NCBI RefSeq assembly: GCF_024832785.1
Contig: NZ_CP116615.1
Coordinates: forward strand, 2,790,001 to 2,854,000
Source: Fontisphaera persica
Lineage (GTDB): Bacteria; Verrucomicrobiota; Verrucomicrobiia; Limisphaerales; Fontisphaeraceae
Direction: 5' to 3'
Length of the DNA: 64,000 bases
Numbering within the stretch: the first letter of the stretch is position 1; every line of letters begins with the position of its first letter. A model generated the notes under the pieces. The model saw nothing but the letters and a program-made list of their open reading frames with translations, made no database searches and was not told the DNA's origin. Below, piece after piece: positions 1-64,000 of this stretch. Made by a program: the position numbers and the translations under genes.

Positions 1-2
1 TG

Positions 3-404
3 CCACCGTACATCAAGGAAGCGGGATTCCTGGATAAAAGCACAGCGGAAGGGCGGGCCAGATTGGAGCGGCTGTTTGGGGAATCGCATTTCCTGCTGCT
101 GCCCACGCGCGCCGAGGCCTACGGCATCGTGTTTTGTGAGGCGGCCTCCTTTGGCCTGCCGAGCATGGCCACCGCGGTGGGCGGCGTGCCCTCAATCATC
201 CGGGAGGGATTAAACGGCCACACCTTTCCGCCCAGCGCCGGGCCGGACGAGTATGCTGGTCAAATTGAGCGCCTGATGCGCCGTTACCACGAGTATCGCA
301 GGCTGGCGCGCAATTCGTTTCTGGAGTACCAGCGCCGGCTCAATTGGCCCACCGCCGCGCAACGCATGCGCGCCTTGCTGGAAAAAATCACCGGGCAGGG
401 TTAA
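3..404 (+). CDS. Glycosyltransferase family 4, C-terminal part (5' end outside window)
   Basis: The reading frame is open from the first bases, so only the last 133 residues are present. They form the C-terminal nucleotide-sugar-binding half of a GT-B glycosyltransferase. The stretch PTRAEAYGIVFCEAASFGLP carries the E-x7-E signature of GT4 enzymes, with the two glutamates (AEAYG and CEA) that contact the donor sugar nucleotide. It is followed by VGGVPSII and NGHTF, also typical of the family. The acceptor and donor sugars cannot be told from this fragment. The gene converges on the leftward lptE-like gene, with 14 bases between the stop codons. The family call is secure; the pathway is unknown. 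Confidence 0.85.
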   Translation, partial: PPYIKEAGFLDKSTAEGRARLERLFGESHFLLLPTRAEAYGIVFCEAASFGLPSMATAVGGVPSIIREGLNGHTFPPSAGPDEYAGQIERLMRRYHEYRRLARNSFLEYQRRLNWPTAAQRMRALLEKITGQG

Positions 405-418
405 GGCGGGGAAGCGGC

Positions 419-943
419 TTACCAATCCCCATCGGTCAACAGGGCGGTGATGCGCCGCGCCAAATCCTGGGCCAGCAGCGGTGTGGCCTGGCGCTCGGTG
501 CTGTTCAAATCCGTGCCCACCCGCACCGTCGTGGTGCCGGTGACTTCGCGGTCCAGCAAAACCTTGCCGGAGGACCGCTCCACGGCCTTGACGCGTGCCG
601 TGAGGGACAGGAAATAATCTTGCACGCTGACCAGGTCATGAGGTTGATAACTCAACGGCGAGCGGGAAAAGCGGGTGACGGCGCCGGTCACCACGATGTC
701 AGCATCCCCATCAGAATTCAAACGGAAGGTGCCGTCCTGCTGCAGGCTTTTGCGCAAGGCATGCGTCACCGGCTCGCCCAGGCGCGGCTCCATGGTCTGG
801 TTTTGGAAGGGTTTGACAAAGATGCTGCGCTCCCCGGCCGCCAAGCCGTTGCTGGGGCCCAGGCGATAGCCCGCGCAACCGGCCAGGCAGCCGATTACCA
901 GACCCCACCACAAAGCCCGGGCAAGGCAGGAAAGTCCCCTCAT
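419..943 (-). CDS. lptE: LptE-like LPS-assembly lipoprotein
   Basis: The 174-residue product has a lipoprotein signal peptide with a hydrophobic stretch and a lipobox LAGC at residues 20-23, giving a predicted lipidated Cys23. The mature start AGYRLGPS and the following IFVKPFQNQTMEP resemble the LptE/RlpB family, which plugs the LptD barrel and helps insert lipopolysaccharide in the outer leaflet. The central part alternates short beta strands with a helix ending in LARRITALLTDGDW, as expected for this small alpha/beta fold. It lies 9 bases downstream of the BamD-like gene on the same strand, so the two look co-transcribed as an outer-membrane assembly pair. Family assignment rests on lipobox, length and context rather than a diagnostic motif. 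Confidence 0.7.
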   Translation of the reverse strand: MRGLSCLARALWWGLVIGCLAGCAGYRLGPSNGLAAGERSIFVKPFQNQTMEPRLGEPVTHALRKSLQQDGTFRLNSDGDADIVVTGAVTRFSRSPLSYQPHDLVSVQDYFLSLTARVKAVERSSGKVLLDREVTGTTTVRVGTDLNSTERQATPLLAQDLARRITALLTDGDW

Positions 944-952
944 AATTCGCCG

Positions 953-1996
953 TCACTTGGCGCTGGCGGCCGGTTTGTCGGCGGGAGCGCTTTCCTGGCG
1001 CGGCCCCAGCAGTTTGTTCAAGACCTCGAGCCGTTTGCGCGCGGTCTCGGCGTAGGGCGAGTTGGGGTCCATGGCCAGGCATTCGTTGTAGTAGATGCGC
1101 GCCCCCTCGTAACGTTTGCGTTTGTCGTAGAATTTGGCGACCTGAAAACTTCCCCGGGCCTGCTCGGTGCGAAGCAGCTCGATGTTTTTTCGGGCCTCCG
1201 GCACGCGGGGGTCCTCCGGAAATAGCGTGATGAAATCGGTGAAGGTGGCGACCGCCATGTTGGCAGCGTTCTGGTCGTACTCCGCCGTCTGCGACTGCCG
1301 CATGTAGGCGAGCCCCTGTTTGAAGGTGGCGTCCGCCGCGATTTCCTTGCGGTCATAGTACCGGTCGGCGGCGCGCTCGTAGGCCTTGGCGGCGCTGAAA
1401 TTATCCGGCGCCTTCTTGAACAGGCCCCGTTTGTTTTCATGCGCCTGCCCGATTTTCATCTGCGCCTGGGCGGAGATGTCGGTGTAGGGACCGTTTTGGA
1501 TGATTTTCTCGTACATGTCGGCGGTTTTGTCCATGGAACGGTACAAGGGCACCAGGCCCAGCACGCGGAACCACTTGCCTGCCAGGTAGCTATTGGCAAT
1601 TTCAAACTGCCGCTGCATGACCTCCTCGTACTTTTCGTACTTGGGATATTTCTCGAGCAGTTTCTGGTATTCCCGGAAGGCCTTTTCGCCATTGCCCCGG
1701 GCCTCGTAGCAGCGCGCCACGTAATACTGGGCCTCCGGCGCGTAATCCGACAACGGCCACTGGGCCACGGTGCGCCGGGCGGCGCGCAGGGCCAGGCTGT
1801 AATCTTTTTTCTCGAAGGCCTGTTTGGCCACCTCCAGTTGGTCCTTGGCGCGGCCTTTGACCCATTCGCCCTTGGAGCCAACCGGCTCGTAATACCAGCC
1901 CTCGCCCGGCCTGTACACCAGCGGGGCAGGCGATTCAAAGGTGAAGGCCATCAGGGCCGCCGCCACCAGCAACCACCGTATCGTCCAGCGATTCAT
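953..1996 (-). CDS. bamD: BamD-like outer-membrane assembly TPR protein
   Basis: The 347-residue exported protein starts with a signal sequence (residues 1 to about 26). It then carries tetratricopeptide-type helical repeats, for example SLALRAARRTVAQWPLSDYA, EYQKLLEKYPKYEKYEE and ARIYYNECLAMDPNSPYAE. Segments of the form tail-F-P-DPRVPEARK are characteristic of BamD/YfiO, the lipoprotein scaffold of the beta-barrel assembly machine. No clear lipobox cysteine is seen after the signal peptide, unlike proteobacterial BamD, so membrane attachment may differ. The ATG at 1996 is preferred to a TTG three codons upstream because the hydrophobic signal peptide begins there. It is followed closely by the lptE-like gene. 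The C-terminal tail is rich in Pro, Ala and Lys. Confidence 0.75.
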   Translation of the reverse strand: MNRWTIRWLLVAAALMAFTFESPAPLVYRPGEGWYYEPVGSKGEWVKGRAKDQLEVAKQAFEKKDYSLALRAARRTVAQWPLSDYAPEAQYYVARCYEARGNGEKAFREYQKLLEKYPKYEKYEEVMQRQFEIANSYLAGKWFRVLGLVPLYRSMDKTADMYEKIIQNGPYTDISAQAQMKIGQAHENKRGLFKKAPDNFSAAKAYERAADRYYDRKEIAADATFKQGLAYMRQSQTAEYDQNAANMAVATFTDFITLFPEDPRVPEARKNIELLRTEQARGSFQVAKFYDKRKRYEGARIYYNECLAMDPNSPYAETARKRLEVLNKLLGPRQESAPADKPAASAK

Positions 1997-2013
1997 GAAC
2001 CGCAACCGTACTG

Positions 2014-2712
2014 TCAGCGGGCGGGCAAGTCAAGACGGGGCACGGGCGCCGGCTGGCCGGCTGGCCGGCGGTCTGCCGCGGCGATGGCGGCGGCATACCA
2101 CAGCGCCACCTCCTCGCTGCACGTCACGCAGTACTCCAAATCCCGCAACAACCCATCCTCCAGCGCATAGACCCAGGCATGCACCGACAGGTTTTGCCCG
2201 CGTCCCCAGGCATCCTGGACCACGGGCGACTGGCTGACGTGCAGGGCCTGTTCCAATACATTCAGCTCACACAAACGCAACACTTTCGCCGCTTCATCCG
2301 GCAACGCCGCCAGCCGTTCCCGGTGGCGCTCGGCCACCTCCCGCACATGCCGCAACCAGTGGTCCACCAATCCCAGGCGGTCCCCGCGCCAGGCCGCCTG
2401 CACGCCGCCGCAACCGTAATGGCCGCACACGATGATGTGCTCCACTTGCAACACCTCCACCGCAAATTGCATGACCGCCAGGCTGTTGAGGTCGCTATGA
2501 ACCACCACGTTGGCAATGTTGCGGTGCACGAACATCTCGCCCGGCAACAGGCCGGTAATCTCATTGGCCGGGACGCGGCTGTCCGCGCACCCAATCCACA
2601 GGAATTTGGGGCGTTGTTGCTGCGCCAGGGTGGCGAAAAAACCGGGTTGCCGCGCCTCCATCTGCCGGGCCCAATTCTGGTTGTTGGCAAGCAACGTCTT
2701 GAGTGTGCGCAT
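2014..2712 (-). CDS. Beta-class carbonic anhydrase
   Basis: The product interconverts CO2 and bicarbonate using an active-site zinc. The 232-residue protein has the family motifs in order: WIGCADSRVPAN (zinc Cys plus the Asp-Arg dyad), then GEMFVHRNIANVV, then VCGHYGCGGV (zinc His and Cys). The length matches a single-domain bacterial beta-carbonic anhydrase. The frame is open upstream, but the ATG at 2712 (MRTLKTLL) starts the usual N-terminal helix, so it was chosen. The gene sits 17 bases upstream of bamD on the same strand and 46 bases downstream of the aminotransferase, so it may be in the same transcript. It is cytoplasmic, with no signal peptide. Confidence 0.92.
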   Translation of the reverse strand: MRTLKTLLANNQNWARQMEARQPGFFATLAQQQRPKFLWIGCADSRVPANEITGLLPGEMFVHRNIANVVVHSDLNSLAVMQFAVEVLQVEHIIVCGHYGCGGVQAAWRGDRLGLVDHWLRHVREVAERHRERLAALPDEAAKVLRLCELNVLEQALHVSQSPVVQDAWGRGQNLSVHAWVYALEDGLLRDLEYCVTCSEEVALWYAAAIAAADRRPAGQPAPVPRLDLPAR

Positions 2713-2758
2713 GGTCCCCCACCTTAGCCATGCCCCCTGCGAACAGCAAACTTTTATG

Positions 2759-4132
2759 TCACCAGCAGAGCCTTGGAGGGTGTGGTGCGCCGCCAATTTC
2801 GGCCAGAATCTCCCGCAGGGCCTGCATGGTTTTGCGGATGTGTGTTTCAGCAATTATCAGCGGCGGGGTGAAGCTGATGACCTCGCCCTGCTCGCCTTCC
2901 GGCAGGACGAGGAAACCTTTGCGCAATAGTTGCTGCACCACCTGCAACGCTTCCGCGCCGGCCGGCCGCCCGCTCCGGCGCAACGCCAGCCCCAGCATCA
3001 ATCCCCGGCCCCGTGCTTCCATCTCCAGCTCGCCGCAGCGCGGTCCCAGTGATTGGAGCGCATCCAGAAACCGCGCCCCCGCCCGCGCACTGTTTTGCAC
3101 CAGTTTTTTTTCGGTAATCTCCTGAATCTGCGCCAAAGCCATGGCGCATCCCACCGGGTTGCCCAGGAAGGTGCTGGTGTGGATGGCCTCGCCCTGGCTG
3201 GGCGGCCAGGCACGGTCCATGAAATCGGCCCGGCCCACACAAGCGGAAAGAGGGAATCCGCCCGTCAAGGCTTTTCCCAGGCAGATAAGGTCAGGAATCA
3301 CTCCTTCATGCTCGCAGGCAAACCACATCCCTGTGCGCCCAAAGCCGGTGTAAATCTCGTCCGTAATCAACCAGGCGCCGCAAGCATCGCACAACCGCCG
3401 CAAGCCCGGTAAAAATTCCGGCGGCGGCACCCGGATGCCGCCCCGCGCCTGCACCGGCTCCACCAGCACCGCCCCGCAATGGCCCGTTTTGAGCTGAGCT
3501 TCCACCGCGGCGAGCACGGCGGGCACTTCTTCCGCATGGACGGGAAAGGGCACAAACTGCCCAAACTGTCCCAATTGCGAGAGAAACGGCTGCCGGAAAA
3601 ACGGGCGATGGGTGGCATTCAACGCGCCATAGCCCAGCCCATGATACCCTCCTTCAAAGGCCACAATCCCGCGCCGGCCGGTGCCCAGGTGGGCCGTTTT
3701 CAAAGCTGCTTCCACCGCTTCAAACCCGGAGTTGCAAAAAATGATCTTGCCCCGGCCGGCGGGCGTGTTGGCCCGGGCTGTACCGCGGGTCCATCGCTCG
3801 AAAGTCAAGCGGCTCAAGGCGCGGGCCAGTTCGGCTTTGCGGGCATGAGGATGCACATCGCCCATGGCATGGGGCAGGCGGGCCATTTGTTGCCGGGCCG
3901 CACGAATGACCCGCGGGTTGGCATGACCCGCCGCCGCCACCCCAAAGGCGGCGGTGAGGTCCAGGTACTTTCGCCCTTCCGCATCCCAAACGTGCAGGCC
4001 GCGCGCGCACTCCCAGACGATGGGCCAGGAACCATCCGGCGCCATGAAGGTGACGTTGCGCGATTCATAGCGGCGCAGCAGCTCCAGCACCCGGCGCGTG
4101 GTACGCCCTGAAATATGTGCATGATGCGGCAT
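2759..4132 (-). CDS. Class III PLP-dependent aminotransferase
   Basis: This 457-residue fold-type I enzyme transfers amino groups using pyridoxal phosphate. The sequence shows the glycine-rich NSGFEAVEAALK segment, the cofactor-binding Asp in ITDEIYTGFGRTG (Asp258), and the Schiff-base lysine in CLGKALTGGFPLS (Lys287). It also has the HTSTFLGNPVGCAMALA motif of the ornithine/acetylornithine/4-aminobutyrate aminotransferase group. The substrate cannot be fixed: the neighbours are queE (6 bases upstream) and carbonic anhydrase, which suggest no single pathway. It is longer than ArgD (about 400 residues) because of an N-terminal extension resembling GABA or diaminobutyrate aminotransferases. The ATG at 4132 is used. 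Confidence 0.88.
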   Translation of the reverse strand: MPHHAHISGRTTRRVLELLRRYESRNVTFMAPDGSWPIVWECARGLHVWDAEGRKYLDLTAAFGVAAAGHANPRVIRAARQQMARLPHAMGDVHPHARKAELARALSRLTFERWTRGTARANTPAGRGKIIFCNSGFEAVEAALKTAHLGTGRRGIVAFEGGYHGLGYGALNATHRPFFRQPFLSQLGQFGQFVPFPVHAEEVPAVLAAVEAQLKTGHCGAVLVEPVQARGGIRVPPPEFLPGLRRLCDACGAWLITDEIYTGFGRTGMWFACEHEGVIPDLICLGKALTGGFPLSACVGRADFMDRAWPPSQGEAIHTSTFLGNPVGCAMALAQIQEITEKKLVQNSARAGARFLDALQSLGPRCGELEMEARGRGLMLGLALRRSGRPAGAEALQVVQQLLRKGFLVLPEGEQGEVISFTPPLIIAETHIRKTMQALREILAEIGGAPHPPRLCW

Positions 4133-4138
4133 GTTAGC

Positions 4139-4876
4139 TCAAACGCCCCGCTGGTCTGGTGCCCAGATGATTTTATGCAGTTGGGTTTGAAAACGCACCG
4201 GCAGACCATCCGCGAGGATGCGCTCTGCCAATTCCTGGCGGCTGATGGGTTCATGGCCCGCAGGCACCGGCTTCAGCGAGGCGTCCTGCTGCGCCTCGGT
4301 CAACGGCGCAGCCCAGGAAAACAGGATGGGACATAGTTCTGCCAGGCGGCGCTGCAAGACCTGCTCCCGCGCCCACTCGTAATCCTGGCGGGAGGCAATG
4401 ACGAACTTCAATTCGTCGGTGGCCTTCAAGCAGGCCAGATTGTCCCAACGATTGCGCGCGGCCTCGCCGCTGGCCGGGCATTTGATGTCCACAATGCGCC
4501 GCACCCGCGGGTCCACGGTGGAAATGTCCAGCGAGCCGCTGGTCTCCAACAAGGTCACCCAGCCCGCATCACAGAGACTCGTCATCAGCGGCAGGCAGTT
4601 GGGCTGCAACAGCGGCTCGCCGCCGGTCACCTCCACCAGCGGCAGCGGCAGGCTGCGGCTCCGGCCCTGCCACGGCACCGCCAGCTCCCGCACCCGTTGG
4701 ATTATCGCGGGCAGCTCCCAGCGGCGGCCCTCGGTGAAGGCGTAGGCGGTATCGCAATAAGAACACCGCAGATTGCAGGCGGTCAGGCGAATAAAAACAC
4801 ACGGCAGACCGGCGAAAGTGCTTTCGCCCTGCACGCTCAGAAATATTTCATTGACCACCAGCGATGCCATCGCCAT
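4139..4876 (-). CDS. queE: 7-carboxy-7-deazaguanine synthase QueE
   Basis: QueE is the radical-SAM enzyme that converts 6-carboxytetrahydropterin to 7-carboxy-7-deazaguanine in the queuosine/preQ1 pathway. The 245-residue protein has the hallmark N-terminus VNEIFLSVQGES, then GLPCVFIRLTACNLRCSYCD with the iron-sulfur cysteines C34-x3-C38-x2-C41. EVTGGEPLLQ binds SAM. DIKCPASGE and DELKFVIAS are further QueE-type segments. Two ATGs lie close together (4876 and 4870); the first is listed. No other queuosine gene (queC, queD, queF) is in the window. The downstream aminotransferase begins 6 bases after the stop, so transcription is probably shared. Confidence 0.93.
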   Translation of the reverse strand: MAMASLVVNEIFLSVQGESTFAGLPCVFIRLTACNLRCSYCDTAYAFTEGRRWELPAIIQRVRELAVPWQGRSRSLPLPLVEVTGGEPLLQPNCLPLMTSLCDAGWVTLLETSGSLDISTVDPRVRRIVDIKCPASGEAARNRWDNLACLKATDELKFVIASRQDYEWAREQVLQRRLAELCPILFSWAAPLTEAQQDASLKPVPAGHEPISRQELAERILADGLPVRFQTQLHKIIWAPDQRGV

Positions 4877-5039
4877 GCCCGCATGATACGGCAAATCTGC
4901 GCGGGAGCAACTTTGCAGGCGCGCCCGTCCATGCCGGGGAAAAAGTAAGGGGTGCAGCGCTGGCTGGCCGAAGGCCCTGCCGCGCGGCGTTGGGATTTTG
5001 CGGTTGCGGGCCGTCCCCGCTCAAGGCATACAGCAGGCT

Positions 5040-5417
5040 ATGCAATACCTTTCGGCAGGCCTGATTGGACTGGTGACCGGCATCATCAGCGGGATGTTTG
5101 GCGTGGGGGGCGGCATCATCATGGTGCCGGCCATGCTGTTTTTCCTCAGCCCGCCCATACGGGACATCAAGCAGGCCATTGGTACGTCGCTGGTCATCAT
5201 GATTCCCACCGCGCTGATTGGGGCCTGGCGGCATTACAAGCCGGACCCCCTGCTGAGCAACATTCATTGGGGCACCGCCTGGATGATCATCCCCACCGCG
5301 CTGGTGGGCAGCTATTTTGGCGTCTGGATTGCCCAGCAAATGACGGTGGACAACCTCAAGCGCGCCTTTGGCGGCCTGCTGGTCATCATGGGCCTGCGCC
5401 TGATTTTCTTCAAGTAA
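5040..5417 (+). CDS. Small TauE/SafE (TSUP) family membrane permease
   Basis: The 125-residue integral membrane protein opens with MQYLSAGLIGLVTGIISGMFGVGGGIIMVP. This is the glycine-rich first helix of the TSUP (TauE/SafE) family of sulfite or organosulfonate exporters, normally found twice in a full-length protein of about 250 residues. Here only one repeat is present, with about four transmembrane segments, so it would need to dimerise; such half-size members are known. The ATG at 5040 directly precedes the conserved helix and is preferred to upstream starts. It diverges from queE and converges on the MscS gene, whose stop overlaps its last 8 bases. The transported ion is unknown. Confidence 0.8.
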   Translation: MQYLSAGLIGLVTGIISGMFGVGGGIIMVPAMLFFLSPPIRDIKQAIGTSLVIMIPTALIGAWRHYKPDPLLSNIHWGTAWMIIPTALVGSYFGVWIAQQMTVDNLKRAFGGLLVIMGLRLIFFK

Positions 5418-6732
5418 TCGCCGAGGGCGGCGGCGGGGCCACCGGCGGCACGCCCCCTGCCTGGTTGACATAGACGGTTTGCGTCGGGAAGGCAAACTCG
5501 ATGCCGGCCTCATCAAAACGGCGTTTGACCTCCAGGTTGAGGGCGTGCATGCCCTCCACGTATTCCTTGTACACCAGCCCTTTCCACCAATGCACCACCA
5601 GGATGTCCAGTGAATAGGAATTGAACTTTTGGAAGGCCACAATCAAATCGGCCGTCATGGGGTGTTTGCCATAGACGTCTTTGAGAATGTCGGTGGCCAG
5701 TTGGATGCGCTCGGGCGGCGTGTTGTAGTTGATGCCGATGTACATCAGCGTGCGAATGTTCGGCCGGCGCGAGATGTTGGTGATGGTGGCATTGGCAATG
5801 GTCTTGTTGGGCACGGTAATCAGGTGCCCGTCCAGATTGCGGATGCGGGTGCTGCGCAGGCCGATGGTCTCGACGTTGCCATCCACGTTATCCATGGTGA
5901 TGCGGTCGCCGATGCGGAAGGGTTTGTCGGCAAAAATGGACACGGCGCCAAACAAGTTGGCCAGAGTATCCTGCGCCGCCAGGCCCAGCGCCAGGCCGCC
6001 AATGGACAGGGAGGCCAGCATGCCGGTAATCTGGAAATCGAGGTTTTGCGCCGTGACGAGGATGGCCACCAGCACGATGAACACCTTGAGCGTTTTGCGA
6101 ATCACCGGGAACAACTGGGCATTGAACTCCTTGTTCTCCTCCTGCACCCGGCTTTGGAGATGCCGCATGAAAATATCCACCGCTCGCACGGCCATGTAGG
6201 TGATGGACCACGCAATGACCAGCTTCAAACCCTTGGAGAGGTACTTGGAAACCCAGGCCGGCCAGTCAAAAACGTTGAGGCCGACATGCATCAAAATGAC
6301 AAACACAATGACCTTGACCGGCCCCTTGAACAAATCCACCAGCAAATCGTCCAATTGCGTTTCGGTCTTTTGCGTCCAGCGGCGCAGCAATTTTTGAAAG
6401 ATGAAATCCACGCCGCGCGAAGCCAGCCACGCCAGACAGATGTAAATCAGCGAGGCCAGGTATTTCCACAGGGCATGGCCCAGGAAGGGCTGGCGCAGGG
6501 CTTCATATTGGTCGAGGCCGAAGCTCAAGAGAAAATCCCGGTTCACCCCCAGCTTGCTGCTCAGCGCGTCCAAAGTGTCGCTGGTATGCTCCGCTGCCGC
6601 CACAATATTGGTGGCGGGGGCGGGCGGGTTGGTGGCGGTTTGCGCCGCCGCCCAGACCGAGGCCACCAGCAAAACCAACAACACCGCAATCAGACTGTGA
6701 TAAATAACCTTAAAATTCTTCCACATACGCAT
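5410..6732 (-). CDS. MscS-family small-conductance mechanosensitive channel
   Basis: The 440-residue membrane protein begins with a signal-like hydrophobic segment and then has several further membrane helices. The pore helix and beta domain carry the MscS signature: GGLALGLAAQDTLANLFGAVSIFADKPFRIGDRI, followed by VETIGLRSTRIRN and ITVPNKTIANA. MscS channels release small solutes on hypo-osmotic shock. It is longer than E. coli MscS (286 residues) because of the N-terminal region, which includes a periplasmic stretch. The ATG at 6732 is preferred over an upstream TTG at 6768. The C-terminal tail is proline-rich (GGVPPVAPPPPSA). Its stop overlaps the convergent TSUP gene by 8 bases. Confidence 0.9.
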   Translation of the reverse strand: MRMWKNFKVIYHSLIAVLLVLLVASVWAAAQTATNPPAPATNIVAAAEHTSDTLDALSSKLGVNRDFLLSFGLDQYEALRQPFLGHALWKYLASLIYICLAWLASRGVDFIFQKLLRRWTQKTETQLDDLLVDLFKGPVKVIVFVILMHVGLNVFDWPAWVSKYLSKGLKLVIAWSITYMAVRAVDIFMRHLQSRVQEENKEFNAQLFPVIRKTLKVFIVLVAILVTAQNLDFQITGMLASLSIGGLALGLAAQDTLANLFGAVSIFADKPFRIGDRITMDNVDGNVETIGLRSTRIRNLDGHLITVPNKTIANATITNISRRPNIRTLMYIGINYNTPPERIQLATDILKDVYGKHPMTADLIVAFQKFNSYSLDILVVHWWKGLVYKEYVEGMHALNLEVKRRFDEAGIEFAFPTQTVYVNQAGGVPPVAPPPPSAIT

Positions 6733-6805
6733 GGCCCTCAATAAAGCCACGAAACACCCAAGGCTCAAGTCCTAAACGTGCCAGCAGAAACCTTTCAGAC
6801 GGCCG

Positions 6806-7930
6806 CTACGCTTTTTCCACCTCCGCCTCCAACAGCCAATCCTCCCCCACCCGCCGCCAGCGCGGATGCGCCAGCCGCAAGATGTCCTGCCATCCCGCCG
6901 CCCCCCGGCCGGCCACGGCACGCCGGGAGGCGCCACCGCCCAGGATTTTCGGGGCGTAGAAGAAGGCGATGCGCCGGGCCAGCCCCTGGAATAGAAAGGC
7001 GGCCTGGGTCTCGCCGCCGCCTTCGACCAGCAAGGCGGTGACTTCCTCCGCGCCCAGCCGCTGCAACAGGTGAAGAAGGTCAAATCCCCCGGCAGTCAAC
7101 GGCACTTTCCAGACCACCGCACGCTCGGCCAGCGCCTGCAGGCGTTTTGGCGGCGCATTCGGGCCGGCCACAATGAGGGTTTCGGTATGTTCCGCCGGTT
7201 GCAAAACCTGCGCTGACAACGGTGTGCGGGCACGCGGGTCCAAAATAATCCGCCGCCAGGGATGCAGGCGTTGCTGGAGCTGTGGGACGCGCAGGGTCAA
7301 CGCCGGGTCATCCGCAAGAATGGTGTTCACTCCCACCAAAATGGCATCATGCGCCAATCTTAATTTCATGCCTTGGGCGCGCGCCGCATCACCGGTAATC
7401 CATTGGGAGCGGCCGCCCGCATCGGCCAGTTTGCCGTCCAGTGTCATCGCCGCCTTGACGGTGACAGCAGGCAGGCGATGCACCACCCAATGATTGAAGG
7501 CCCAATTTAACCGCGCCGCCGGCTCGGCCAGCACGCCTGCCTCCACCCGGAGGCCCGCCTGCCGGAGCAGTTCCAAACCGCGGCCGGCATGAGCCGGATT
7601 GGGGTCGGTGGCCGCCACCACCACGCGCCGGATGCCGGCGCGGAGGATGGCCTCCGTGCACGGCGGGGTGCGCCCGGTGGTGCAACAAGGCTCCAACGTC
7701 ACATAGAGGGTGGCCCCGCGCGGGGAGGCTCCAGCCTGTTGCGCGTCCGCCAAGGCCTCAATTTCCGCATGAGGCGCCCCTGCCCGCCGGTGCCAGCCAC
7801 GCCCCAACACCCGCCCGCCGCGCACCAACACCGCGCCCACCATGGGGTTGGGCGAGGTGCAGCCCCGTCCCCGCCGGGCCAGCCTCAAGGCCTGCCGCAT
7901 GAATATGACATCCTGAGGGTCCGGCTGCAT
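6806..7930 (-). CDS. ribD: Bifunctional riboflavin deaminase/reductase RibD
   Basis: RibD performs the second and third steps of riboflavin synthesis, deaminating diaminohydroxyphosphoribosylaminopyrimidine and then reducing the ribosyl chain with NADPH. The N-terminal domain shows the zinc-dependent deaminase signature: HAEIEAL (His54, Glu56) and PCCTTGRTPPC (residues 81-91). The C-terminal reductase domain starts near KAAMTLDGKLA and contains ITGDAARAQ and LVGVNTILADDP. At 374 residues it has the usual full length. It lies 15 bases downstream of ftsY on the same strand, so it is probably the distal gene of the nusB / PHP / ftsY cluster. No other rib genes are present here. Confidence 0.96.
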   Translation of the reverse strand: MQPDPQDVIFMRQALRLARRGRGCTSPNPMVGAVLVRGGRVLGRGWHRRAGAPHAEIEALADAQQAGASPRGATLYVTLEPCCTTGRTPPCTEAILRAGIRRVVVAATDPNPAHAGRGLELLRQAGLRVEAGVLAEPAARLNWAFNHWVVHRLPAVTVKAAMTLDGKLADAGGRSQWITGDAARAQGMKLRLAHDAILVGVNTILADDPALTLRVPQLQQRLHPWRRIILDPRARTPLSAQVLQPAEHTETLIVAGPNAPPKRLQALAERAVVWKVPLTAGGFDLLHLLQRLGAEEVTALLVEGGGETQAAFLFQGLARRIAFFYAPKILGGGASRRAVAGRGAAGWQDILRLAHPRWRRVGEDWLLEAEVEKA

Positions 7931-7945
7931 AAGCGCGGGCAGGGT

Positions 7946-8860
7946 CTAGCCTTTAATCATGAAGAGGGCCTCAGCAAATTGCTGCGCGTCAAAGGGCTGC
8001 AAGTCGTCCGGCTGCTCGCCCACGCCAACGAATTTGACCGGCAGGCCCAATTCCTTTTGAATGGCCACCACCATGCCGCCTTTGCTGGTGCCATCCAGCT
8101 TCGTCACCACCAGGCCCGTGACGGGCACGGCTTTGGAAAATTCCCGCGCCTGCAACAGCGCATTGGTGCCGGTGCTGCCGTCCAGCACCAGCAGCACTTC
8201 GTGCGGCGCACCCTCCATTTTGCGGCCAATGACCCGATGCACCTTCTGCAGCTCCTGCATCAAATTGTGCCGGGTATGCTGCCGCCCGGCGGTGTCTACC
8301 AACAGATAATCCTTCTTTTGCGCCAGGGCGGCCGTCACGGCATCATGCGCCACGGCCGCCGGGTCCGCTCCGTGGGCGCCGGCAATCACGGGCACCTGCA
8401 GCCGCTGTCCCCAGAGTTTGAGCTGCTCGACGGCCGCGGCGCGGAAGGTGTCGCAGGCCGCCAGCATCGGCGCCAGATTATCCTGCTGGGCCCGCCAAGC
8501 CAGTTTGGCCGCGGTGGTGGTCTTGCCGGTGCCGTTGACCCCCACCAGTGTGACCACGGTCAAACCGGGGACACGCTTCAGCCCGGGGTTGGGCACCTTC
8601 ATGCTCGCCGCCACCTCCCGCGCCGCGATGGCAAAAACATCCAGACCGGCGCTGCCTTGCGTTTCGTAGGCCTGCTTGACGGCCGCGATAATCTGCTGGG
8701 TCATGGCGACCCCCAAATCGGCCCCCAGCAGCGCCGCCTCCAGCTCCTCCAGGGAATGACCGGTGAGCCGCGGCGAACCCGTGACGATGCGCTTGATTTC
8801 ATGAACCAGTTGGTCGGTGGTCTTCTTCAGCCCCGCCTTGATTTTGTCAAAAAAACCCAT
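7946..8860 (-). CDS. ftsY: Signal recognition particle receptor FtsY
   Basis: FtsY is the SRP-receptor GTPase that docks ribosome-nascent-chain complexes at the inner membrane. The 304-residue protein contains the N domain helices, then the GTPase P-loop GVNGTGKTTTAAKL (about residues 108-121), the DTFRAAAVEQL motif, DTAGR (189-193) and VTKLDGTSKGG. The acidic A domain of E. coli FtsY is absent: the protein starts MGFFDKIKAGLKKT, as in many short FtsYs. The ATG at 8860 was chosen because this motif is the conserved start of the NG domain. It lies between the PHP phosphoesterase and ribD on one strand. Confidence 0.96.
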   Translation of the reverse strand: MGFFDKIKAGLKKTTDQLVHEIKRIVTGSPRLTGHSLEELEAALLGADLGVAMTQQIIAAVKQAYETQGSAGLDVFAIAAREVAASMKVPNPGLKRVPGLTVVTLVGVNGTGKTTTAAKLAWRAQQDNLAPMLAACDTFRAAAVEQLKLWGQRLQVPVIAGAHGADPAAVAHDAVTAALAQKKDYLLVDTAGRQHTRHNLMQELQKVHRVIGRKMEGAPHEVLLVLDGSTGTNALLQAREFSKAVPVTGLVVTKLDGTSKGGMVVAIQKELGLPVKFVGVGEQPDDLQPFDAQQFAEALFMIKG

Positions 8861-8916
8861 GTGTGTTCCTTTACCACTCCCCGGACCCGCAAACAAAAGC
8901 CGGCGCGCCCATGGCA

Positions 8917-9762
8917 TTAAACCTCGGCCATGCGCAACCGTGAGCGCCGTTGATTGGCCACGGTGCGCATCTCTGCCACGTGGGAATAAGGCAGCTTGAT
9001 GGTGCCAATAAGCGGCCGGCCCTTGTTAAATCCATGGCAGTCCGAGCCGCCGGTAACCAGCAACTCATGCTGCTCGGCCAACTGCACATAATGCTCGCTG
9101 GTGGCCGGCGAGTGCCGGCTGTGATAACATTCGATGCCATCCAGACCCGCTTCCACCAGCGGCACGATGATATCATCGGAGCGATTCAATCCGGGATGCG
9201 CCAGCACCGCCACGCCGCCCGCCCGGTGAATCAATTGTATGGTATCCACCGCGCTCATGCGGAACTTGGGCACCCAGGCGGGGCGATTGCGCTTGAGAAA
9301 ACGCTCGAAGGCCTCCTCCTGGCTGGCGCAGAAGCCCGCCTCCACCAGCGCCCGCCCCACGTGGGGACGGCCCGGGGAGCGGCAGTTGGCCAGCTTGAAA
9401 ACCGCCTCCGCGTCCAAGGGGATGCCCAGCCCGTTCAAGCGGCTAACCATTTCCCGGATGCGATCCTGCCGCACGTTCTGAAACTTGCCCATCTCGGCGC
9501 GGAGCTGCGGGTCATCGGCCTGCAAAAAGTACCCCAAAATGTGAATCTCGGCGCCGTCCAGCTCCGCGGTCAGCTCGGTGCCCGGGATGCACTCCATGCC
9601 GCAGGCGGCGCAGGCCGCCGCCAGCCGGGCGCAACCTTCCATCGTATCGTGGTCGGTCAAGGCCAGTACCGCCAGCCCGCGTTGACGCCCTTCCTGCACC
9701 AGTTGCTCCGGGGTGAACGTGCCATCAGAAAAGACGCTGTGTAGATGTAAATCCGCAAACAT
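8917..9762 (-). CDS. PHP-domain phosphoesterase (TrpH/RNase AM-like)
   Basis: The 281-residue protein begins with the PHP motif DLHLHSVFSDGTFTPEQLV and continues with LALTDHDTMEGC, ECIPGTELTAE, VAVLAHPG and TGGSDCHG. These supply the His, Asp and Glu residues that bind a trinuclear metal site. This arrangement matches the YciV/TrpH group, which hydrolyses 3',5'-nucleoside bisphosphates and trims 5' RNA ends (RNase AM in E. coli). It is followed by ftsY after 56 bases and preceded by nusB at 34 bases on the same strand. Function beyond metal-dependent phosphoesterase is inferred from family membership. Confidence 0.87.
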   Translation of the reverse strand: MFADLHLHSVFSDGTFTPEQLVQEGRQRGLAVLALTDHDTMEGCARLAAACAACGMECIPGTELTAELDGAEIHILGYFLQADDPQLRAEMGKFQNVRQDRIREMVSRLNGLGIPLDAEAVFKLANCRSPGRPHVGRALVEAGFCASQEEAFERFLKRNRPAWVPKFRMSAVDTIQLIHRAGGVAVLAHPGLNRSDDIIVPLVEAGLDGIECYHSRHSPATSEHYVQLAEQHELLVTGGSDCHGFNKGRPLIGTIKLPYSHVAEMRTVANQRRSRLRMAEV

Positions 9763-9796
9763 GACTGCGCTTAAGTTATCACGGATAACGGCCCGC

Positions 9797-10321
9797 TCAA
9801 TCCCCGTTTTGCGGGGCTTTCTTCATCACCTGCCGCGCGGGGCGCAAAATCTCGCTCTTGACCTTGTCCAGAATGCCATTCACAAACTTGCCGCTGTCCT
9901 GCGTGGAAAACTTCTTGGCGATGTCCACGGCCTCATTGATGCTCACCACCGGCGGGATGTCCTCCCGGTGCAGCATTTCATAAATCGCCAGCCGCATGAT
10001 GTTGCGGTCCACCACCGCAATCCGCCGCAAATCCCAATTCCGGCAAAACTTCTGAATGAGCGCATCCGCCTCTTCCCGATGCGCAATGGCCCCGCGAATC
10101 AGCGGGTCGGCAAACGCGCGGACGGCCAGTTCCTCGGCCGTGGGAGGCGGCAACGGCCGGCTCTCGCCCCAGGTCGCCTTGCCGTGCTCCTGCTCCAGCA
10201 GGACCTGGCGTTGCGTCTGCCAGAATAATTCCAGCGCCGCCTCGAGGTCTTCCGGCGGATTCAGGTCATATTGAAACAGGAATTGGACCGCTCGTTCGCG
10301 GGCTTCACGTCGCTTGCCCAT
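9797..10321 (-). CDS. nusB: Transcription antitermination protein NusB
   Basis: NusB pairs with NusE (S10) at boxA RNA to suppress premature termination in rRNA operons. The 174-residue product starts MGKRREARERAVQFLFQYDLN. Its C-terminal half has the family core IAVVDRNIMRLAIYEMLHREDIPPVVSINEAVDIAKKF and SGKFVNGILDKV. The ATG at 10321 is chosen because the canonical RREARE-AVQ-L helix starts there; the open frame continues upstream without meaningful sequence. It contains an insertion of about 25 residues between helices 1 and 2 relative to the roughly 140-residue E. coli protein. It heads the leftward nusB / PHP / ftsY / ribD cluster. Confidence 0.93.
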   Translation of the reverse strand: MGKRREARERAVQFLFQYDLNPPEDLEAALELFWQTQRQVLLEQEHGKATWGESRPLPPPTAEELAVRAFADPLIRGAIAHREEADALIQKFCRNWDLRRIAVVDRNIMRLAIYEMLHREDIPPVVSINEAVDIAKKFSTQDSGKFVNGILDKVKSEILRPARQVMKKAPQNGD

Positions 10322-10431
10322 GGCGCCATTGTGCCTGAAGCCTTTTGCAGGGCAAACGGAAAAACAACCCCCCGGCGATTGGCCCGGCGACTGGCTTTGG
10401 CGCGGCCCGCGTTCACCCGGCATGGGCGGGA

Positions 10432-12129
10432 TCAGTTCTGGCTGCCATTCCGGGCCTTCCATCGGCCAACGCGCGGCCAGTAACTCCATCCCAGCAGGCC
10501 CGCAGTCGCCCCCACACAGGCCCACCCAAACCAATCCCCGTGGCGATGATAGAACGTTAGAGCCGCACCGCCCTGGGGCGGCAGCGGCACCGCCGCCACA
10601 TGCCAACCCTCCGCGTAAATGGAGGGAGGCTCGCCCCCCCCATGACTTTCCATTTCCCGCAGCCGGCCCAATTCATCCACCCAGCAGGTCCGCCCGTTGT
10701 TCGTGCAGCGCACCAGCGGGCGCCCGGTTTCCACCGCGCGAAACACGGCATTGGCGGCATGCTGGTACTGGGCGGCGCTTTCCCGGAACCATCCGTCATT
10801 GGTGAGATTCAAAATCAAATCCGTGTCCGCCGCCACCGAGCGCCGCACCAGGCCTGCCATGACATCCTCAAAGCAAATCAGCATGGCGGCTCGCACCTTC
10901 GCCCCGCCCGCCGCCGTCAGGGGCCATTCAAAATGCACCGCCTCAGCCCCCGGCTTGAATCCCTCCCCCACCGGCAGCAGCCGTTTCAGAAATGGCAGCC
11001 AGCGGGCCAGCGGCGCATACTCCCCGAACATGACGAGATGCCGCTTGGCATAGCGGTTTTTAATCACCCCTTCGGACGAAATGAGAAAGGCGGAATTGTA
11101 ATAGGCGACCTCGCCGGTCCCGGTGGCTTCCGCGTCATCACTACCGACCACCATCCAAACGTTGCTGGCACGCGCCAGCCCGCTGACGGCGTGCCATACG
11201 TTCGAGTCAAACCGCAAAAAACCGGGCGATGCCGCTTCCGGCCAGACCAGCAGGTCCGGCCGTGAGCGCAGCGCCTCCTGCGAAAGCCTGACCAACCGCC
11301 GCAGCCGGGCCTCATCCTCGCGGCTGTCCCAAATCAAGGTTTGGGGCACGGCGGGCTGCAACAAGGCCAGGCGCACCACCGGCGCCGAGGGAGCGGAAAG
11401 GTGCCGGTAACATTCTCGCGCCCCCCACAACCACACCACCGCCACCACGGCAGCCGGCACCAGCAATTCGCCGGTCAACCAGCCCCGCCGCCCGGGAAAC
11501 CGGGCCATCCCCGCCGCTGCCACCACCAGGGCCAGCGAAGTCCACACCATGACGAAGGACAACCCATAGACGCCGGTGACTTTCGCCAGTTGCACCAGGG
11601 GCAGCAGGGTGTATTGCGAAACGCCCAACAAATTCCAGGGAAAACCGGTGAGCAGCCGGGCTCGAATCATTTCCAAGCCCACCCAACCCACTGCTGCGGC
11701 CACCATCCATGCCATGCGCGTGAGCCGGGGCAGCGTCAAGAGCCGCGCCAGCCCGCGGTCCCACGCCCAACCTGGCTCCCCCTGGCTTACCGGGCCTGTG
11801 CCGGGCAACATGCGCAGGCAGGCCCAAGTCCACACCCCGTGGTACAATGCCAGATAGGCGCACAAAGCCAGCCATCCCACCACCGGCCAGAAGGCCACCG
11901 GGATGAGTAACAACCAATAAAGCGAAATTGCCCAATAGACCAGGCCCCCCCAAAATCCCGCCCAAAAGGCCCGGCGGGGAGAACATCCCAAGACGGCCAC
12001 CGCCATCAACCCCGGAGCCACCCAGGCCAGTCCTGCCACTTCCGCCTTGGGAAACGCCGCTGCCAGCATGGCGCCCGCCAGCACGGATTGAAACACGGGA
12101 TGTCGCAAACCCTTTTTCCAACCGAACAC
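10432..12129 (-). CDS. lnt: Apolipoprotein N-acyltransferase Lnt
   Basis: Lnt adds the third acyl chain to lipoproteins in the inner membrane. The N-terminal part has about seven hydrophobic segments. The C-terminal nitrilase-like domain shows the catalytic Glu in LLVWPEAASPGFL (about residue 295), Lys in KRHLVMFGEYAP (about 361) and Cys in LICFEDV (about 419), followed by LNLTNDGWF. The start is uncertain because no in-frame ATG lies near the first membrane helix. A GTG at 12129 (giving VFGWKKGLRHPVF) is proposed, with GTG or TTG alternatives nearby. It is consistent with the lipidated LptE and other lipoproteins in the window. The gap to nusB is 110 bases. Confidence 0.9.
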   Translation of the reverse strand: MFGWKKGLRHPVFQSVLAGAMLAAAFPKAEVAGLAWVAPGLMAVAVLGCSPRRAFWAGFWGGLVYWAISLYWLLLIPVAFWPVVGWLALCAYLALYHGVWTWACLRMLPGTGPVSQGEPGWAWDRGLARLLTLPRLTRMAWMVAAAVGWVGLEMIRARLLTGFPWNLLGVSQYTLLPLVQLAKVTGVYGLSFVMVWTSLALVVAAAGMARFPGRRGWLTGELLVPAAVVAVVWLWGARECYRHLSAPSAPVVRLALLQPAVPQTLIWDSREDEARLRRLVRLSQEALRSRPDLLVWPEAASPGFLRFDSNVWHAVSGLARASNVWMVVGSDDAEATGTGEVAYYNSAFLISSEGVIKNRYAKRHLVMFGEYAPLARWLPFLKRLLPVGEGFKPGAEAVHFEWPLTAAGGAKVRAAMLICFEDVMAGLVRRSVAADTDLILNLTNDGWFRESAAQYQHAANAVFRAVETGRPLVRCTNNGRTCWVDELGRLREMESHGGGEPPSIYAEGWHVAAVPLPPQGGAALTFYHRHGDWFGWACVGATAGLLGWSYWPRVGRWKARNGSQN

Positions 12130-12333
12130 CACGCCAGGAGAATGCCGTGCCCCGCAAGGCGTTGCACGCAAAAAGCAACGGCGGCGCGGGCGCCTGCCTT
12201 GCCCCCCTGCCCCCGCCACGCGGCCACCGCCCCATCCGCTGGAGGGGGCAGAGGGCCACTCCGGTCCCCGGCGAAACCAAGGCGCCGGACCGTCTCCGGG
12301 AGTTGCGGGGCCAAAATTGGGGCGGAATGAGGG

Positions 12334-12361
12334 TTGACAAGTCCGGGGAAGCGGCTAGTGT
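12334..12361 (+). promoter_or_regulatory. Sigma-70-type promoter of rpsT
   Basis: A perfect -35 box TTGACA (12334-12339) is followed after 16 bases by TAGTGT (12356-12361). Transcription would start about 45 bases upstream of the rpsT start codon. It sits in the short divergent gap between lnt and rpsT. Confidence 0.6.
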
Positions 12362-12412
12362 ACCGCGCTTTAGGTTGAACAATGGTAATGTGAGACTGAA
12401 TCCGTAGAGACT

Positions 12413-12676
12413 ATGCCGAATACAAAATCTGCAGAACGCCGCGTGCGCAGCAGCGCCCGGCGGCGCCTCCGCAACCGCAAGGTCAAGCTCGGCCTGAAGA
12501 CCCTGCAAAAAGAATTGAACACGCTGGTGGCCGCCGGCAAAAAGGAAGAGGCGGCCGCTGTTTATCGCAAGGTCAGTTCGGCCCTCGACAAGGCCGCCAA
12601 GGGCGGGGTCATCCCCAAGGCGACTGCCAGCCGCAAGCGCTCCCGCCTGGCCCATCGCGTCAATGCGGTGAAATAA
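12413..12676 (+). CDS. rpsT: 30S ribosomal protein S20
   Basis: The 87-residue basic protein begins MPNTKSAERRVRSSARRRLRNRKVK and ends with the S20 signature segment KGGVIPKATASRKRSRLAHRVN. bS20 binds 16S rRNA near the 5' domain and helix 44. It is a single-gene transcription unit: a promoter with a perfect TTGACA box lies upstream and an intrinsic terminator lies 34 bases past the stop. Length and motif are standard for the family. Confidence 0.97.
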   Translation: MPNTKSAERRVRSSARRRLRNRKVKLGLKTLQKELNTLVAAGKKEEAAAVYRKVSSALDKAAKGGVIPKATASRKRSRLAHRVNAVK

Positions 12677-12710
12677 CACCCGGCTCCGCCGGTGACATTC
12701 TTTTTCCGGG

Positions 12711-12736
12711 GCGGCCCCTTGCGGGCCGCTTTTTTT
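12711..12736 (+). terminator. Intrinsic terminator of rpsT
   Basis: A 7-bp GC stem (GCGGCCC / GGGCCGC) with a 5-base loop (12711-12729) is followed by seven T residues (12730-12736), 34 bases after the rpsT stop codon. The 160 bases from here to the glgB stop contain nothing recognisable. Confidence 0.85.
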
Positions 12737-12896
12737 ACTCACCCTCCTGCCGCAAGAAAACGTGGCTGGTTCCACGGCTCCGGGAAAGTCGCCCCCCCTC
12801 TTTTCGTTTCTTGCCGCGCTTCAGCCACCATCGGCCTTGTTGCCAGAGGTCATGCTGACCCCCAAGGCACGCGCCGGCTCCCCGCTGCTTGCCCGC

Positions 12897-15098
12897 TTAG
12901 ACCGGCGGGCTTTTGAACACCAGCACCGACAAGGGCGGCAAAAGAATGGCCGCTGAAAACGGCTGGTGATGCACGCAATACGGCTCGGCCTGCACCCCGC
13001 CCAGATTGCCCTGGTTGGAGCCGCCGTAAATGGCCGAGTCGCTGTTCAGCACTTCCTGCCAATAACCGGGCCGCGTCAGCCCCACGCGGTAGTGCTCGCG
13101 GGGCACCGGCGTCAAATTCAGCACCACCAACAATTGGGTGGCGCCGTCGGGGGTTTGGCGCATGAAGGTTAACACGCTGTGCTCGGCGTCGTTGCAGTCC
13201 ACCCAGAAAAAGCCTTCGCGGTCATAGTCGCCCACCCACAAGGCCGGCTCCTGGCGGTAGAGCTGGTTCAAGTCCTGCACAAACCGCTGCACACCGCGGT
13301 GGTAGGGGCCTTCGTCCAAGAGCCACCATTGCAAGCCGCTGTTTTCATTCCACTCGCCGCTCTGGCCAAATTCGCCGCCCATGAAGAGCAGTTTTTTGCC
13401 CGGGAACAGCCATTGATAGGCCAGCAGGGCGCGCAAGTTGGCAAACCGCTGCCAGTCGTCTCCCGGCATGCGGCCCAGCAGGGAGCGTTTGCCATGCACC
13501 ACCTCATCATGCGACAGCGGCAGGATGAAGTTTTCCGAGTAATGGTAAATCATGGCAAAGGTCAAATCGTTGTGATGGTATTTCCGGTAGATGGGGTCGC
13601 GTTTGAAGTAATTCAGCGTGTCGTGCATCCAGCCCATGTTCCACTTGAAGGAAAAGCCCAGCCCGCCCAGATAGTCCGGGCGCGTCACCTGCGGCCAGGC
13701 GGTGGATTCCTCGGCAATGGTCACCACGCCCGGATGTTCGGTGTGCACCAGATGATTGAAATGCCGCAGGAATTCGACGGCCTCCAGGTTTTCATTGCCG
13801 CCGTAAGGATTGGGCAGCCATTCCCCCGGTTTGCGCGAGTAATCCAGATAGAGCATGGAGGCCACGGCATCCACCCGCAAGCCGTCAATGTGATAGCGGT
13901 CGCACCAGAACAGCGCGTTGGCCGCCAGGAAATTCCGCACTTCGTGCCGGCTGTAATTGAAAATCAGGGTGCCCCAGTCGGCGTGCGCTCCTTTGCGGGG
14001 GTCTTCGTGCTCGTACAAGGCCGTGCCGTCAAACCGCGCCAAGGCCCATTCATCCCGCGGGAAATGCGCCGGCACCCAGTCCACCAGCACCCCGATGCCT
14101 GCCTCGTGCAGGGCGTTGACCAGGTATTGAAAATCCTCGGGCGTGCCATACCGGCTGGTGGGCGCGTAAAAGCCGGTGACCTGATAGCCCCAGGAGGGAT
14201 AATAGGCATGTTCACTGACTGGCAGGAATTCCACATGGGTAAAGCCCATCTGCCGCACATAATCAATCAGCGGCCCCGCCAGTTCGCGATAGCTGAACGA
14301 CTCCGCAATGTTTTTCTTGCGCCAGGACCCCAGGTGCACCTCGTAAATGCTCATGGGCGACTTGAAAGGATTGACCTCGCGCCGCTGTTTCAGCCAGGCC
14401 TCATCCGTCCATTGGAACCGGCGATTGTTCCAGACGATGGAGGCATTTTTGGGGGCCACCTCGAAGAAGAAGCCATAGGGGTCGGCGCGCAGCCGGATGG
14501 CGCCATGCACATCGCGAATCTCAAACTTGTAATGCGCCCCCTCCCCCACGCCGGGAATGAAAATCTCCCACACCCCCGAAAGCCCCATCAGGCGCATGGG
14601 GTGGCAGCGCCCATCCCAGCCGTTGAAGTCCCCCACCACACTGACCCGGGCGGCATTCGGCGCCCACACGGCAAAGGCCGTGCCCGGCACGCCGTCAAAC
14701 GTCCGCAACTGCGCCCCCAGTTTGTCGTAAATCCGCCGCTCATTGCCCTGATTGAACAGATACAAATCCGCCTCGCTCAGGGACGGCAAAAAGGAATACG
14801 GGTCCCGCGTGACGCGCGTGCGGCCCTGTTTGTCGGTGATGATTAAATCATAGGCATAGACCTCCCGCGCTTGCGTGGTGAGGCCCTCGAAAATGCCCGC
14901 CGGGTGGATGAGTTTAAGTTCAAAGGACGGCTTGGACGGTTCATGCACCGGCCGCAGCTCCACCCGCGCAGCGTCTGGAATCATGGCGCGGGCCACCACG
15001 CCCATGCCGTCGCCCAGCGGATGCATGCCCAGAAGCTGATGGGGATGGGGATGGAGCAACTGCACCAGACTTAGCAGCTCGGCCTCAGTCAGAATCAT
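12897..15098 (-). CDS. glgB: 1,4-alpha-glucan branching enzyme GlgB
   Basis: GlgB forms alpha-1,6 branches in glycogen. The 733-residue protein has the expected layout: an N-terminal helical CBM48 pair (HPHQLLGMHPLG, then VWAPNAARVSVVGDFNGWDGR) and a GH13 barrel with region I VDWVPAHFP. Next come the nucleophile Asp in HIDGLRVDAVASM (about residue 410), the acid/base Glu in TIAEEST (about 461) and the transition-state Asp in PLSHDEVVHGK (about 531). A C-terminal beta domain closes the chain. The ATG at 15098 was chosen because MILTEAELLSLV opens the N1 domain; upstream open frame lacks family similarity. It diverges from cysS. No glgA, glgC or glgP is present in the window. Confidence 0.96.
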   Translation of the reverse strand: MILTEAELLSLVQLLHPHPHQLLGMHPLGDGMGVVARAMIPDAARVELRPVHEPSKPSFELKLIHPAGIFEGLTTQAREVYAYDLIITDKQGRTRVTRDPYSFLPSLSEADLYLFNQGNERRIYDKLGAQLRTFDGVPGTAFAVWAPNAARVSVVGDFNGWDGRCHPMRLMGLSGVWEIFIPGVGEGAHYKFEIRDVHGAIRLRADPYGFFFEVAPKNASIVWNNRRFQWTDEAWLKQRREVNPFKSPMSIYEVHLGSWRKKNIAESFSYRELAGPLIDYVRQMGFTHVEFLPVSEHAYYPSWGYQVTGFYAPTSRYGTPEDFQYLVNALHEAGIGVLVDWVPAHFPRDEWALARFDGTALYEHEDPRKGAHADWGTLIFNYSRHEVRNFLAANALFWCDRYHIDGLRVDAVASMLYLDYSRKPGEWLPNPYGGNENLEAVEFLRHFNHLVHTEHPGVVTIAEESTAWPQVTRPDYLGGLGFSFKWNMGWMHDTLNYFKRDPIYRKYHHNDLTFAMIYHYSENFILPLSHDEVVHGKRSLLGRMPGDDWQRFANLRALLAYQWLFPGKKLLFMGGEFGQSGEWNENSGLQWWLLDEGPYHRGVQRFVQDLNQLYRQEPALWVGDYDREGFFWVDCNDAEHSVLTFMRQTPDGATQLLVVLNLTPVPREHYRVGLTRPGYWQEVLNSDSAIYGGSNQGNLGGVQAEPYCVHHQPFSAAILLPPLSVLVFKSPPV

Positions 15099-15231
15099 AG
15101 CGCGGCCATTATGCCTCAACCTGCCGCCGGGAGCAGTAAAAAATTGCAGGCGGCGACTGCGGCCGCACCCCACTTTCCGCTTGGCCTGCTGGCGAACCGG
15201 CGGCTAAGCTCCCCGCGTTTGAGGATGCTGC

Positions 15232-16647
15232 ATGGCGTTGCGTTTATTTAACACCCTCACGCGCCGCGTGGAGGATTTTCAGCCGCTCGACCCGGCGGGC
15301 CGGCGCGTGGGGCTTTATTGCTGCGGGCCAACCGTCTATGACCTGGCCCACATTGGCAATTTCCGCACGTTTGTCTTTGCCGACCTGGTTCGCCGTTACC
15401 TCGAGTTTCGCGGTTACACCGTCACCCATGTGATGAACATCACCGATGTGGAGGATAAAATTATCCGCCGCGTCCGCGAAACCGGCCTCAGTCTCAAAGA
15501 TTACACCCGCCGCTACGAGGAGGAGTTTTTCCGCGATTTCGATGCCTTGCGCTGCCGCCGCCCGCATCACACCCCGCATGCTACCGAGCACATCCCCGAA
15601 ATGCTGGCACTCATTGACCGGCTCATGCACCGCGGCATCGCCTATCGGGCGCCGGACGGCTCCATTTATTTCAGCATCGAGAAATACCGCGGTTGCGGGT
15701 GCTGCTACGGCCAACTGGTCAACCTGGATTTGCAGCAGCTCCGCCCTGGCGAGCGCGTCAGCCACGATGAATACGCCAAAGAATCAGTGGCCGATTTCGC
15801 GCTCTGGAAAGCCCGCGCCCCCGAAGACGGCGAGGTCTTCTGGCCCAGTCCCTGGGGCGAAGGCCGCCCCGGCTGGCACATCGAGTGCAGCGCCATGAGC
15901 ATGAAATGGCTCGGCCCCGCCTTTGACCTCCACCTTGGCGGCGAGGATTTAATCTTCCCGCATCATGAGGACGAAATTGCTCAAAGCGAGGGCGCCGCTG
16001 TGCAACCGCCCGGCCAGCGTTTTGTCAAATACTGGCTCCACGGCGCGCATCTGCTGGTGGAAGGCCGCAAAATGAGCAAATCGCTGGGTAACTTCTTCAC
16101 GCTGCGCGATTTGTTCCAAAAAGGCTTCAACGGCCGGGAAATCCGTTATCTCCTGCTCACCGCCCACTACCGCGAAACCTTCAATTTCACCCTCGACGGC
16201 CTGGCCGGCGCGCGCACCGCCCTCAGCCGCCTGGATGAATGTCTGGGCAAGTTGCGCGAGCTGGCCGGCACGCAGCCGGCCGCGCCTGACGACAACCTGT
16301 TGCAACCGTTCACGCGCGCGCTGGATGATGACCTCAACATCGCGGCCGCCTGGGGCACGGTGTTTGAGTGGGTGCGCGAGTGCAACCGGCTGATAGCCGC
16401 CCGGCAAATGGCCCCGGCTCAGGCCGCCGCAGCACTGGCCGCGTGGGAAAAAGTGGATGAGGTGCTCGGCGTAAGCGCGGCGGCCGAAACCGCCATACCG
16501 CCGGAAATTATGGAGCTTGCCGCAGCCCGCCAGGCCGCGCGCAAAGCCAAAGACTTTGCCCGCGCGGATGCCCTGCGTCAGGAATTAAAAACCCGCGGCT
16601 GGCTGGTGGAAGACACTCCCAAAGGCCCCAAATTGAAACCGGTTTAA
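15232..16647 (+). CDS. cysS: Cysteinyl-tRNA synthetase
   Basis: This class I synthetase charges tRNA-Cys. The 471-residue protein carries CCGPTVYDLAHIGNFRTF, which holds the first zinc cysteine and the HIGN nucleotide-binding motif. The remaining zinc ligands are in WHIECSAMS and FPHHEDEIAQSE, and KMSKSLGNFFTLRD is the second signature. The C-terminal anticodon-binding region ends with a helix rich in Ala, Arg and Lys (ARQAARKAKDFARADALRQELKTRG), normal for CysS. The ATG at 15232 is preceded by a GAGG-type ribosome-binding site. The gene diverges from glgB. Confidence 0.97.
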   Translation: MALRLFNTLTRRVEDFQPLDPAGRRVGLYCCGPTVYDLAHIGNFRTFVFADLVRRYLEFRGYTVTHVMNITDVEDKIIRRVRETGLSLKDYTRRYEEEFFRDFDALRCRRPHHTPHATEHIPEMLALIDRLMHRGIAYRAPDGSIYFSIEKYRGCGCCYGQLVNLDLQQLRPGERVSHDEYAKESVADFALWKARAPEDGEVFWPSPWGEGRPGWHIECSAMSMKWLGPAFDLHLGGEDLIFPHHEDEIAQSEGAAVQPPGQRFVKYWLHGAHLLVEGRKMSKSLGNFFTLRDLFQKGFNGREIRYLLLTAHYRETFNFTLDGLAGARTALSRLDECLGKLRELAGTQPAAPDDNLLQPFTRALDDDLNIAAAWGTVFEWVRECNRLIAARQMAPAQAAAALAAWEKVDEVLGVSAAAETAIPPEIMELAAARQAARKAKDFARADALRQELKTRGWLVEDTPKGPKLKPV

Positions 16648-16669
16648 CCGCGCGCGGCGGGGACGGTTC

Positions 16670-17971
16670 TCAGGGCAGCCGTTTCCACAAAAAGCCCATG
16701 ATTTGCGTGACCAATGCCGGCTGGCCCTCAGCGCCGGGACGGAAAACGAAGTTTTGCTCCACCCCCTGTCCCCCCGGCAGTTGGAGCACCGCTGTCAAAG
16801 TGGCCGAGCCTGCGCCCGCCGGTTGCGCCGGTCCCACCACCAGCACACAATCCGCGCTCCCCTGCTGTGCGGCGCTCGCTGCCGCCAGCTTGAGGCGCTC
16901 CGGCCCGGCTGCCAGCCGTTGCCATTGCTCGGCAGGCACCCCCAAGGTCCGATATAAAACCGCTTCCGCCATGGCCGTCCACCCTTGCGGGATGGTTTCC
17001 CGGGCGTGCGCGGCCCGCCCCAGCGCCGCCATGACACTGCCGCTGCTGCCCATCTCCACCACCGCCAGCCGATGGCCTCGCTCTTTTAACCGCCGACAAA
17101 TCACCTCTTCCAACGTCTCCGGGCTGGTGGCGTAAATGTTGTCGCCCAATACTTGGAACAACTGCTCCTTCAAAGTCTCCAAGGCCTGCCGCGCAGCGGG
17201 CGAATCCTCCGGCAGTGTGAAGGTAAAATCCACCCGGCTGCCTTCAAACGTGCTGCCCACCAACACGCCGGGAGGCATTGTCAGTTTCTGCTTGATGGTG
17301 TGGTCAATTTGGGACTGCCCCACCCCCAGAAAGCGCACCAGCAAACTGCTCGGCTGCGCGCGGATACCATAATGCTGCCTTAAAAAAGGAAGCAATTGCT
17401 CGCGCACCATCGTCTGAAGTTCCCGCGGCGGCCCCGGTAGCGCAATGACATGCCCCTGCTCCAAATCAAAAATCAAGCCGGCGGCTGTCCCCACATTATT
17501 TTTCAGATAACCGCCACGCACCGGCACCTCGGTTTGCCGGCGCAGGTTGGGACGCAGCTCGGCCTCGGGCGTGCCAAAGCGGCGTGCCATTTCGCGCAAC
17601 AAGTCCGGGTTTTCCTTCAGCGGGATGCCCGTGCATTTGGACAGCGTCTGCCGGGTGATGTCATTATCCGTGGGCCCCAGCCCGCCGGTGACCAGCACCA
17701 AATGCGCCTTGTTGGTGGCCTGGCGCACCGCGGCCGTCAAATCCTCGTCCAAATCATCCACGATACTGACCCCCACGCATTTCAGTCCCAGCGGCAGGAG
17801 GGTCTTGGTGATAAATGGGGTGTGGGCATCGGCCACGGCGCCCTCCAGCAATTCCCCGCCCGTGATGATGAGGTAATAAGCGCGATGGGTGGCATTGCTG
17901 TCCGCCGCGGCTCCTCTCCAAGGCGCCAGCAACATCACGCCCACCACCAGCCAGATATAACCCTTGCGCAT
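16670..17971 (-). CDS. Exported CinA-like protein (MoCF-type domain plus degenerate PncC-like domain)
   Basis: The first part matches the CinA/MoaB fold: IITGGELLEGAVADAHTPFITKTL, then VTGGLGPTDNDITRQTL (about 94-110), then GVGQSQIDHTI. CinA proteins are normally cytoplasmic, acting on ADP-ribose or NMN. This one instead starts with a convincing Sec signal peptide, MRKGYIWLVVGVMLLAPWRG, with AAA before the mature region. The C-terminal PncC/CinA deamidase domain is recognisable, but its active-site segment, usually ESCTGG, reads EMGSSGS (about residues 306-312). NMN deamidase activity is therefore doubtful. It follows the exported phosphodiesterase-like gene by 4 bases, so both products probably work in the periplasm. 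Function is unknown. Confidence 0.8.
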   Translation of the reverse strand: MRKGYIWLVVGVMLLAPWRGAAADSNATHRAYYLIITGGELLEGAVADAHTPFITKTLLPLGLKCVGVSIVDDLDEDLTAAVRQATNKAHLVLVTGGLGPTDNDITRQTLSKCTGIPLKENPDLLREMARRFGTPEAELRPNLRRQTEVPVRGGYLKNNVGTAAGLIFDLEQGHVIALPGPPRELQTMVREQLLPFLRQHYGIRAQPSSLLVRFLGVGQSQIDHTIKQKLTMPPGVLVGSTFEGSRVDFTFTLPEDSPAARQALETLKEQLFQVLGDNIYATSPETLEEVICRRLKERGHRLAVVEMGSSGSVMAALGRAAHARETIPQGWTAMAEAVLYRTLGVPAEQWQRLAAGPERLKLAAASAAQQGSADCVLVVGPAQPAGAGSATLTAVLQLPGGQGVEQNFVFRPGAEGQPALVTQIMGFLWKRLP

Positions 17972-17975
17972 AAAC

Positions 17976-18812
17976 TCATTTTGATTTGGTTAAAAAAGCC
18001 CGCAAACCGCCCAAATCGTCAGTATTCAGCAAATCCACGCCCGCCGCCTGCAAGGCCGCCCACATCGGCGGGTTGTCGGGTGTTGCCCAAAACCGGAGGC
18101 GCCGTCCCTGTTGATGGGTCCGCTGCACCAGCTCCCGCAACTTCTGGCGCTCCTCCTCCGGCATGTCACCCGTCCCACGCCAGCGGAAATGCAAAATCCA
18201 GTTATCGCTGATTAGCGGCATCAAATGCGGCGAAGGATTGCGCTCCAAATCCGCCAGCCGCCCGTCAATTGCCACCCACCGCCAGGGTTCCGCCGCCACC
18301 CGCGCCGTCGGCCGGTTGCCCGATAAAATCACCGTCACTGCGCCGGGTACAGTGCTGGTGGGGGTAAAATGAGTCAACATGTTGGTGTAGCCCGCCAGAA
18401 GGTTGCGCAGCACCGCATAGGTGGCTTCCGCTTCGGATTTCAGGTCAATCATCAAGGTCACCACCGGCCCCTGCGGATAGACGCGCCCGCCGTTCTGCCG
18501 CACCCGCTCCTGCAAAGGGTCCAGGTACAAGCGTTGCAACGTGCGGTCCGGCCGCGCATCGCGGCGGTCGTGCGCCACCAAAAGCTGGCCCTCCACCAGC
18601 CAAATATCGGCCTCCACGCTGCAAAAACCATGCGCCAGCGCATCAAGCAACGGCCGCTCATGCTCGTAGTCGTTGTGCGCATGAGCCTGCGGAAGCGGTG
18701 ATGGACCAACTGGCGCTGCTGCGTTGGCCCCAGCCACCAGCCAAACGAGCAGGACAACTCCGTAGCGCAGCCGTCCCCGGCTGCGGGTCGGCGCACCGTC
18801 CCGGTGCGCCAT
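17976..18812 (-). CDS. Exported PI-PLC/GDPD-superfamily phosphodiesterase-like protein (AIM6-like)
   Basis: The mature region shows HAHNDYEHERPLLDALAHGF, then SVEADIWL and LLVAHD. This is the metal-binding His/Glu/Asp pattern of the PI-PLC/glycerophosphodiesterase TIM-barrel superfamily, in the subgroup that includes AIM6-like proteins. Residues likely involved are His44, His46, Glu67, Asp69 and His81. It is preceded by a hydrophobic signal segment, GVVLLVWLVAGANAAA. No start codon lies between that segment and the adjacent repeat, so the nearest start is the ATG at 18812 inside the repeat; residues 1-17 would then be repeat-encoded. The frame also remains open through a second repeat up to 19097. 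The start is therefore provisional. The CinA-like gene follows after 4 bases. Confidence 0.75.
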   Translation of the reverse strand: MAHRDGAPTRSRGRLRYGVVLLVWLVAGANAAAPVGPSPLPQAHAHNDYEHERPLLDALAHGFCSVEADIWLVEGQLLVAHDRRDARPDRTLQRLYLDPLQERVRQNGGRVYPQGPVVTLMIDLKSEAEATYAVLRNLLAGYTNMLTHFTPTSTVPGAVTVILSGNRPTARVAAEPWRWVAIDGRLADLERNPSPHLMPLISDNWILHFRWRGTGDMPEEERQKLRELVQRTHQQGRRLRFWATPDNPPMWAALQAAGVDLLNTDDLGGLRAFLTKSK

Positions 18813-18841
18813 CTTTTCCGGCGGCGGGACGCCTGCGCTAC
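18762..18841. repeat. Dispersed palindromic repeat, copy 1 (short 80-bp form)
   Basis: The element begins GTAGCGCAG and ends CTGCGCTAC, an inverted terminal pair. Inside are two perfect stem-loops, GCAGCCG-TCCC-CGGCTGC and GGCGCACC-GTCCC-GGTGCGCC, and one fused, imperfect third stem. Compared with copies 2 and 3 it lacks 24 bases, consistent with loss between two similar stems. It overlaps the 5' end of the phosphodiesterase-like gene. Confidence 0.9.
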
Positions 18842-18935
18842 AACTCAAGCCAAGTGAAGAAAGAACCGCAGGGGACGCCAATCTTCCCACCAGGTTAAAT
18901 CCACAACTGGAACCTGCAAACTGCATGCACTCTTT

Positions 18936-19039
18936 GTAGCGCAGCCGTCCCCGGCTGCGGGTCGGCGCACCGTCCCGGTGCGCCGTCTTTTCCGGCGGCG
19001 AGACGCCGCCTTCACTCGCAGGCGAGACGCCTGCGCTAC
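18936..19039. repeat. Dispersed palindromic repeat, copy 2 (full 104-bp form)
   Basis: It has the same termini as copy 1 (GTAGCGCAG and CTGCGCTAC) but four consecutive stem-loops. The last two are GGCGGCG-AGA-CGCCGCC and GCAGGCG-AGA-CGCCTGC. It lies 57 bases upstream of the RAYT start codon. The 94 bases between copies 1 and 2 contain no recognisable gene. Confidence 0.92.
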
Positions 19040-19096
19040 GACACAAGCGCGGCCCAACGCAAGTTACTTGTTCAAACATTGCTTTGGTGATACTCA

Positions 19097-19756
19097 ATGG
19101 ATGAAACCATTATTAACATGACAGATCAGACGCCGCCAGATCATCTTCTGACTGGCTTTCATTCCCGCAACAGTCTCCCCCATTTGAAACGCGAAGGAGC
19201 AACCTATTTTGTTACCTTCCGCCAAGCTGGCACCCTGCCAAAAGCGGTGCTTATTCGTTTCAAAAAAGAACGTGAGGCAATTCTCCAACGAGCCGTGGCT
19301 GAAAAACGACCGCTCACCTGGCATGAACAAAAAGAACTATTTCAGTGGTATTCCAGCCGCGTGGATCAATACCTTGATTGTGGTTACGGTACCTGCCATC
19401 TGCGGCGCCCTGATGTGGCGGCACTGGTTGCCAAGGCCCTGTGCTATTTCGCCGGCCAGCGCTATCAATTACAGGCGTGGGTCATCATGCCCAATCATGT
19501 TCATGCAGTCGTTCGGCCCATGCCAGGGCACACGTTGAGTCAGATTTTACATAGTTGGAAGTCCTATTCGGCGCATCAAATCAATGCGTTGCTCTCTCTA
19601 AAAGCATCGCCTTTCTGGCAAAAAGAATCGTATGACCACTTGATCCGGGATGAAGACGATTTGCTGCACTGTTATTCTTACACCGTCATGAATCCTGTTA
19701 AAGCAGGCCTTTGCTCCGTGCCCGAAGCCTGGCCTTGGAGCAGCGCCCATGCGTAG
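19097..19756 (+). CDS. REP-associated tyrosine transposase (RAYT, Y1/HUH family)
   Basis: The 219-residue protein belongs to the IS200-like Y1 transposases domesticated as RAYTs. It has the HUH motif in WVIMPNHVHAVVRP (His134, His136) and a candidate catalytic tyrosine in FWQKESYDHLIRDEDD (Tyr179). It also has the family ending YTVMNPVKAGLC...WPWSSA. RAYTs process single-stranded REP hairpins. Here two complete copies of a multi-stem-loop repeat flank the gene (57 bases upstream and overlapping its end) and a third lies nearby, the classic RAYT arrangement. The stop codon TAG (19754-19756) is itself the second to fourth base of the downstream repeat. The gene is visibly less GC-rich than its neighbours, suggesting acquisition. 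Confidence 0.93.
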   Translation: MDETIINMTDQTPPDHLLTGFHSRNSLPHLKREGATYFVTFRQAGTLPKAVLIRFKKEREAILQRAVAEKRPLTWHEQKELFQWYSSRVDQYLDCGYGTCHLRRPDVAALVAKALCYFAGQRYQLQAWVIMPNHVHAVVRPMPGHTLSQILHSWKSYSAHQINALLSLKASPFWQKESYDHLIRDEDDLLHCYSYTVMNPVKAGLCSVPEAWPWSSAHA

Positions 19757-19856
19757 CGCAGCCGTCCCCGGCTGCGGGTTGGCGCACCGTCCCGGTGCGC
19801 CATCTTTTCCGGCGGCGGGACGCCGCCCTCACTCGCAGGCGAGACGCCTGCGCTAC
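19753..19856. repeat. Dispersed palindromic repeat, copy 3 (full 104-bp form)
   Basis: This copy is near-identical to copy 2, with four stem-loops and GTAG...CTAC ends. The left GTAG supplies the TAG stop of the rightward RAYT gene. On the opposite strand, the right end read backward (CTAC becomes GTAG) supplies the TAG stop of the leftward triheme protein gene. The element thus forms the whole boundary between two convergent genes. Confidence 0.93.
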
Positions 19857-22800
19857 GGTTTTGGCCAGAGGGACTGCCAATACCGTTGTTCGATTTCATA
19901 AAAGTTGATTTGCGTGACCGCCGGGTCCAAATCCAGTGGCAATATCCCGTACCGTTTCATTTCGCGTATCCATCCCTGGCGCGGCACATAGCCCGGCATG
20001 TCAAAACGCTTGATTTTGGCCAGGTAATCCTTGCCCGCCTGCGCCATGGCCACCAGCTTCTGCCAGTCCGGGTCTGCCGTCTCTGCAAACACCACCTGCC
20101 CCGCGCGATTGGTGCATATTCCCAACCCGCCCGCCTCCCGCGCCAGCGGCGCCAGGGCGAGGAGGGATTTTTCCGGCCGGCTTAAATTGAACACAATATG
20201 GCGGCTGAACTGCAACCGCGGGTCCTTCAAATCAAACCGCCAGAAGGAAATGCCCAGCTCATCGGACATCGAGCGCGGCAATGTCCGAGGTCCCGTGTGG
20301 CATTCCGTGCAACGGCGTTGGATGACTTCCGCCCCGGCCCGGGTGGCGGGCCACGCGGTGTCGAGATGGATTTGCTCGTTTTCCTGGTAGCCCCCAATCG
20401 AACCCGCCCCCAAGGCCGCATACGTACCCGGATAAACCGCCCCTGACTCAATCCACAACCGCAGCCACTGTTTTTCCTGCGGCGTGGCCTGGACGCCGTA
20501 ATGTGAGCCATCAAGCATCTTCAAGAGCCGGCTCGCGCTCGACCCCAATTCGCGCGGGCGGTAATTGCTGCGGGCCTCGTTGCGGCCGTCCCGGAATAGC
20601 TGCTTCACCGTCAGCGTGAAGTAAGCATGGGAAAACATGGGGCCGTAATCCCCCGTCAAAATGATGCCGCCCGCTCGCGGCCCGCCCCGCGGGGTGGCCG
20701 TGTAATCATGGCAATCCGCACATAAACGATTGAGGATGGGCTGAATGTCCCGCGGAAAATCAAACACCTCCGGCGCACCCGCGATTGGCTCAATGCGGCT
20801 GGGCGTCCGCCGCACGGCCATGAGCGGCCCGGGCGGCAGATAACTTTTGGTGCGTTGCTCATGGCATCCCACACAGCTCACCAGCTCGCCCGGCTGCACG
20901 GTAAGAAAACTCTGCATGCGTTTGACGGCCATGTCGTTCGCGTCCAGCGCCACAAAAAACAACCCGCGCATGGCCGGCAGCTCGACATAAGCCGAACCAT
21001 CCGGCTCGACCGGGACGGTTCCCAAAATGCGCTCCAAGGTGAACGAGCCGCCGTAGGTCAGCGGGTCCATGCCGCCGGTGAAGTTGATGGGCTTGGGCAG
21101 GGTTTCAAGGACGAGGAGTTTTTTGATTTCACCCGGTTTCACTCCCTGCATGTTGCGGCCCTCGTAGATGTTGGCCAGAATCACCCGGCCGGTCGTCTGT
21201 CCCGGGTGCGCCAGGGGCGCAATCACTTTCTCGCGCGGATGGGGCAACAGCGGGCGCGGCTCGTGGAGCCAGTACCCGTCGCGGATGTCACTCTCCGGGA
21301 GCCGATACAAAGGAGTGGCCGCCCCCCGCCCGTTCATGAGCTGGATTTCCGCCCCCGCCGCCACCATGAAAGCGTCTTCAGAAAAAGCCCAGGGGTCGCG
21401 GAAGTCCTGCCGTCCCCGGCTGATGGTGCGCGCCATCCGGGGGTCATCCGGGCCGCCCGCCGGGTCCACCAACGCCACCGCTCCGGCGTGCTCGCGCTGA
21501 CCGTGGCCCGGGGAGAAAATGGCCACCACTTTGGCGCTGTGAGGAATGGGCTTGGCGTCAATCATCACGATGCCCGGCCGTTGATTCCCATAAAAAATCA
21601 TTTGCGCCGTGCCATCGGGATTGGCGGTCCACAAGTGATGATAATCCACCTGCGAGCGGTCCACATACTCCCAGCGCTGATAGAGAATCCGGCCATCCGG
21701 CAGGACCCACGGGGTGTTGTCGTGCTCGTTGTTGGCGGAAATCATGCGGAGGTTGCGGCCGTCGGCGTCGCAGCGATGCAACGTGGCCACCTGGGTCAGC
21801 CAGCAATTCACCCAGCGTTTGGCGCGCGTGCTCACAAACACAATGCCGCCATCCGGCAGCCAGCAAGGCTCAAAGTCATCGTAATTCCCGTCGGTCAACT
21901 GCCGCAGCCCCGTGCCGTCGGCCTGGATGGTGTAGAGATGGTAGTGCTCGCTGTCCCCCTTGCGGTAGGAGAAGAGGATGGTCTTGCCGTCGTAATGCAC
22001 CACCGGGTCGCGCACGCCGCCGCGCGGATCATCAATCAGCCAGCGCACCTCGCCGCGGCGCACATTCAACACGCCCAGCTTGCCCCCCAGCCGATAGGTC
22101 ACCCGCTTGCCGTTGTGGGTGAAGGGATGGCCTTGCTTATACTCCAGCTCACAATCCGCATAATAACTGATGTTCGCATACCAATGGCCGTCATCGCCCA
22201 CCTTGCGCGTGGCAAAAACCACCTCCTCCACTTGCGCCATCGGCCCCGCCAGAAACGCCTCCTTGTCTGGCGGCTCCATGCCCCGGAGCGGCAGCGGGGC
22301 GTTGCGCGGCCCGAGATACACATAATCATAAATAATCCAACTGCCATCGCTCAGGGTGATGGTAATCCGATTCTCGCCCGCCTGCAGCGCCGCCGCCGGC
22401 ACCGGAAACACCAGGGCGGACGCCTGCCCCTCCTGGTGCGGGTCACTCGCCACCCCACGCCCCCGCGGAGCCGTGCGCCGCGCCAGCTCCCGGCCATTCA
22501 CCCCAATCACCACCGTGGAAGGCGTGTGCGCATCGGCCAAACCCAAAATCAGATGCAACGTTTCCACGGGCCGCTGCGGCAGATTGAAAACCATGGTGAA
22601 GGTGTGCGCCCTGCTTCCGGCCCACCGGTCATGATGCGAGGGATGGATATAAGGCCAGTCCTGCAAAGGGCTTTGGCCCACCTTGAACACAATGGGCTGA
22701 GGATACCGGCGGGCATACGCCGGCCATTGCTCGTCGCACAGGCCAAACTCCAGCGCCGAGCCATCCGGCTGGCCCAGTAATATAACGGCTTCTGAAACTG

Positions 22801-22870
22801 CCGCACTGGCGCCCATGGCCGGCAGAGCCAGCCAGGCCCAAATCGCCCACAGCCAGCCTCGCGACCTCAT
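19853..22870 (-). CDS. Exported triheme protein: PL4-like beta domain, TolB-like propeller, HzsA-like region
   Basis: The 1005-residue product has a signal peptide (MRSRGWLWAIWAWLALPAMGASA). Then comes a beta-sandwich segment like domain III of polysaccharide lyase family 4 (ITITLSDGSWIIYDYVYL). A TolB/WD40-like propeller follows (GKTILFSYRKGD, GTGLRQLTDGNYDDFEPCWLPDGGIVFVSTR). A C-terminal region resembles the hydrazine synthase alpha subunit. Three c-type heme motifs are visible: CVGCH (about residue 667), CADCH (about 720) and CTECH (about 855). In Planctomycetes and Verrucomicrobia such HzsA-like proteins are widespread outside anammox bacteria, so hydrazine synthesis is not implied. Its stop codon is formed by repeat copy 3. 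It lies 107 bases downstream of the GH2-like gene, which may be a partner. Confidence 0.85.
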   Translation of the reverse strand: MRSRGWLWAIWAWLALPAMGASAAVSEAVILLGQPDGSALEFGLCDEQWPAYARRYPQPIVFKVGQSPLQDWPYIHPSHHDRWAGSRAHTFTMVFNLPQRPVETLHLILGLADAHTPSTVVIGVNGRELARRTAPRGRGVASDPHQEGQASALVFPVPAAALQAGENRITITLSDGSWIIYDYVYLGPRNAPLPLRGMEPPDKEAFLAGPMAQVEEVVFATRKVGDDGHWYANISYYADCELEYKQGHPFTHNGKRVTYRLGGKLGVLNVRRGEVRWLIDDPRGGVRDPVVHYDGKTILFSYRKGDSEHYHLYTIQADGTGLRQLTDGNYDDFEPCWLPDGGIVFVSTRAKRWVNCWLTQVATLHRCDADGRNLRMISANNEHDNTPWVLPDGRILYQRWEYVDRSQVDYHHLWTANPDGTAQMIFYGNQRPGIVMIDAKPIPHSAKVVAIFSPGHGQREHAGAVALVDPAGGPDDPRMARTISRGRQDFRDPWAFSEDAFMVAAGAEIQLMNGRGAATPLYRLPESDIRDGYWLHEPRPLLPHPREKVIAPLAHPGQTTGRVILANIYEGRNMQGVKPGEIKKLLVLETLPKPINFTGGMDPLTYGGSFTLERILGTVPVEPDGSAYVELPAMRGLFFVALDANDMAVKRMQSFLTVQPGELVSCVGCHEQRTKSYLPPGPLMAVRRTPSRIEPIAGAPEVFDFPRDIQPILNRLCADCHDYTATPRGGPRAGGIILTGDYGPMFSHAYFTLTVKQLFRDGRNEARSNYRPRELGSSASRLLKMLDGSHYGVQATPQEKQWLRLWIESGAVYPGTYAALGAGSIGGYQENEQIHLDTAWPATRAGAEVIQRRCTECHTGPRTLPRSMSDELGISFWRFDLKDPRLQFSRHIVFNLSRPEKSLLALAPLAREAGGLGICTNRAGQVVFAETADPDWQKLVAMAQAGKDYLAKIKRFDMPGYVPRQGWIREMKRYGILPLDLDPAVTQINFYEIEQRYWQSLWPKP

Positions 22871-22977
22871 CTTCCAAGGACAGGTGGTCATTTATCTAGA
22901 CCCTAAACTTCCCGGGCAGCCGCTTCAAGCGGATAGCGTCCCGGCCGCCGGGCGCACTCGCTCCCTCTAGTCTCCCT

Positions 22978-25900
22978 TCACCATCGAAAGAATCGGTAAG
23001 GGTCATCCCATTCCTCCGGCTGGTCAGCATAAAGCCCAACCAGCCAGCGGCGTTGGTTTGGGCCGGCGCCAGGGGGTTGATGAAAACGCTCCAGCAGCGG
23101 CGTGGCCGCTGCGGCGCCCAAGTTGCCCAGCAACCGGGATACCAGGCAATCAAGCCGCCGGCGGGTGCGCTTCAGATTGGTTTGTTTCGTGCCGTCAAAT
23201 TGCCATGGAGCAAGCTGGCAACAAACCACGTTCGCCTTGTCCATGCGCGCCAAAACCCCGTTGCCGTAGATAACTGCCCCCCCGGCCACCAGCGGCAGCT
23301 CGCGCGGATCGCGGTTGTGCACCTCTGCCGGACTGACACCCGCCAGCAGCTCGCGCCAGCCAAACGGTTGGAAATACGCCGCAATATGTTCCCCCATCCG
23401 CAGCTCGAGGTTGAGCCATTTCATAGCGGCCGCATCCGCCGGTTCAAGGCCCAGGGCCAAAACCTGGCCGCCTTCCCGAATGAAGTCAGTGGCTGACGGC
23501 CTGGCCATTATAGAACGTCCGCCGCCCGGGCCAATCACCAAAACCTGGGTCTCGCGCGACAGCCGGCCGTCCCCCAGTTCCGCAGGTTTATAGCCCATGG
23601 CTTCCAGGTAGGCTCTGCCCTCGGGATGCCCGACATACACCAGGGTGCGGCGCGGGCTGGGCCGCCACGCGGCCAGGTAGCGCAAGAGGTTTTGTTTCAG
23701 CGTCTCCGCCGCCGGCTCCGGCGCGGTGCGCCCCGTCACATCTACCTGGCAGAACAAAATCACGCCTGCGCCTTCGCGATATTCCAACAACGGGCTGTAT
23801 TGCAGACCATAACCGCCATCGAGCACCGGAAGGAAATCGCCCAAGGCCGGTTTTTCAATCAACACGGAGGCCACATTGCCACGGTTGCCGCAGCGCCACA
23901 GGCGCGTCACCGGCATCCCGCACCATTGCACAGTGGGTGCGCCGTTGAATTTGGGATTCAGCTCATATTTCAACCGCGGCGGCAGCAGGGTGGCTTCGCC
24001 GCGCCAATCGCGCAGCAGTTCATCCGTCAGCCCCGCCAGCAGGGGATGGTCGGGAATGCGCGCGAACACCTGCCGCAATCCGTACTCGGCCAGCCGAAAA
24101 CCCAGCCGTTGCTCCAAAACCTCGGAGGTCTGCTCAAACACCAGCACTTTAAGCCCCTCGCGCACCCGGCGAAGGTCAGGAGCCGGGCCGTGCAGCGAGA
24201 GCGCCCCTTTGCCGAGGATGAGCAGATCAAACGCCGCCAGATCGGTTTCCGGCTCGATGGTTTGAAAAGCAATGCCCATTCGCCTCAGCCAGGCCGTCGT
24301 TTCACCGGGCGGATCGAACACGGCAACTTTGCCCCGCAGCGTGGCCGCAGCGGGGGTGGGCATGACGTGGAGGGTCAGCGTGTCCGACTGGGTTTCGCCA
24401 TCGCCGAATTGGGCGGTCAGGTGCAGTTCATACCGCCCCGGCGCCAGGTCAGACGGCAACTGCCCGCGCAGCGGGATTCGCTCCTGTTGGCCGGTGGCCA
24501 GGGTGATTTTTCGCGCTCCTTTTTGCGGCCGGGGCAACGCCAGGACCCATTCACATGCAACGGTGGCCGTCTGGCGGCTGTTATTGATGACGATGATTTG
24601 TTTTGCCACCGTTTCCCCCGGCAGGAAATTATGTTCCTTGCTGGTAAAACGCCCCGGGCCGCCGGCCAGATAGGCGAGCCGGGGCCGGTTGTTGCGCAAG
24701 AGCGCTTGCGCCGCCGGTGTGGCCACCCAGTCCGAGCGCTCAAAAGCCAAATCCATCCGCTCATAACGCTGCTCCAGATAATCCGCGCTGAATCCGGGCC
24801 GCTGCAGGTTTTCCCAATCCGTCCTCAACTCCTGCCGGCTTTTGTCCACGCCCGGACGCAATTTCCAGTAATGCCCGTGCTCCCAAGGGGAAATGGCCGA
24901 GACGCCCCAGGTGCGAAAGGCGCGCCAGTTGTCGGTGAGGTATTGGGCCAGTATGGGGTAGTGCTCGTCAAAATCCCGCGAGCCCACCGGATGGGGGTAA
25001 TCCCAGCGATGCCACCCTTTGTCGGCCTGAAACTGCCTGGCCTCCCAGCGCAGGTTGCGTTTTTCCTGTTCGCTAATCTGATAGGCCCGGTCGCCGTAGA
25101 ACTGGGCGTTCCACTCCGCCAGGCAAAATTCCCAGGGCACCACCGCGCTGCCGAACTCGCGTTTGCCCTTGTACCAACCGCGATACATCGTCCAATCCCA
25201 CGTGAACGGCGCGCCGTATTCGCAAAGAAACACCGGTTTGATTCCCTGCGTCGCCCAATGCTCAAACCAATCCGACATTTCCTGAATGGGAACAAAATTG
25301 GGATAAAAATTGACCGCGTGCATCGGGCCAAGGTTGCCCGAGGCGTGATGATAAATAATCCGCTCCGGGTCGAGTCGTTTCACGATGGCCTCGGCGCGCA
25401 GTGCTCGTTGGACATTCCGCTTTGCCCACGCGTCGCGCGCCTCCTGTTTGCCGTCAATCATATCGGGGTTCATGTCCTCGCTGTAGCCGGTGGCATTGTG
25501 GCTCATCGCATACATCACCACCGAGGGATGATTTTGCGCCACGCGCACATACGCCTCTGCCAGACCGGCGTAGCCATTGGTGCGGTCCGCGTCCGCATTC
25601 GGCCACTCGTAATGGCTGAAATGCGGCTGCGTCAGCGCCACCAGCATGCCCACATCATCCGCCGCGCGCAGGATTTCAGCAAAATCGAGATGGGAGCCGG
25701 GCAGACAGTCATAGTTGTGGGTGTAAACAAAATTAATGCCAATACTCTTCAGCCGCTCCAGACTTTCCTTCGCCCCTGCATAGGAGGCCCAGGCGGCGCC
25801 CACTTGCGCGTTGTCCAACGGCACGGCGGCGAGCTGGAGGCGCGTGCCGTTCAAATAAAAGTCCCGCCCCTCGATCCAAAACTCGCGGAAGCCAAAAGTC

Positions 25901-26949
25901 TCCGGCCATGCGGCGTCCAACGTTTTTCCTGCGGCATCCAACAGCGCAAGGTCGAGGCGAAATTGATGGTGAGGCGTGGGCAAATCCCAGCGCTGTTCGG
26001 GCAGCCAGTTGACGCTGAAGGCCAGGCGCCCCTCGCGCAAATCGCCGACGGTAAAAATGGGGCTCCTGAATTCCCGCCTGAACTGGCCGGCCCCGCTGAC
26101 CTGCGCCACCAATTGATAACGTTCCCCAGCCTCCAGCCCTTCCAGGGCGGCGCTGAAAACAGCCTGCCCTCGCCGCACGGAGGTGTCCACTTTTGCATCC
26201 CGCAGACGCGGGCCGCGGGCAGCGCCGACCAAAAAGACATCGCCACACAGGCCGCGCCGGGCCACCGTTCCTTTGAACTGCCGGGCGGCGGCAGTATCGG
26301 CATAAGAAAGCAGCACGCCCTTGAGCGGCAGCGCCAGCACTTGAAGGCTTAGGAGTTGCCGGGAACCAGGACGGCACGCCGCGGTCAATTCCAATTCCCC
26401 GCCGGGAAAACGCAACTCACCCACCCGCTGGTGGTCCACCCACACCACTGCATACGAGTTCAAGGTATGGACGTTCAGCCATATCCGACGCCCCGCCCAC
26501 CTGTCCGGCGTGCAGAATTCCCGCTGATACCAGGCAGCGGTGAGGGCGCCCAATCGCTGGGATTGCCAGGCCGGGTGAGGAATCACCGTCTGGCAATCTT
26601 TTTGCATGTAATCTGTGATGCCAGGCCACGGGCCGGGCGTCTTGAAATACCCCCAATTCTCCGCGGGCACGGAGGCGGCAGCATCCGCCGGTTGCCAGCG
26701 CCACAAGCCATTGAGGCAAATCCGTTCCCGGGTGGCGGTGGTCTGACGCCATGCCTTGTCGAGGTCCCAAACCGCAGAAACCCTTGGTGGTAAAGCGACA
26801 GCAGCGGAATCTGCCGCCTCTGCCGGGTGGAGCCAGGCTAGCGGCCCCCATAGCACCAACCAACAGCCGAATAGATACGCAGGACACTGTTCCCGCCACA
26901 CGCGGCTGGCCGTCCGGCCAACCTTGAAAATCGCTGGGCCACGTTTCAT
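22978..26949 (-). CDS. Large exported glycoside hydrolase family 2-like protein
   Basis: The 1323-residue exported protein has a signal peptide within the first 45 residues. The N-terminal jelly roll (ICLNGLWRWQPAD, AWYQREF, RIWLNVHTLNSYAVVWVDHQRVGE) and the TIM barrel (FYLNGTRLQLAAVPLDN, LKSIGINFVYTHNYD) are typical of GH2. The predicted nucleophile is in VFLCEYGAPFTWDW (about residue 577). The position of the usual acid/base NE pair reads MYAMSHNATGYSEDMNP (about 480-490), so the canonical glutamate is replaced. The C-terminal 550 residues contain further beta domains and a possible glutamine-amidotransferase-like fold region. Activity is therefore uncertain, although an extracytoplasmic polysaccharide role is likely. 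The ATG at 26949 has only a weak ribosome-binding site. Confidence 0.82.
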   Translation of the reverse strand: MKRGPAIFKVGRTASRVWREQCPAYLFGCWLVLWGPLAWLHPAEAADSAAVALPPRVSAVWDLDKAWRQTTATRERICLNGLWRWQPADAAASVPAENWGYFKTPGPWPGITDYMQKDCQTVIPHPAWQSQRLGALTAAWYQREFCTPDRWAGRRIWLNVHTLNSYAVVWVDHQRVGELRFPGGELELTAACRPGSRQLLSLQVLALPLKGVLLSYADTAAARQFKGTVARRGLCGDVFLVGAARGPRLRDAKVDTSVRRGQAVFSAALEGLEAGERYQLVAQVSGAGQFRREFRSPIFTVGDLREGRLAFSVNWLPEQRWDLPTPHHQFRLDLALLDAAGKTLDAAWPETFGFREFWIEGRDFYLNGTRLQLAAVPLDNAQVGAAWASYAGAKESLERLKSIGINFVYTHNYDCLPGSHLDFAEILRAADDVGMLVALTQPHFSHYEWPNADADRTNGYAGLAEAYVRVAQNHPSVVMYAMSHNATGYSEDMNPDMIDGKQEARDAWAKRNVQRALRAEAIVKRLDPERIIYHHASGNLGPMHAVNFYPNFVPIQEMSDWFEHWATQGIKPVFLCEYGAPFTWDWTMYRGWYKGKREFGSAVVPWEFCLAEWNAQFYGDRAYQISEQEKRNLRWEARQFQADKGWHRWDYPHPVGSRDFDEHYPILAQYLTDNWRAFRTWGVSAISPWEHGHYWKLRPGVDKSRQELRTDWENLQRPGFSADYLEQRYERMDLAFERSDWVATPAAQALLRNNRPRLAYLAGGPGRFTSKEHNFLPGETVAKQIIVINNSRQTATVACEWVLALPRPQKGARKITLATGQQERIPLRGQLPSDLAPGRYELHLTAQFGDGETQSDTLTLHVMPTPAAATLRGKVAVFDPPGETTAWLRRMGIAFQTIEPETDLAAFDLLILGKGALSLHGPAPDLRRVREGLKVLVFEQTSEVLEQRLGFRLAEYGLRQVFARIPDHPLLAGLTDELLRDWRGEATLLPPRLKYELNPKFNGAPTVQWCGMPVTRLWRCGNRGNVASVLIEKPALGDFLPVLDGGYGLQYSPLLEYREGAGVILFCQVDVTGRTAPEPAAETLKQNLLRYLAAWRPSPRRTLVYVGHPEGRAYLEAMGYKPAELGDGRLSRETQVLVIGPGGGRSIMARPSATDFIREGGQVLALGLEPADAAAMKWLNLELRMGEHIAAYFQPFGWRELLAGVSPAEVHNRDPRELPLVAGGAVIYGNGVLARMDKANVVCCQLAPWQFDGTKQTNLKRTRRRLDCLVSRLLGNLGAAAATPLLERFHQPPGAGPNQRRWLVGLYADQPEEWDDPYRFFRW

Positions 26950-27143
26950 GGGGAATTTTATCCAGATTAGACTAACCAACCGGCAGGAAGTCTTCAAATA
27001 ATAAAGAACCTCCGGCAATGAAACCTACGTGGTGTGCCAAAACTAACTGTTACCCGGCGCTGGGTGGACAGGGTGGCCGTTGCGCCAAAAGGGGTGTTAC
27101 CCAATTTGACCCCCGATTTGAGAACGAAGGAAGCCGCCGGGCT

Positions 27144-27359
27144 TCAATCGCCTGCTTTTTTTCGTGCGATGTCCCGCCCCAGTTGGAAGGGATTGAGCGT
27201 GGCAGGCAGCGCCCGAATGGCCGTCATGCGATGGTGGCCCTGGAGCGCCACCACTTGGTGCAGCAGTTGACCCTTGTAGTGCCGGCCGACCCGGGCCTAC
27301 GCCCGCCGCCATTTAGCCAGCACTTCCTGTTGGGTTGATTGACTCGTGTCGGTGTCCAT
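27144..27359 (-). pseudogene. Remnant of an integrase-type transposase N-terminus
   Basis: Reading leftward from an ATG at 27359 gives MDTDTSQSTQQEVLAKWRRA, an in-frame TAG (27297-27299), then ARVGRHYKGQLLHQVVALQG and HHRMTAIRALPATLNPFQLG before a TGA. The pattern R-Y-x3-G-x3-K...GYHR-x-AIR-L is the N-terminal helix-turn-helix region of DDE integrase-core transposases (ISNCY/IS481-like). Here a TAC-to-TAG change would explain the premature stop. The catalytic domain is missing altogether. Family assignment is from motif memory and moderate confidence only. Confidence 0.5.
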
Positions 27360-27387
27360 ATCCGGTAACACTGACTTTTGGCTCAAC

Positions 27388-27409
27388 GACTAGTTTCCGC
27401 CAACTAGTC
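27388..27409. repeat. Short inverted repeat GACTAGTT-N6-AACTAGTC
   Basis: A perfect 8-bp inverted repeat with a 6-base spacer. It has no T-run, so it is unlikely to be a terminator. It could be an operator or part of the decayed mobile element. Confidence 0.5.
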
Positions 27410-27470
27410 ATCCCCGCCCGGGTAACCCGCTTTTTGGCGCAATCGCCCTCGAATTGCTTGTTTTTGTCCG

Positions 27471-27499
27471 TTGACAAACAGCCGGAAGGCGGATTTACT
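27471..27499 (+). promoter_or_regulatory. Sigma-70-type promoter of rpsU
   Basis: A perfect -35 TTGACA (27471-27476) is separated by 17 bases from TTTACT (27494-27499). Transcription would begin about 85 bases upstream of the rpsU start. Confidence 0.6.
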
Positions 27500-27590
27500 A
27501 AATAGCCCATTTGACCGGAGGCCCCAGGTCATCATGAAAACGGGTGAGCAGCCCGCCTGGGGCAAGGTCACAGGAAGGATGTGAGCACAG

Positions 27591-27788
27591 GTGACGGAGA
27601 TACGACTGAAGAAAGGCGAATCTATAGAACGCGCGTTGCGCCGGTTGAAGAAGAAACTCGACCGGGAAGGCACCCTGCGTGAGGTGCGCAATCACCGGCA
27701 TTACGAAAAACCGAGTGAACGGCGCCGCCGGAAGGAAAAAGTGGCCCGCTTCAACGCGATGCTGAGCGCGCGTTACGCGGACCTGTAA
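27591..27788 (+). CDS. rpsU: 30S ribosomal protein S21
   Basis: The 65-residue very basic protein reads MTEIRLKKGESIERALRRLK...REGTLREVRNHRHYEKPSERRRRK, the canonical bS21 pattern. bS21 helps expose the anti-Shine-Dalgarno region of 16S rRNA. The start codon is GTG at 27591; a GGAAGG element lies about 13 bases upstream. It has its own promoter and is followed 27 bases after the stop by a strong stem-loop. Confidence 0.95.
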   Translation: MTEIRLKKGESIERALRRLKKKLDREGTLREVRNHRHYEKPSERRRRKEKVARFNAMLSARYADL

Positions 27789-27815
27789 TTTGGTTTTTGG
27801 GTTTGTTTTGTGCAG

Positions 27816-27854
27816 CCGGGTGTGGCGCCCCCGCCACACCCGGTTCTTTATTTT
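27816..27854 (+). terminator. Intrinsic terminator of rpsU
   Basis: A perfect 11-bp stem (27816-27826 pairs with 27833-27843) with a 6-base loop is followed by TTCTTTATTTT. The T-rich tail runs straight into the ATG of the next gene at 27855. Confidence 0.8.
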
Positions 27855-28769
27855 ATGTATTCCCTTTCCACGTGCTGGAATTCCCATCGGCACACCGATG
27901 GGCGGTTGATGCTGCGCGAAATCCGCTCGCTCGGCTTTGATTACGCCGAGCTGAGCCACGGCATTCGCATCAGCCTCCTGCCGGGCATCTTTGAGGCGGT
28001 GGACGCCGGGGAAATCCGCATCTCCTCCCTGCACAACTTTTGTCCGCTGCCCATGGGGGTAGACCGCGCCGCGCCCAATATTTTCAAGTTCACCTCGGAG
28101 GATCCGCGCGAGCGGGAAATGGCCTACCGGCAAACGCTGAAAACCTTTGAAACCGCCGTGCGAGTCAAGGCGCCGCTGGTGGTGCTCCACATGGGCAAGG
28201 TGGACATGAAGGATTACACCGACCGCCTGCTGGAAATGGCCGGGGCCGGCCAGCGCGAGACCCCCAAATACGAAAAACTTTGCGCCGAGGTGCTCGAAAA
28301 ACGGGAAAAACGCAAAGAACCGCATCTGACTGCGGCGTACGAGTTGTTGCGGCGGCTGATTCGCGAGGCCGAGGCTCGCGGCCTCCGTCTGGGCATCGAG
28401 AACCGCGAAGCACTGGAAGAAATCCCGTTTGAGACGGATTTTCCGCTTTTTTTCCGGGAGTTTGACCGGCCTTCCGTGGTGTACTGGCACGATACCGGCC
28501 ATGCGCAAATCAAGGAAAACCTGGGTTTCATTCATCATGGGCTGCATTTGGAGGCATTGGCCGACCGGCTGGCCGGTTTTCACATTCACGATGTGAGTTT
28601 TCCGGGACGCGACCACCTGCCGCCCGGCGCAGGGGGCATTGATTTTGCCGCGCTGGCCGGGCTGGTGAAACCCGAGCACATCAAAGTGCTGGAGCTGGGG
28701 CCGTGGGTGCCCACGGCCGACGTCCAGCGGGGCTGGGAGCACATCCGCTCCCTCTGGGGTGAAACGTGA
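27855..28769 (+). CDS. TIM-barrel sugar-phosphate isomerase/epimerase-like protein
   Basis: The 304-residue protein has the xylose-isomerase-like barrel pattern: LREIRSLGFDYAELSHG, ISSLHNFCP, VVLHMGKVDM, LGIENREALEEI, VVYWHDTGHAQ and FHIHDVSFPGRDHLPPGAGGIDF. The metal-binding residues are the Glu in GIENRE, the Asp-x-Gly-His in WHDTGH and the His in HIHD. Substrate unknown. The ATG at 27855 abuts the rpsU terminator and lacks a visible Shine-Dalgarno sequence. The next gene's GTG overlaps its stop (GTGA), so the two are translationally coupled and the barrel enzyme may act with the flippase-like protein. Confidence 0.85.
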   Translation: MYSLSTCWNSHRHTDGRLMLREIRSLGFDYAELSHGIRISLLPGIFEAVDAGEIRISSLHNFCPLPMGVDRAAPNIFKFTSEDPREREMAYRQTLKTFETAVRVKAPLVVLHMGKVDMKDYTDRLLEMAGAGQRETPKYEKLCAEVLEKREKRKEPHLTAAYELLRRLIREAEARGLRLGIENREALEEIPFETDFPLFFREFDRPSVVYWHDTGHAQIKENLGFIHHGLHLEALADRLAGFHIHDVSFPGRDHLPPGAGGIDFAALAGLVKPEHIKVLELGPWVPTADVQRGWEHIRSLWGET

Positions 28770-29869
28770 GCGAGGCACGGAAGATATGGCGCATCGGCTG
28801 GCGGCTGGCGGTGTGCGCCCTGCTGATGGGGTGGATTTTTCACGCCATTTTCATGAACGAAGGCCGCCAGGTCCTCACTGCCCGCGGCCAGCATTGGGAG
28901 GCTCTGACCCGCGCCGAGCAATGGCGCGCCGCCTGGCGGCTGGGGCCGCCAGAATTGTGGAGCGAGCTGCGGCAGGTGCGGCCCGCCGCCTTTGGCTGGA
29001 GCCTTGTTTTCATGGGGGGCACCTTGCTGCTGGGCATTCAACGCTGGCGCATGGCCCTGCGGGTGCATGGCCTTGAACTCTCCTTCAGCCGGGCCGCCGA
29101 AATTTCGCTGGTGGCCCACTTTTTCAACTCCTTCATGCTGGGCTCCACCGGCGGGGATCTGATCAAGGCCTACTACGCCGCCCGCGAAACGCATCACAAA
29201 AAGGCCGAAGCCGTCGTCACGGTGGTAGTGGATCGCTTGATTGGCCTCTGGAGCATGTTGCTGTTTGCGGGGCTGATGATGTTGTTCCACGTGCCGCTCA
29301 TCTCGACCCAGGAAACCCTGGGCGTCACCGCCGCCGTCATCCTGGCCATGCTCAGCGGATGCAGTGTCATCGCAGTGCTGGCCTTCTGGGGGGGACTCTC
29401 CCGGCGCTGGCCCCGCGCCCGGGAATTGCTGCGGCGGCTGCCCCGCGGCGAATGGCTGGAAAAATTGCTGGAAAGCTGCCGGGAATTTGGCCGCGCCCCC
29501 GGTTTCCTGCTGAAAGCCCTCGGCCTCTCCATGCTGCTGAATGTCGTCTGTGTCGGCCAATACTGGGCGCTGGGGAGAGGATTGGGACTGACGATGGCGC
29601 CCTCGCTGTACCTCCTGCTGGTGCCGATGATTATTTGCATTGCCGCGCTGCCCATCACCCCCAGCGGCCTGGGGGTGCGCGAAAACCTGTTTGTGCTGCT
29701 GCTCAGCGGCGCCGCCATCGGGGCCCCGGCCACCACCGCCCTTTCCCTGTCCCTGCTGGCCTACGCGGGCTTCCTGCTCTGGAGCCTGGCGGGCGGCGTG
29801 GTGTACATCACTTTCCGCGAAAAACACCAGCTCCAGGAAGTCACCGCCGGCTCGGCTGCGGAACTCTGA
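28766..29869 (+). CDS. Flippase-like membrane protein (LPG synthase TM/AglD family)
   Basis: The 367-residue protein has about eight transmembrane segments and the family motifs FFNSFMLGSTGGDLIKAYYAAR, VVTVVVDRLIGLWSML and LPITPSGLGVRENLFVLLL. Members of the lysylphosphatidylglycerol synthetase transmembrane/UPF0104 group lack the synthetase domain and are often linked with lipid or glycan transfer. It starts at a GTG that overlaps the stop of the TIM-barrel gene and ends 18 bases before the convergent sigma-54 regulator gene. Transported substrate unknown. Confidence 0.85.
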   Translation: MSEARKIWRIGWRLAVCALLMGWIFHAIFMNEGRQVLTARGQHWEALTRAEQWRAAWRLGPPELWSELRQVRPAAFGWSLVFMGGTLLLGIQRWRMALRVHGLELSFSRAAEISLVAHFFNSFMLGSTGGDLIKAYYAARETHHKKAEAVVTVVVDRLIGLWSMLLFAGLMMLFHVPLISTQETLGVTAAVILAMLSGCSVIAVLAFWGGLSRRWPRARELLRRLPRGEWLEKLLESCREFGRAPGFLLKALGLSMLLNVVCVGQYWALGRGLGLTMAPSLYLLLVPMIICIAALPITPSGLGVRENLFVLLLSGAAIGAPATTALSLSLLAYAGFLLWSLAGGVVYITFREKHQLQEVTAGSAAEL

Positions 29870-29887
29870 AATTCCAGCCCCGGCTTT

Positions 29888-31261
29888 TTACAGATGCTCA
29901 AGCTGGTATTCCTTGAGCTTCCGGTAAAAGGTCCGCCGGCTGATGCCCACCCGCCGCGCCGCCTCGGCCCGGTTGCCGTTGGATTCCTCGAGGGCGCGAA
30001 TAATCAACTGTTTCTCGGCATCCCGGATGGTCATGGCCGGCAGGGGGCCGGCCGCTTTTTCGCGCGGCAGAGGCAGGGGATTCTCCTGTTTCCGCACCGA
30101 GGCCGGCAGGTCGCGCAAGAGGATTTTCTCGCCCCGGCACAAAACCACCGCATGCTCCACCGCGGTGCGCAATTCGCGCACATTGCCCGGCCAGTTGTGC
30201 TCCATCAGGGCCTCCATGGCCTCGGGTGAAAACTCGCGCACCGGCTTGTTATTTTCCCGGGCAAACTCGCGCAAAAACGCCATGGCCAGCAGGGGGATGT
30301 CCCCGCGCCGCTCGCGCAGCGGCGGCAAATAGATTTCCACCACGCGCAACCGGAAAAACAGGTCTTCCCGAAACTTGCCCGCCGCCACCAGCTCGGCCAG
30401 GTTTTTATTGGTGGCCGCCAGCAGGCGCACATCGGCGGTGATGGTTTTATTGGAGCCGACCCGCTCAAAAGTGCGCTCCCCCAGAAACCGCAGCAATTTA
30501 ATCTGCAGGGTGGCGTCAATCTCGCCAATTTCGTCCAAAAACAAGGTGCCGCCCTGGGCCTGCTCGAAACGGCCAATCCGCCGCTCGTGCGCCCCGGTGA
30601 AAGCTCCCTTCTCATGCCCAAAAAGCTCGCTTTCCAGCAACGTGGGCGCCAGCGCCGCACAATGGACGGTGACCATCGGATTCCGGGCCCGCGGGCTTAA
30701 CTGGTGAATGGCCTTGGCAATCAGCTCCTTGCCGGTGCCGCTTTCCCCGTGAATCAACACCGTGGCCCGCGTGGGCGCCACCTGCCGGACGGTCTCAAAC
30801 ACCTCCTGCATGGCGGGCGAAGCGCCAATGATGTTTTCCAGCCCGTATTTCTGATCAAGCTGCTGGCGCAGGTTCTGGTTTTCGCTCTCCAGCCGCTGCT
30901 GCCGCAAGGCCCGCGCAATCCGCAGCTCCAGTTCGTCAATTTGAAGCCGGCCCTTGGCAATGTAATCGTCCGCCCCCCGTTTCATGGCCGCCACCGCCAC
31001 ATCCTCCGAGCCATAAGCGGTCATCAAAAGGCACACCGGCGGCCGCGGCAGCGATTTGGCCCGGGCAATCAATCCCAAGCCATCCTCCCCCGGCAGGCGC
31101 AAGTCCGTCAGCAGCACATCAAAATGGTCCCGCTCCAGCAATTCCATGGCCGCCCGGGCATCCTCGGCCACGTACACGTCGTAACGCTCCTCCAGCGCCG
31201 CCCGCAGCCCCTCGCGGGTGGGCTTTTCGTCATCCACAATCAACAAGGTTGGCTTTTCCAT
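29888..31261 (-). CDS. NtrC-family sigma-54-dependent response regulator
   Basis: The 457-residue protein comprises a receiver domain (LLIVDDEKPTREGLR, phosphoacceptor Asp in VLLTDLRLPGEDG, residues 1-115) and an AAA+ domain with Walker A GESGTGKE. The sigma-54 contact loop GAFTGA lies near residue 219, and the Walker B is GGTLFLDEIGEI. A Fis-type helix-turn-helix is at the end (NRAEAARRVGISRRTFYRKLKEYQ). It activates transcription at sigma-54 promoters after phosphorylation. In the receiver the usual Lys-Pro pair reads AKGRLQIDELE, so the lysine is kept but the proline is lost. The cognate kinase gene ends 3 bases before this start. Target genes are not evident in the window. Confidence 0.95.
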   Translation of the reverse strand: MEKPTLLIVDDEKPTREGLRAALEERYDVYVAEDARAAMELLERDHFDVLLTDLRLPGEDGLGLIARAKSLPRPPVCLLMTAYGSEDVAVAAMKRGADDYIAKGRLQIDELELRIARALRQQRLESENQNLRQQLDQKYGLENIIGASPAMQEVFETVRQVAPTRATVLIHGESGTGKELIAKAIHQLSPRARNPMVTVHCAALAPTLLESELFGHEKGAFTGAHERRIGRFEQAQGGTLFLDEIGEIDATLQIKLLRFLGERTFERVGSNKTITADVRLLAATNKNLAELVAAGKFREDLFFRLRVVEIYLPPLRERRGDIPLLAMAFLREFARENNKPVREFSPEAMEALMEHNWPGNVRELRTAVEHAVVLCRGEKILLRDLPASVRKQENPLPLPREKAAGPLPAMTIRDAEKQLIIRALEESNGNRAEAARRVGISRRTFYRKLKEYQLEHL

Positions 31262-31264
31262 GGC

Positions 31265-32560
31265 TTAAGTGGGTTTGGCCTCGCCCTCCACCACCGCCGG
31301 CGCCTCCAACAACCGCGGCGGCCGTTGATGCCGCGGCAGGATGACCCGGAAAGTGCTTCCCTGGCCGGCCTGGCTTTCAATTTCAATGCGCCCGCCGTGG
31401 CTGCGCACAATGCGCTGCACAATCATCAATCCCAGACCGGTGCCCTTCTTTTTGGTGGTGAAAAACGGCTCGAACAACCGGCTGAGCGTTTCCTTGGGGA
31501 TGCCCCCGCCCGTGTCTCGCACTTCAATCCAGGCGTCGTCCCCGGCTTCGCCCGTAGCCAGGGTCAGCACCCCGCCCTGGCTCATGGCCTGCATGGCGTT
31601 TTTCACGAGATTCACCAGCACCTGCTTGATTTGCACCGGGTCATGCGCCACGGGCGACAAATGCCGCGCCAGGCGCAGTTGGACGGTGATGCCGCGGTTG
31701 TCCAGCTCCGGCTGCAACAACGCCAGGGTGGCTTCCACCGCTTCGTTCAAGCTGCCCAGCTTCATCTGAGGCGCAGAGGGGCGCATGGCCTGCAAAAACT
31801 CGGTGATGATGTAATCCAGCCGCCCAATCTCCCCCTTGGCCACCTCCAGATATTTTTCCAGGCGGTTCAAGGATTCGGACGCCCCCGCCTCAGGCGCCGC
31901 GCCTGACCGCGGACTCTTGCGCCGGCTTCGTCCCCCCACCAGCGATGCTGCCGGCGGCGCCGCTTCCTGCATGGCGCGCAACTTTTTGCACTCCCGCTCC
32001 ATGAGCTGCAGATGGATGTGCAACGCATTCAAGGGGTTGCCAATCTCATGGGCCACACTGGCCGCCAACAAGGTCAGCGCCTGGACCCGCTCGCTTTCAA
32101 TGGCCTCATAAGTTTTCTGCCGCGTCTCGGTTGCATCGTGCAATATCAGCGCCACCCCCAGGCTGCCGGCGGCCTCTCCGTCCAGCGGCGCCGCATAGAG
32201 CCACAAGTACCGTGGCCGAGGAAAACTCACCTCCAGCTCCATCCGCACCACCCGCTGCCCGCCCGCATGGTCAAAATGCAGCACCTTCTTCCAATCCAGC
32301 TCCGGCAAAAACCGCTCCAAACTCTGGCCCTCGGTCGCCTCGGGCGCCAGCCCCAGCAGGCGGGTCACTGATTGGTTGAAATAGATGATTCTGCCGTGCT
32401 CATCCACCACCAGGATGCCGTCTTCGATGGTGTTGAAAAGGGTTTCCAGAAAATTGCGCTCGCGCGCCAGGCGCTGGACCACCGATTGCAGCCCCTCCTG
32501 GTCCAGCCGCCCGATGCGGCCTAATACCTTATCCAAAAAGTTGGACTTGCTGCCCGGCAT
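31265..32560 (-). CDS. PAS-domain sensor histidine kinase (cognate of the NtrC-type regulator)
   Basis: The 431-residue soluble kinase has a PAS domain (NTIEDGILVVDEHGRIIYFNQSVTRLLG, about 43-145) and a HisKA helix with phosphoacceptor His171 in SVAHEIGNPLNAL. Its ATPase domain has VKNAMQAM, VRDTGGGIP and KKGTGLGLMIVQRIV. No transmembrane segment is visible, so the signal is sensed inside the cell. About 40 residues rich in Ala, Ser, Arg and Pro (roughly 200-235) are inserted between the two helices of the dimerisation domain, which is unusual. The ATG at 32560 (MPGSKSNFLDK) is 2 bases after the corA stop, and the regulator follows in 3 bases, making a three-gene operon. Confidence 0.93.
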   Translation of the reverse strand: MPGSKSNFLDKVLGRIGRLDQEGLQSVVQRLARERNFLETLFNTIEDGILVVDEHGRIIYFNQSVTRLLGLAPEATEGQSLERFLPELDWKKVLHFDHAGGQRVVRMELEVSFPRPRYLWLYAAPLDGEAAGSLGVALILHDATETRQKTYEAIESERVQALTLLAASVAHEIGNPLNALHIHLQLMERECKKLRAMQEAAPPAASLVGGRSRRKSPRSGAAPEAGASESLNRLEKYLEVAKGEIGRLDYIITEFLQAMRPSAPQMKLGSLNEAVEATLALLQPELDNRGITVQLRLARHLSPVAHDPVQIKQVLVNLVKNAMQAMSQGGVLTLATGEAGDDAWIEVRDTGGGIPKETLSRLFEPFFTTKKKGTGLGLMIVQRIVRSHGGRIEIESQAGQGSTFRVILPRHQRPPRLLEAPAVVEGEAKPT

Positions 32561-32562
32561 GG

Positions 32563-33561
32563 TTAAAACCAATGACGTTTTTTGAAATACCAAAAGGTCA
32601 CGGCGGTGGTAGACACCGTCACCAGAAACGCCAGCAGGTAACCATACTGCCATTCCAATTCCGGCATGTTTTTGAAATTCATGCCGTACCAGGTGCCCAC
32701 CAGCATCAAGGGGGTGGTAATCACCGTAATCAAGGTCAGCAGCTTCACCACTTCGCTGGTGCGGTTGGCCGAGAGGTTCAGGTACACCTGCAGCACCCCG
32801 GTCAACCGGTCATCATACGTCTGTGCCAGCTCGTAGATGCGGAAAAGCCCGTCATATACGTCCCGGTAATAAGGCACCATGTGCGCCCGAATCAATTTGA
32901 ACTCGCCCCGCGCAAACCGCGCGAGCACCTCCCGCTGGGGCGAAATAATCTGGCGCAAGTGCATGACCTCCTTCTTGGCTTGCAGGATTTTGTTCAGGAC
33001 CTGCGGCCCGCTCCCCTGCACCACCTGCTGCTCCAGCTCGGCAATCTCCAGCGCCAGCTCCTCCAAGGCCGGTTTGTAATTGTCCACCAGCGCATCCAGC
33101 AAACTATGCGCCACCCGGTCCGGGGCGCGGGCAATATGGATGTTGCTGCGCAGACAGCGCTCTTCCAGCGCCTGCACACTGCGCTGGGGCAAATCGTGGT
33201 ACGTCACCAAAAAGTTGCGCCCCAGAAAGAAGTTCAGCTCGCTGGTCGCAAACACCCCGTCCTTGCGGCTGTAATCCACCGCATGAATCACCATGAACAA
33301 GTAGGGGCTGAACCTATCCTCATCTTTGGGCTGGTATTCCTCCACCTTGGGCGACTGGCTTTCCATCACGCAGTCTTCAATGCTCAGGGGATGGAAATGA
33401 AAGATGTCTTCCAAAACCAGTTTCGCTTCCTCGGCGGAGGCATTTTCCAGGTCCACCCACAAAAACAAATTGGTGTCCGCCAGCAAAGTGGGCATCAAAA
33501 ACGGTTGAATATCCCGCATGTGCAGGCGGCCCTGGGTGGTAAAGGCAAAAGACCGTATCAT
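32563..33561 (-). CDS. corA: CorA-family magnesium/divalent cation transporter
   Basis: The 332-residue protein has the CorA layout: an N-terminal cytoplasmic alpha/beta domain (IFHFHPLSIEDCVMESQSPKVEEY, then FMVIHAVDY), a long stalk helix, and two C-terminal transmembrane helices. The pore motif is YGMNF (Gly-Met-Asn at 293-295). The last residues are basic (YFKKRHWF), as in CorA. It mediates Mg2+ (or Ni2+/Co2+) influx as a pentamer. It is the first gene of an operon with the downstream kinase and NtrC regulator, so ion status may be linked to that signalling pair. A candidate promoter lies at 33616-33642. Confidence 0.93.
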   Translation of the reverse strand: MIRSFAFTTQGRLHMRDIQPFLMPTLLADTNLFLWVDLENASAEEAKLVLEDIFHFHPLSIEDCVMESQSPKVEEYQPKDEDRFSPYLFMVIHAVDYSRKDGVFATSELNFFLGRNFLVTYHDLPQRSVQALEERCLRSNIHIARAPDRVAHSLLDALVDNYKPALEELALEIAELEQQVVQGSGPQVLNKILQAKKEVMHLRQIISPQREVLARFARGEFKLIRAHMVPYYRDVYDGLFRIYELAQTYDDRLTGVLQVYLNLSANRTSEVVKLLTLITVITTPLMLVGTWYGMNFKNMPELEWQYGYLLAFLVTVSTTAVTFWYFKKRHWF

Positions 33562-33884
33562 ATTTTCACATTCAACAAGGCATCGGCCCCCGTGTCATCA
33601 TGACACAAACAGTCCATTATCCATCCTGCCGGCACAAGTCAACCTTCAATTCATGACCTGCGGTATTTTTCCTGCGGACTTGGAGTTATGGCAGGGCTTT
33701 TAGCCGCTTGGGGGGGCGTTTCTCCCCGCCTGTCCTGCGGGAGGTGGGCGGACTTCCATTAAACCCGGCTTGCGTGGTTATCCCGCGACTTTCCACCGGC
33801 GTTAACAAGCAGCTTGCCTTTACCGCCAGTTTCAGGAATGAATCTCTCGCGCACGGCGACGCCGTGTGCTACTCCAATTGCACT
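33562..33884. other. Divergent intergenic region between corA and class V aminotransferase
   Basis: 323 bases with no supported gene. It holds the candidate leftward corA promoter and the leader of the rightward aminotransferase, including an imperfect GC-rich palindrome around 33851-33870. Nothing else is recognised. Confidence 0.5.
33616..33642 (-). promoter_or_regulatory. Candidate promoter of the corA/kinase/regulator operon
   Basis: On the minus strand TTGACT (33637-33642) is followed after 15 bases by GATAAT (33616-33621). Spacing is short, though a 17-base reading to TAATGG also exists. It lies about 55-80 bases upstream of the corA start. Confidence 0.4.
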
Positions 33885-34973
33885 ATGGGTCATGTAAAAT
33901 TGCATATACCGGGGCCGGTGGAAGTCAGTGAAAAGACTTTCCGGGCCTTTTGCACCCCCATGATTGGCCATCGCAGCCAGGCCTTCAAAGACCTGTATGC
34001 GAAAATCCAGCCGCAGTTGCAGGAACTGCTCTACACCAAGCAACTGGTATATCTGAGCACTTCCTCCGCGTGGGGCGTCATGGAGGCCGCCATCCGCAAC
34101 CTGGTTTCCAGGAAAGTCCTCAACTGCATGTGCGGCGCGTTTTCCGACAAATGGTATGATGTCGCCAAACGCTGCGGCAAGGAGGCCGAGCCATTGCAGG
34201 TGCCCTGGGGGTCGCCCATCCGCGCCGAGCAGATTGACGCCCGGCTGGCCACGGGCCAGTTCGACGCCCTGACGCTCATCCACAACGAAACCTCCACCGG
34301 CGTGATGAGCCCCGTGTATGAAATTGCCGAGTTAAAGAAAAAATACCCGGACGTCATGTTCATCGTGGACGCCGTCAGCTCCATGACGGCCGTCAAGCTG
34401 GAGTTTGACAAGCTGGGGATTGATGTGCTGCTCGCCGGCACGCAAAAGGCCTTTGCGCTGCCGCCGGGCATGACGGTGTTTGTCTGCTCCCCCGCCGCGC
34501 TGGCCAAGGCTGCCACCATGAAGGACCGCGGCTACTATTTTGATTTCGTTGAATTCCAGAAAAATGCCGAGCAAAGCATGACGCCCAGCACGCCGAGCAT
34601 CGGGCATGTGTTTGCGCTGGCCTCGAAGCTGGAGGACATTTTCCAGGAGGGCCTGGAAGCGCGTTTTGCCCGCCATAAAAAGCTGGCCGAAATGACCCGG
34701 GCCTGGGCGGCCAAACATGGCTTTACCCTGTTCCCGGAAGCGGGCTTTGAAAGTGTCACCCTCACCTGCATCAACAACGGCGCCAAACCCGGCGGCCGCG
34801 TGGTGGACGTGCCCAAATTGCAGAAGCTGGTGCGCGAGCAGGGTTTCCTGATTGACGGTGGCTACGGCAAAATCAAGGGCACCACCTTCCGCATCTCCAA
34901 CATGGGCGACGAAACGGAAGCCACCATGCAGCAGCTTTACGCGGCGCTGGACAATGCCATGAAACAACTTTAA
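33885..34973 (+). CDS. Class V PLP-dependent aminotransferase (alanine/serine-glyoxylate or phosphoserine type)
   Basis: The 362-residue enzyme begins MGHVKLHIPGPVEVSEKTFRAF and has GHRSQAF near residue 28, typical of class V aminotransferases such as serine-glyoxylate and alanine-glyoxylate aminotransferase. Other landmarks are LIHNETSTGVMSPV, the cofactor Asp162 in FIVDAVSSMTAV, and the Schiff-base lysine in AGTQKAFALPPGM (Lys188). The C-terminal domain ends TTFRISNMGDETEATMQQLY. It may serve as a phosphoserine aminotransferase in serine synthesis, but no serA is in the window. The ATG at 33885 marks the conserved N-terminus. A strong terminator follows. Confidence 0.9.
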   Translation: MGHVKLHIPGPVEVSEKTFRAFCTPMIGHRSQAFKDLYAKIQPQLQELLYTKQLVYLSTSSAWGVMEAAIRNLVSRKVLNCMCGAFSDKWYDVAKRCGKEAEPLQVPWGSPIRAEQIDARLATGQFDALTLIHNETSTGVMSPVYEIAELKKKYPDVMFIVDAVSSMTAVKLEFDKLGIDVLLAGTQKAFALPPGMTVFVCSPAALAKAATMKDRGYYFDFVEFQKNAEQSMTPSTPSIGHVFALASKLEDIFQEGLEARFARHKKLAEMTRAWAAKHGFTLFPEAGFESVTLTCINNGAKPGGRVVDVPKLQKLVREQGFLIDGGYGKIKGTTFRISNMGDETEATMQQLYAALDNAMKQL

Positions 34974-34990
34974 GCCGCGTTATTTTCAAG

Positions 34991-35018
34991 GGCCGGCTGG
35001 CACGCCGGCCTTTTTTTT
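34991..35018 (+). terminator. Intrinsic terminator of the class V aminotransferase gene
   Basis: A perfect 7-bp stem GGCCGGC / GCCGGCC (34991-34997 and 35004-35010) with a 6-base loop is followed by eight T residues. It lies 17 bases past the stop. Confidence 0.88.
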
Positions 35019-35027
35019 ATGGGGGGC

Positions 35028-35888
35028 TCACACGGTAACCACCGGATTTTCCAACCGGCCCACGCCGGTTAGAGTGATGGCAATCCGGTCGCCTGGCTCC
35101 AAGGTGAAGTGGTCCGGCGGCACAATGCCCGTGCCGGTCAACAGCACGGCGCCATGGGGAAATTCCTGACAGCGATATAAATAACTCCCCAGCTCGGCAA
35201 AACTGCGTTTGAGGCGGTCCACGGGTGTTTCGCCGCTGAACACCGTGCCGCCCGCGCGCGTGATTTCCAGCCGGATTTCCCAACGGCGCGCCTCCGCTTC
35301 ATCAGCGCCCACGCGAATCCAGGGGCCCACCGCGCAGGAGCCGCGATAAACCTTGGCTTGGGGCAAATAGAGGGGGTTTTCGCCTTCGATGTCCCGGCTG
35401 CTCATGTCATTGCCGATGGTAATCCCCGCCAGGCGTCCCCGCGAGTTAAACACCAGCGCCAGCTCCGGCTCCGGCACACTCCAATGGGCATCTGAGCGGA
35501 TGCCCACCGGCTGACCCGGCCCCACCACCTTTTCCGGCAGCGACTTAAAGAACAGCTCCGGCCGCAGGGCGTCGTACACCCGGTCATAGGCGCTGGCGCT
35601 CAGGGCAGATTCCTCCATGCGCGCCGTCTTGCTGCGGAGATAGGTCACCCCCGCCGCCCACACCTCCTGGCGGTCCAGCGGACAGCACAAGGTCACCTGC
35701 GCGAGCGGCAGGCGGGGAAGGGTCCGCCGTGCCAGCGACGCGGTCAGTTCCGCCGGCTCGTCCACCTCCAGGATTTGCGCCACACTGAAAATGCCGGCCG
35801 CCGTCAAATCCATGACCGAGGTTTCCTCGAGCATCAGCCCCGGCCGCGGCACGGCATCGGCCTGGGTGGTAAATCGGCAGAGTCTCAT
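35028..35888 (-). CDS. Fumarylacetoacetate hydrolase family protein
   Basis: The 286-residue protein carries the FAH-fold features WAAGVTYLRSK, ELFFKSLPEKVVGPGQPVGI, PEPELALVFNSRG, GNDMSSRDIEGENPLYLPQAKVY and LLTGTGIVPP. The metal-binding triad is in PEPELAL and NDMSSRDIE. The family includes hydrolases and dehydratases of keto acids, for example 2-keto-3-deoxy-sugar-acid dehydratases. Its start overlaps the stop of the GH172-like gene (ATGA), so translation is coupled; this suggests a sugar-acid step downstream of glycan hydrolysis (inference). Substrate not determinable. Confidence 0.85.
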   Translation of the reverse strand: MRLCRFTTQADAVPRPGLMLEETSVMDLTAAGIFSVAQILEVDEPAELTASLARRTLPRLPLAQVTLCCPLDRQEVWAAGVTYLRSKTARMEESALSASAYDRVYDALRPELFFKSLPEKVVGPGQPVGIRSDAHWSVPEPELALVFNSRGRLAGITIGNDMSSRDIEGENPLYLPQAKVYRGSCAVGPWIRVGADEAEARRWEIRLEITRAGGTVFSGETPVDRLKRSFAELGSYLYRCQEFPHGAVLLTGTGIVPPDHFTLEPGDRIAITLTGVGRLENPVVTV

Positions 35889-37063
35889 GGTTTGGCGGGA
35901 TATTCCAAATCCTTGGCTGAGGGCAGCGCCGGGAAAGGCGCATGCGGCTCCTTCTGGTACCAGTACGCTACCGAGGCAATGTCATCCTGAAGCTGGAGGT
36001 AACGTCCGCCTTCCTGCCAGCCCAGGGCCTGAATGGTCACGCGCAAATCCTTTTTGAAACGGACCGGGTCGGGGATGTGCCAGCGGTAGAGGCCAAAGCG
36101 CTGGCCGACTTCGTAGATTTGATTGGGCGGAATGACCTGATGCAGGCCGGAATAGGGCGTGTTGAATACGCCGTAATTGCGCTTTTTATTGTCCTGCCAG
36201 TCCCGCACTTCAAAATTGTAGGAGCCGCAGAAGTAATCCTCCGTGCCCGTGCCGCAAATGGTGGGCCAGTCTTTGTCACCATCCAGGTAAAACTTGATTT
36301 CGCCCTCACCCCACCAGCCCGGGCTGTGGACCTGCCAGGCCAGGTAGGTGCCCACGTAGTGGCCCTCGCCTTTGACGCCGTCTAAAATGGTGTAAAGCCC
36401 CTTTTGCTTCAAGGGCTTCTCCTGCCGGTATTGGGCGTGAAAATAAGCGGCATCCCGCGGCACAGGCGCCAAAGTGTAATTAATCTGGTAGTACAACACC
36501 ATGTCGCGCGAGTCGATGTTTTCCATGGTAATACGCGCCTTTTTGAGGAAGGGCATGGGCCAATAGCAGTTGAAGGCGCTGCCCGGATTCACGCACACCG
36601 CCAGCGAGCTGAGCTGGCTGTACTGGCCCCAGCCCATCGCAAAAAAATCACCCACCGGACATTCCACTGACGGCGTGGGTTCATCGTCCCAGTAAAAGCG
36701 CAGGATGGATTTGCGCCAGTTGCCCGTGGGCGTCATCCAGATGCTCTGAATCATGCCCGGCCCTTTGATTTCGCCCAAAGTAAAAGTCTGACCGGCCGCA
36801 ATCCGCACCGAGGGCGACACTTTCCAGCCCTGCCCCAAATCGCGCGCGGCATTTTTACCGGTGCCTTCGGTGGCCATGCCGCCCCGGCCTTTTTCACCGG
36901 TGAAGTTCTCCGGACTGATGGAGCGGCTTTCCGCTTTGGAAACCCGGAATAGATTGCCCATGCCCATGTCCAGGCCGTTGAATGCATCTGCGGCCCACAG
37001 CCCCGACGCCCAGCTCAGCAAGGCCCCGGCCAGCAACCAGGAGGTATGTTTCATATCGCGCAT
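35885..37063 (-). CDS. Exported DUF2961 / GH172-like protein
   Basis: The 392-residue protein starts with a signal peptide (MRDMKHTSWLLAGALLSWASGLWA). It has the DUF2961 core: GPGMIQSIWMTPTG, LRFYWDDEPTPSVECPVGDFFAMG, NCYWPMPFLKKARITMEN, GEGEIKFYLDGD, TICGTGTEDYFCGSYNF and NTPYSGLHQV. DUF2961 enzymes form GH172, whose characterised members act on alpha-D-fructofuranosides or D-arabinofuranosides. The conserved acidic residues in WGEGEIKF and GTGTEDYF are candidate catalytic glutamates. A second ATG lies at 37054. It is coupled to the downstream FAH-family gene. The linkage cleaved here is unknown. Confidence 0.88.
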   Translation of the reverse strand: MRDMKHTSWLLAGALLSWASGLWAADAFNGLDMGMGNLFRVSKAESRSISPENFTGEKGRGGMATEGTGKNAARDLGQGWKVSPSVRIAAGQTFTLGEIKGPGMIQSIWMTPTGNWRKSILRFYWDDEPTPSVECPVGDFFAMGWGQYSQLSSLAVCVNPGSAFNCYWPMPFLKKARITMENIDSRDMVLYYQINYTLAPVPRDAAYFHAQYRQEKPLKQKGLYTILDGVKGEGHYVGTYLAWQVHSPGWWGEGEIKFYLDGDKDWPTICGTGTEDYFCGSYNFEVRDWQDNKKRNYGVFNTPYSGLHQVIPPNQIYEVGQRFGLYRWHIPDPVRFKKDLRVTIQALGWQEGGRYLQLQDDIASVAYWYQKEPHAPFPALPSAKDLEYPAKP

Positions 37064-37267
37064 TTGGTTTGGGAATGATTTACCGTTTCCCGCCGGGTCA
37101 CAGCAGGTCCACAGGCCTGCCAGCCCGGGCCGGGAAACAGGCGCATGATGCCGCGCCGGAGCGCGCTTGGCAATCCCACTTTTGTTCGTTTGCCTGTCCC
37201 GGCAGCGCAGGCAGCGGCACTGCTTATCCCAAGGGAAGCTGCCCGTTCCTCCGGCAGCCCGGCTGCG

Positions 37268-38104
37268 CTATTTCTCCACCCGCAGCAACCGGTTGGTGAG
37301 GGTATTCCAGCGGTTGGTCCAATCGCGCCAACTGGCCGCCCAGAAGACCCCCGTAAGATTGGTGCGGGCATGTTCCATGGCTTTTTGCACGACGGCCAGT
37401 TGCTTGCGCGCCTCCTGCGTCTGCCGCCACTGCCAAAGCGTCTCCGCCCAATTCAGAGGGTTTTCCGGATAAAGCGGGGCAAGTTGCAGGGCCTGCGCCA
37501 AATGTTGCCGGGCGAGGGTACGATTGCCCACGCTAATCGGCCAGCCGGGTGCATCGCGGTACAACAATCCCAGGCAACGGTCCGCGCCGGCAAAATCGAA
37601 CTGGGCGTCCAAATCCCGGGCCCGATAAAAGGCGTCCTGCATTTCCTTCACCAGCCGCAAAGCGGCCAGTTGTTTGGTGCGGGCCAGTTGGCCCAGATTC
37701 ATGCCCAGGTAGTAATGTCCTGCCGCATGATTTTCCTTCAGTGCAATCGCTCTGCGGCTGGCCAGGATGCCCTCTTCGGCCACGGCGGCCCGCTGGGTGT
37801 CATTGGTGGCAAATTCGCCCAAATCGAAACAGGCCTGGGCCCATTGCCAGGCGGCAGTGAAGTCATTGGTAAGCTGGCCGGCCCGCTGGCGCGCCTGTTG
37901 GTACCGCTGCTCATAAAAAGTGTAAAAGGACAGCTCGCTCGCCTCGCCCGCGCCCTTGGGAGGGGTTTGGGTGGAAGTCACCGGCTCGGCGGCGCCGGCG
38001 GCCATGCTCATGAGGCTGAATCCCGCCACCAGCCAGCCGGCCAGGGCCGGGGACCCCCACGACAGCCAACGCCACCGGGCAACGCCATGACAAGGGATGG
38101 GCAT
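37268..38104 (-). CDS. Exported TPR-like protein of unknown function
   Basis: The 278-residue protein has a signal peptide covering about residues 1-38 (hydrophobic ALAGWLVAGFSLMSMAAGAA). The remainder is almost entirely helical, with TPR-like pairs such as AAWQWAQACFDLGEFATNDTQ, AGHYYLGMNLGQLART and LARQHLAQALQLAPLYPENP. It resembles TRAP-associated TatT-type helical proteins in general appearance only. Neighbours give no pathway: it diverges from the small lipoprotein/hpnH unit and lies upstream of the GH172 gene across a 204-base gap. I do not recognise a specific family. Confidence 0.65.
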   Translation of the reverse strand: MPIPCHGVARWRWLSWGSPALAGWLVAGFSLMSMAAGAAEPVTSTQTPPKGAGEASELSFYTFYEQRYQQARQRAGQLTNDFTAAWQWAQACFDLGEFATNDTQRAAVAEEGILASRRAIALKENHAAGHYYLGMNLGQLARTKQLAALRLVKEMQDAFYRARDLDAQFDFAGADRCLGLLYRDAPGWPISVGNRTLARQHLAQALQLAPLYPENPLNWAETLWQWRQTQEARKQLAVVQKAMEHARTNLTGVFWAASWRDWTNRWNTLTNRLLRVEK

Positions 38105-38135
38105 GCGACAGGCCTTTATTTGCCGAAATTTGCTA

Positions 38136-38163
38136 TTGCTATCAAGGTCAATGGTTCTATATT
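38136..38163 (+). promoter_or_regulatory. Candidate promoter of the small lipoprotein/hpnH unit
   Basis: TTGCTA (38136-38141) and TATATT (38158-38163) are separated by 16 bases in an AT-rich island. The start would be only about 7 bases before the ATG at 38177, giving a near-leaderless message. Confidence 0.35.
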
Positions 38164-38176
38164 ACCCTGTTATTAG

Positions 38177-38389
38177 ATGCAGATTCACTGGAAAATCTTC
38201 GGCAAGGCCTTGCTGGCAGGGGCATGGGTGGCTTTTTGGGCCACCGGCTGCGGCGGATTCAGCGGCAGCCATTCCATTTCCCCGGCCACGTTTCTGATGC
38301 CGGGGCTGCTCAAACATGAGTCTCCGCCCCCCGCCGAAGCTCCAGCGCCCCAGCTTGAGCTGACCAATTGGGTGGCGCAGCTCAAGTAA
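38177..38389 (+). CDS. Small putative lipoprotein
   Basis: The 70-residue protein has a basic start and hydrophobic core (KIFGKALLAGAWVAFWATGC) with Cys25 in an ATGC lipobox-like context. A short Ser/Pro-rich mature region ends with APAPQLELTNWVAQLK. It lies 13 bases upstream of hpnH on the same strand, so it probably shares that message. No family recognised. The frame, lipobox and tight spacing favour a real gene over chance. Confidence 0.55.
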   Translation: MQIHWKIFGKALLAGAWVAFWATGCGGFSGSHSISPATFLMPGLLKHESPPPAEAPAPQLELTNWVAQLK

Positions 38390-38402
38390 TTTCACACTGT
38401 TT

Positions 38403-39773
38403 ATGCGATTTCCTCTGGCGTTGACGGCGAAAATCGCCGGCCACATCCTCAAACATAAATGGCGCGGCACTCCGAAGTTTGCCCTGGTTTTGCAACTGGA
38501 GCCGCTCCACACCTGCAACCTCACCTGCACCGGCTGCGGGCGCATCCGGGAGTATTCCACCAGTCTCAAGGACATGATGTCGCTGGAAGACTGCCTGGCC
38601 GCCGCCCAGGAGTGCGACGCGCCGATGGTCTCGATTTGCGGCGGCGAGCCGCTGATTTATCCGAAGATTGAGGAGCTGGTAAATGGGCTGCTGGCGCAGG
38701 GACGCATTGTATATATTTGCACCAATGGCGTGTTCATGCGCCGCAAGCTCCGGGATTATCTGGCCGCCACTTACACCCCGGCCCGTGAAACTCTTCTCCA
38801 GGAGCTGTTGGCCGAGAAATTGATTTCTGACAAAGACGCGGAAACCATCCGCCAGGGTAAAAAGGACGGCAAACCCGTCATCGCGCCGACGCAGTGGCTG
38901 TATTGGAATGTGCATATTGACGGTTTGGAATACACCCATGACCTCATTGTCGAGCGCGAAGGGGTGTTCAAAGAATGCGTGGAGGCCATCAAAATGGCCA
39001 AGCGGCTGGGCTTCCAGGTGGCCACCAACACCACGGTTTATCGGGAGACCGATGTCCGCGAAATCGAGCAGATGTTTGCCTTCTTCTCCTGGCTGGGCGT
39101 GGACGGCCATACCATCTCCCCCGGCTACGATTACGACGCGGCCAAAAAGGACATGATTCAGCGGCTGGGCAAAAAACCGGAAGACTTCTTCCTCACCCGC
39201 GCCATGACCAAGGAGAAATTCGCGCGCATCCTCGAATGGGGTGAGAAATACACCATCTTTGGCACCCGCGTGTACCAGGAGTTTCTGGCGGGCAAACGCG
39301 AGTTGACCTGCACCGCCTGGGCCATTCCGACCCGTAACATTGCCGGCTGGAAAGCGCCCTGTTATCTCATGACTGACGGTCATTACCAGACCTACCAGGA
39401 GATGCTCGAAAAGGTGGACTGGGACAAGTACGGCACCGTCAACGGGGTGGCCCGGGACCCGCGCTGCGAAAACTGCATGGTCCATTGCGGCTACGACCCC
39501 AGCGGCGCTTTGGGCACCAATTACCAACCGGGAGACAACTGGAAAAACATCAAGTACAACTTCGGCCCCAAACCCAAACCCGACCCGGAGGGGGCCAAGG
39601 TACAGGCCTTCAACGGCGCCTCCGTGGGCAAAGGCCATCTGGCCGAGGCGCGCCTCGCCCTCAAAGAGGGCAAGGGCGGAAAAATCACCGTGCAACCGGC
39701 GGGTGATTGCGGCTCGCCGGACCATCGCCAACGCGAGGAGTTGCTGGCCAAAATGGGGCGCAAAGAGGCTTGA
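38403..39773 (+). CDS. hpnH: HpnH-like radical SAM adenosylhopene transferase
   Basis: HpnH joins a 5'-deoxyadenosyl group to diploptene to make adenosylhopane, the first side-chain step in C35 hopanoids. The protein has the family N-terminus MRFPLALTAKIAGHILKHKW, then LEPLHTCNLTCTGCGRIREY with the iron-sulfur cysteines C38-x3-C42-x2-C45. It also has MVSICGGEPLIYPKI, HIDGLEYTHDLIVEREGVF, TTVYRETD and CTAWAIPTRNIAGWKAPCYLMTDG with the DUF3463-type Cys region ENCMVHCGYDPSGAL. At 456 residues it is longer than usual (about 340) because of an insertion around residues 120-163 and a C-terminal tail of about 60 residues. The 3' end lies in the left copy of a 63-bp direct repeat. Confidence 0.88.
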   Translation: MRFPLALTAKIAGHILKHKWRGTPKFALVLQLEPLHTCNLTCTGCGRIREYSTSLKDMMSLEDCLAAAQECDAPMVSICGGEPLIYPKIEELVNGLLAQGRIVYICTNGVFMRRKLRDYLAATYTPARETLLQELLAEKLISDKDAETIRQGKKDGKPVIAPTQWLYWNVHIDGLEYTHDLIVEREGVFKECVEAIKMAKRLGFQVATNTTVYRETDVREIEQMFAFFSWLGVDGHTISPGYDYDAAKKDMIQRLGKKPEDFFLTRAMTKEKFARILEWGEKYTIFGTRVYQEFLAGKRELTCTAWAIPTRNIAGWKAPCYLMTDGHYQTYQEMLEKVDWDKYGTVNGVARDPRCENCMVHCGYDPSGALGTNYQPGDNWKNIKYNFGPKPKPDPEGAKVQAFNGASVGKGHLAEARLALKEGKGGKITVQPAGDCGSPDHRQREELLAKMGRKEA

Positions 39774-39818
39774 AGCGGCCCAAGGGCAATGATTTATTGC
39801 TCATGATGGAAGCGAGGC
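39756..39818. repeat. 63-bp direct repeat, left copy
   Basis: It matches 40692-40754 at 60 of 63 positions. The repeat spans the last codons and stop of hpnH and runs through the ATG of the nucleotidyltransferase gene. The distance between copies is 936 bases. Confidence 0.95.
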
Positions 39819-40210
39819 CAACCATGATCGCGGCGAAGCCACAAAAACTGGACTTTCCAGCGCTTCGCGATCCGCGCTATCCGGTGCGACAGATTGCCGA
39901 CCAGGTGGAACCTTACCTGCGGCTCATTGTGGAGCGTTTCCATCCGGAAAAAATCATCCTTTTCGGCAGCCAGGTCAGCGGCCATCCCTCGGTGGATAGC
40001 GATGTGGATTTGCTTATCATCTGCCCGGAAGTCACTTCGGAAAGGGAAATGAACCGGCAGATTCGGGCGGCATTTTGGGAAATTTCCGGCCCAAGATTGC
40101 CCTTTACGCTGCTGACCAAAACGCCCCGTTTCATTGAGGAGCGGCTGGCTGAAGGCAGTGCGTTCTACCACGATATCCTGAACCAGGGGGTGGTGGTTTA
40201 TGCTGCGTAA
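39803..40210 (+). CDS. Minimal nucleotidyltransferase (MNT-type antitoxin-like)
   Basis: The 135-residue protein has the nucleotidyltransferase signature GS-x10-D-x-D (Gly55, Ser56, Asp67, Asp69) in IILFGSQVSGHPSVDSDVDL. Proteins of this size paired with HEPN partners are MntA-type antitoxins that AMPylate the HEPN toxin (type VII systems), or related minimal NTases. The HEPN gene overlaps it by 11 bases. Possible starts are 39803, 39806 and 39824; the first two lie inside the left direct repeat. The region is less GC-rich than hpnH and hpnJ, fitting acquisition. Confidence 0.85.
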   Translation: MMEARPTMIAAKPQKLDFPALRDPRYPVRQIADQVEPYLRLIVERFHPEKIILFGSQVSGHPSVDSDVDLLIICPEVTSEREMNRQIRAAFWEISGPRLPFTLLTKTPRFIEERLAEGSAFYHDILNQGVVVYAA

Positions 40211-40613
40211 ACAATCTTCCGAAAACAATCCAGCGGATTGGTTTTACTCGGCCGCTGACCGGCTCAAGGTGGCCGACCTCGCCTGGAAAGCGGAAGGGGT
40301 GACTCAATCAGGCATCGAACTTCCGCAAGAGGCTGTCGAGCGTTATCTGAAAGGTTATTTGGTCGCGCAAGGCTGGCGCTTGCGGCGGGTGCATGACCTG
40401 GGTGCCTTGCTGGCGGATGCCATGCAATTCGAGCCACGTTTTGCGCAATTCAAAAACCTGGCAGATGAACTGACTGAAGATTTCTTTGCGCAGCACTACC
40501 CCGGAGGCGACTGGACTGAGCTGGGCAAGAATTATGCTCAGCTACGCGAGCAAACCCACCATCTTGTCGAGCTGATTCGTGAATTGCTGCCCCACTTTTT
40601 TAAGGACGCATGA
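40200..40613 (+). CDS. HEPN-domain protein (toxin-like partner of the MNT)
   Basis: The 137-residue helical protein has the HEPN pattern DWFYSAADRLKVADLAWKAE, ELPQEAVERYLKGYLVAQGW, RRVHDLGALLADAM and LTEDFFAQHYPGGDW. HEPN proteins paired with a minimal nucleotidyltransferase often act as RNases (HepT), using an R-x4-6-H motif. Here the RVHDLGALL segment fits the common non-catalytic HEPN form, and the RNase motif is not clear. Activity is therefore uncertain. Its ATG overlaps the stop of the MNT gene. Confidence 0.82.
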   Translation: MLRKQSSENNPADWFYSAADRLKVADLAWKAEGVTQSGIELPQEAVERYLKGYLVAQGWRLRRVHDLGALLADAMQFEPRFAQFKNLADELTEDFFAQHYPGGDWTELGKNYAQLREQTHHLVELIRELLPHFFKDA

Positions 40614-40691
40614 CGATCCACCTCAACCAGTTTCAGGTGAAGACCTGCCTGGTCAAATTTAACTCATGGCAGGCGAGCGCTTGTAGCCCAA

Positions 40692-40754
40692 GGGCGCAAA
40701 GAGGCTTGAAGCGGCCCAAGGGCAATGATTTATTGCTGATGATGGAATCGTGGC
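40692..40754. repeat. 63-bp direct repeat, right copy
   Basis: The second copy repeats the 3' end of hpnH (including the in-frame TGA) and the following leader up to a second ATGATGG. It lies 78 bases after the HEPN stop and 147 bases before hpnJ. Three mismatches separate it from the left copy. Confidence 0.95.
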
Positions 40755-40901
40755 AGGCCGGCCGAATGTGCTCTGATGAATTCCATGCTTAAACTTGAAA
40801 AGGGACAAAAGCGGGCAATGCCCCTGAAACCCGCCGGCGATGCCGGCCGGGTGGATTTGGGCTGCTCCGGCGGTTTCCGAAGAATTTGAAATGGCGAAAT
40901 C

Positions 40902-42365
40902 ATGACCAAAACTCTGTTTCTCAATCCCCCCTCGTTTGATGGTTTTGACGGCGGCGCCGGCTCGCGCTACCAGGCCGTGCGCGAAATACGCTCGTTCTGG
41001 TATCCCACCTGGCTGGCGCAACCCGCCGCCCTGGTGCCCAACAGCCGCCTGTTGGACTGCCCGCCGCACGACATTGACCGCGAGGCCTGCCTGGCCATTG
41101 CCAAAGAGTACGACCACGTCATCATTCACACCTCCACGCCCTCGCTGCGCAATGACTGCAAGGTGGCCGAGGCCATCAAGGCCCAGCGCCCCCAAACTGT
41201 CATTGGCTTCGTGGGCGCTCATGCTGCCGTGCTGCCCAGTGAAACGCTCAAGGCCTCGCCGGCCATTGATTGGGTGGGCCGCAAAGAGTTTGATTACACC
41301 TGCAAGGAAGTGGCAGAAGGCCGGCCGCTCGCGGAAATCAAGGGCCTTTCCTACCGCAACGCCGACGGCAAAATCATCCACAACCCCGAACGCGAGCTCA
41401 TCACCAACATGGACGAGCTGCCGTGGGTGGTGGATGTTTATAAGCGCGATTTGCAGGTGGAAAAGTATTCCATCGGCTACCTCAAAGAACCCTATATCTC
41501 CCTTTACACCGGCCGCGGCTGCCCGGCGCAGTGCATTTTCTGCCTCTGGCCGCAAACCATTGGCGGCCATAAATACCGCGTGCGCTCCCCCGAAAACGTC
41601 GCGGCGGAAATGGCCCATGCCAAGAAACTCTTTCCGCAGGTGCAGGAGTACTTTTTTGATGATGACACCTTCACCGCCAACCTGCCCCGCGCGCGGGAGA
41701 TTGCCAAAAAGCTCAAGCCGCTGGGCATCACCTGGTCCTGCAACAGCCGCGCCAACTTGAATTACGAAACCATCAAGCTCATGAAGGACTGCGGCCTGCG
41801 GCTGTTCCTGGTGGGCTACGAATCGGGCAGCCAGGAAATCCTCAACCGCGTCAAAAAAGGCGTGACTCTGGAGGAAATGCGCGCCTTCACCAAGGCTTGC
41901 AAAGAAATCGGCGTGGTCATTCACGGCACTTTCATTTTGGGCCTGCCCATTGAAACCAAGGAGACCATCGAGCAAACCATCCGCTTTGCCATGGAGCTGG
42001 ACGTGTTTTCCATTCAAGTCTCGCTCGCCGCGCCGTACCCCGGCACGGAATTGTATGAAATGGCGCGCCTCAACGGGTGGTTTGCCAAGAAGGACAAGAC
42101 TGACATTGTCCATCAGGACGGCTTGCAACAATCCACCCTCGAATACCCGGGCCTGAGCAAGGAGGAAATCTACGAGGCCGTGGACCGCTTTTACCGCGCC
42201 TATTACCTCCGCCCGCGGCCCATCCTGCGCATCATCAAGACCATGCTTGAGGACAAGGATGTCTGCGTGCGGCGCCTGCGCGAGGGCTACGAATTTTTCC
42301 GCACCATGCGGCAGCGCCGCAAGGACCTGCAGGCCGCCTGCGCCGCCCCCGCCGCGGCAGCGTAA
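40902..42365 (+). CDS. hpnJ: HpnJ-like B12-binding radical SAM hopanoid enzyme
   Basis: HpnJ acts late in hopanoid side-chain modification, at the bacteriohopanetetrol cyclitol ether step. The 487-residue protein opens with the HpnJ signature MTKTLFLNPPSFDGFDGGAG and REIRSFWYPTWLAQPAALVP. It then has the cobalamin-type N-terminal domain and the radical SAM cysteines C207-x3-C211-x2-C214 in YTGRGCPAQCIFCLWPQT. DDDTFTAN and GYESGSQEILNRVKKG follow. It is separated from hpnH by the MNT/HEPN cassette; removing one direct repeat copy and the cassette would bring the two genes to about 190 bases apart. No squalene-hopene cyclase gene is in the window. Confidence 0.9.
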   Translation: MTKTLFLNPPSFDGFDGGAGSRYQAVREIRSFWYPTWLAQPAALVPNSRLLDCPPHDIDREACLAIAKEYDHVIIHTSTPSLRNDCKVAEAIKAQRPQTVIGFVGAHAAVLPSETLKASPAIDWVGRKEFDYTCKEVAEGRPLAEIKGLSYRNADGKIIHNPERELITNMDELPWVVDVYKRDLQVEKYSIGYLKEPYISLYTGRGCPAQCIFCLWPQTIGGHKYRVRSPENVAAEMAHAKKLFPQVQEYFFDDDTFTANLPRAREIAKKLKPLGITWSCNSRANLNYETIKLMKDCGLRLFLVGYESGSQEILNRVKKGVTLEEMRAFTKACKEIGVVIHGTFILGLPIETKETIEQTIRFAMELDVFSIQVSLAAPYPGTELYEMARLNGWFAKKDKTDIVHQDGLQQSTLEYPGLSKEEIYEAVDRFYRAYYLRPRPILRIIKTMLEDKDVCVRRLREGYEFFRTMRQRRKDLQAACAAPAAAA

Positions 42366-42715
42366 ACTGGCCGCTGGAGGGCCGCGGCCAGCCCGCTCTG
42401 CACCGGCCCCATTAAGCCGTGTCGCCGGCGGCGCAGGGGAGGTGTTGAATTTTTTCAACGCCACCGACCCTCTCAAAGCCATCCTGGCTGGTTCGTTGCG
42501 CAATCCCTCATCCTCTCCATGCTCTGGTAACCCGCCGCGCCCGGCCGCACCCCTGTCGTGGAAATGGGCCACCCGGAAGCAGAAGCAACGGCAGGCGCCG
42601 TTGCCTGCTGGGCAGGCAGGCAGGTGGAGTCCCGCTCTTAGGACAAGACACCGCAAAAATTTCGCAAGCGTCCGTTAGCCGATTTTCCTGCGGTCAGCTA
42701 CATCGTTGATTGCAT
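42366..42715. other. Intergenic region upstream of the TonB receptor operon
   Basis: 350 bases without a supported gene. A stem-loop CTGGCCGC / GCGGCCAG (42367-42391) directly follows hpnJ but lacks a T-run. A perfect 8-bp hairpin GCAACGGC-AGGC-GCCGTTGC is at 42585-42604, followed by several GGCAGGC units. No convincing riboswitch or Fur-type box was found. Confidence 0.45.
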
Positions 42716-44926
42716 ATGAAAAACATGACTTGTGGCAACCTTGCCTGTGACCCCTCAGCCACCCTCCCCAAGGTGGCGTGGCTGGTGTTCTCCGGCTGTC
42801 TGACGCTGGCATCAGCGGCCAGCCCTGAGAGTTTCTCAAGCACCAATCCCATTGTCCGCCTGCCCGATGTGGTGGTAACCGCCGAGGACAGCAACTCTCC
42901 GCCTCTCCACCAGCCTTACTTGCCTGAGGTCGTTGGCACAAAAATCTTGGCCGGCAAAAAAACCACGCTTGTGGATTTTGAAGCCACTCCTGCCCCTCAA
43001 ACAGACAATTATCGCCAGGCCTTCGCAAAAACCCCCGGCTTGCTGGTGAGCGAACTCGCCAACCCCAGTCTCCTCAGCCTGGGGTCCCGCGGCATCGGCG
43101 ATCCGCATGAGACCCAGAATTTGCTCGTGCTCAAAGATGGCATTCCCTTTGTGGCAGATTTGTTTGGCTACCCCACGGTGTATTACGCACCCCCCTTTGA
43201 ATCCCTGGATCGAATGGAGTTTTACCGGGGCGGGGCGTCCCTGCTATATGGCCCCCAACCTGCCGGGGCGCTCAATTACGTTACCCACATGCCGCGCACC
43301 AACCGCCCCGGCGCGGTGACAATCCAGCAGATTGCCGGCTCAGACCACCTGCTCGCCACCTATGCCAGCTTCGATGGGACGGTGGGACGGCTTGGCTACC
43401 ACGGCTATTTCAGTCGTCGGGCGGGGGAAAGCTTCCGAGACCTGAACAGCGATTACGAGGCCTTGGGCGGCAGCCTGAAACTGGTGATGCACACTTCTGC
43501 GGAAAACCGCTGGATTTTCAACATGGATGCCTTCAGGGCTGACAGCGGGGAACCCGGCGGACTCACCTTGGCGACAGCCCCGGGCGCGCTGAACTATCAC
43601 GCCAACCGCCATGCCACCCAGACGCCTTTTGACCGCGTGCGCGTGGAACGTTATATGCCATCTCTCACCCTGGAACGTGATTTTACAGAAAACACGCTCA
43701 TGACAGCCACCGCTTATGGCGGTTATTTTGGACGCTTCAGCAAGCGGCAGCAAGGCACCGGCTTTGGCCTGCTTCCCTCCGGCCCCACCGCCGACAACAA
43801 TCTCATCCAGTTGCAACAATTTTACACCTTCGGCACCGACCTGCGGCTGCGGCATCACTGGACGGCCATGGGCGAGGAGCATACCTTCACCGGCGGTTTC
43901 TCCACCTATTACTCCCACTCCCCCTTCACTGTGCGACGTGGAAACACGCCGGATGCGGAAGTGGGTGAACTGCGCCAGCAAGTCCGCCGGCAAAGTGTTT
44001 ATGGGGCATTTTTTGTGGAAAATTGTTTTCGTTTCCACCGCTTGAGCATCACACCAGCCTTCCGCCTGGAAAACCTGCATCAGAACATCAAGGAACTGGC
44101 CAACTTGGGCACGGGAGAAATTCCCACGCCGAAAGTGACTTTGGCCCAGGATGCTTATGTGGAGAGCGTGCCTCTGGTGGGACTGGGTGTGGCATACGAT
44201 TTGGGCGCCAGGGTGGAGGCTTATGGCAACGTCTCGCAAGGTTACAAAGCCAAAATGTACACTGACGCTGTTCCCCTGGGCGTCACCGACACCATCAGCG
44301 CCAATCTGGAGCCGGGCAAAACCTGGACTTATGAGGTGGGACTGCGCGGCGCTCCGCGCCCCTGGCTGACCTTTGACACCAGCCTGTTCCTGGTGGATTA
44401 CAATGACCGTTTTGGCCGTGTGGGCAATCATCTGCAAAACGTGGGGCGCTCCATTAATCAGGGATGGGATGCGGCGGTTGAGTTGGATTTGCTGGGCCTG
44501 TACGCCGACCAGGCCAGTTCCCCACAAAACCGAAAACTGGGCAGTTTCAGTCTCTACGGCAACGTGGAACTGTTGCATGCCAGGTTTGTCAGCGGCCCCG
44601 CCAACGGCCGCACTCCGCAATATGCGCCCGATTATTTGTTGCGAGCCGGCGCCATCTACCGATGGAAAGACCGCGTTAAACTGGCTTTGATGGGCACGTT
44701 CCTCGATGACCATTTTGGCGATGACGCCAACACGGCCGCTTATCACATTCCCGGTTACCTGGTGTGGGATTTGACCGGCGAGTTCAAAGTGTATCGAGAC
44801 CGCCTGCGTCTGCTGGCCGGCATCAACAACCTCTTCGACGAAGATTACTACTCCCGCATACGCGGCAACGGCGTGGACCCGGCCTACGGCCGGAATTATT
44901 ATGTGGGCTTGTCCCTTGGCTTTTGA
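42716..44926 (+). CDS. TonB-dependent outer-membrane receptor
   Basis: The 736-residue protein has a signal region ending near ASAASPE, a plug domain (TPGLLVSELANPSLLSLGSRG, LLVLKDGIPFVADLFGYP, MEFYRGGASLLYGPQPAGALNYVTH) and a 22-strand-type barrel. The barrel ends with the aromatic signature YYVGLSLGF. Plug features resemble FecA-type siderophore or dicitrate receptors, but the ligand is uncertain. The ATG at 42716 is favoured over a TTG two codons upstream. It is followed by exbB, exbD and tonB genes, so the operon carries its own energising complex. Confidence 0.92.
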   Translation: MKNMTCGNLACDPSATLPKVAWLVFSGCLTLASAASPESFSSTNPIVRLPDVVVTAEDSNSPPLHQPYLPEVVGTKILAGKKTTLVDFEATPAPQTDNYRQAFAKTPGLLVSELANPSLLSLGSRGIGDPHETQNLLVLKDGIPFVADLFGYPTVYYAPPFESLDRMEFYRGGASLLYGPQPAGALNYVTHMPRTNRPGAVTIQQIAGSDHLLATYASFDGTVGRLGYHGYFSRRAGESFRDLNSDYEALGGSLKLVMHTSAENRWIFNMDAFRADSGEPGGLTLATAPGALNYHANRHATQTPFDRVRVERYMPSLTLERDFTENTLMTATAYGGYFGRFSKRQQGTGFGLLPSGPTADNNLIQLQQFYTFGTDLRLRHHWTAMGEEHTFTGGFSTYYSHSPFTVRRGNTPDAEVGELRQQVRRQSVYGAFFVENCFRFHRLSITPAFRLENLHQNIKELANLGTGEIPTPKVTLAQDAYVESVPLVGLGVAYDLGARVEAYGNVSQGYKAKMYTDAVPLGVTDTISANLEPGKTWTYEVGLRGAPRPWLTFDTSLFLVDYNDRFGRVGNHLQNVGRSINQGWDAAVELDLLGLYADQASSPQNRKLGSFSLYGNVELLHARFVSGPANGRTPQYAPDYLLRAGAIYRWKDRVKLALMGTFLDDHFGDDANTAAYHIPGYLVWDLTGEFKVYRDRLRLLAGINNLFDEDYYSRIRGNGVDPAYGRNYYVGLSLGF

Positions 44927-44969
44927 AAACTGCCCGGCGATCACCTGCTCGAACCTTTTGAATGGAAGC

Positions 44970-45599
44970 ATGATTGAACTGTTTCTCAAGGGCGGACCGT
45001 TGATGTGGCCGCTATTGCTGGCCTCCACGGTGGCACTGGCCACCACTTTTGAACGCCTGTGGTTTCTCTGGCAGGAACGTCGGCGGCGGCAGCCGGAAGT
45101 GGTGCAAATGATCTGGCGGCTGGTGGAACACGGGGAGGCGGATCAGGCCGTGCAAGCGGCGGATGGCACCACGGACTTTGTAGCGCGCACCCTGGCCAGC
45201 GCCATTCGGCACCGGGGAGAATTCTTTACCAGCGCTTTGCTGCGTGCCGCCCAGTTTGAATTAAGGCGCTACAGCCGTGGCCTGGTGGTGCTGGACACGT
45301 TGATTACCCTGGCCCCGCTGCTCGGGCTGCTGGGGACGGTCACCGGCATGATTCAGGCCTTTAACCTGGTGGGCGGCAAGGAAATTGAGGCTCCGGCGGC
45401 GATCACCGGCGGCATTGCCGAAGCGCTCATTGCCACCGCGTTTGGCCTGGCCATCGCCATCCTTGCCCTCATTCCCTACAACTACCTGAATGCGCGGCTG
45501 GAGGAGGCCCGTCACGAACTGGAAGATGCCGCCAATCGCCTGGAATTGTCATTGTCCCGGCACAATCGAAACGCAACCTCCCTGAATGTCGAACCATGA
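44970..45599 (+). CDS. exbB: ExbB/MotA/TolQ-family proton channel protein
   Basis: The 209-residue membrane protein has three hydrophobic segments: an N-terminal one (MIELFLKGGPLMWPLLLAST), LDTLITLAPLLGLLGTVTGMIQAF, and GGIAEALIATAFGLAIAILALIPYNYL. These are the hallmarks of ExbB. ExbB forms a pentamer around ExbD and powers TonB with the proton gradient. The ATG at 44970 has a GGAAG ribosome-binding site. Its stop overlaps the ExbD start (ATGA). Confidence 0.93.
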   Translation: MIELFLKGGPLMWPLLLASTVALATTFERLWFLWQERRRRQPEVVQMIWRLVEHGEADQAVQAADGTTDFVARTLASAIRHRGEFFTSALLRAAQFELRRYSRGLVVLDTLITLAPLLGLLGTVTGMIQAFNLVGGKEIEAPAAITGGIAEALIATAFGLAIAILALIPYNYLNARLEEARHELEDAANRLELSLSRHNRNATSLNVEP

Positions 45600-46012
45600 T
45601 AATCCCCTGCCCCCTGCCGCGCCGCAAGGCCCGCATCGAAGTCATCCCCTTGATTGACATCATCTTCTTTTTGCTGGCCACTTTCCTGATGCTTTCCCTC
45701 TCCATGGTCAAGCATCGGGGCCTGCCTGTGAACCTGCCCATGGCGTCCACCGCCGTCCCGCAAGAACGCAAGCCCCAGGCCGTGGTCACGATCACGGGCG
45801 GCGGCAAGCTATACTATAACCAGGAACCCGTGGAGCGTGATCAACTTTCGGCGCGTCTGCGTCTGCTTCAGGCCGAGCATGCCAATCCGGCAATTTTGAT
45901 CAGCGGAGATGCCCAGGCCGATTTTGGCGAGGTGGCCGGCGTTTTGGATGAAATCAGACGCTTGGGCCTCACCAAAGTGACCATCGCCACCCGTCCCCCC
46001 TCCGGGAAATAG
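45596..46012 (+). CDS. exbD: ExbD/TolR-family biopolymer transport protein
   Basis: The 138-residue protein has one N-terminal membrane helix, VIPLIDIIFFLLATFLMLSLS, with the conserved Asp (PLIDI) that carries protons. A periplasmic domain follows (VVTITGGGKLYYNQEPVERDQL, ILISGDAQADFGEVAGVLDEIRRLGLTKVTIAT). It partners ExbB; translation is coupled by the ATGA overlap. TonB follows after 4 bases. Confidence 0.93.
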   Translation: MIIPCPLPRRKARIEVIPLIDIIFFLLATFLMLSLSMVKHRGLPVNLPMASTAVPQERKPQAVVTITGGGKLYYNQEPVERDQLSARLRLLQAEHANPAILISGDAQADFGEVAGVLDEIRRLGLTKVTIATRPPSGK

Positions 46013-46016
46013 TGCC

Positions 46017-46826
46017 ATGCGTTTTGAGAACTTCCTGAGTTGGCTTTTGGCGCTGGTCGTGCAGGGAGCCATCCTGTTTGGCATTTCCCGGCCACCACTC
46101 ACTGCCCCCAGCCAACAGACGTTGAATCTAACGCCGGAGTACCTGGAAGTGGCCTTGAGCGTCGCCCCGGATGCCTTGACCTCCGCTCCGGAAGGAAATG
46201 CGGAGGAATCATCGCCGGCATCCGCTCCGGTCGTCAGCGAACCCGTCCCCGCCCCCAATGCTCCCGCAACTATTGCGCCATCGTCGGTTTCCGAGCCACT
46301 GGCTGAGTTGCCGCCTCCCATCCCCCATCCGCAAATCACAGAGCCCCATATATCTTCCGCCCCGGATTTTACTCCCGAGCCGGCGACTGCGCCGGAAACA
46401 ACAGCCGTTGCCATACCTGCTCTGCCAGCCCCCCAATCGCCACCCCATGAGGCGGCTGAAGCCGGCGGCAACCACGCTATCCCACCCTTTACCCCCAACA
46501 GCTCCGGTCCGACCAATTCTCCGGATGCCTATCAGATGCTGAGCCAGCCCTACTACTTAAAACGCGGCAAAGTCCGCTATCCGCTGGAAGCAAAAAAACA
46601 GGGGCTGGAAGGGACGGTCCGCCTTATGCTCTATATTAACGCGAGCGGGCGACTGGATAAAATAGAGGTTATTCAAAGTTCAGGCCATTCAGTGTTGGAT
46701 AAAGCTGCTGTAGCCGCCGAGAGCCAGTCACGTTTCCGCCCGGCACGGGTGAAGGAGCGTCCCGTTCCAGCCAAAGCCGAGGTCAGTTACAAATTCCAGC
46801 TCAGGGATTCAGATTCCGCGGAATAG
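46017..46826 (+). CDS. tonB: TonB energy-transducing protein
   Basis: The 269-residue protein has an N-terminal membrane anchor (LSWLLALVVQGAILFGI), a long Pro/Ala/Glu-rich periplasmic spacer (about residues 40-165) and a C-terminal TonB domain (KVRYPLEAKKQGLEGTVRLMLYINASGRLDKIEVIQSSGHSVLDKAAVAAESQSRFRPARVKE). It transmits proton-motive energy to the receptor encoded three genes upstream. A large imperfect hairpin (ATGCCC...GCGCC / GGCGC...GGGCAT, 46830-46877) follows the stop but without a T-run. Confidence 0.92.
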   Translation: MRFENFLSWLLALVVQGAILFGISRPPLTAPSQQTLNLTPEYLEVALSVAPDALTSAPEGNAEESSPASAPVVSEPVPAPNAPATIAPSSVSEPLAELPPPIPHPQITEPHISSAPDFTPEPATAPETTAVAIPALPAPQSPPHEAAEAGGNHAIPPFTPNSSGPTNSPDAYQMLSQPYYLKRGKVRYPLEAKKQGLEGTVRLMLYINASGRLDKIEVIQSSGHSVLDKAAVAAESQSRFRPARVKERPVPAKAEVSYKFQLRDSDSAE

Positions 46827-47014
46827 CAAATGCCCTCACAGCGCCTGACTTAAGTTTTAATAAAGGCGCTTGGGCATAGTTGCCTCCAACACGACTTCAC
46901 CCAAAATATGGGCAGGGCCAGGGCAAACCCCTGAAGGTCTGGAACGGATTCAACCACCATGCCGCAAAACCTTGACTTTGGCACTTGCAGGCAAATACTG
47001 GGCACATAATTCTT

Positions 47015-48859
47015 ATGGCCCAAAGCCACAGCGTGCGCGGCCCAGCGAGCATGGTGCTGGACAACTCGGGAAAGGTCAGGTGGTGGGGGCAAAACGCCGT
47101 CCATTTATTCCAGATTCCCGCAGCGCTGGCCGCCGGCTGTCCTTGGTGGGAGCTGCTGCCGCTGCCCCTGCGCCAGCCTGCCCAGCAAGCGTGGCAAAAC
47201 GCCAAAAACAATGGGGGGGGACATTTTGCTTTTGCCGATCCCGCCGCTCCGGCGGCAATGGCATGGGGGCTGGCCCTGGAGCCTATGGCCGATCCGCTTT
47301 TGCATGAAACCTTGTGGCATGCACAGTTGGAGGCCCCTGCGCCTGACCCGGCCCGGGAAAACGGCCTTCTTGAGGCCGCCGCCTTTGATGCGATGAAAGA
47401 TGCCCTGGTCATCGTCCAGGACGGCCGCATTGCGGGGCTGAACCTTGCCGCCGAGGATTTCTTTGGCTTGTCGCGGGAGCAGGCCATGGGGCAGCCGCTG
47501 GCCGCTTTGGGCATCAGCCTGGACCCCGCGCAACTCCTGCAGGAAAACCGCCAGGGGGAAACCGGGGGTTCGTGGTGGATCAGCGTGCGCCGGGGAAGCG
47601 CCGAGCCGGAAGCGGCGCCGGTGGAAACGGATATTACCCCGCTGCGAAGCGTCCAGGCGCCCGCCTTTCTCCTGCGCTTTCGCCAGCCAGCCCAGCAGCT
47701 CATGCTGCGCAAAGGGCTGTTGCGCGCCCAGCAAACCCAGAGTTTGGGGCCGGTCATCAATGGGGTCATCCACGACTTCAACAATTACTTCACCGCCATC
47801 CTGTCCAATCTGGATTTGGCCGAAACCTGCCCCTCGGTAGCGCCGGATTGTCTGACGTTCATCCGCAACGCCCGGACGGCCTCGCAAAACGGCGCGGAAG
47901 TCATCCGCCATTTGCAACTGTTCAGCCGCAAAAGCGCCGGCCATCCGGAGCTGCTGGACCCGCGGGTGCTGCTGGAGGAAATCATCACGCTGATGCAACA
48001 TTGCCTGGGACGCGCCGTGCGCGTGGCCAGGCTGCAGGTGAACACGGCTCCCGGGCTGGTTCTGGGACGCCCCGGCCTGCTCCGGCAATTGCTCATCAAT
48101 TTGTGCCTCAACGCCCGCGAAGCCATGCCCTGCGGCGGCGAGCTTTCCTTCACGCTCGACAAGGTGGAGTTTGCCACCAGCGAAGCGGACTCCCCACGGC
48201 GGCCGGGGGTCTTTGCGCGCATTACCATCAGCGATACGGGTCACGGCATGCCCCCCGAAGTGCTGGCCCGTCTGCAGCAACCTTTCTTCACGACGCATGC
48301 GGACCGGGAAATGGGGCTGGGACTTTTTGCGGTCAATGAAATCCTGACGCTGCACCACGGCTGGCTGGAAGTGGAAAGCCAGAAGGCCAAGGGCACCCGC
48401 GTCCACGTATTCCTGCCGGCCCGCCCGCCGACCACCCGGCCGGAGCCTTTGGCCCAGGATGCCCTGTTATTGCAGCAGAAGAAACTGGAGGGCACCGAGC
48501 GCGTGCTGGTGGTGGAGCCAGACCCGGCCACGCTCATGCTCCTGAAGGCGGTGCTCGGCTACCGGGGTTACCAGGTTCAGGCCGCGGGCAGTGGTCAGGA
48601 AGCCTTGCAGGCCGCGAGCGGGGCCGGGCCGGTGCAACTTTTGTTGGTGGACATGAATCTGCCGGACATGACCGCCTGGCAGCTCATGAATCAGTTGCGC
48701 CATGCCTGGCCGGAGTTAAAGGTCATTTTCCTGGTGCAGGAAACCACCCCCGAGCTGCTCTCCCTGGCCCAGCGCGTTCAGGCCAGCCTGCTCGCCAAGC
48801 CCATTGAAAACCAGCGGCTGTTGTCACTCATTCGCGAATGTCTGGAAAAAGCAGGCTGA
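47015..48859 (+). CDS. Hybrid sensor histidine kinase with C-terminal receiver
   Basis: The 614-residue soluble protein has PAS-like N-terminal segments (LVIVQDGRIAGLNLAAEDFFGLSREQAMG, about 131-160). A phosphoacceptor region has VIHDFNNYFTAILSNLDLA with His253. The ATPase domain has INLCLNAREAMPCGG, ISDTGHGMPPE and MGLGLFAVNEI. A receiver domain has Asp546 in QLLLVDMNLPDM. The HDFNN motif is typical of hybrid kinases of this class. No membrane helix or DNA-binding output is seen, so phosphate is probably passed on to an unlinked protein. It lies downstream of the TonB operon across 188 bases and converges on the flagellar block. Confidence 0.9.
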   Translation: MAQSHSVRGPASMVLDNSGKVRWWGQNAVHLFQIPAALAAGCPWWELLPLPLRQPAQQAWQNAKNNGGGHFAFADPAAPAAMAWGLALEPMADPLLHETLWHAQLEAPAPDPARENGLLEAAAFDAMKDALVIVQDGRIAGLNLAAEDFFGLSREQAMGQPLAALGISLDPAQLLQENRQGETGGSWWISVRRGSAEPEAAPVETDITPLRSVQAPAFLLRFRQPAQQLMLRKGLLRAQQTQSLGPVINGVIHDFNNYFTAILSNLDLAETCPSVAPDCLTFIRNARTASQNGAEVIRHLQLFSRKSAGHPELLDPRVLLEEIITLMQHCLGRAVRVARLQVNTAPGLVLGRPGLLRQLLINLCLNAREAMPCGGELSFTLDKVEFATSEADSPRRPGVFARITISDTGHGMPPEVLARLQQPFFTTHADREMGLGLFAVNEILTLHHGWLEVESQKAKGTRVHVFLPARPPTTRPEPLAQDALLLQQKKLEGTERVLVVEPDPATLMLLKAVLGYRGYQVQAAGSGQEALQAASGAGPVQLLLVDMNLPDMTAWQLMNQLRHAWPELKVIFLVQETTPELLSLAQRVQASLLAKPIENQRLLSLIRECLEKAG

Positions 48860-48919
48860 CCGCCTGCCTTGCAGGAGGGCCTGCCCCACGAGGCGGAGAA
48901 AAAACGGCGGGGCCGCCCG

Positions 48920-49279
48920 CTAAGACCACGATTCCCAGGCGGAAGTTTGCCCGGTCCCGTACGCGCGGCGTAACTGCCGCAATTGCCGGCGGGACTGGCC
49001 GATGGCCTCAAGCTGCTGGCGGGTGTTTTCCAAATTCGTGGTCAGGTGGTCATAATTACGGCGTTCCAAGGCCACAATTTCCTCCACCAGGGCGCGCACT
49101 TCGGCGGGCGCCTCGGCCAGCTCCATGGGTGCAAAGGGCCAGTCGCGCATCCAGTTGCTTTTTTGCGTCTGGCAGGCCGCCACCACCTCCCACCGGCCTT
49201 GTTCAATGGCTTGGGATTCCTCCAGCGTGGTGTCGCGCCATTGCCGTAGAAGCTCCACCAAATCTGCCGTGGCCGTCAT
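48920..49279 (-). CDS. FliT/FlgN-like flagellar chaperone (putative)
   Basis: The 119-residue helical protein follows fliS by one base on the same strand. It has long amphipathic helices (LVELLRQWRDTTLEESQAIEQ, VRALVEEIVALERRNYDHLTTNLENTRQQLEAIGQSRRQLRQLRRAYG). Position, length and a chaperone-like coiled character fit FliT or FlgN, which escort FliD or hook-associated proteins. Sequence identity to those families is not diagnostic. It is the last gene of the leftward flagellar block. Confidence 0.6.
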   Translation of the reverse strand: MTATADLVELLRQWRDTTLEESQAIEQGRWEVVAACQTQKSNWMRDWPFAPMELAEAPAEVRALVEEIVALERRNYDHLTTNLENTRQQLEAIGQSRRQLRQLRRAYGTGQTSAWESWS

Positions 49280-49280
49280 A

Positions 49281-49715
49281 TCAGGCGATCAGGGAGGATA
49301 AAGCGGGCGCCGGAGTTTCCTGGACGGCGTTTTGACGCCGAATCATCTCCGCCCAGGCATCCCGGATGACGCCCAGGCGCTGAATCACTTCACGCACCCC
49401 ATCCGGGGTTTTGGTGCGGTTGCTTTCGGTCAACCGATAGTCCATGTATTCATACAAGCGGCGCAGATTGGCCGCCAGTTCCCCACCCGCGTCCATGTCC
49501 AGCGAGGCGTTCAGCTCATTGATAATGGCCTGGGCCTTGAGGATGTTGTTGTTGATGGTGGCATTGAACTCCAGCGGGTCGTCGAGGTTGAACCCTTCGG
49601 AGGCGCGTTCGAGAAAATTGATGGCGCCATCAAACAACATCAGGACCAATTGTCCGGGGGTGGCTGTCTGGGTGGCCATCCGCCGGTAGGATTGGTAGGG
49701 ATTGGGCAGAGCCAT
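49281..49715 (-). CDS. fliS: Flagellar export chaperone FliS
   Basis: The 144-residue protein starts MALPNPYQSYRRMATQTATPGQLVLMLFDGAINFLERA, the FliS signature. It ends with a helix bundle including LRRLYEYMDYRLTESNRTKTPDGVREVIQRL. FliS caps the disordered C terminus of flagellin and delivers it to the export gate. It sits between the FlgM-like and FliT-like genes in a sigma-28-driven unit. Confidence 0.93.
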   Translation of the reverse strand: MALPNPYQSYRRMATQTATPGQLVLMLFDGAINFLERASEGFNLDDPLEFNATINNNILKAQAIINELNASLDMDAGGELAANLRRLYEYMDYRLTESNRTKTPDGVREVIQRLGVIRDAWAEMIRRQNAVQETPAPALSSLIA

Positions 49716-49738
49716 GGCAGGGTGGCGGGGTTAAACGG

Positions 49739-50008
49739 TTACTGATTGGTGATGTCCCAATTCAAAGCCAGCAACTGCGAAATCCGTTGGATCGTCTCGC
49801 GCGGCGGATAATCCACCTGCCCAATGTCCTGGCGGGCTTTTTCCACCTTCTCCGGCCGCACATCGGGCGTGCGCTCCAACGCCTTCTCCAAGGCTTCCGT
49901 GGCTTTGAAATCAACCGTACCCTGCTCCCCGGAGGGCTTGACAGGGGCCCACGGCGAGTTTCCCACCGTGGGAACCGGCCGCAATGGACTATTCGGATTG
50001 ATTTGCAT
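49739..50008 (-). CDS. FlgM-like anti-sigma-28 factor (putative)
   Basis: The 89-residue protein has a disordered Pro-rich N-terminus. Its C-terminal segment TPDVRPEKVEKARQDIGQVDYPPRETIQRISQLLA matches the sigma-28-binding helix pattern of FlgM. FlgM holds FliA until the hook is complete. It is preceded by a perfect sigma-28 -10 element (50056-50082), giving the familiar FliA-FlgM feedback loop. No fliA gene is in the window. The start at 50008 (MQINPNSP) follows the promoter by about 45 bases. Confidence 0.72.
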   Translation of the reverse strand: MQINPNSPLRPVPTVGNSPWAPVKPSGEQGTVDFKATEALEKALERTPDVRPEKVEKARQDIGQVDYPPRETIQRISQLLALNWDITNQ

Positions 50009-50033
50009 GCCTAACACTCAACTTATGGCAGGC

Positions 50034-50780
50034 CTATTTTTCTTTTCCAACAGTATTATCGGCAGGTCTGGCCAAAACTTGAGGACCTTTTTGCAGGGTA
50101 ATGGGCGGTATGGTTTGCACCAGGGCATGGAAGGCATACCGCCCGAAGTGCCTGGGGGAGTTGAGGATACTGTGGCTGTCGTTCAACGGCGGCTGGTCTT
50201 TGGTCTTCTTCTGGTAATATAGCCGGGCGCTGTTGGCCACCGCCGGGTTACCGGCATCAAAGACCTCGTCCGCCGCCCACACAATCTCCCCCTTGACCGC
50301 CTCCACCAGCTTCAAGTTCCACCCCATGGTGAGCGGGGGATAGGGCCGATAGGCCGTCAGTCGGCAAAAGAGTACGGCATCGCAACCTGTCTGCTGGCGC
50401 AACGTGGCCAGAAAGTCCCGCGGCAAGGCTTCCTCGGCACTCCAGGAGGTTTTGCCGGTCCATTGCCGGAGCTGGGAGGGGGTGGGATAAACCAGCTCAA
50501 ACCGCCCCATTTGCGTCAGCTCAGCCCGGATTTCCGGCTCCAACGTATCACGCGCAAACTGGCCGGCTGCGCCCGCCACCTCGCTCACCAGTGGGAGCAC
50601 GGCCACCCGCCGCAGGGTTTGGGCGGGGAATTGGGGACTGGCATGGATGTTGGATGGCCGATATACCTGCCCCATGACCAGGTCCGGCGGGCGGTCCGTC
50701 AGGCAACCCCCCAGCCAAAGAGGCAGGAGCGCCAGACCGGCACGGGCCAACCCTTGCATCATGAGGCGGAGCCGCAACAT
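50034..50780 (-). CDS. Outer-membrane lipoprotein (CsgG/LpoB/FlgO-like, putative)
   Basis: The 248-residue protein has a signal peptide with lipobox LGGC (Cys26) and a domain beginning TLRRVAVLPLVSEVAGAAGQFARDTLEPEIRAELTQMGRFELVYP. This resembles the alpha/beta fold shared by CsgG, LpoB and the flagellar lipoprotein FlgO (RVAVLPL...FELV). It lies inside the flagellar gene block, so a role at the outer membrane around the flagellum is plausible but unproven. Its 3' end contains the sigma-28 promoter for the next gene. ATGs at 50780 and 50762 are both possible. Confidence 0.6.
   Translation of the reverse strand: MLRLRLMMQGLARAGLALLPLWLGGCLTDRPPDLVMGQVYRPSNIHASPQFPAQTLRRVAVLPLVSEVAGAAGQFARDTLEPEIRAELTQMGRFELVYPTPSQLRQWTGKTSWSAEEALPRDFLATLRQQTGCDAVLFCRLTAYRPYPPLTMGWNLKLVEAVKGEIVWAADEVFDAGNPAVANSARLYYQKKTKDQPPLNDSHSILNSPRHFGRYAFHALVQTIPPITLQKGPQVLARPADNTVGKEK
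50056..50082 (-). promoter_or_regulatory. Sigma-28 (FliA) promoter of the flgM-like/fliS/fliT-like unit
   Basis: On the minus strand TCAAGTTT (50075-50082), 11 bases, then GCCGATAA (50056-50063). The -10 matches the FliA consensus exactly. It lies within the upstream lipoprotein gene, about 48 bases before the FlgM-like start. Confidence 0.8.
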
Positions 50781-50784
50781 AAAC

Positions 50785-51450
50785 TCAAGCGCGCAAATGC
50801 TCACCCATGCGGGCCAGGTGTTGGCTCAGGCCTTCGAGCCAGCGGCCCAGGGCATTTTCCATTTGCTCGGAAAGATTCACAGCTTCCATCAGCCCCCAGC
50901 GGTTTTCCGATTCCAGAAACATCCATTCGATGCGGCTGAAGTGGACTTCCACTTCTTCCAGATGCCGCCGCAGGGCCTGCCAAAGTTCTTCCCCCTGCGG
51001 ACCCTGGGCGTCGCGGAGCTCTTCCAGACTCCAGATTTCCATCAGCAGTTCACGCAGCAATGGCACGATGGCCTGCCACAAATCGCGGGCCGGCCTCCAC
51101 TCGTTGATAAGCATTACCAGGGACACCGAGCGCACTTGCTGGCGGAGCTGGTCCGCATGCGCCAGCGCCTCATGGAGCCGCCGGGCCTGGATTTCATCCA
51201 GGCTCGCGGTGGTCACTTTGAGCTGTTGGAATTGAGTCACCACCTGAGTGGCTTTTTCCGGATGCACCCGCATCCCGTCCACGTGCAAGGCCTCGACGAC
51301 TCGCCGGGTTTGCAGGCTCCGGCGCGCCAGGTGCTCCAGCAGGGCTTCCAGCGAGCCGGGCGCCTGACTGAACCAGAGCTTGCGTCCATCCATGTCCACT
51401 TCCACCCCGGTCGGGCCAGCCGGGCAAGATTCACTGTTCACGTTCCACAT
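50785..51450 (-). CDS. Helical protein of the flagellar locus, unknown function
   Basis: The product is 221 residues from the ATG at 51450, or 202 from the ATG at 51393. Apart from a short N-terminal beta segment it is helical (SLEALLEHLARRSLQTRRVVEALHVDG, EELWQALRRHLEEVEVHFSRIEWMFLESENRW). I do not recognise a family. A sigma-28 -10 element overlaps the 51450 start codon, so if that promoter is used the ATG at 51393 (MDGRKLWFSQ), with a GGAAGTGG ribosome-binding site, is more likely. The lipoprotein gene follows 4 bases after its stop. The location suggests a flagellar role. Confidence 0.6.
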   Translation of the reverse strand: MWNVNSESCPAGPTGVEVDMDGRKLWFSQAPGSLEALLEHLARRSLQTRRVVEALHVDGMRVHPEKATQVVTQFQQLKVTTASLDEIQARRLHEALAHADQLRQQVRSVSLVMLINEWRPARDLWQAIVPLLRELLMEIWSLEELRDAQGPQGEELWQALRRHLEEVEVHFSRIEWMFLESENRWGLMEAVNLSEQMENALGRWLEGLSQHLARMGEHLRA

Positions 51451-51476
51451 TATCGGCACGGTGGCGAAAAAGTTGA
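51450..51476 (-). promoter_or_regulatory. Sigma-28 (FliA) promoter upstream of the helical flagellar-locus protein
   Basis: Minus-strand GCCGATAA (51450-51457), 11 bases, then TCAACTTT (51469-51476). The -10 is a perfect FliA match and the -35 is close to TAAAGTTT. It overlaps the most upstream possible start of the next gene. Confidence 0.65.
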
Positions 51477-51504
51477 GGAAAAGCTGCGCCTGGAGTTGGC
51501 CGCC

Positions 51505-53229
51505 TTACTTGGAGCCAAACCGTTGCAATAAAAAGGACAATTGTTGATTGGCCTGGGCCTGGGCATTTTCCATGGCCAGGAAGCTGCGCACCATCTGCTC
51601 GCGCACGTTCTGCACGTAGCGCTCCTGCTCGGCAATCTGGTCATCCAGATTGGAGACCTGCTTGTTCAGGGAGTTCTGGGTCTTGGCCAGCACGCCCTCC
51701 TCATCCACCACGTGTTCCAGGTAGGCGCTGTATTTTGAGGCAAAGCCGTAGGTTTCATCGGTGAAAAACGCCGCCACCTCGTCCAGGCGGTTGTTCAGCC
51801 AATCATCCAATTTGGCGCTGTCCGCCAGCTTGAGGGAATTGTCGGTGCCGCTGGTATCAATGCCCAGGTCACTCAGGCGTGTCAGATTGCCGGACAGTCC
51901 GCTCAACGCCTGGGTGGCCAGAGAGCGCAATTGCCGGGCAATCTCATAAACATCGGTCATGCCCGCCAGCGTGTTGGCCGTCACCTTGCCGTTGGCGTCG
52001 GTGGTAATCGCCGTCTGCGAATCAATCAGGGACTGGGTCTTGTTGTACTCGCTGATGAAGTCATTGAGCGCTGTTTTGACCTTTTCCGTATCGGCGCCCA
52101 CCGTGACGGTAAATTCATGAGTTTGTCCCGCCGCCAGCGGTTTCAACAGGGTGACCGAAAGCCCCGCGATGCCGCTGGATTCCTCGGTGATGGTGTTGCT
52201 GCGGCTGACCAGTGTGCCCGAGTCGTTCACCGTATAGAGCATATCCGTGCCGCGCTGCAAAGAGCCGCCGCTCAAGCCGGTGGCCGCCAGAAAATTGCCG
52301 GTCACGTCCTCCAGCCCGATGCCCACATCGCCGGTGGTTTTGTTGGTCAGGAGGAAACGGTCGTTTTCGGCGTCGTAACTGGCGTACACCCCTGCCTGCG
52401 ATTGATTGATGCGCGCCAGGACCGCGGCCACGGTGTCGGTGGCCGTGTCGTAGGTGATGCTGACCCCGTTGATTTTGAACTCGCCTTTGCCGGCGGCATC
52501 GCCCGTGATGGGTGTGCTCAAGTTGGCCGCGTTGAGTTTGGCGCCCACCTGCACCACCCCCAAGGCGGAGCGGCTGGTGACCGTGCCGGTGCCGTTGTTG
52601 GCCAGGCGGGCCACCTGGAGAAAATTGCTGGTGTCCGTGGCCGCGCCCAAAACGATTTCCGAGGCGCTGGTCAGGGAAATGGTGTCGGTGGCCGCATCAT
52701 AACTGCCGGTCACCGCCCCGCCGGTGGCGGCGGCAATTTTATCGAAGACTCCCTGGAGGGTGTCGCTGGTCTCCACCGTAATCTGCTTTCCGTTCACCGT
52801 GAACGTGCCGGCGGTGATGGCCCGTGAGAAGGCCGCCTGGCTCAATACCAGCCCCGACACATCGTTGGTGCTGTTCAAACCGGCGCCGCGGTTGCTCAGC
52901 CCCTGCTGTACCGCGGCGGTGGCCCATTGGCTGACAGTAAAACGGTATTCTCCCACCGCCGCGCCGGTGGCCGCCGAGGCGCTGGCTATGGAGGCATCGG
53001 AGGTTTTGGCGGTGCGCGCCTGGTACAGCTCCTCTTTTTGCAGCGCCTCCACCTTGCCCTGGAGCGCCTGGAGCTGGGTTTTCAGGCTGGCATAGGCATC
53101 GTTGATTTTGCGCAGTGTGCTCTGCTCGTTGCGCATCCGCGTCTGCGGGGTGCGCTCGATTTGCAGCATCTGGTCAATAAAGCTGCGCCAGTCAAACCCC
53201 GAAGCGAGTCCGGATACACCCAGGTCCAT
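51505..53229 (-). CDS. fliD: Flagellar hook-associated protein 2 (filament cap) FliD
   Basis: The 574-residue protein has the FliD N-terminus MDLGVSGLASGFDWRSFIDQMLQIERTPQTRM, followed by coiled coil. Beta-rich central domains follow (SDTLQGVFDKIAAATGGAVTGSYDAATDTISL; GEFKINGVSITYDTATDTVAAVLARINQSQAGV). The C-terminal helices end with LDDQIAEQERYVQNVREQMVRSFLAMENAQAQANQQLSFLLQRFG. FliD caps the filament and helps flagellin fold at the tip. It lies downstream of flagellin 1 on the same strand across two strong stem-loops. Confidence 0.95.
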   Translation of the reverse strand: MDLGVSGLASGFDWRSFIDQMLQIERTPQTRMRNEQSTLRKINDAYASLKTQLQALQGKVEALQKEELYQARTAKTSDASIASASAATGAAVGEYRFTVSQWATAAVQQGLSNRGAGLNSTNDVSGLVLSQAAFSRAITAGTFTVNGKQITVETSDTLQGVFDKIAAATGGAVTGSYDAATDTISLTSASEIVLGAATDTSNFLQVARLANNGTGTVTSRSALGVVQVGAKLNAANLSTPITGDAAGKGEFKINGVSITYDTATDTVAAVLARINQSQAGVYASYDAENDRFLLTNKTTGDVGIGLEDVTGNFLAATGLSGGSLQRGTDMLYTVNDSGTLVSRSNTITEESSGIAGLSVTLLKPLAAGQTHEFTVTVGADTEKVKTALNDFISEYNKTQSLIDSQTAITTDANGKVTANTLAGMTDVYEIARQLRSLATQALSGLSGNLTRLSDLGIDTSGTDNSLKLADSAKLDDWLNNRLDEVAAFFTDETYGFASKYSAYLEHVVDEEGVLAKTQNSLNKQVSNLDDQIAEQERYVQNVREQMVRSFLAMENAQAQANQQLSFLLQRFGSK

Positions 53230-53261
53230 AAGTCAGCCAGTTTAACGTTTACTCTCAAACA

Positions 53262-53333
53262 GCCGCCGGCCGGTGGCAGGTTCCGGCCGGCGGCCTTATT
53301 TAAGGCTCGGACGGCGCCCCAGCGCCGTCCGAG
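53262..53333 (-). other. Paired stem-loops between flagellin 1 and fliD
   Basis: Two perfect 12-bp stems lie in the 135-base gap: CTCGGACGGCGC / GCGCCGTCCGAG (53306-53333) and GCCGCCGGCCGG / CCGGCCGGCGGC (53262-53294). Neither has a T-run, so they may be processing or stability structures that separate flagellin from fliD rather than simple terminators. Confidence 0.7.
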
Positions 53334-53364
53334 TTGTCCGCTATGCCCGTTCGGGTCGCACTGC

Positions 53365-54165
53365 TTAAGACAGCAGGCGGAGCGCCGATTGCGGGCTGGC
53401 ATTTGCCTGAGCCAACATCGCGGTGCCTGCCTGAACCAGGATGTTGTAGCGGGCAAACTTGGTGCTTTCCTCGGCCACGTCCACATCCTTGATGCGGCTG
53501 TTGGACGCCACGAGGTTGTCGTTCAGGATGCTGAGCCGGTCGGCCACGTAGGTCAGGTGCGCGTTGCCAGCAGCGACAGTGGCGCGGTCGGTCGCCAGTT
53601 GATCGATGGCTGCCTTGACCGCCGTCAGGGCGTTGACCGCCGCAGCGCTCGTGGACACCCCCACCGAGGAGAAGTCGTACTGAGTCGCCGAAAGGTTGAT
53701 GCCTTTCAAGTCAAAGGTCTTGGCGTCGCTGTCACTGGTGATCGCCAGATCCGTGTTCGTAAACAGGCTGATGCCGTTGAAGTCCTTTTGGGCGGTCTCC
53801 TCAATGAAGTCCACCAGTTCCTGGAACTCCTTATCGTACAGCGCGCGGTCATCTTCCGTCTTGGTCACATCCTGCGCCAGCACGGCCAACTCGCTCATGC
53901 GGTCGAGGGCCTTCTGCACCTTCTGCAAGTACCCATCGCGGGTCTGGTTGAAGGACAGCGCGTTGAGGACGTTCGATTTGGCCGCATTGTTGCGGTTGAT
54001 CTGCGCGTCAAACTTCAACGACACGGCCAGACCGCCGGCATCGTCTTCCGGGTTCACGATCTTGGAACCCGAGGACAAGCGCGACAGCGATTTGGCGAGC
54101 AGGGCGGATGATTCCGAGAGCAGGCGAGCGCTGCTGATGGCCGATGTGTTAGTATTGATAACCAT
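53365..54165 (-). CDS. fliC: Flagellin 1
   Basis: The 266-residue protein has D0/D1 motifs MVINTNTSAISSARLLSESSALLAKSLSRLSSGSKIVNPEDDAGGLAVSLK and the C-terminal DVDVAEESTKFARYNILVQAGTAMLAQANASPQSALRLL. It lacks the large D2/D3 variable domain, so it makes a thin filament. Ser/Thr-rich central segments (SSVGVSTSAAAVNALT) are candidate O-glycosylation sites, given the neighbouring sugar genes. It is controlled by a sigma-28 promoter and a long leader with CsrA-type hairpin. The ribosome-binding site AGGAG lies 7 bases upstream of the ATG. Confidence 0.97.
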   Translation of the reverse strand: MVINTNTSAISSARLLSESSALLAKSLSRLSSGSKIVNPEDDAGGLAVSLKFDAQINRNNAAKSNVLNALSFNQTRDGYLQKVQKALDRMSELAVLAQDVTKTEDDRALYDKEFQELVDFIEETAQKDFNGISLFTNTDLAITSDSDAKTFDLKGINLSATQYDFSSVGVSTSAAAVNALTAVKAAIDQLATDRATVAAGNAHLTYVADRLSILNDNLVASNSRIKDVDVAEESTKFARYNILVQAGTAMLAQANASPQSALRLLS

Positions 54166-54224
54166 AGTTGACTCCTTCCATGAGTCACCCCCCTTTCGGG
54201 GGATTGCGCGGCTTCCTTGCCGCG
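54166..54224 (-). promoter_or_regulatory. Flagellin 1 leader with CsrA-type binding structures
   Basis: In the roughly 135-base leader a perfect 6-bp stem presents the hexaloop AAGGAA (CGCGGC-AAGGAA-GCCGCG, 54207-54224). A CCCCC-GAAA-GGGGG hairpin follows (54189-54202). The ribosome-binding region reads GGAAGGAG. GGA in a hairpin loop plus a GGA overlapping the ribosome-binding site is the known arrangement for repression by CsrA, whose gene starts at 63949. Confidence 0.65.
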
Positions 54225-54306
54225 GGTGGCGCTATCTCGGGGGCGGCCACCGTTGCCCCGCCGGCTCTTTCAGGCTGCCGACCGCCTTTGTCACACGACA
54301 CTCCAG

Positions 54307-54333
54307 TTATCGGAACAACGCCGAAAAACTTTA
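54307..54333 (-). promoter_or_regulatory. Sigma-28 (FliA) promoter of flagellin 1
   Basis: Minus strand TAAAGTTT (54326-54333), 11 bases, TCCGATAA (54307-54314): the -35 is a perfect consensus and the -10 differs by one base from GCCGATAA. The first three bases of the -35 are the TAA stop codon of the giant glycosylation gene upstream. Confidence 0.9.
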
Positions 54334-57300
54334 AGCCGTCGTGGAAATATTTTGTTGACCTCCCGCCGCGTCCGTGTCGGCCTCCGCCAGGGCCGCCTGC
54401 AGCAGCCGGGCCGCCGAGGGCAACACCGCCGCCAGATGCTCCAGCCGCTGATTGACCTGCTGCAGCGCAGCGGCCCCGCGGCTGTCAATCAACCGGCGAT
54501 ACCAGCCCACAAATTCCCGGCTGACCTGCATTTCCTTCTCGGGGGCCAGCGCCGCCGGAGGCTGAGACAAGGCCAGCTCGCACAGGATGCGCGCCGCATG
54601 CAGGCGGAAGTGGCCGTTGAGCGCCACCTGCTGCAACAGGGGCAGCGCCTCCTCCGGCTGGCCGTTCAACAACAAGGCCTCAGCGCGCAGCGCCTTGAGT
54701 TCATTAGTGTCAGGATTACACTTTATGGCCTCTCCCGTCCAATCCAGCGCAAACTCGTGATACTCCGGCTGGCTGAGCGCGATTTCCGCGCCGAGTCTCC
54801 AGGCCGCCAGGTGCCGGGCATCCCTCGAAACAATGGCATGAAGCTGCTCGAGCGCCGGCACCGCCTCACGTTGTTGCCACAGCCAGCAGGCATAGTCCCA
54901 CCGAAGCGGCAGATAATCCGGCCAGGTGTGGATGGCATCCGCAAAAGCCTGCCGGGCCGCCTGGGTTTCCCCGGCCAGGGCCAAGGCCTTGGCCAGGCAA
55001 TGCCAAGGCGCGGCGGTGTGAATCAGGGTATTGATGCGGCCCAGGCACGGCCGCTGCCGTTTGGCCAGACAGGCGCGCATTTCCACTGCCGCTTCCTGCG
55101 GCCGTTTTTCCTCGAGCAAAGCCAGACCCAGGGCAAAATGCAGGGAAGCCGTCAACCCCCCTTGCAGACCGGCCAGGGGGGAGCGTAGCACGCGAACCAC
55201 ATCCCCAAACCGCCGCGCCTGCATCAAGTGGGAGGCGTACTGCATGAGCAGCGATTCGCGCAATTCCGGCACCACCTGTGCCAGCGGTTTGCGGCTCATG
55301 CTTTGGAAGGCGGCCTCGTACTGCTCCAGCGCCTCCTCCAGCCGTCCGGAGCGCGCCAGCTCCAGCCCCAGATTCATGAGCAGATTGGGTTCGTCCGGCA
55401 GCTCCTGCACCGCGGCCTGCAACAACCGCAAATTCCTTTCCACCTTGCCGCGCGCCTGCGTGACTTCCGCGGTGTAGCCGTAATGCCGCAGAACCGCCTG
55501 GCTTAACGCATTGTCCAGTCCCCACTCAGTGCGGCGCACCTCGATGCTGCTGAAGATTTGCTCATGCACCCGCCCCACAAAAAACAGTCCCGGCGCGTTG
55601 CGCCACAAGCGCGGCACATAGCTGCAGCCTTCGGCCTCCGCCCCCACATCCTCCAGAGGCAGCCGGTAGGCCATGACCTTGTCGTTTTTGATTTCTTCCA
55701 ACAGCCGGGCGCGCGACTCGGCCTTCAGTTCCTCGTCCGCATCCAGCATCAGCACCCAGTCCCCCCGCACGTGCTCGAGCATGGCGTTGCGGGCGGCGCT
55801 GAAATCGTCGCACCACGCGAAATGATGCACCTCCGCGCCGTGAGCGCGCGCAATTTCCACCGTGCGATCCGTGCTGCCGGTGTCCACCACCACAATTTGA
55901 GCGGCCAGTTCCCTGACCGAGGCCAGACAACGGTCCAGAAAGGCCTCCTCGTTTTTGACAATCAAGGCCACCGTCAGCCGCGGGGCGGCTGATTCGGCGG
56001 GAGGCTGCGGCCAGTCCTTGCATTTTGCCGTTCCTTTTCCGTGCAGGGCATTCAACAGCTTTTTGGGAGCTTTCCATGCCGGCGCCATGCGGCGGCTGCG
56101 CTCGGCCATGCGCCGCGCCGTCTCCATGTCATTCAGGGCGCGGGCAATTTCCGCCAGCAGCAGATAGGCCTCCGGATGATAGGGCCGCAATTGAATGGCC
56201 TTGAGCGTCTCCTCCCAGGCTGGCCGCCAGTGCTTTTGGTTGAAATGCTCCCGGGCCTCTTGCAAATTCCCCAACCATCCCGCCGGCGGCAGGGTGATGG
56301 AGATGGGTTTGGCCCCGGCCACCGGCGCGGCCGGCGTCGAGTTTGACGGTGGAGCGGTCTCCCATTCCGCCAGACACACGAGGGCTTTCCGGGCGGCGGC
56401 ATCCCAGGTCCAATGCTCCCGCACATGGGCGGCGGCTGCCCGGCCTTTTTGCTTCGCCTCGTCCACGTGCGCCACCACGTGCTTCATCCACTGCATCAAA
56501 GCGCGGCGATCCGGTTCCAGCACCCAGCCTTCACCCGCCAGCGTCATGCCACTCAGAGTGTTTCCGATGCTGCGCCGCTGCGCCGGGACGGCATACACCA
56601 GGGCGTCCGGTGTAAAGTCATCCGCGCCACCGCCCCGCGTCACAATCACCGGCAGGCCGCAGGCCATGGCCTCCAGCACCGGCAGGCCGAAGCCTTCGCC
56701 GCGATAAGGATGCACCAGACAATCGCAGGCGGTGTACAAACCGGGCAGGGCCTCCCCCGGCCAGTCCTCATTCAAATAAACGATTTCCGGCAAACCAGGC
56801 TTTTGCTGCAGGCTCTGGATTTTCTCGGCCATGGTTTGTCCGGCGTAAAAACTATCCCCGCCAAAATCCTTGATGACCAGGCAGACATCGTCCTGCGCGG
56901 TGAAGCTGGCCAGATAAGCCTCCAGCAGGGCGTCCGGGCCTTTGCGGAAAATCGTGCCGCCGACGAACAAAAACTTGAATCGCTTGCGCGTGGGCAACTC
57001 TCGGGGCGGCGCAGCAGGATGGAACCTGGACACGTCCACACCATTGGGCACGACGCGCACTTTTTCTGCCGGGATGCCGGACTCCACATAAACCCGCTGC
57101 ACGTAGGTGGAGGGCACCCAGAATTGGTCCACCTGACCGGATTGCTTGACCCATTCCTGGGGCAGGCGGCCGTATTCCCAAGGCTGAATGACGACGAACT
57201 TGCTGCAGGCAGGCCGCCGCCAATCCGGCGGCCAGGCATGGCGCACCACGACGGCCTTGGGGTTGGGCAAAGTGGTGTGCTTTTCCAGCGGCAGGCGGGT

Positions 57301-60036
57301 TATGCCCCGTTGCCCCCGGGCCTCCAGGGCCGCCGTCAAAGCCCGATTCACACTGGACAAACTGCCATGATCGTCAAAAGTCCCCATCCATGCCAGCTCT
57401 GCCTTGGCGTGTGATGGGGGAGGCGGTTCATGTCGGGACTGAGTTTCAGGCCATACCTGCCAGCCTAACGCGGCAAGGTCTTTCGATAACTGGGTTTGTG
57501 CCTGCTCCAGGCTGGCGGCAGCTTCCAACATGCACGATGCCAGCCACGCTTCGCGTCGCAACAACAAGCCAAAACCGGGCGCATGCCACAGGCCCACCTG
57601 TTTCTCGACGAGCAACTGTGTCCAAGGCACCTCCGGCAGGGGGCACGCGCAAGGCAGCAACCAAATCCAAGGTTCACATGAACAGGTGGCCAGCTCTTGC
57701 ATATGCTGCAGGAGTTTCAAGTCTTTGCGGTTTTCCACACAGGTCAAGGACACCTGAATTGGCAACTTCATTTCCGCCAGGGCCTGTTTGGCCAGCTTGG
57801 CATCCGGCACCAGCAACATGACCGAGCAAGCTCCCGCCGTTTGCGCCTGTTTTTCCAAAGACCTGATCATTCCCTCAAGGGCCTGTATCTTCAAATCCCA
57901 GGGGGTGATGACCAGCCATTCGGGTTTGTGGAGCTCATAGTTCCCGTGGGGGAAGTTTTTCAGCAAGGCATCGGCCATTTGGAAGAAGCGTACGGCGGTG
58001 TCAGGGCTTGCGGCATGCAACACGCCTTGCGGCCATAAGACCTTTTGCTGGCTCAACAGGCTGGCATAACCGCGCTCGCGAAAGGCCTGCAACTGCGGTG
58101 GTTGGATGATGGTCGTCAGGCCGGTCTCCAGATAACGGTCGTCCAACTGCATCGCGCCAAAGTGTTGGAGTTCAACCCCCAGGGGAAAGGCCGCCAGCCG
58201 GCTCAAGATGGCATGCAGGCGTTGATCCATATGCTGCCTCAGCTTCTGGGCAAAAGCCTGGCGCGAATCACCCAGCAAAGGCCGGCGGTCGAGCTGCCAG
58301 TGCCACAATTCCTGAAACAGTTCGACGCCCTGTTTAAAGGCCGCACATTGCTGTTTCACCGGTGCAGAAAAACGCGCCTCTTCCAGCACGGGCTCCACCC
58401 CGCCGTTTTCCAGCCGCCTGTAACCCAAGGTGGTCCCCACCGGCGCATTAAGGCATATCTCAGCAAAAGCCGGACTCCGCAGGAAAGCCGCCAGATGCCA
58501 TGCGGGATGGCCATAGGCCCCCAGAAAATCGCGCACTTCCAATCCCTCCAGGACCCGTTCCGCCGCCCGCTCGCAAGTGACCACATAACAACCCAGCAAA
58601 CGGTTGGGCACTCCTTCCAGGCGCAAGATGCGTTGGATTTGCCACTGGGCGGTGGCGTTGTAACCCAGGTCGCACAAGCCCACAATGGAGCTGCCGTGCA
58701 GCCAGGCGGTGAAATAATCCAAAAACAGCCGCCGCAGTTCCCGGCTTTGCCTTTCGATTTGCGAAGCCACTTCCTCCCGGAAGATGAATTTCGCCAGGCG
58801 CAGGATGCTGGTCTGGTCGGTCAACTTGGCCGTTTCCGCGACTTCCAAATGTTTGCGGCAGGAGGAGGCCACTCCCAATTGGTCTAGAATCTGTCCCACG
58901 GTGAGGGAGGTGCGCCGTTGGAGCCAATCCACCACGTTGTCGGCCGTCAACCGGCCCAACGCCGCCAGCTCGGTGGAGGCGCGATTCGCATATAACGGGG
59001 AGACTTCCAGGGAAAGACCACGGCGATGCGCCTCCCGTTGAATCAATTTTCCCAATAATTCGCCCTCGCGCATGAATGCGCCCACCTTTTCCACGCCGGC
59101 GGAGGCGAATTGATCACAAGCCCATTCCGCAAAGCGGGTCAGCAGGGGTCCGAACAGCATGGCCCCCTCGCGCGCAAAGAACGCCTCGGGATGCTCGCCG
59201 GGAAAATGGCGGGCCGCCAGCAAGCGCAGCGCGTCCAGACTGAACCACGGTTGCTGGCCGCCCAAAAGAATCTGTTCACGAGCCATGAGGGGGCCATACT
59301 CCGGCACGTGATGTGCCACATAACCCAGGGCGCGCACCCCCGCCTTGCGAGCGCCCAGCACGTCAGCGTGCAGGTTATCCCCCAAGTGCAGCACTTCGTC
59401 GGGACGCCATCCCTGCCGCTGCAACACCCACTCAAACAATCGCCCGGTGCCCTTGCACACCCCCGCATCACTGGAAGTGTAAATGGCAGTGAAGAAATCT
59501 TCCGGGACGCGATTGGCCGCCAGAATGGCACGCAAATGCGATGCGCTGAGATAAACATCGGATACGATGACGACCTGCAAGCCCGCGTCTTTCAGTCTTT
59601 GCGCCAGACTAAAGACCGCGGGATTGAGCAGGCATATTTCCTGTTCCACCGCCACCTCCACCTCTGGCGCCTGCGGCGCAGCCACCACCTCTTGCAGTTC
59701 GGCGTATATCTCTGCCAGGTTAATATCTTCACGCCGCTTGTCGGGGTGAATCCACCGCTGGCGCGCCTGGCGCTCTGCCGCACGGCGATAAACTTCAAAA
59801 GCCACAGGGGTCACGGGCTGGCGGAAAACCCCCTGTGCTTGCAGGCGCTCGCCCACCTCATAAAACACGTCCGTGGGCCGATGCGTCAAACGCAATACGA
59901 GCGTGTCAAAAAAATCCAGTGAGACCGCCCGGCAGCGGCTTCCCGGGCGGGTGGCCAGCGCGAAGAAGCGGGCTAGGACCGGGTCTTGTTGCCAGAGCCT
60001 GTCGTCCAGCGGCTGGGAAACCTCGGTGGTGTTCAT
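54331..60036 (-). CDS. Giant multidomain glycosylation protein (HAD, GT4, TPR, GT2, TPR)
   Basis: The 1901-residue protein starts with an HAD-type hydrolase domain (AVSLDFFDTLVLRL near residue 45; VLHLGDNLHADVLGARKAG near 220). A long linker region (about 300-950) of unclear fold follows. A GT4 domain is next (FKFLFVGGTIFRKGPDALL near 1025; EGFGLPVLEAMACGLPVIVT near 1120), then a TPR stretch. A GT2 domain follows (LTVALIVKNEEAFLDRCLASV near 1355; WVLMLDADEEL near 1433), and C-terminal TPRs run from 1500 to the end. Its start overlaps the stop of the Kps-like gene. Between two flagellin genes, it is probably a flagellin O-glycosyltransferase scaffold (inference). Its TAA stop is part of the flagellin 1 promoter. 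Confidence 0.85.
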   Translation of the reverse strand: MNTTEVSQPLDDRLWQQDPVLARFFALATRPGSRCRAVSLDFFDTLVLRLTHRPTDVFYEVGERLQAQGVFRQPVTPVAFEVYRRAAERQARQRWIHPDKRREDINLAEIYAELQEVVAAPQAPEVEVAVEQEICLLNPAVFSLAQRLKDAGLQVVIVSDVYLSASHLRAILAANRVPEDFFTAIYTSSDAGVCKGTGRLFEWVLQRQGWRPDEVLHLGDNLHADVLGARKAGVRALGYVAHHVPEYGPLMAREQILLGGQQPWFSLDALRLLAARHFPGEHPEAFFAREGAMLFGPLLTRFAEWACDQFASAGVEKVGAFMREGELLGKLIQREAHRRGLSLEVSPLYANRASTELAALGRLTADNVVDWLQRRTSLTVGQILDQLGVASSCRKHLEVAETAKLTDQTSILRLAKFIFREEVASQIERQSRELRRLFLDYFTAWLHGSSIVGLCDLGYNATAQWQIQRILRLEGVPNRLLGCYVVTCERAAERVLEGLEVRDFLGAYGHPAWHLAAFLRSPAFAEICLNAPVGTTLGYRRLENGGVEPVLEEARFSAPVKQQCAAFKQGVELFQELWHWQLDRRPLLGDSRQAFAQKLRQHMDQRLHAILSRLAAFPLGVELQHFGAMQLDDRYLETGLTTIIQPPQLQAFRERGYASLLSQQKVLWPQGVLHAASPDTAVRFFQMADALLKNFPHGNYELHKPEWLVITPWDLKIQALEGMIRSLEKQAQTAGACSVMLLVPDAKLAKQALAEMKLPIQVSLTCVENRKDLKLLQHMQELATCSCEPWIWLLPCACPLPEVPWTQLLVEKQVGLWHAPGFGLLLRREAWLASCMLEAAASLEQAQTQLSKDLAALGWQVWPETQSRHEPPPPSHAKAELAWMGTFDDHGSLSSVNRALTAALEARGQRGITRLPLEKHTTLPNPKAVVVRHAWPPDWRRPACSKFVVIQPWEYGRLPQEWVKQSGQVDQFWVPSTYVQRVYVESGIPAEKVRVVPNGVDVSRFHPAAPPRELPTRKRFKFLFVGGTIFRKGPDALLEAYLASFTAQDDVCLVIKDFGGDSFYAGQTMAEKIQSLQQKPGLPEIVYLNEDWPGEALPGLYTACDCLVHPYRGEGFGLPVLEAMACGLPVIVTRGGGADDFTPDALVYAVPAQRRSIGNTLSGMTLAGEGWVLEPDRRALMQWMKHVVAHVDEAKQKGRAAAAHVREHWTWDAAARKALVCLAEWETAPPSNSTPAAPVAGAKPISITLPPAGWLGNLQEAREHFNQKHWRPAWEETLKAIQLRPYHPEAYLLLAEIARALNDMETARRMAERSRRMAPAWKAPKKLLNALHGKGTAKCKDWPQPPAESAAPRLTVALIVKNEEAFLDRCLASVRELAAQIVVVDTGSTDRTVEIARAHGAEVHHFAWCDDFSAARNAMLEHVRGDWVLMLDADEELKAESRARLLEEIKNDKVMAYRLPLEDVGAEAEGCSYVPRLWRNAPGLFFVGRVHEQIFSSIEVRRTEWGLDNALSQAVLRHYGYTAEVTQARGKVERNLRLLQAAVQELPDEPNLLMNLGLELARSGRLEEALEQYEAAFQSMSRKPLAQVVPELRESLLMQYASHLMQARRFGDVVRVLRSPLAGLQGGLTASLHFALGLALLEEKRPQEAAVEMRACLAKRQRPCLGRINTLIHTAAPWHCLAKALALAGETQAARQAFADAIHTWPDYLPLRWDYACWLWQQREAVPALEQLHAIVSRDARHLAAWRLGAEIALSQPEYHEFALDWTGEAIKCNPDTNELKALRAEALLLNGQPEEALPLLQQVALNGHFRLHAARILCELALSQPPAALAPEKEMQVSREFVGWYRRLIDSRGAAALQQVNQRLEHLAAVLPSAARLLQAALAEADTDAAGGQQNISTTA

Positions 60037-61403
60037 AAGCTTAAGTGGGAGGCTTTGCGTGCCGTGTCGTTGCGATGGGGATGTTCCGCCCATTGGGCCA
60101 ATTGTTCCAAGGCCTGCCAAAGACGCACCTCGACGGGAGCAAGCTGCCAGGAATCCCAACTTGCCCGCTGCAAAAAGTCCGCGAGATCCTCCAAGTCATG
60201 ACGGGCAGGCGCCTCGGGATGACAGGCAATGAGATATTCACTGAGTGCCCACGCCAAAAACTGCTGCGCCCGTTCGCGGCGATGGTTCCATCCTTCCCGT
60301 GCCAGGGCAGCCCGCAACGCCGGGAGAAGTTCTTCCATGCGATTGACTTCGTAAGTGCAGCCGCGGCCCCACCAGGCACTTCGCCCCAACAGCAGCACCG
60401 GCTTATCGTAAAAGACCGTTTCATATTGCAGCGTGGTAAACTGCGCGGCCACCACGTCTGCCATATCCATCAAGGCATGTACGTTGAAGCCGTTGACGCA
60501 GATGACTGAGTCCCCCACCACGTCGGCATAACTGGCGGCATCCAAGGGGTGTGGCTTGAACAAGAGGACGGCCGAGGGAATTTGCGCCACCGCGTTTTTG
60601 AGTGCTGCCAGGCAGTGGCGCGTACCGGCAAAGACAGGTGCATTCTGGCGCATGGCGCGGGCCTCCCGTGGAAACAGCCCCGCGGCGTCACCCTGGCCAA
60701 ACAGCAAGACGACTTGCCGGTTTTCCAGACCCAATTGCCGGCGCAATTCATTTCCCCCCCCGCCGAAAGCAGCCTGGGCGTACTTTTGCGGGCGATGGGT
60801 TAAATAGTAGTGCGACGCCGACTCCCATATTTGCCGGACGTCTTCTCGGAGCGCCAAGTCGTGCGCCAGCCAGTGTCGCAAGCAGTCCGAGGCCCCCTGA
60901 ATACCCCACGAATCCACCATGAGCGTGTCCGGCAACAGGCCGCGTTCCAGAGCATACACCGGCAACCCCGCCCGCCAGCCCTCCATTTGAAAGATGGCTG
61001 TTTGGGGATGCGTGGAATTCCAGAGCAGCACGGCGCCCGGCGCGAGTGTTTGCAGGAGGAAGCGCGCCACTTTCTGGCAAGCCAGGAATCCAGACCATGC
61101 CTCGTCCGGTGGATAGGCATCATGAGCCCAGGCCGCGTCATTTCGCAGCAAAAAGGCCTCCCATGAATCGGTGGACGGGGGAGGCAATTCCTGCGGTAGT
61201 GTCCCAGGAAACCATTCAGCAAAATGCCGCAGCAAATAGGGGAGGGGCACCACGGGAAAAGGAACTTCTTCAGCCGGCGCAGTGCTTAGCAGGACGAGTC
61301 CAGCTTGGCGGCGCTTTAATTGCTCAGCCAATTCTGTCCGCCAGGCCAGGGTCGGCCCTTGGAGGGGCAGGTAACAAGAAGCTAAGATGAGGGCCTGGTT
61401 CAT
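60033..61403 (-). CDS. Kps-like (capsule polysaccharide biosynthesis type) glycosyltransferase, putative
   Basis: The 456-residue protein has GT-B-like segments: VLLLFGQGDAAGLFPREARAM, IPSAVLLFKPHPLDAASY and VVAAQFTTLQYETVFYDKPVLLLGRSAWWGRG. The F-K-P-H-P motif followed by a Ser/Thr-rich nucleotide-binding segment resembles KpsC/KpsS-type and related CMP-sugar-using transferases. It fits next to a CMP-nonulosonate synthetase: the sugar might be passed from that enzyme to this one (inference). Its stop overlaps the start of the giant gene (ATGA), and the cytidylyltransferase gene ends 12 bases upstream. Confidence 0.65.
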   Translation of the reverse strand: MNQALILASCYLPLQGPTLAWRTELAEQLKRRQAGLVLLSTAPAEEVPFPVVPLPYLLRHFAEWFPGTLPQELPPPSTDSWEAFLLRNDAAWAHDAYPPDEAWSGFLACQKVARFLLQTLAPGAVLLWNSTHPQTAIFQMEGWRAGLPVYALERGLLPDTLMVDSWGIQGASDCLRHWLAHDLALREDVRQIWESASHYYLTHRPQKYAQAAFGGGGNELRRQLGLENRQVVLLFGQGDAAGLFPREARAMRQNAPVFAGTRHCLAALKNAVAQIPSAVLLFKPHPLDAASYADVVGDSVICVNGFNVHALMDMADVVAAQFTTLQYETVFYDKPVLLLGRSAWWGRGCTYEVNRMEELLPALRAALAREGWNHRRERAQQFLAWALSEYLIACHPEAPARHDLEDLADFLQRASWDSWQLAPVEVRLWQALEQLAQWAEHPHRNDTARKASHLSL

Positions 61404-61415
61404 GAAGCATCAGTC

Positions 61416-62714
61416 TCAAAAAAGACCAAATTGCTTGACCAGCTCGCTGGTTTGAATGCCTTGAGCAATCGCCAGCAGAATGTCAGCCTCATTCTTCTTG
61501 CGGCTCATGGCCTCTTTCAGGATGGCCTGCTCATGCTTGCGCGGAATGACCACGATGCCGTCGCTGTCGCCAAAGATGAGGTCATCTTTGTGGATGCTGA
61601 TGCCATCCACGACAATCGTGCGGTTGCGGGAGGTCACGATGCCGCGTTTGCGCGTGTCGCGGCAGTAATGGCCTTTGGCAAAGACCGGAAAGCCCATGCG
61701 CCGCGTATCGGGCCAGTCCCGCGTCACCCCGTCAATGACAGCGCCCACCGCCCCCGAACGCACCGCCAGGTTGGCATTCAACTCCCCAAAGAACGCGAAG
61801 CCCGGCGCATGATTGGCCACCACAATCACATCATTGGAGACCACGTGATCGTAGAGGTTCAAGCCCTCGTAGATTTTGCGGAAGTCTTCGTCATCCGCGC
61901 AGACATCAATTTGCAGGGTCTTGGCCCGCCCGAGGATTTTGCTGTCGGGCAGGTTCAACTGAAATTCGCGCGACAAGACGCCCTCGAGTTTCATATCGTC
62001 GAGGAGGTCCGACAGCAACGGACTGGAGAGCAGGAGCTTCATGTTGGCAAACAACCGCCGCTCCTGCTCGCGCTGGCCAATCGCAATCAGGTTGGCCATT
62101 TCAAAATCCGCCGGCCAGTTGACATCCACCGACTCCAAGGGGTCCAGAGGCAGGAGATAGGGATGATTGCCAATCCGCCGACCCGTGGCCAGGGCGGCTT
62201 CACGCCGCATGACATACAGCCCCATGGATTCGACGATGGTATCCTCCAAATCCGCACTGTTGGGAATGTGTTCCAGGTTGTAGAGGGGCCGCCCATTCTC
62301 CCACCGGTATTGTTTCTCCTTGCGCACCGCCACCACCGAGTCGTAACTCGCATCCGTTTTGAGCACTTCGATGGCCCGCTCAATCGTTTGCGGGCGGATG
62401 AAGGGCGAGGTGCACAGCAGTTGCACACAAATATCCGCATCGCAATGCCGCACCTCATTCAAGAACAACTGATGCCCATCGGTCTTGTTGGAGGCCAGCA
62501 ACGGGTCGCGCCGCAGGATACGACACTTGACCTCGCCGGCGAGCGCTTCGATTTGGGCTGATTCCGTGTCCAGCCACACTTCATCCACCGACGGACACGC
62601 CAGCAACTTGCGCAAACCGCGCAAAAAAAGCGGCTCGCCGTCCAGCAGCATGGTGTTTTTGTTGGGCAACCGGTCACTCGATCCCTTGGCAGGCAGAAAG
62701 GCGGCGACTTTCAT
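61416..62714 (-). CDS. CMP-nonulosonate cytidylyltransferase fused to an RraA-like domain
   Basis: Residues 1-230 match NeuA/PseF-type cytidylyltransferases: FLPAKGSSDRLPNKNTMLLDGEPLF (nucleotide-binding loop), CVQLLCTSPFIRPQTI and LESVDVNWPADFEMANL with metal-binding Asp. These activate sialic, legionaminic or pseudaminic acids with CTP. Residues about 250-425 match the RraA/HMG-aldolase-like family: AVRSGAVGAVIDGVTRDWPDTRRMGFPVFAKG, then VVDGISIHKDDLIFGDSDGIVVIP. The frame is continuous. The ATG at 62714 (MKVAAFLPAKG) is chosen over an upstream start because the nucleotide-binding motif begins there. The location between flagellin genes suggests flagellin glycosylation; no Neu/Leg/Pse synthase gene is in the window. 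Confidence 0.87.
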   Translation of the reverse strand: MKVAAFLPAKGSSDRLPNKNTMLLDGEPLFLRGLRKLLACPSVDEVWLDTESAQIEALAGEVKCRILRRDPLLASNKTDGHQLFLNEVRHCDADICVQLLCTSPFIRPQTIERAIEVLKTDASYDSVVAVRKEKQYRWENGRPLYNLEHIPNSADLEDTIVESMGLYVMRREAALATGRRIGNHPYLLPLDPLESVDVNWPADFEMANLIAIGQREQERRLFANMKLLLSSPLLSDLLDDMKLEGVLSREFQLNLPDSKILGRAKTLQIDVCADDEDFRKIYEGLNLYDHVVSNDVIVVANHAPGFAFFGELNANLAVRSGAVGAVIDGVTRDWPDTRRMGFPVFAKGHYCRDTRKRGIVTSRNRTIVVDGISIHKDDLIFGDSDGIVVIPRKHEQAILKEAMSRKKNEADILLAIAQGIQTSELVKQFGLF

Positions 62715-62780
62715 GGCAGGAAATGGTGTGCAGCAACCCTTGAGAATCGAATCCACTGACCCGCGCCGGCCCATCAGCGC

Positions 62781-62816
62781 ACGGCGCCGCCTCCGGATGG
62801 GACGGGGCGGCGCCGT
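62781..62816 (-). other. Stem-loop after flagellin 2
   Basis: A perfect 11-bp stem ACGGCGCCGCC / GGCGGCGCCGT (62781-62791 and 62806-62816) lies 15 bases past the flagellin 2 stop. It has no T-run, so it may attenuate rather than stop transcription into the glycosylation genes. No promoter is seen in the rest of the 117-base gap. Confidence 0.65.
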
Positions 62817-62831
62817 CAGCCTGGGTTGAGG

Positions 62832-63635
62832 TTACTGCAACAGGCGCAGCACGCTCTGCGGCAGTTGGTTGGCCTGCGCGAGCATGGCCGTGCCGCTTTG
62901 CACCAGGATGTTGTTGCGGGCGTACTCGGTGGATTCCTCCGCCACATCCACGTCGCGGATGCGCGAGCTGGCGGCGTTCATGTTTTCCTTGACCAGGACG
63001 AGCTGGTCAATGGTGGCCTGCAAGCGGGTCTGGTTGGCGCCAATCTTGGCGCGGTCTTCCGCCAACTGGCTGATGGCGGCTTTGACCTTGTCCAGGGCAT
63101 CTGCGGCCCCGGTGGTGGTGGACACATTGGAGGCGATGGCGTCGTCGTAGGCCGTGACGCCAAGGTCCGTGCCGTTCATATTGAAGGTGTTGCCCTCCGC
63201 GTCAATGGTGACGCTCAAGGGGCTGCCCGTGAACAGGCTCACGCCGTTGAAATCCTTGGTGGCGGTATTCTCGATGAAACGGCCCAGTTCCTCGAATTCC
63301 TTCTGGTACAGCGCCCGGTCGGCGTTCGTCTTGGTGACGTCCTGCGCCAGGATGGCCAGCTCGCTCATGCGGTCCAGCGCCTTGGCCACTTTCTTAAGGT
63401 AGCCGTCCTGGGTCTGGGTGAAGGACAAGGCATTGAGCACGTTGGATTTGGCGGCGCCGAGACGGTTAATCTGGGCGTCCATGCGGTTGCTCACGGCCAG
63501 GCCGGCGGCATCGTCCGCCGGGTCCACAATCTTGGACCCGGAGCTTAAGCGTGCCAGCGACTTGCCGAGCAGTTCCTGACTCTTTTGCAGGTTCGAAGCG
63601 GCGACCTGCGCGTGGATGTTGGTGTTGATGACCAT
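62832..63635 (-). CDS. fliC: Flagellin 2
   Basis: The 267-residue minimal flagellin reads MVINTNIHAQVAASNLQKSQELLGKSLARLSSGSKIVDPADDAAGLAVSNRMDAQ. Its C-terminal part is IRDVDVAEESTEYARNNILVQSGTAMLAQANQLPQSVLRLL. The central part includes ASNVSTTTGAADALDK, where Ser/Thr residues could be glycosylated. It is related to but clearly divergent from flagellin 1. It starts 2 bases after the csrA stop; its ribosome-binding site AGGAAG lies immediately before its start. The cytidylyltransferase gene follows after 117 bases. Confidence 0.97.
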   Translation of the reverse strand: MVINTNIHAQVAASNLQKSQELLGKSLARLSSGSKIVDPADDAAGLAVSNRMDAQINRLGAAKSNVLNALSFTQTQDGYLKKVAKALDRMSELAILAQDVTKTNADRALYQKEFEELGRFIENTATKDFNGVSLFTGSPLSVTIDAEGNTFNMNGTDLGVTAYDDAIASNVSTTTGAADALDKVKAAISQLAEDRAKIGANQTRLQATIDQLVLVKENMNAASSRIRDVDVAEESTEYARNNILVQSGTAMLAQANQLPQSVLRLLQ

Positions 63636-63637
63636 AG

Positions 63638-63949
63638 TTACTTCCTGTTGATGGTTTGTGGGTTGGGTTCAGTGTTTAACGTCCTGCTATGACACTCACA
63701 GGGCCGTGCTTTTGTTCGGGCAGAAGGCGCCGTTTCCGGCCGCAATTTCGGAATGGCCGGCCGGCCACTGGTCAACGCTTCCCTGTTGTTGTTCTGGATT
63801 TCCCGGTACACCTCCTCGCGGTGCACCGGCACATCGGAAGGCGCCTGTATGCCCACTTTCACCACGTCGCCTTCCACCCGGACAATCTTCACCGTAATGC
63901 GCCCGGCGATGATGATGCTTTCGCCGATTTTGCGTGAGAGAATCAACAT
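63638..63949 (-). CDS. csrA: Carbon storage regulator CsrA with extended C-terminal tail
   Basis: CsrA is an RNA-binding repressor that recognises GGA motifs in leaders. The N-terminal 60 residues are canonical: MLILSRKIGESIIIAGRITVKIVRVEGDVVKVGIQAPSDVPVHREEVYREI. The total of 103 residues exceeds the usual 60-75; the last 43 residues (SGRPAIPKLRPETAPSARTK...) are basic and probably disordered. The gene is 2 bases upstream of flagellin 2. In Bacillus and Campylobacter CsrA controls flagellin and is opposed by FliW; no fliW is visible here, but the window ends 51 bases upstream. Confidence 0.93.
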   Translation of the reverse strand: MLILSRKIGESIIIAGRITVKIVRVEGDVVKVGIQAPSDVPVHREEVYREIQNNNREALTSGRPAIPKLRPETAPSARTKARPCECHSRTLNTEPNPQTINRK

Positions 63950-64000
63950 AGATCATGGCGCAGGTTAAAGGTTTGGAATGGCCGTTTTCATTCACCCACG
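63950..64000. other. Sequence upstream of csrA at the window edge
   Basis: 51 bases with no supported gene or promoter. Whether a fliW or another flagellar gene lies immediately upstream cannot be seen. Confidence 0.4.

Follow-up and report, generated by a model that had tools for sequence, protein, structure and literature searches.

In the REPtrons described so far, a RAYT (REP-associated tyrosine transposase, or TnpAREP), which is a Y1 HUH transposase, lies next to GTAG-footed palindromes (REPs), and repeat abundance is tied to the resident RAYT, with which the REPs coevolve (PMC2817692, PMC6006769 and PMC8266576, each in the parts considered here). REPINs are composed of inverted REPs and a spacer and are foldable, RAYT-adjacent and non-autonomous (Bertels and Rainey 2011, PMC3116915, in part). 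Head-to-head dimers of GTAG REPs with structured spacers have also been described (Di Nocera 2013, PMC3733652); the parts of that paper considered here report in addition REPs whose feet supply stop codons, the richness in GTAG repeats of the verrucomicrobium Opitutus terrae and, in A. tumefaciens, CGTC-3 dimers whose spacer holds two stem-loops and which are a precedent for four stem-loops. Double-foot REPs of TnpAY1 subclass 2.4 have GTRG and CYAC at opposite ends (PMC6006769, in part). The basis on which RAYTs select their REPs is understood only in part. The E. coli TnpAREP needs GTAG. The bases of the loop are important to two group 3 enzymes, whereas the E. coli enzyme does not depend on them (PMC8266576, in part).

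Here we analyzed a window of 64,000 nucleotides of the Fontisphaera persica genome, in which an earlier note made from the sequence alone had proposed a RAYT transposase gene. This gene lies at 19097..19756 on the + strand and encodes 219 amino acids; it scores 100.5 bits against NCBIfam NF047646 (cut-off 80) and its product matches Pfam Y1_Tnp, which bears out the proposal. The best solved-structure match, by sequence as well as by predicted fold, is 4er8, the E. coli TnpAREP with a REP hairpin (structure prediction served only for this match). An alignment of 40 sequences revealed invariant residues in the HUH motif N133-H134-V135-H136 (19493..19504, + strand; N133, H134 and H136), in W174-Q175 (19616..19621, + strand) and around the catalytic tyrosine Y195 in its Y-x-x-x-N-P motif (19679..19681, + strand; Y195, N199 and P200). 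W174-Q175 is aligned, in 4er8, with W94-Q95 of the E. coli TnpAREP, which contact the GTAG guide (PMC6006769, in part). Comparing NHVH, WQ and YTVMNP by eye, we found no match for the Y motif YTVMNP among the subclass consensuses given in the parts of PMC6006769 considered. The protein combines the Y1 HUH domain, the one catalytic tyrosine and the specific profile of a RAYT, and GTRG-footed REP palindromes flank the gene at this locus and across its clade. As expected of a RAYT, which is single-copy with no IS-like multiplication, only one match at E<=1e-20 was found in this genome. When the RAYT profile was run against the genome, 19097-19756 was the sole match in the range of the window; three further, weaker RAYT-family matches lie elsewhere. 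An IS200/IS605 insertion sequence was rejected (NF033573, 26.4 bits, cut-off 55), as was a TIRtron (TIRYT), in which the long terminal inverted repeats are unrelated to GTAG REPs, because the flanks are GTAG-footed.

One of the weaker matches is located inside alaS, where the RAYT domain is in frame; this unit comprises a related RAYT with a REP on its left and an inverted REP on its right. RAYT domains are also in frame within dnaE, priA, clpB and dinG-like genes of relatives, whose units occupy recurring sites in dnaE, priA, clpB, a dinG-like helicase gene and others.

Three direct copies of a GTAG...CTAC element (80, 104 and 104 bp) surround the RAYT gene of the window in a single orientation, so that the number, defined ends and lengths given for this repeat in the earlier note hold. 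Copy 1 (18762..18841, + strand) overlaps a possible 5' end of a GDPD-family gene on the - strand, copy 2 (18936..19039, + strand) is upstream of the RAYT and copy 3 is at 19753..19856 (+ strand). The sequence GTAGCGCAG occurs six times within the window, each time at the end of an element copy (0.27 expected; 0/100 shuffles reached 6). Copies 2 and 3 are identical at 100/104 positions. Copy 1 corresponds to copy 3 minus 24 bp, with 79/80 positions identical, and the missing segment lies between stems 3 and 4, in agreement with the proposed shortening between two similar stems; the break can be placed in 7 registers, which is typical of deletion at short direct repeats. In single-stranded form both 104-mers adopt four hairpins (z -7.88 for copy 2 and -8.07 for copy 3; 0/200 shuffles as stable). 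The four stem-loops announced for this repeat are therefore present, but they are consecutive and not nested. In the 80-mer the merging of stems 3 and 4 leads to a different fold (z -5.13), and the GTAGCGCAG/CTGCGCTAC ends of the element could also pair with each other. Copy 2 reads GTAG-H1-linker-H2-spacer-H3-linker-H4-CTAC on the + strand, where H1 (18940..18959) has the tip CGTCCCCG, H2 (18963..18985) the tip CGTCCCG, and H3 (18994..19010) and H4 (19017..19035) both have the tip CGTCTCG when read on the - strand. The element consists of two inverted REP units, each made of a GTAG foot and two hairpins (GTAG-H1-GGTT-H2), and it has four hairpins because each unit has two in a row. The RAYT stop codon TAG comes from the GTAG foot of copy 3, while the right end of the same copy (CTAC; GTAG on the - strand) provides the stop codon of a - strand gene, so that copy 3 exactly separates two convergent ORFs and terminates both. 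No Rfam family reached its gathering threshold in the window.

The locus differs from known REPtrons in having two strong hairpins per REP unit instead of one, in having a complete inverted pair in each flank, with direct-copy flanks at the window's gene, and in belonging to the Verrucomicrobiota. Like a REPIN the element has two inverted GTRG-footed REPs; unlike a REPIN, which has one palindrome per REP, it has two hairpins per half, hence four separate hairpins with one common tip sequence, and its full copies are undispersed in this genome. In the parts of PMC3733652 considered, the CGTC repeats are not linked to a transposase and neither shared tips nor tip switching are described, and the double-foot REPs of subclass 2.4 form a single hairpin (PMC6006769, in part). 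A literature search lying outside subscription journals and supplements, and including parts of PMC3733652, PMC6006769, PMC8266576, PMC2817692, PMC3116915 and PMC12306157, returned no RAYT-linked four-hairpin REPIN, no concerted tip switching and no RAYT within a housekeeping gene. Whereas RAYT-REP pairing, REPINs and coevolution are established, an architecture of four hairpins and tips that switch in concert appear to be a new variation.

To what extent the element accompanies RAYT genes was determined across the order. With a strict filter, a four-hairpin element was found beside the gene in 39/50 loci of the clade, on both sides in 18, compared with 0.00 in shuffled flanks; the 11/50 loci that fail the filter count against our preferred reading, given below. 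It was present at only 1/20 more distant RAYTs of the order, this one branching with the clade, and at 0/35 further RAYT loci taken from named records. These observations support a four-hairpin architecture specific to one RAYT clade, in line with the suggestion that it represents a distinct, lineage-specific family, and they support a RAYT-repeat pairing that extends over the verrucomicrobial order.

We consider it probable that the locus is a REPtron whose RAYT moves or copies its own elements, the tips changing in step with the RAYT. What was observed is the anatomy of the locus, the association of element and RAYT throughout the clade, tips that vary in concert and agree with the RAYT tree, and an empty site in a sister species, while recognition, cleavage and movement are proposed by analogy with the E. 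coli TnpAREP and two group 3 TnpAREPs. The 104-bp element would be a REPIN-like miniature mobile element with two REP units in inverted order. To recognize the REP unit, the RAYT would most likely read its GTAG foot and the tip sequence (CGTCYCG in this lineage) in single-stranded DNA, Y195 would cleave adjacent to the GTAG foot, and the RAYT would then move or copy the element. Since one protein would have to read all four tips, any one element should have similar tips, which should shift jointly in the course of RAYT evolution.

Counting the repeats genome-wide and in relatives, as the earlier note had advised, indicated that their abundance tracks the matching RAYT subclade. In 293 genomes, with G273 (a near genome), G086 and G097 (truncated matches) scored as lacking a clade RAYT, and by Fisher tests that are inflated because the genomes are related, five or more GGTT-type repeats were found in 11/19 genomes with a subclade IIa RAYT vs 13/274 without (P 5e-9), and in 3/18 vs 21/275 for the subclade I RAYT (P 0.17). 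By the same inflated tests TGTATC-type repeats were found in 16/19 subclade I genomes vs 43/274 without (P 7e-10), and in 5/18 vs 54/275 for subclade IIa (P 0.37). A comparison within genus, the only one in which kinship was eased, gave 5/7 vs 3/26 (P 0.004). Against the preferred reading, TGTATC-type repeats at a one-copy threshold lean to IIa genomes too (11/18 vs 88/275, P 0.018) and 8/19 IIa genomes have fewer than five GGTT-type copies. Dispersed copies mostly follow the tip and linker class of the resident RAYT: the CGTC share was 0.99-1.0 in 7 genomes with a CGTC-clade and without a TTTCC-clade RAYT, and 0-0.8 in the 6 scorable of 7 genomes with a TTTCC-clade and without a CGTC-clade RAYT (P 0.0006 between groups).

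Within this genome the full four-hairpin element occurs three times, always at the RAYT, and the foot plus H1 start occurs in 144 copies (0 for a backwards control), mostly half-elements with a different H2. That the full element is confined to the RAYT locus, and that the dispersed copies are mostly two-hairpin halves, counts against the preferred reading, in which the full element would be mobile. The sister species has no RAYT and, by three patterns, none of the repeats, and its site is collinear and empty (70-contig assembly). The expectation that genomes lacking the RAYT also lack the repeat thus holds for the sister species but fails for several repeat-rich genomes, and abundance of the repeat without a related RAYT, which the earlier note would have taken as contrary evidence, was in part encountered. 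Nine genomes that lack a clade RAYT have at least five GGTT-type repeats, 25 that lack a subclade I RAYT have at least ten TGTATC-type repeats, and 5/6 comparison genomes without a clade II RAYT, picked mostly for repeat richness, have ten or more CGTC or TTTCC copies, all of which speaks against the preferred reading; consequently the dependence of the repeats on the RAYT is not strict. In 8 repeat-rich genomes, none of 26 more distant RAYT matches had these repeat patterns in its flanks (up to 1.5 kb). Such unmatched populations, the absence of dispersed full elements here and the mosaics with other repeats in the three repeat clusters read whole are what one would expect if the RAYT were domesticated and idle, the repeats being relics or spread by recombination or other transposases, and the adjacency a fossil of an ancestral insertion sequence. 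We regard this as unlikely, given that the catalytic residues are invariant in 40 sequences, that tips and linkers track the RAYT lineage, and that in another genome (G002) six listed places outside the RAYT contig hold inverted pairs of H1 starts at a spacing of 106-108 bp.

Hairpin tips within one element have a short sequence in common and, between loci, switch together: in 39 loci their similarity within elements was 0.712, vs 0.505 (sd 0.010) when hairpins were shuffled, and 0/2000 shuffles were as high. RAYT distance was correlated with tip distance at the same hairpin position (Mantel r 0.44, 0/5000) and at different positions (r 0.35, 0/5000). Tip classes, which were set by hand after the data had been seen, required 11 changes on the RAYT tree, while 500 shuffles gave 21 to 29. 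In G268, with two RAYT loci, and in G110, with three (a fourth being without a parsed element), the elements are those of each RAYT's own clade class. Similar tips could also reflect simple descent without protein recognition, H1-H4 deriving from one duplicated hairpin or being homogenized by gene conversion. Inverted duplication would be expected to leave H1 resembling H4 and H2 resembling H3, and gene conversion alone could yield part of the concordance, but we judge this explanation improbable because different hairpin positions co-vary with RAYT distance and H1-H2 tip agreement is higher within loci (0.633) than between loci (0.487). From the same two results, the tips appear to have changed in concert after hairpin duplication. 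Because they change in step with the RAYT lineage, the hairpin tips are a likely recognition code.

Finally, it is very improbable that the element acts mainly as RNA (a terminator or mRNA 3'-end stabilizer) kept for neighbour expression, with the RAYT as passenger, for although copy 3 provides both stop codons between convergent ORFs, H2 followed by TCTTTT scores like a terminator on the + strand in each of the three copies (5 sites of this type in the 1.5 kb, 1.9 expected) and such roles are discussed for other REPs (PMC3733652, in part), this would leave unexplained the four tips switching together with the RAYT lineage, the bracketing of RAYT genes by copies and the GTAG feet at both ends.

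The order amounts to a natural mutational series, with several tip classes, each common to the hairpins of an element and matched to a RAYT subclade, and some of its genomes house two or more RAYTs together. A bolder extension, which we put forward tentatively and hold somewhat short of an even chance, is that the 7-8 nt tip is a lineage address code, the RAYT reading GTAG and the same tip on two adjacent hairpins, that a transposon made of a two-hairpin REP, a RAYT and an inverted REP has the four-hairpin element as its miniature form, and that whole units have jumped, including into housekeeping genes. The RAYT domains within housekeeping genes are relevant to the questions of RAYT mobility and persistence. 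If the extension is true, some RAYTs would be intein-like, perhaps non-splicing, parasites of housekeeping genes, contrary to the opinion that RAYTs have ceased to mobilize themselves.

The sequence of the window bears out the three copies of a GTAG...CTAC repeat that the earlier note placed around the RAYT gene (19097..19756, + strand), at 18762-18841, 18936-19039 and 19753-19856, along with the ends that they share and the 24 bp by which one is shortened. The four stem-loops (H1 to H4) stand in number and stability, the fold of the two 104-mers being well beyond chance (z -7.88 and -8.07), but they are consecutive, in a row, and not nested as had been described. Read from either end the order is identical (GTAG foot, hairpin, short linker, hairpin), so that the element consists of two two-hairpin units in inverted orientation. 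In each copy (18790-18819, 18963-18995 and 19780-19812), H2 and the TCTTTT behind it resemble a + strand terminator by score, and the element might also act secondarily as RNA. Both the RAYT and the convergent gene take their stop codons from copy 3 (19753-19755 and 19853-19855). A RAYT stop inside a GTRG- or GTAA-type foot was flagged by script in 22 of 50 clade loci, and the supply of stop codons by GTAG REPs is a habit already described in PMC3733652. By eye, copy 1 contains a codon at which the GDPD-family gene may start (18810-18812, - strand), together with the first residues ahead of its signal-peptide-like stretch, and the N-terminus of this gene differs in the sister species.

The 219-aa product passes the curated RAYT profile (100.5 bits, cut-off 80); membership of IS200 was rejected (26.4 bits against a cut-off of 55). 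Among solved structures its sequence matches only 4er8 at E<=0.1 (E 1.1e-8), a complex of E. coli TnpAREP with a REP hairpin; 4er8 is also the best match of the predicted fold (mean pLDDT 84; E 1.8e-8, 18% identity). W174, Q175 and R184 are aligned to E. coli TnpAREP residues W94, Q95 and R104, which PMC6006769 names in connection with the GTAG guide. In an alignment of 40 sequences these three residues are invariant, as are H134, H136, Y195 and N199.

RAYT relatives at E<=1e-20 were found in 119 of the 293 genomes of the order, that of the window (G000) included. We examined 70 of their loci, namely all 50 matches with E<=8.3e-58 (30 + 20) and 20 more distant ones, with a strict filter demanding GTRG/CYAC-like ends, an inverted terminal repeat and four correctly placed hairpins. 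The element was present beside 39 of the 50 near loci (upstream in 25, downstream in 32 and on both sides in 18; 0.00 in shuffled flanks) versus one of the 20 distant loci, L185, which branches with the clade in a RAYT tree. We also tested 37 of 65 further RAYT loci from named records. Two of these, L096 and L097, are contigs already counted in the order, and one of the two gave the only match; none of the remaining 35 loci (mostly other Verrucomicrobia, Planctomycetes, Betaproteobacteria and others, some of which may share the order) carried the element. This indicates that the four-hairpin architecture, suspected beforehand of being lineage-specific, belongs to one RAYT clade.

The short sequences at the hairpin ends, or tips, follow the RAYT lineage. 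Written inwards from the foot, the tips of all four hairpins in an element frequently resemble one another; CTTTCCAG repeated four times is one example, and CGTCYCG, TCTCYGA and TTTCCAAA are others. Tip similarity within elements was 0.712 versus 0.505 after hairpins were shuffled among the 39 loci, and 0 of 2000 shuffles scored as high. On a 50-row RAYT tree from a short search, with modest support, we counted 11 changes of tip class, against 21 to 29 in shuffles, with the 11 loci lacking a parsed element left out and with classes defined by us after the tips had been seen. A class-free test agrees (Mantel r 0.44; 0.35 for different hairpin positions only). RAYTs of a single genome can differ in tips: G268 has one CGTC and one TTTCC locus, and G110 has loci of the TTTCC, TCTC and TTCCAA classes as well as a fourth RAYT, which falls in the CGTC clade and has an element that failed the filter. 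G151 is less clean, its second RAYT branching with the TCTC clade and bearing tips of another class.

E. coli TnpAREP requires GTAG and an unpaired bulge, the loop sequence being irrelevant, and two group 3 enzymes require loop bases (PMC8266576). Since the stems of the window 104-mers show no bulge in the computed fold, recognition through tip and GTAG is the natural reading. The RAYT would bind a two-hairpin unit and cleave by the foot, and the inverted pair of such units would be what is moved.

The full element occurs three times in G000 (one contig, 4.73 Mb), always at the window RAYT locus and once shortened, while the foot plus the start of H1 (GTAGCGCAGNCGTC) has 144 copies, 73 on one strand and 71 on the other, against 0 in a backwards control. 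In the clusters examined, 75 of 138 classed GTAGCGCAG sites have the same H1 and linker with a different H2, and the remainder are of other types (17, 15, 12 and 19). The dispersed population therefore consists mostly of two-hairpin halves related but not identical to the RAYT's elements. Among the 100 of 144 GTAGCGCAGNCGTC copies listed in order of position, only 3 fall in the first 2.08 Mb, a skewed distribution. Dispersed half-elements at three loci (L042, L058 and L059) form intergenic mosaics with other repeated stretches, some of them tandem units.

No RAYT at E<=1e-20 was found in the sister species G011 (same genus, 97% complete), nor did any of three repeat patterns match there. Orthologues of the genes on either side of the locus are collinear (82% and 76% DNA identity over aligned parts), and 1,173 bp of the window (18699-19871) correspond there to 201 bp. 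This site is the empty state, so the REPtron, the RAYT gene with its own repeats, was either gained in G000 or cleanly lost in G011.

We counted repeats of two linker types over the same 293 genomes. At five or more copies, the GGTT type is associated with RAYTs of subclade IIa but not of subclade I, and the TGTATC type with those of subclade I but not of IIa, in genome-wide tests inflated by the relatedness of the genomes; at one or more copies, the TGTATC type leans towards IIa genomes too (P 0.018). Within one genus the contrast is 5/7 versus 3/26 (three genomes with other RAYT subclades excluded). Of the 19 genomes carrying a IIa RAYT, 8 have fewer than five GGTT-type repeats, counted with a pattern that overlooks elements whose feet differ, for example GTAGGGCAGG and GTGGGGCAGG.

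Dispersed copies mostly bear the tip of the resident RAYT. Copies are almost all CGTC in 7/7 genomes with a CGTC-clade and no TTTCC-clade RAYT (3 of the 7 placed by tree only). In the converse seven genomes, five have mostly TTTCC copies, one mostly CGTC (4 to 1) and one none. Where both RAYTs reside, CGTC and TTTCC copies number 9 and 30 (G268) or 91 and 8 (G110). Outside this test the corresponding counts are 5 and 0 (G233), 3 and 9 (G034), 1 and 0 (G074) and 49 and 2 (G264), and in six genomes without a clade II RAYT 13 and 1 (G282), 0 and 10 (G250), 16 and 0 (G285), 12 and 0 (G025), 10 and 0 (G043) and 0 and 0 (G011).

The expectation that genomes lacking the RAYT also lack the repeat holds for G011 but not for every genome: nine genomes without a clade RAYT have at least five GGTT-type repeats, and 25 without a subclade I RAYT have at least ten of the TGTATC type. 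Large TGTATC-type populations with no matching RAYT found occur in G037 (205), G081 (185), G169 (153) and G177 (115); with a subclade I protein as query (E<=1e-50), no such RAYT turned up in G037, G169 or G177. A profile search of eight repeat-rich genomes gave 26 more distant RAYT matches in seven of them, none with the repeat patterns in the flanks examined. Either these genomes lost the RAYT, as many strains of E. coli are reported to have done (PMC3733652), or something else maintains the repeats.

RAYT domains also lie inside housekeeping genes. At least 28 RAYT matches in open frames of at least 900 aa were listed; we examined 20 of them (L205-L224) and the alaS gene of G000, and in 15 of these 21 (alaS included) recognised domains of another protein flank the RAYT on both sides. 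The hosts are what we take, from their Pfam domains, to be DnaE (3), a DinG-like helicase (5), PriA (3), ClpB (2), an SNF2 helicase (1) and AlaRS (1). Five further frames have a UDPGP domain downstream of the RAYT only, and one has the RAYT close to the N-terminus of an ORF resembling type I restriction R; L242 of G282 looks like a further PriA case. Insert sites recur, by eye, in the DinG-like, PriA, DnaE and ClpB frames. In the tree that also places L185, the intragenic RAYTs (L205-L224, L242) separate from the free clade along with two free-standing RAYTs, and cluster mostly by host gene; many of their flanks are REP-like palindromes read in frame. The presence of REPs within genes for DNA replication and repair has been described, especially in Opitutus terrae (PMC3733652); in the literature examined, no RAYT genes are described at such places.

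The alaS of G000 (L063:822-4352; about 2,494,821-2,498,351 of C1) is a 1176-aa ORF with AlaRS domains on both sides of an in-frame RAYT more distant from that of the window. The gene is uninterrupted there in G011, where matches to residues 492 and 695 lie 6 bp apart (91-92% identity); 631 bp of G000 correspond to 31 bp in G011, or 200 extra codons, and the AlaRS of G147 (L232), from another family, has an insert at the same site. By eye, the insert starts with two hairpins (tips CGTCTCG and CGTCCCG) and ends with two inverted ones, the RAYT being enclosed between a two-hairpin REP and its inverse. This layout suggests that the four-hairpin element is a miniature of such a REP-RAYT-inverted REP unit.
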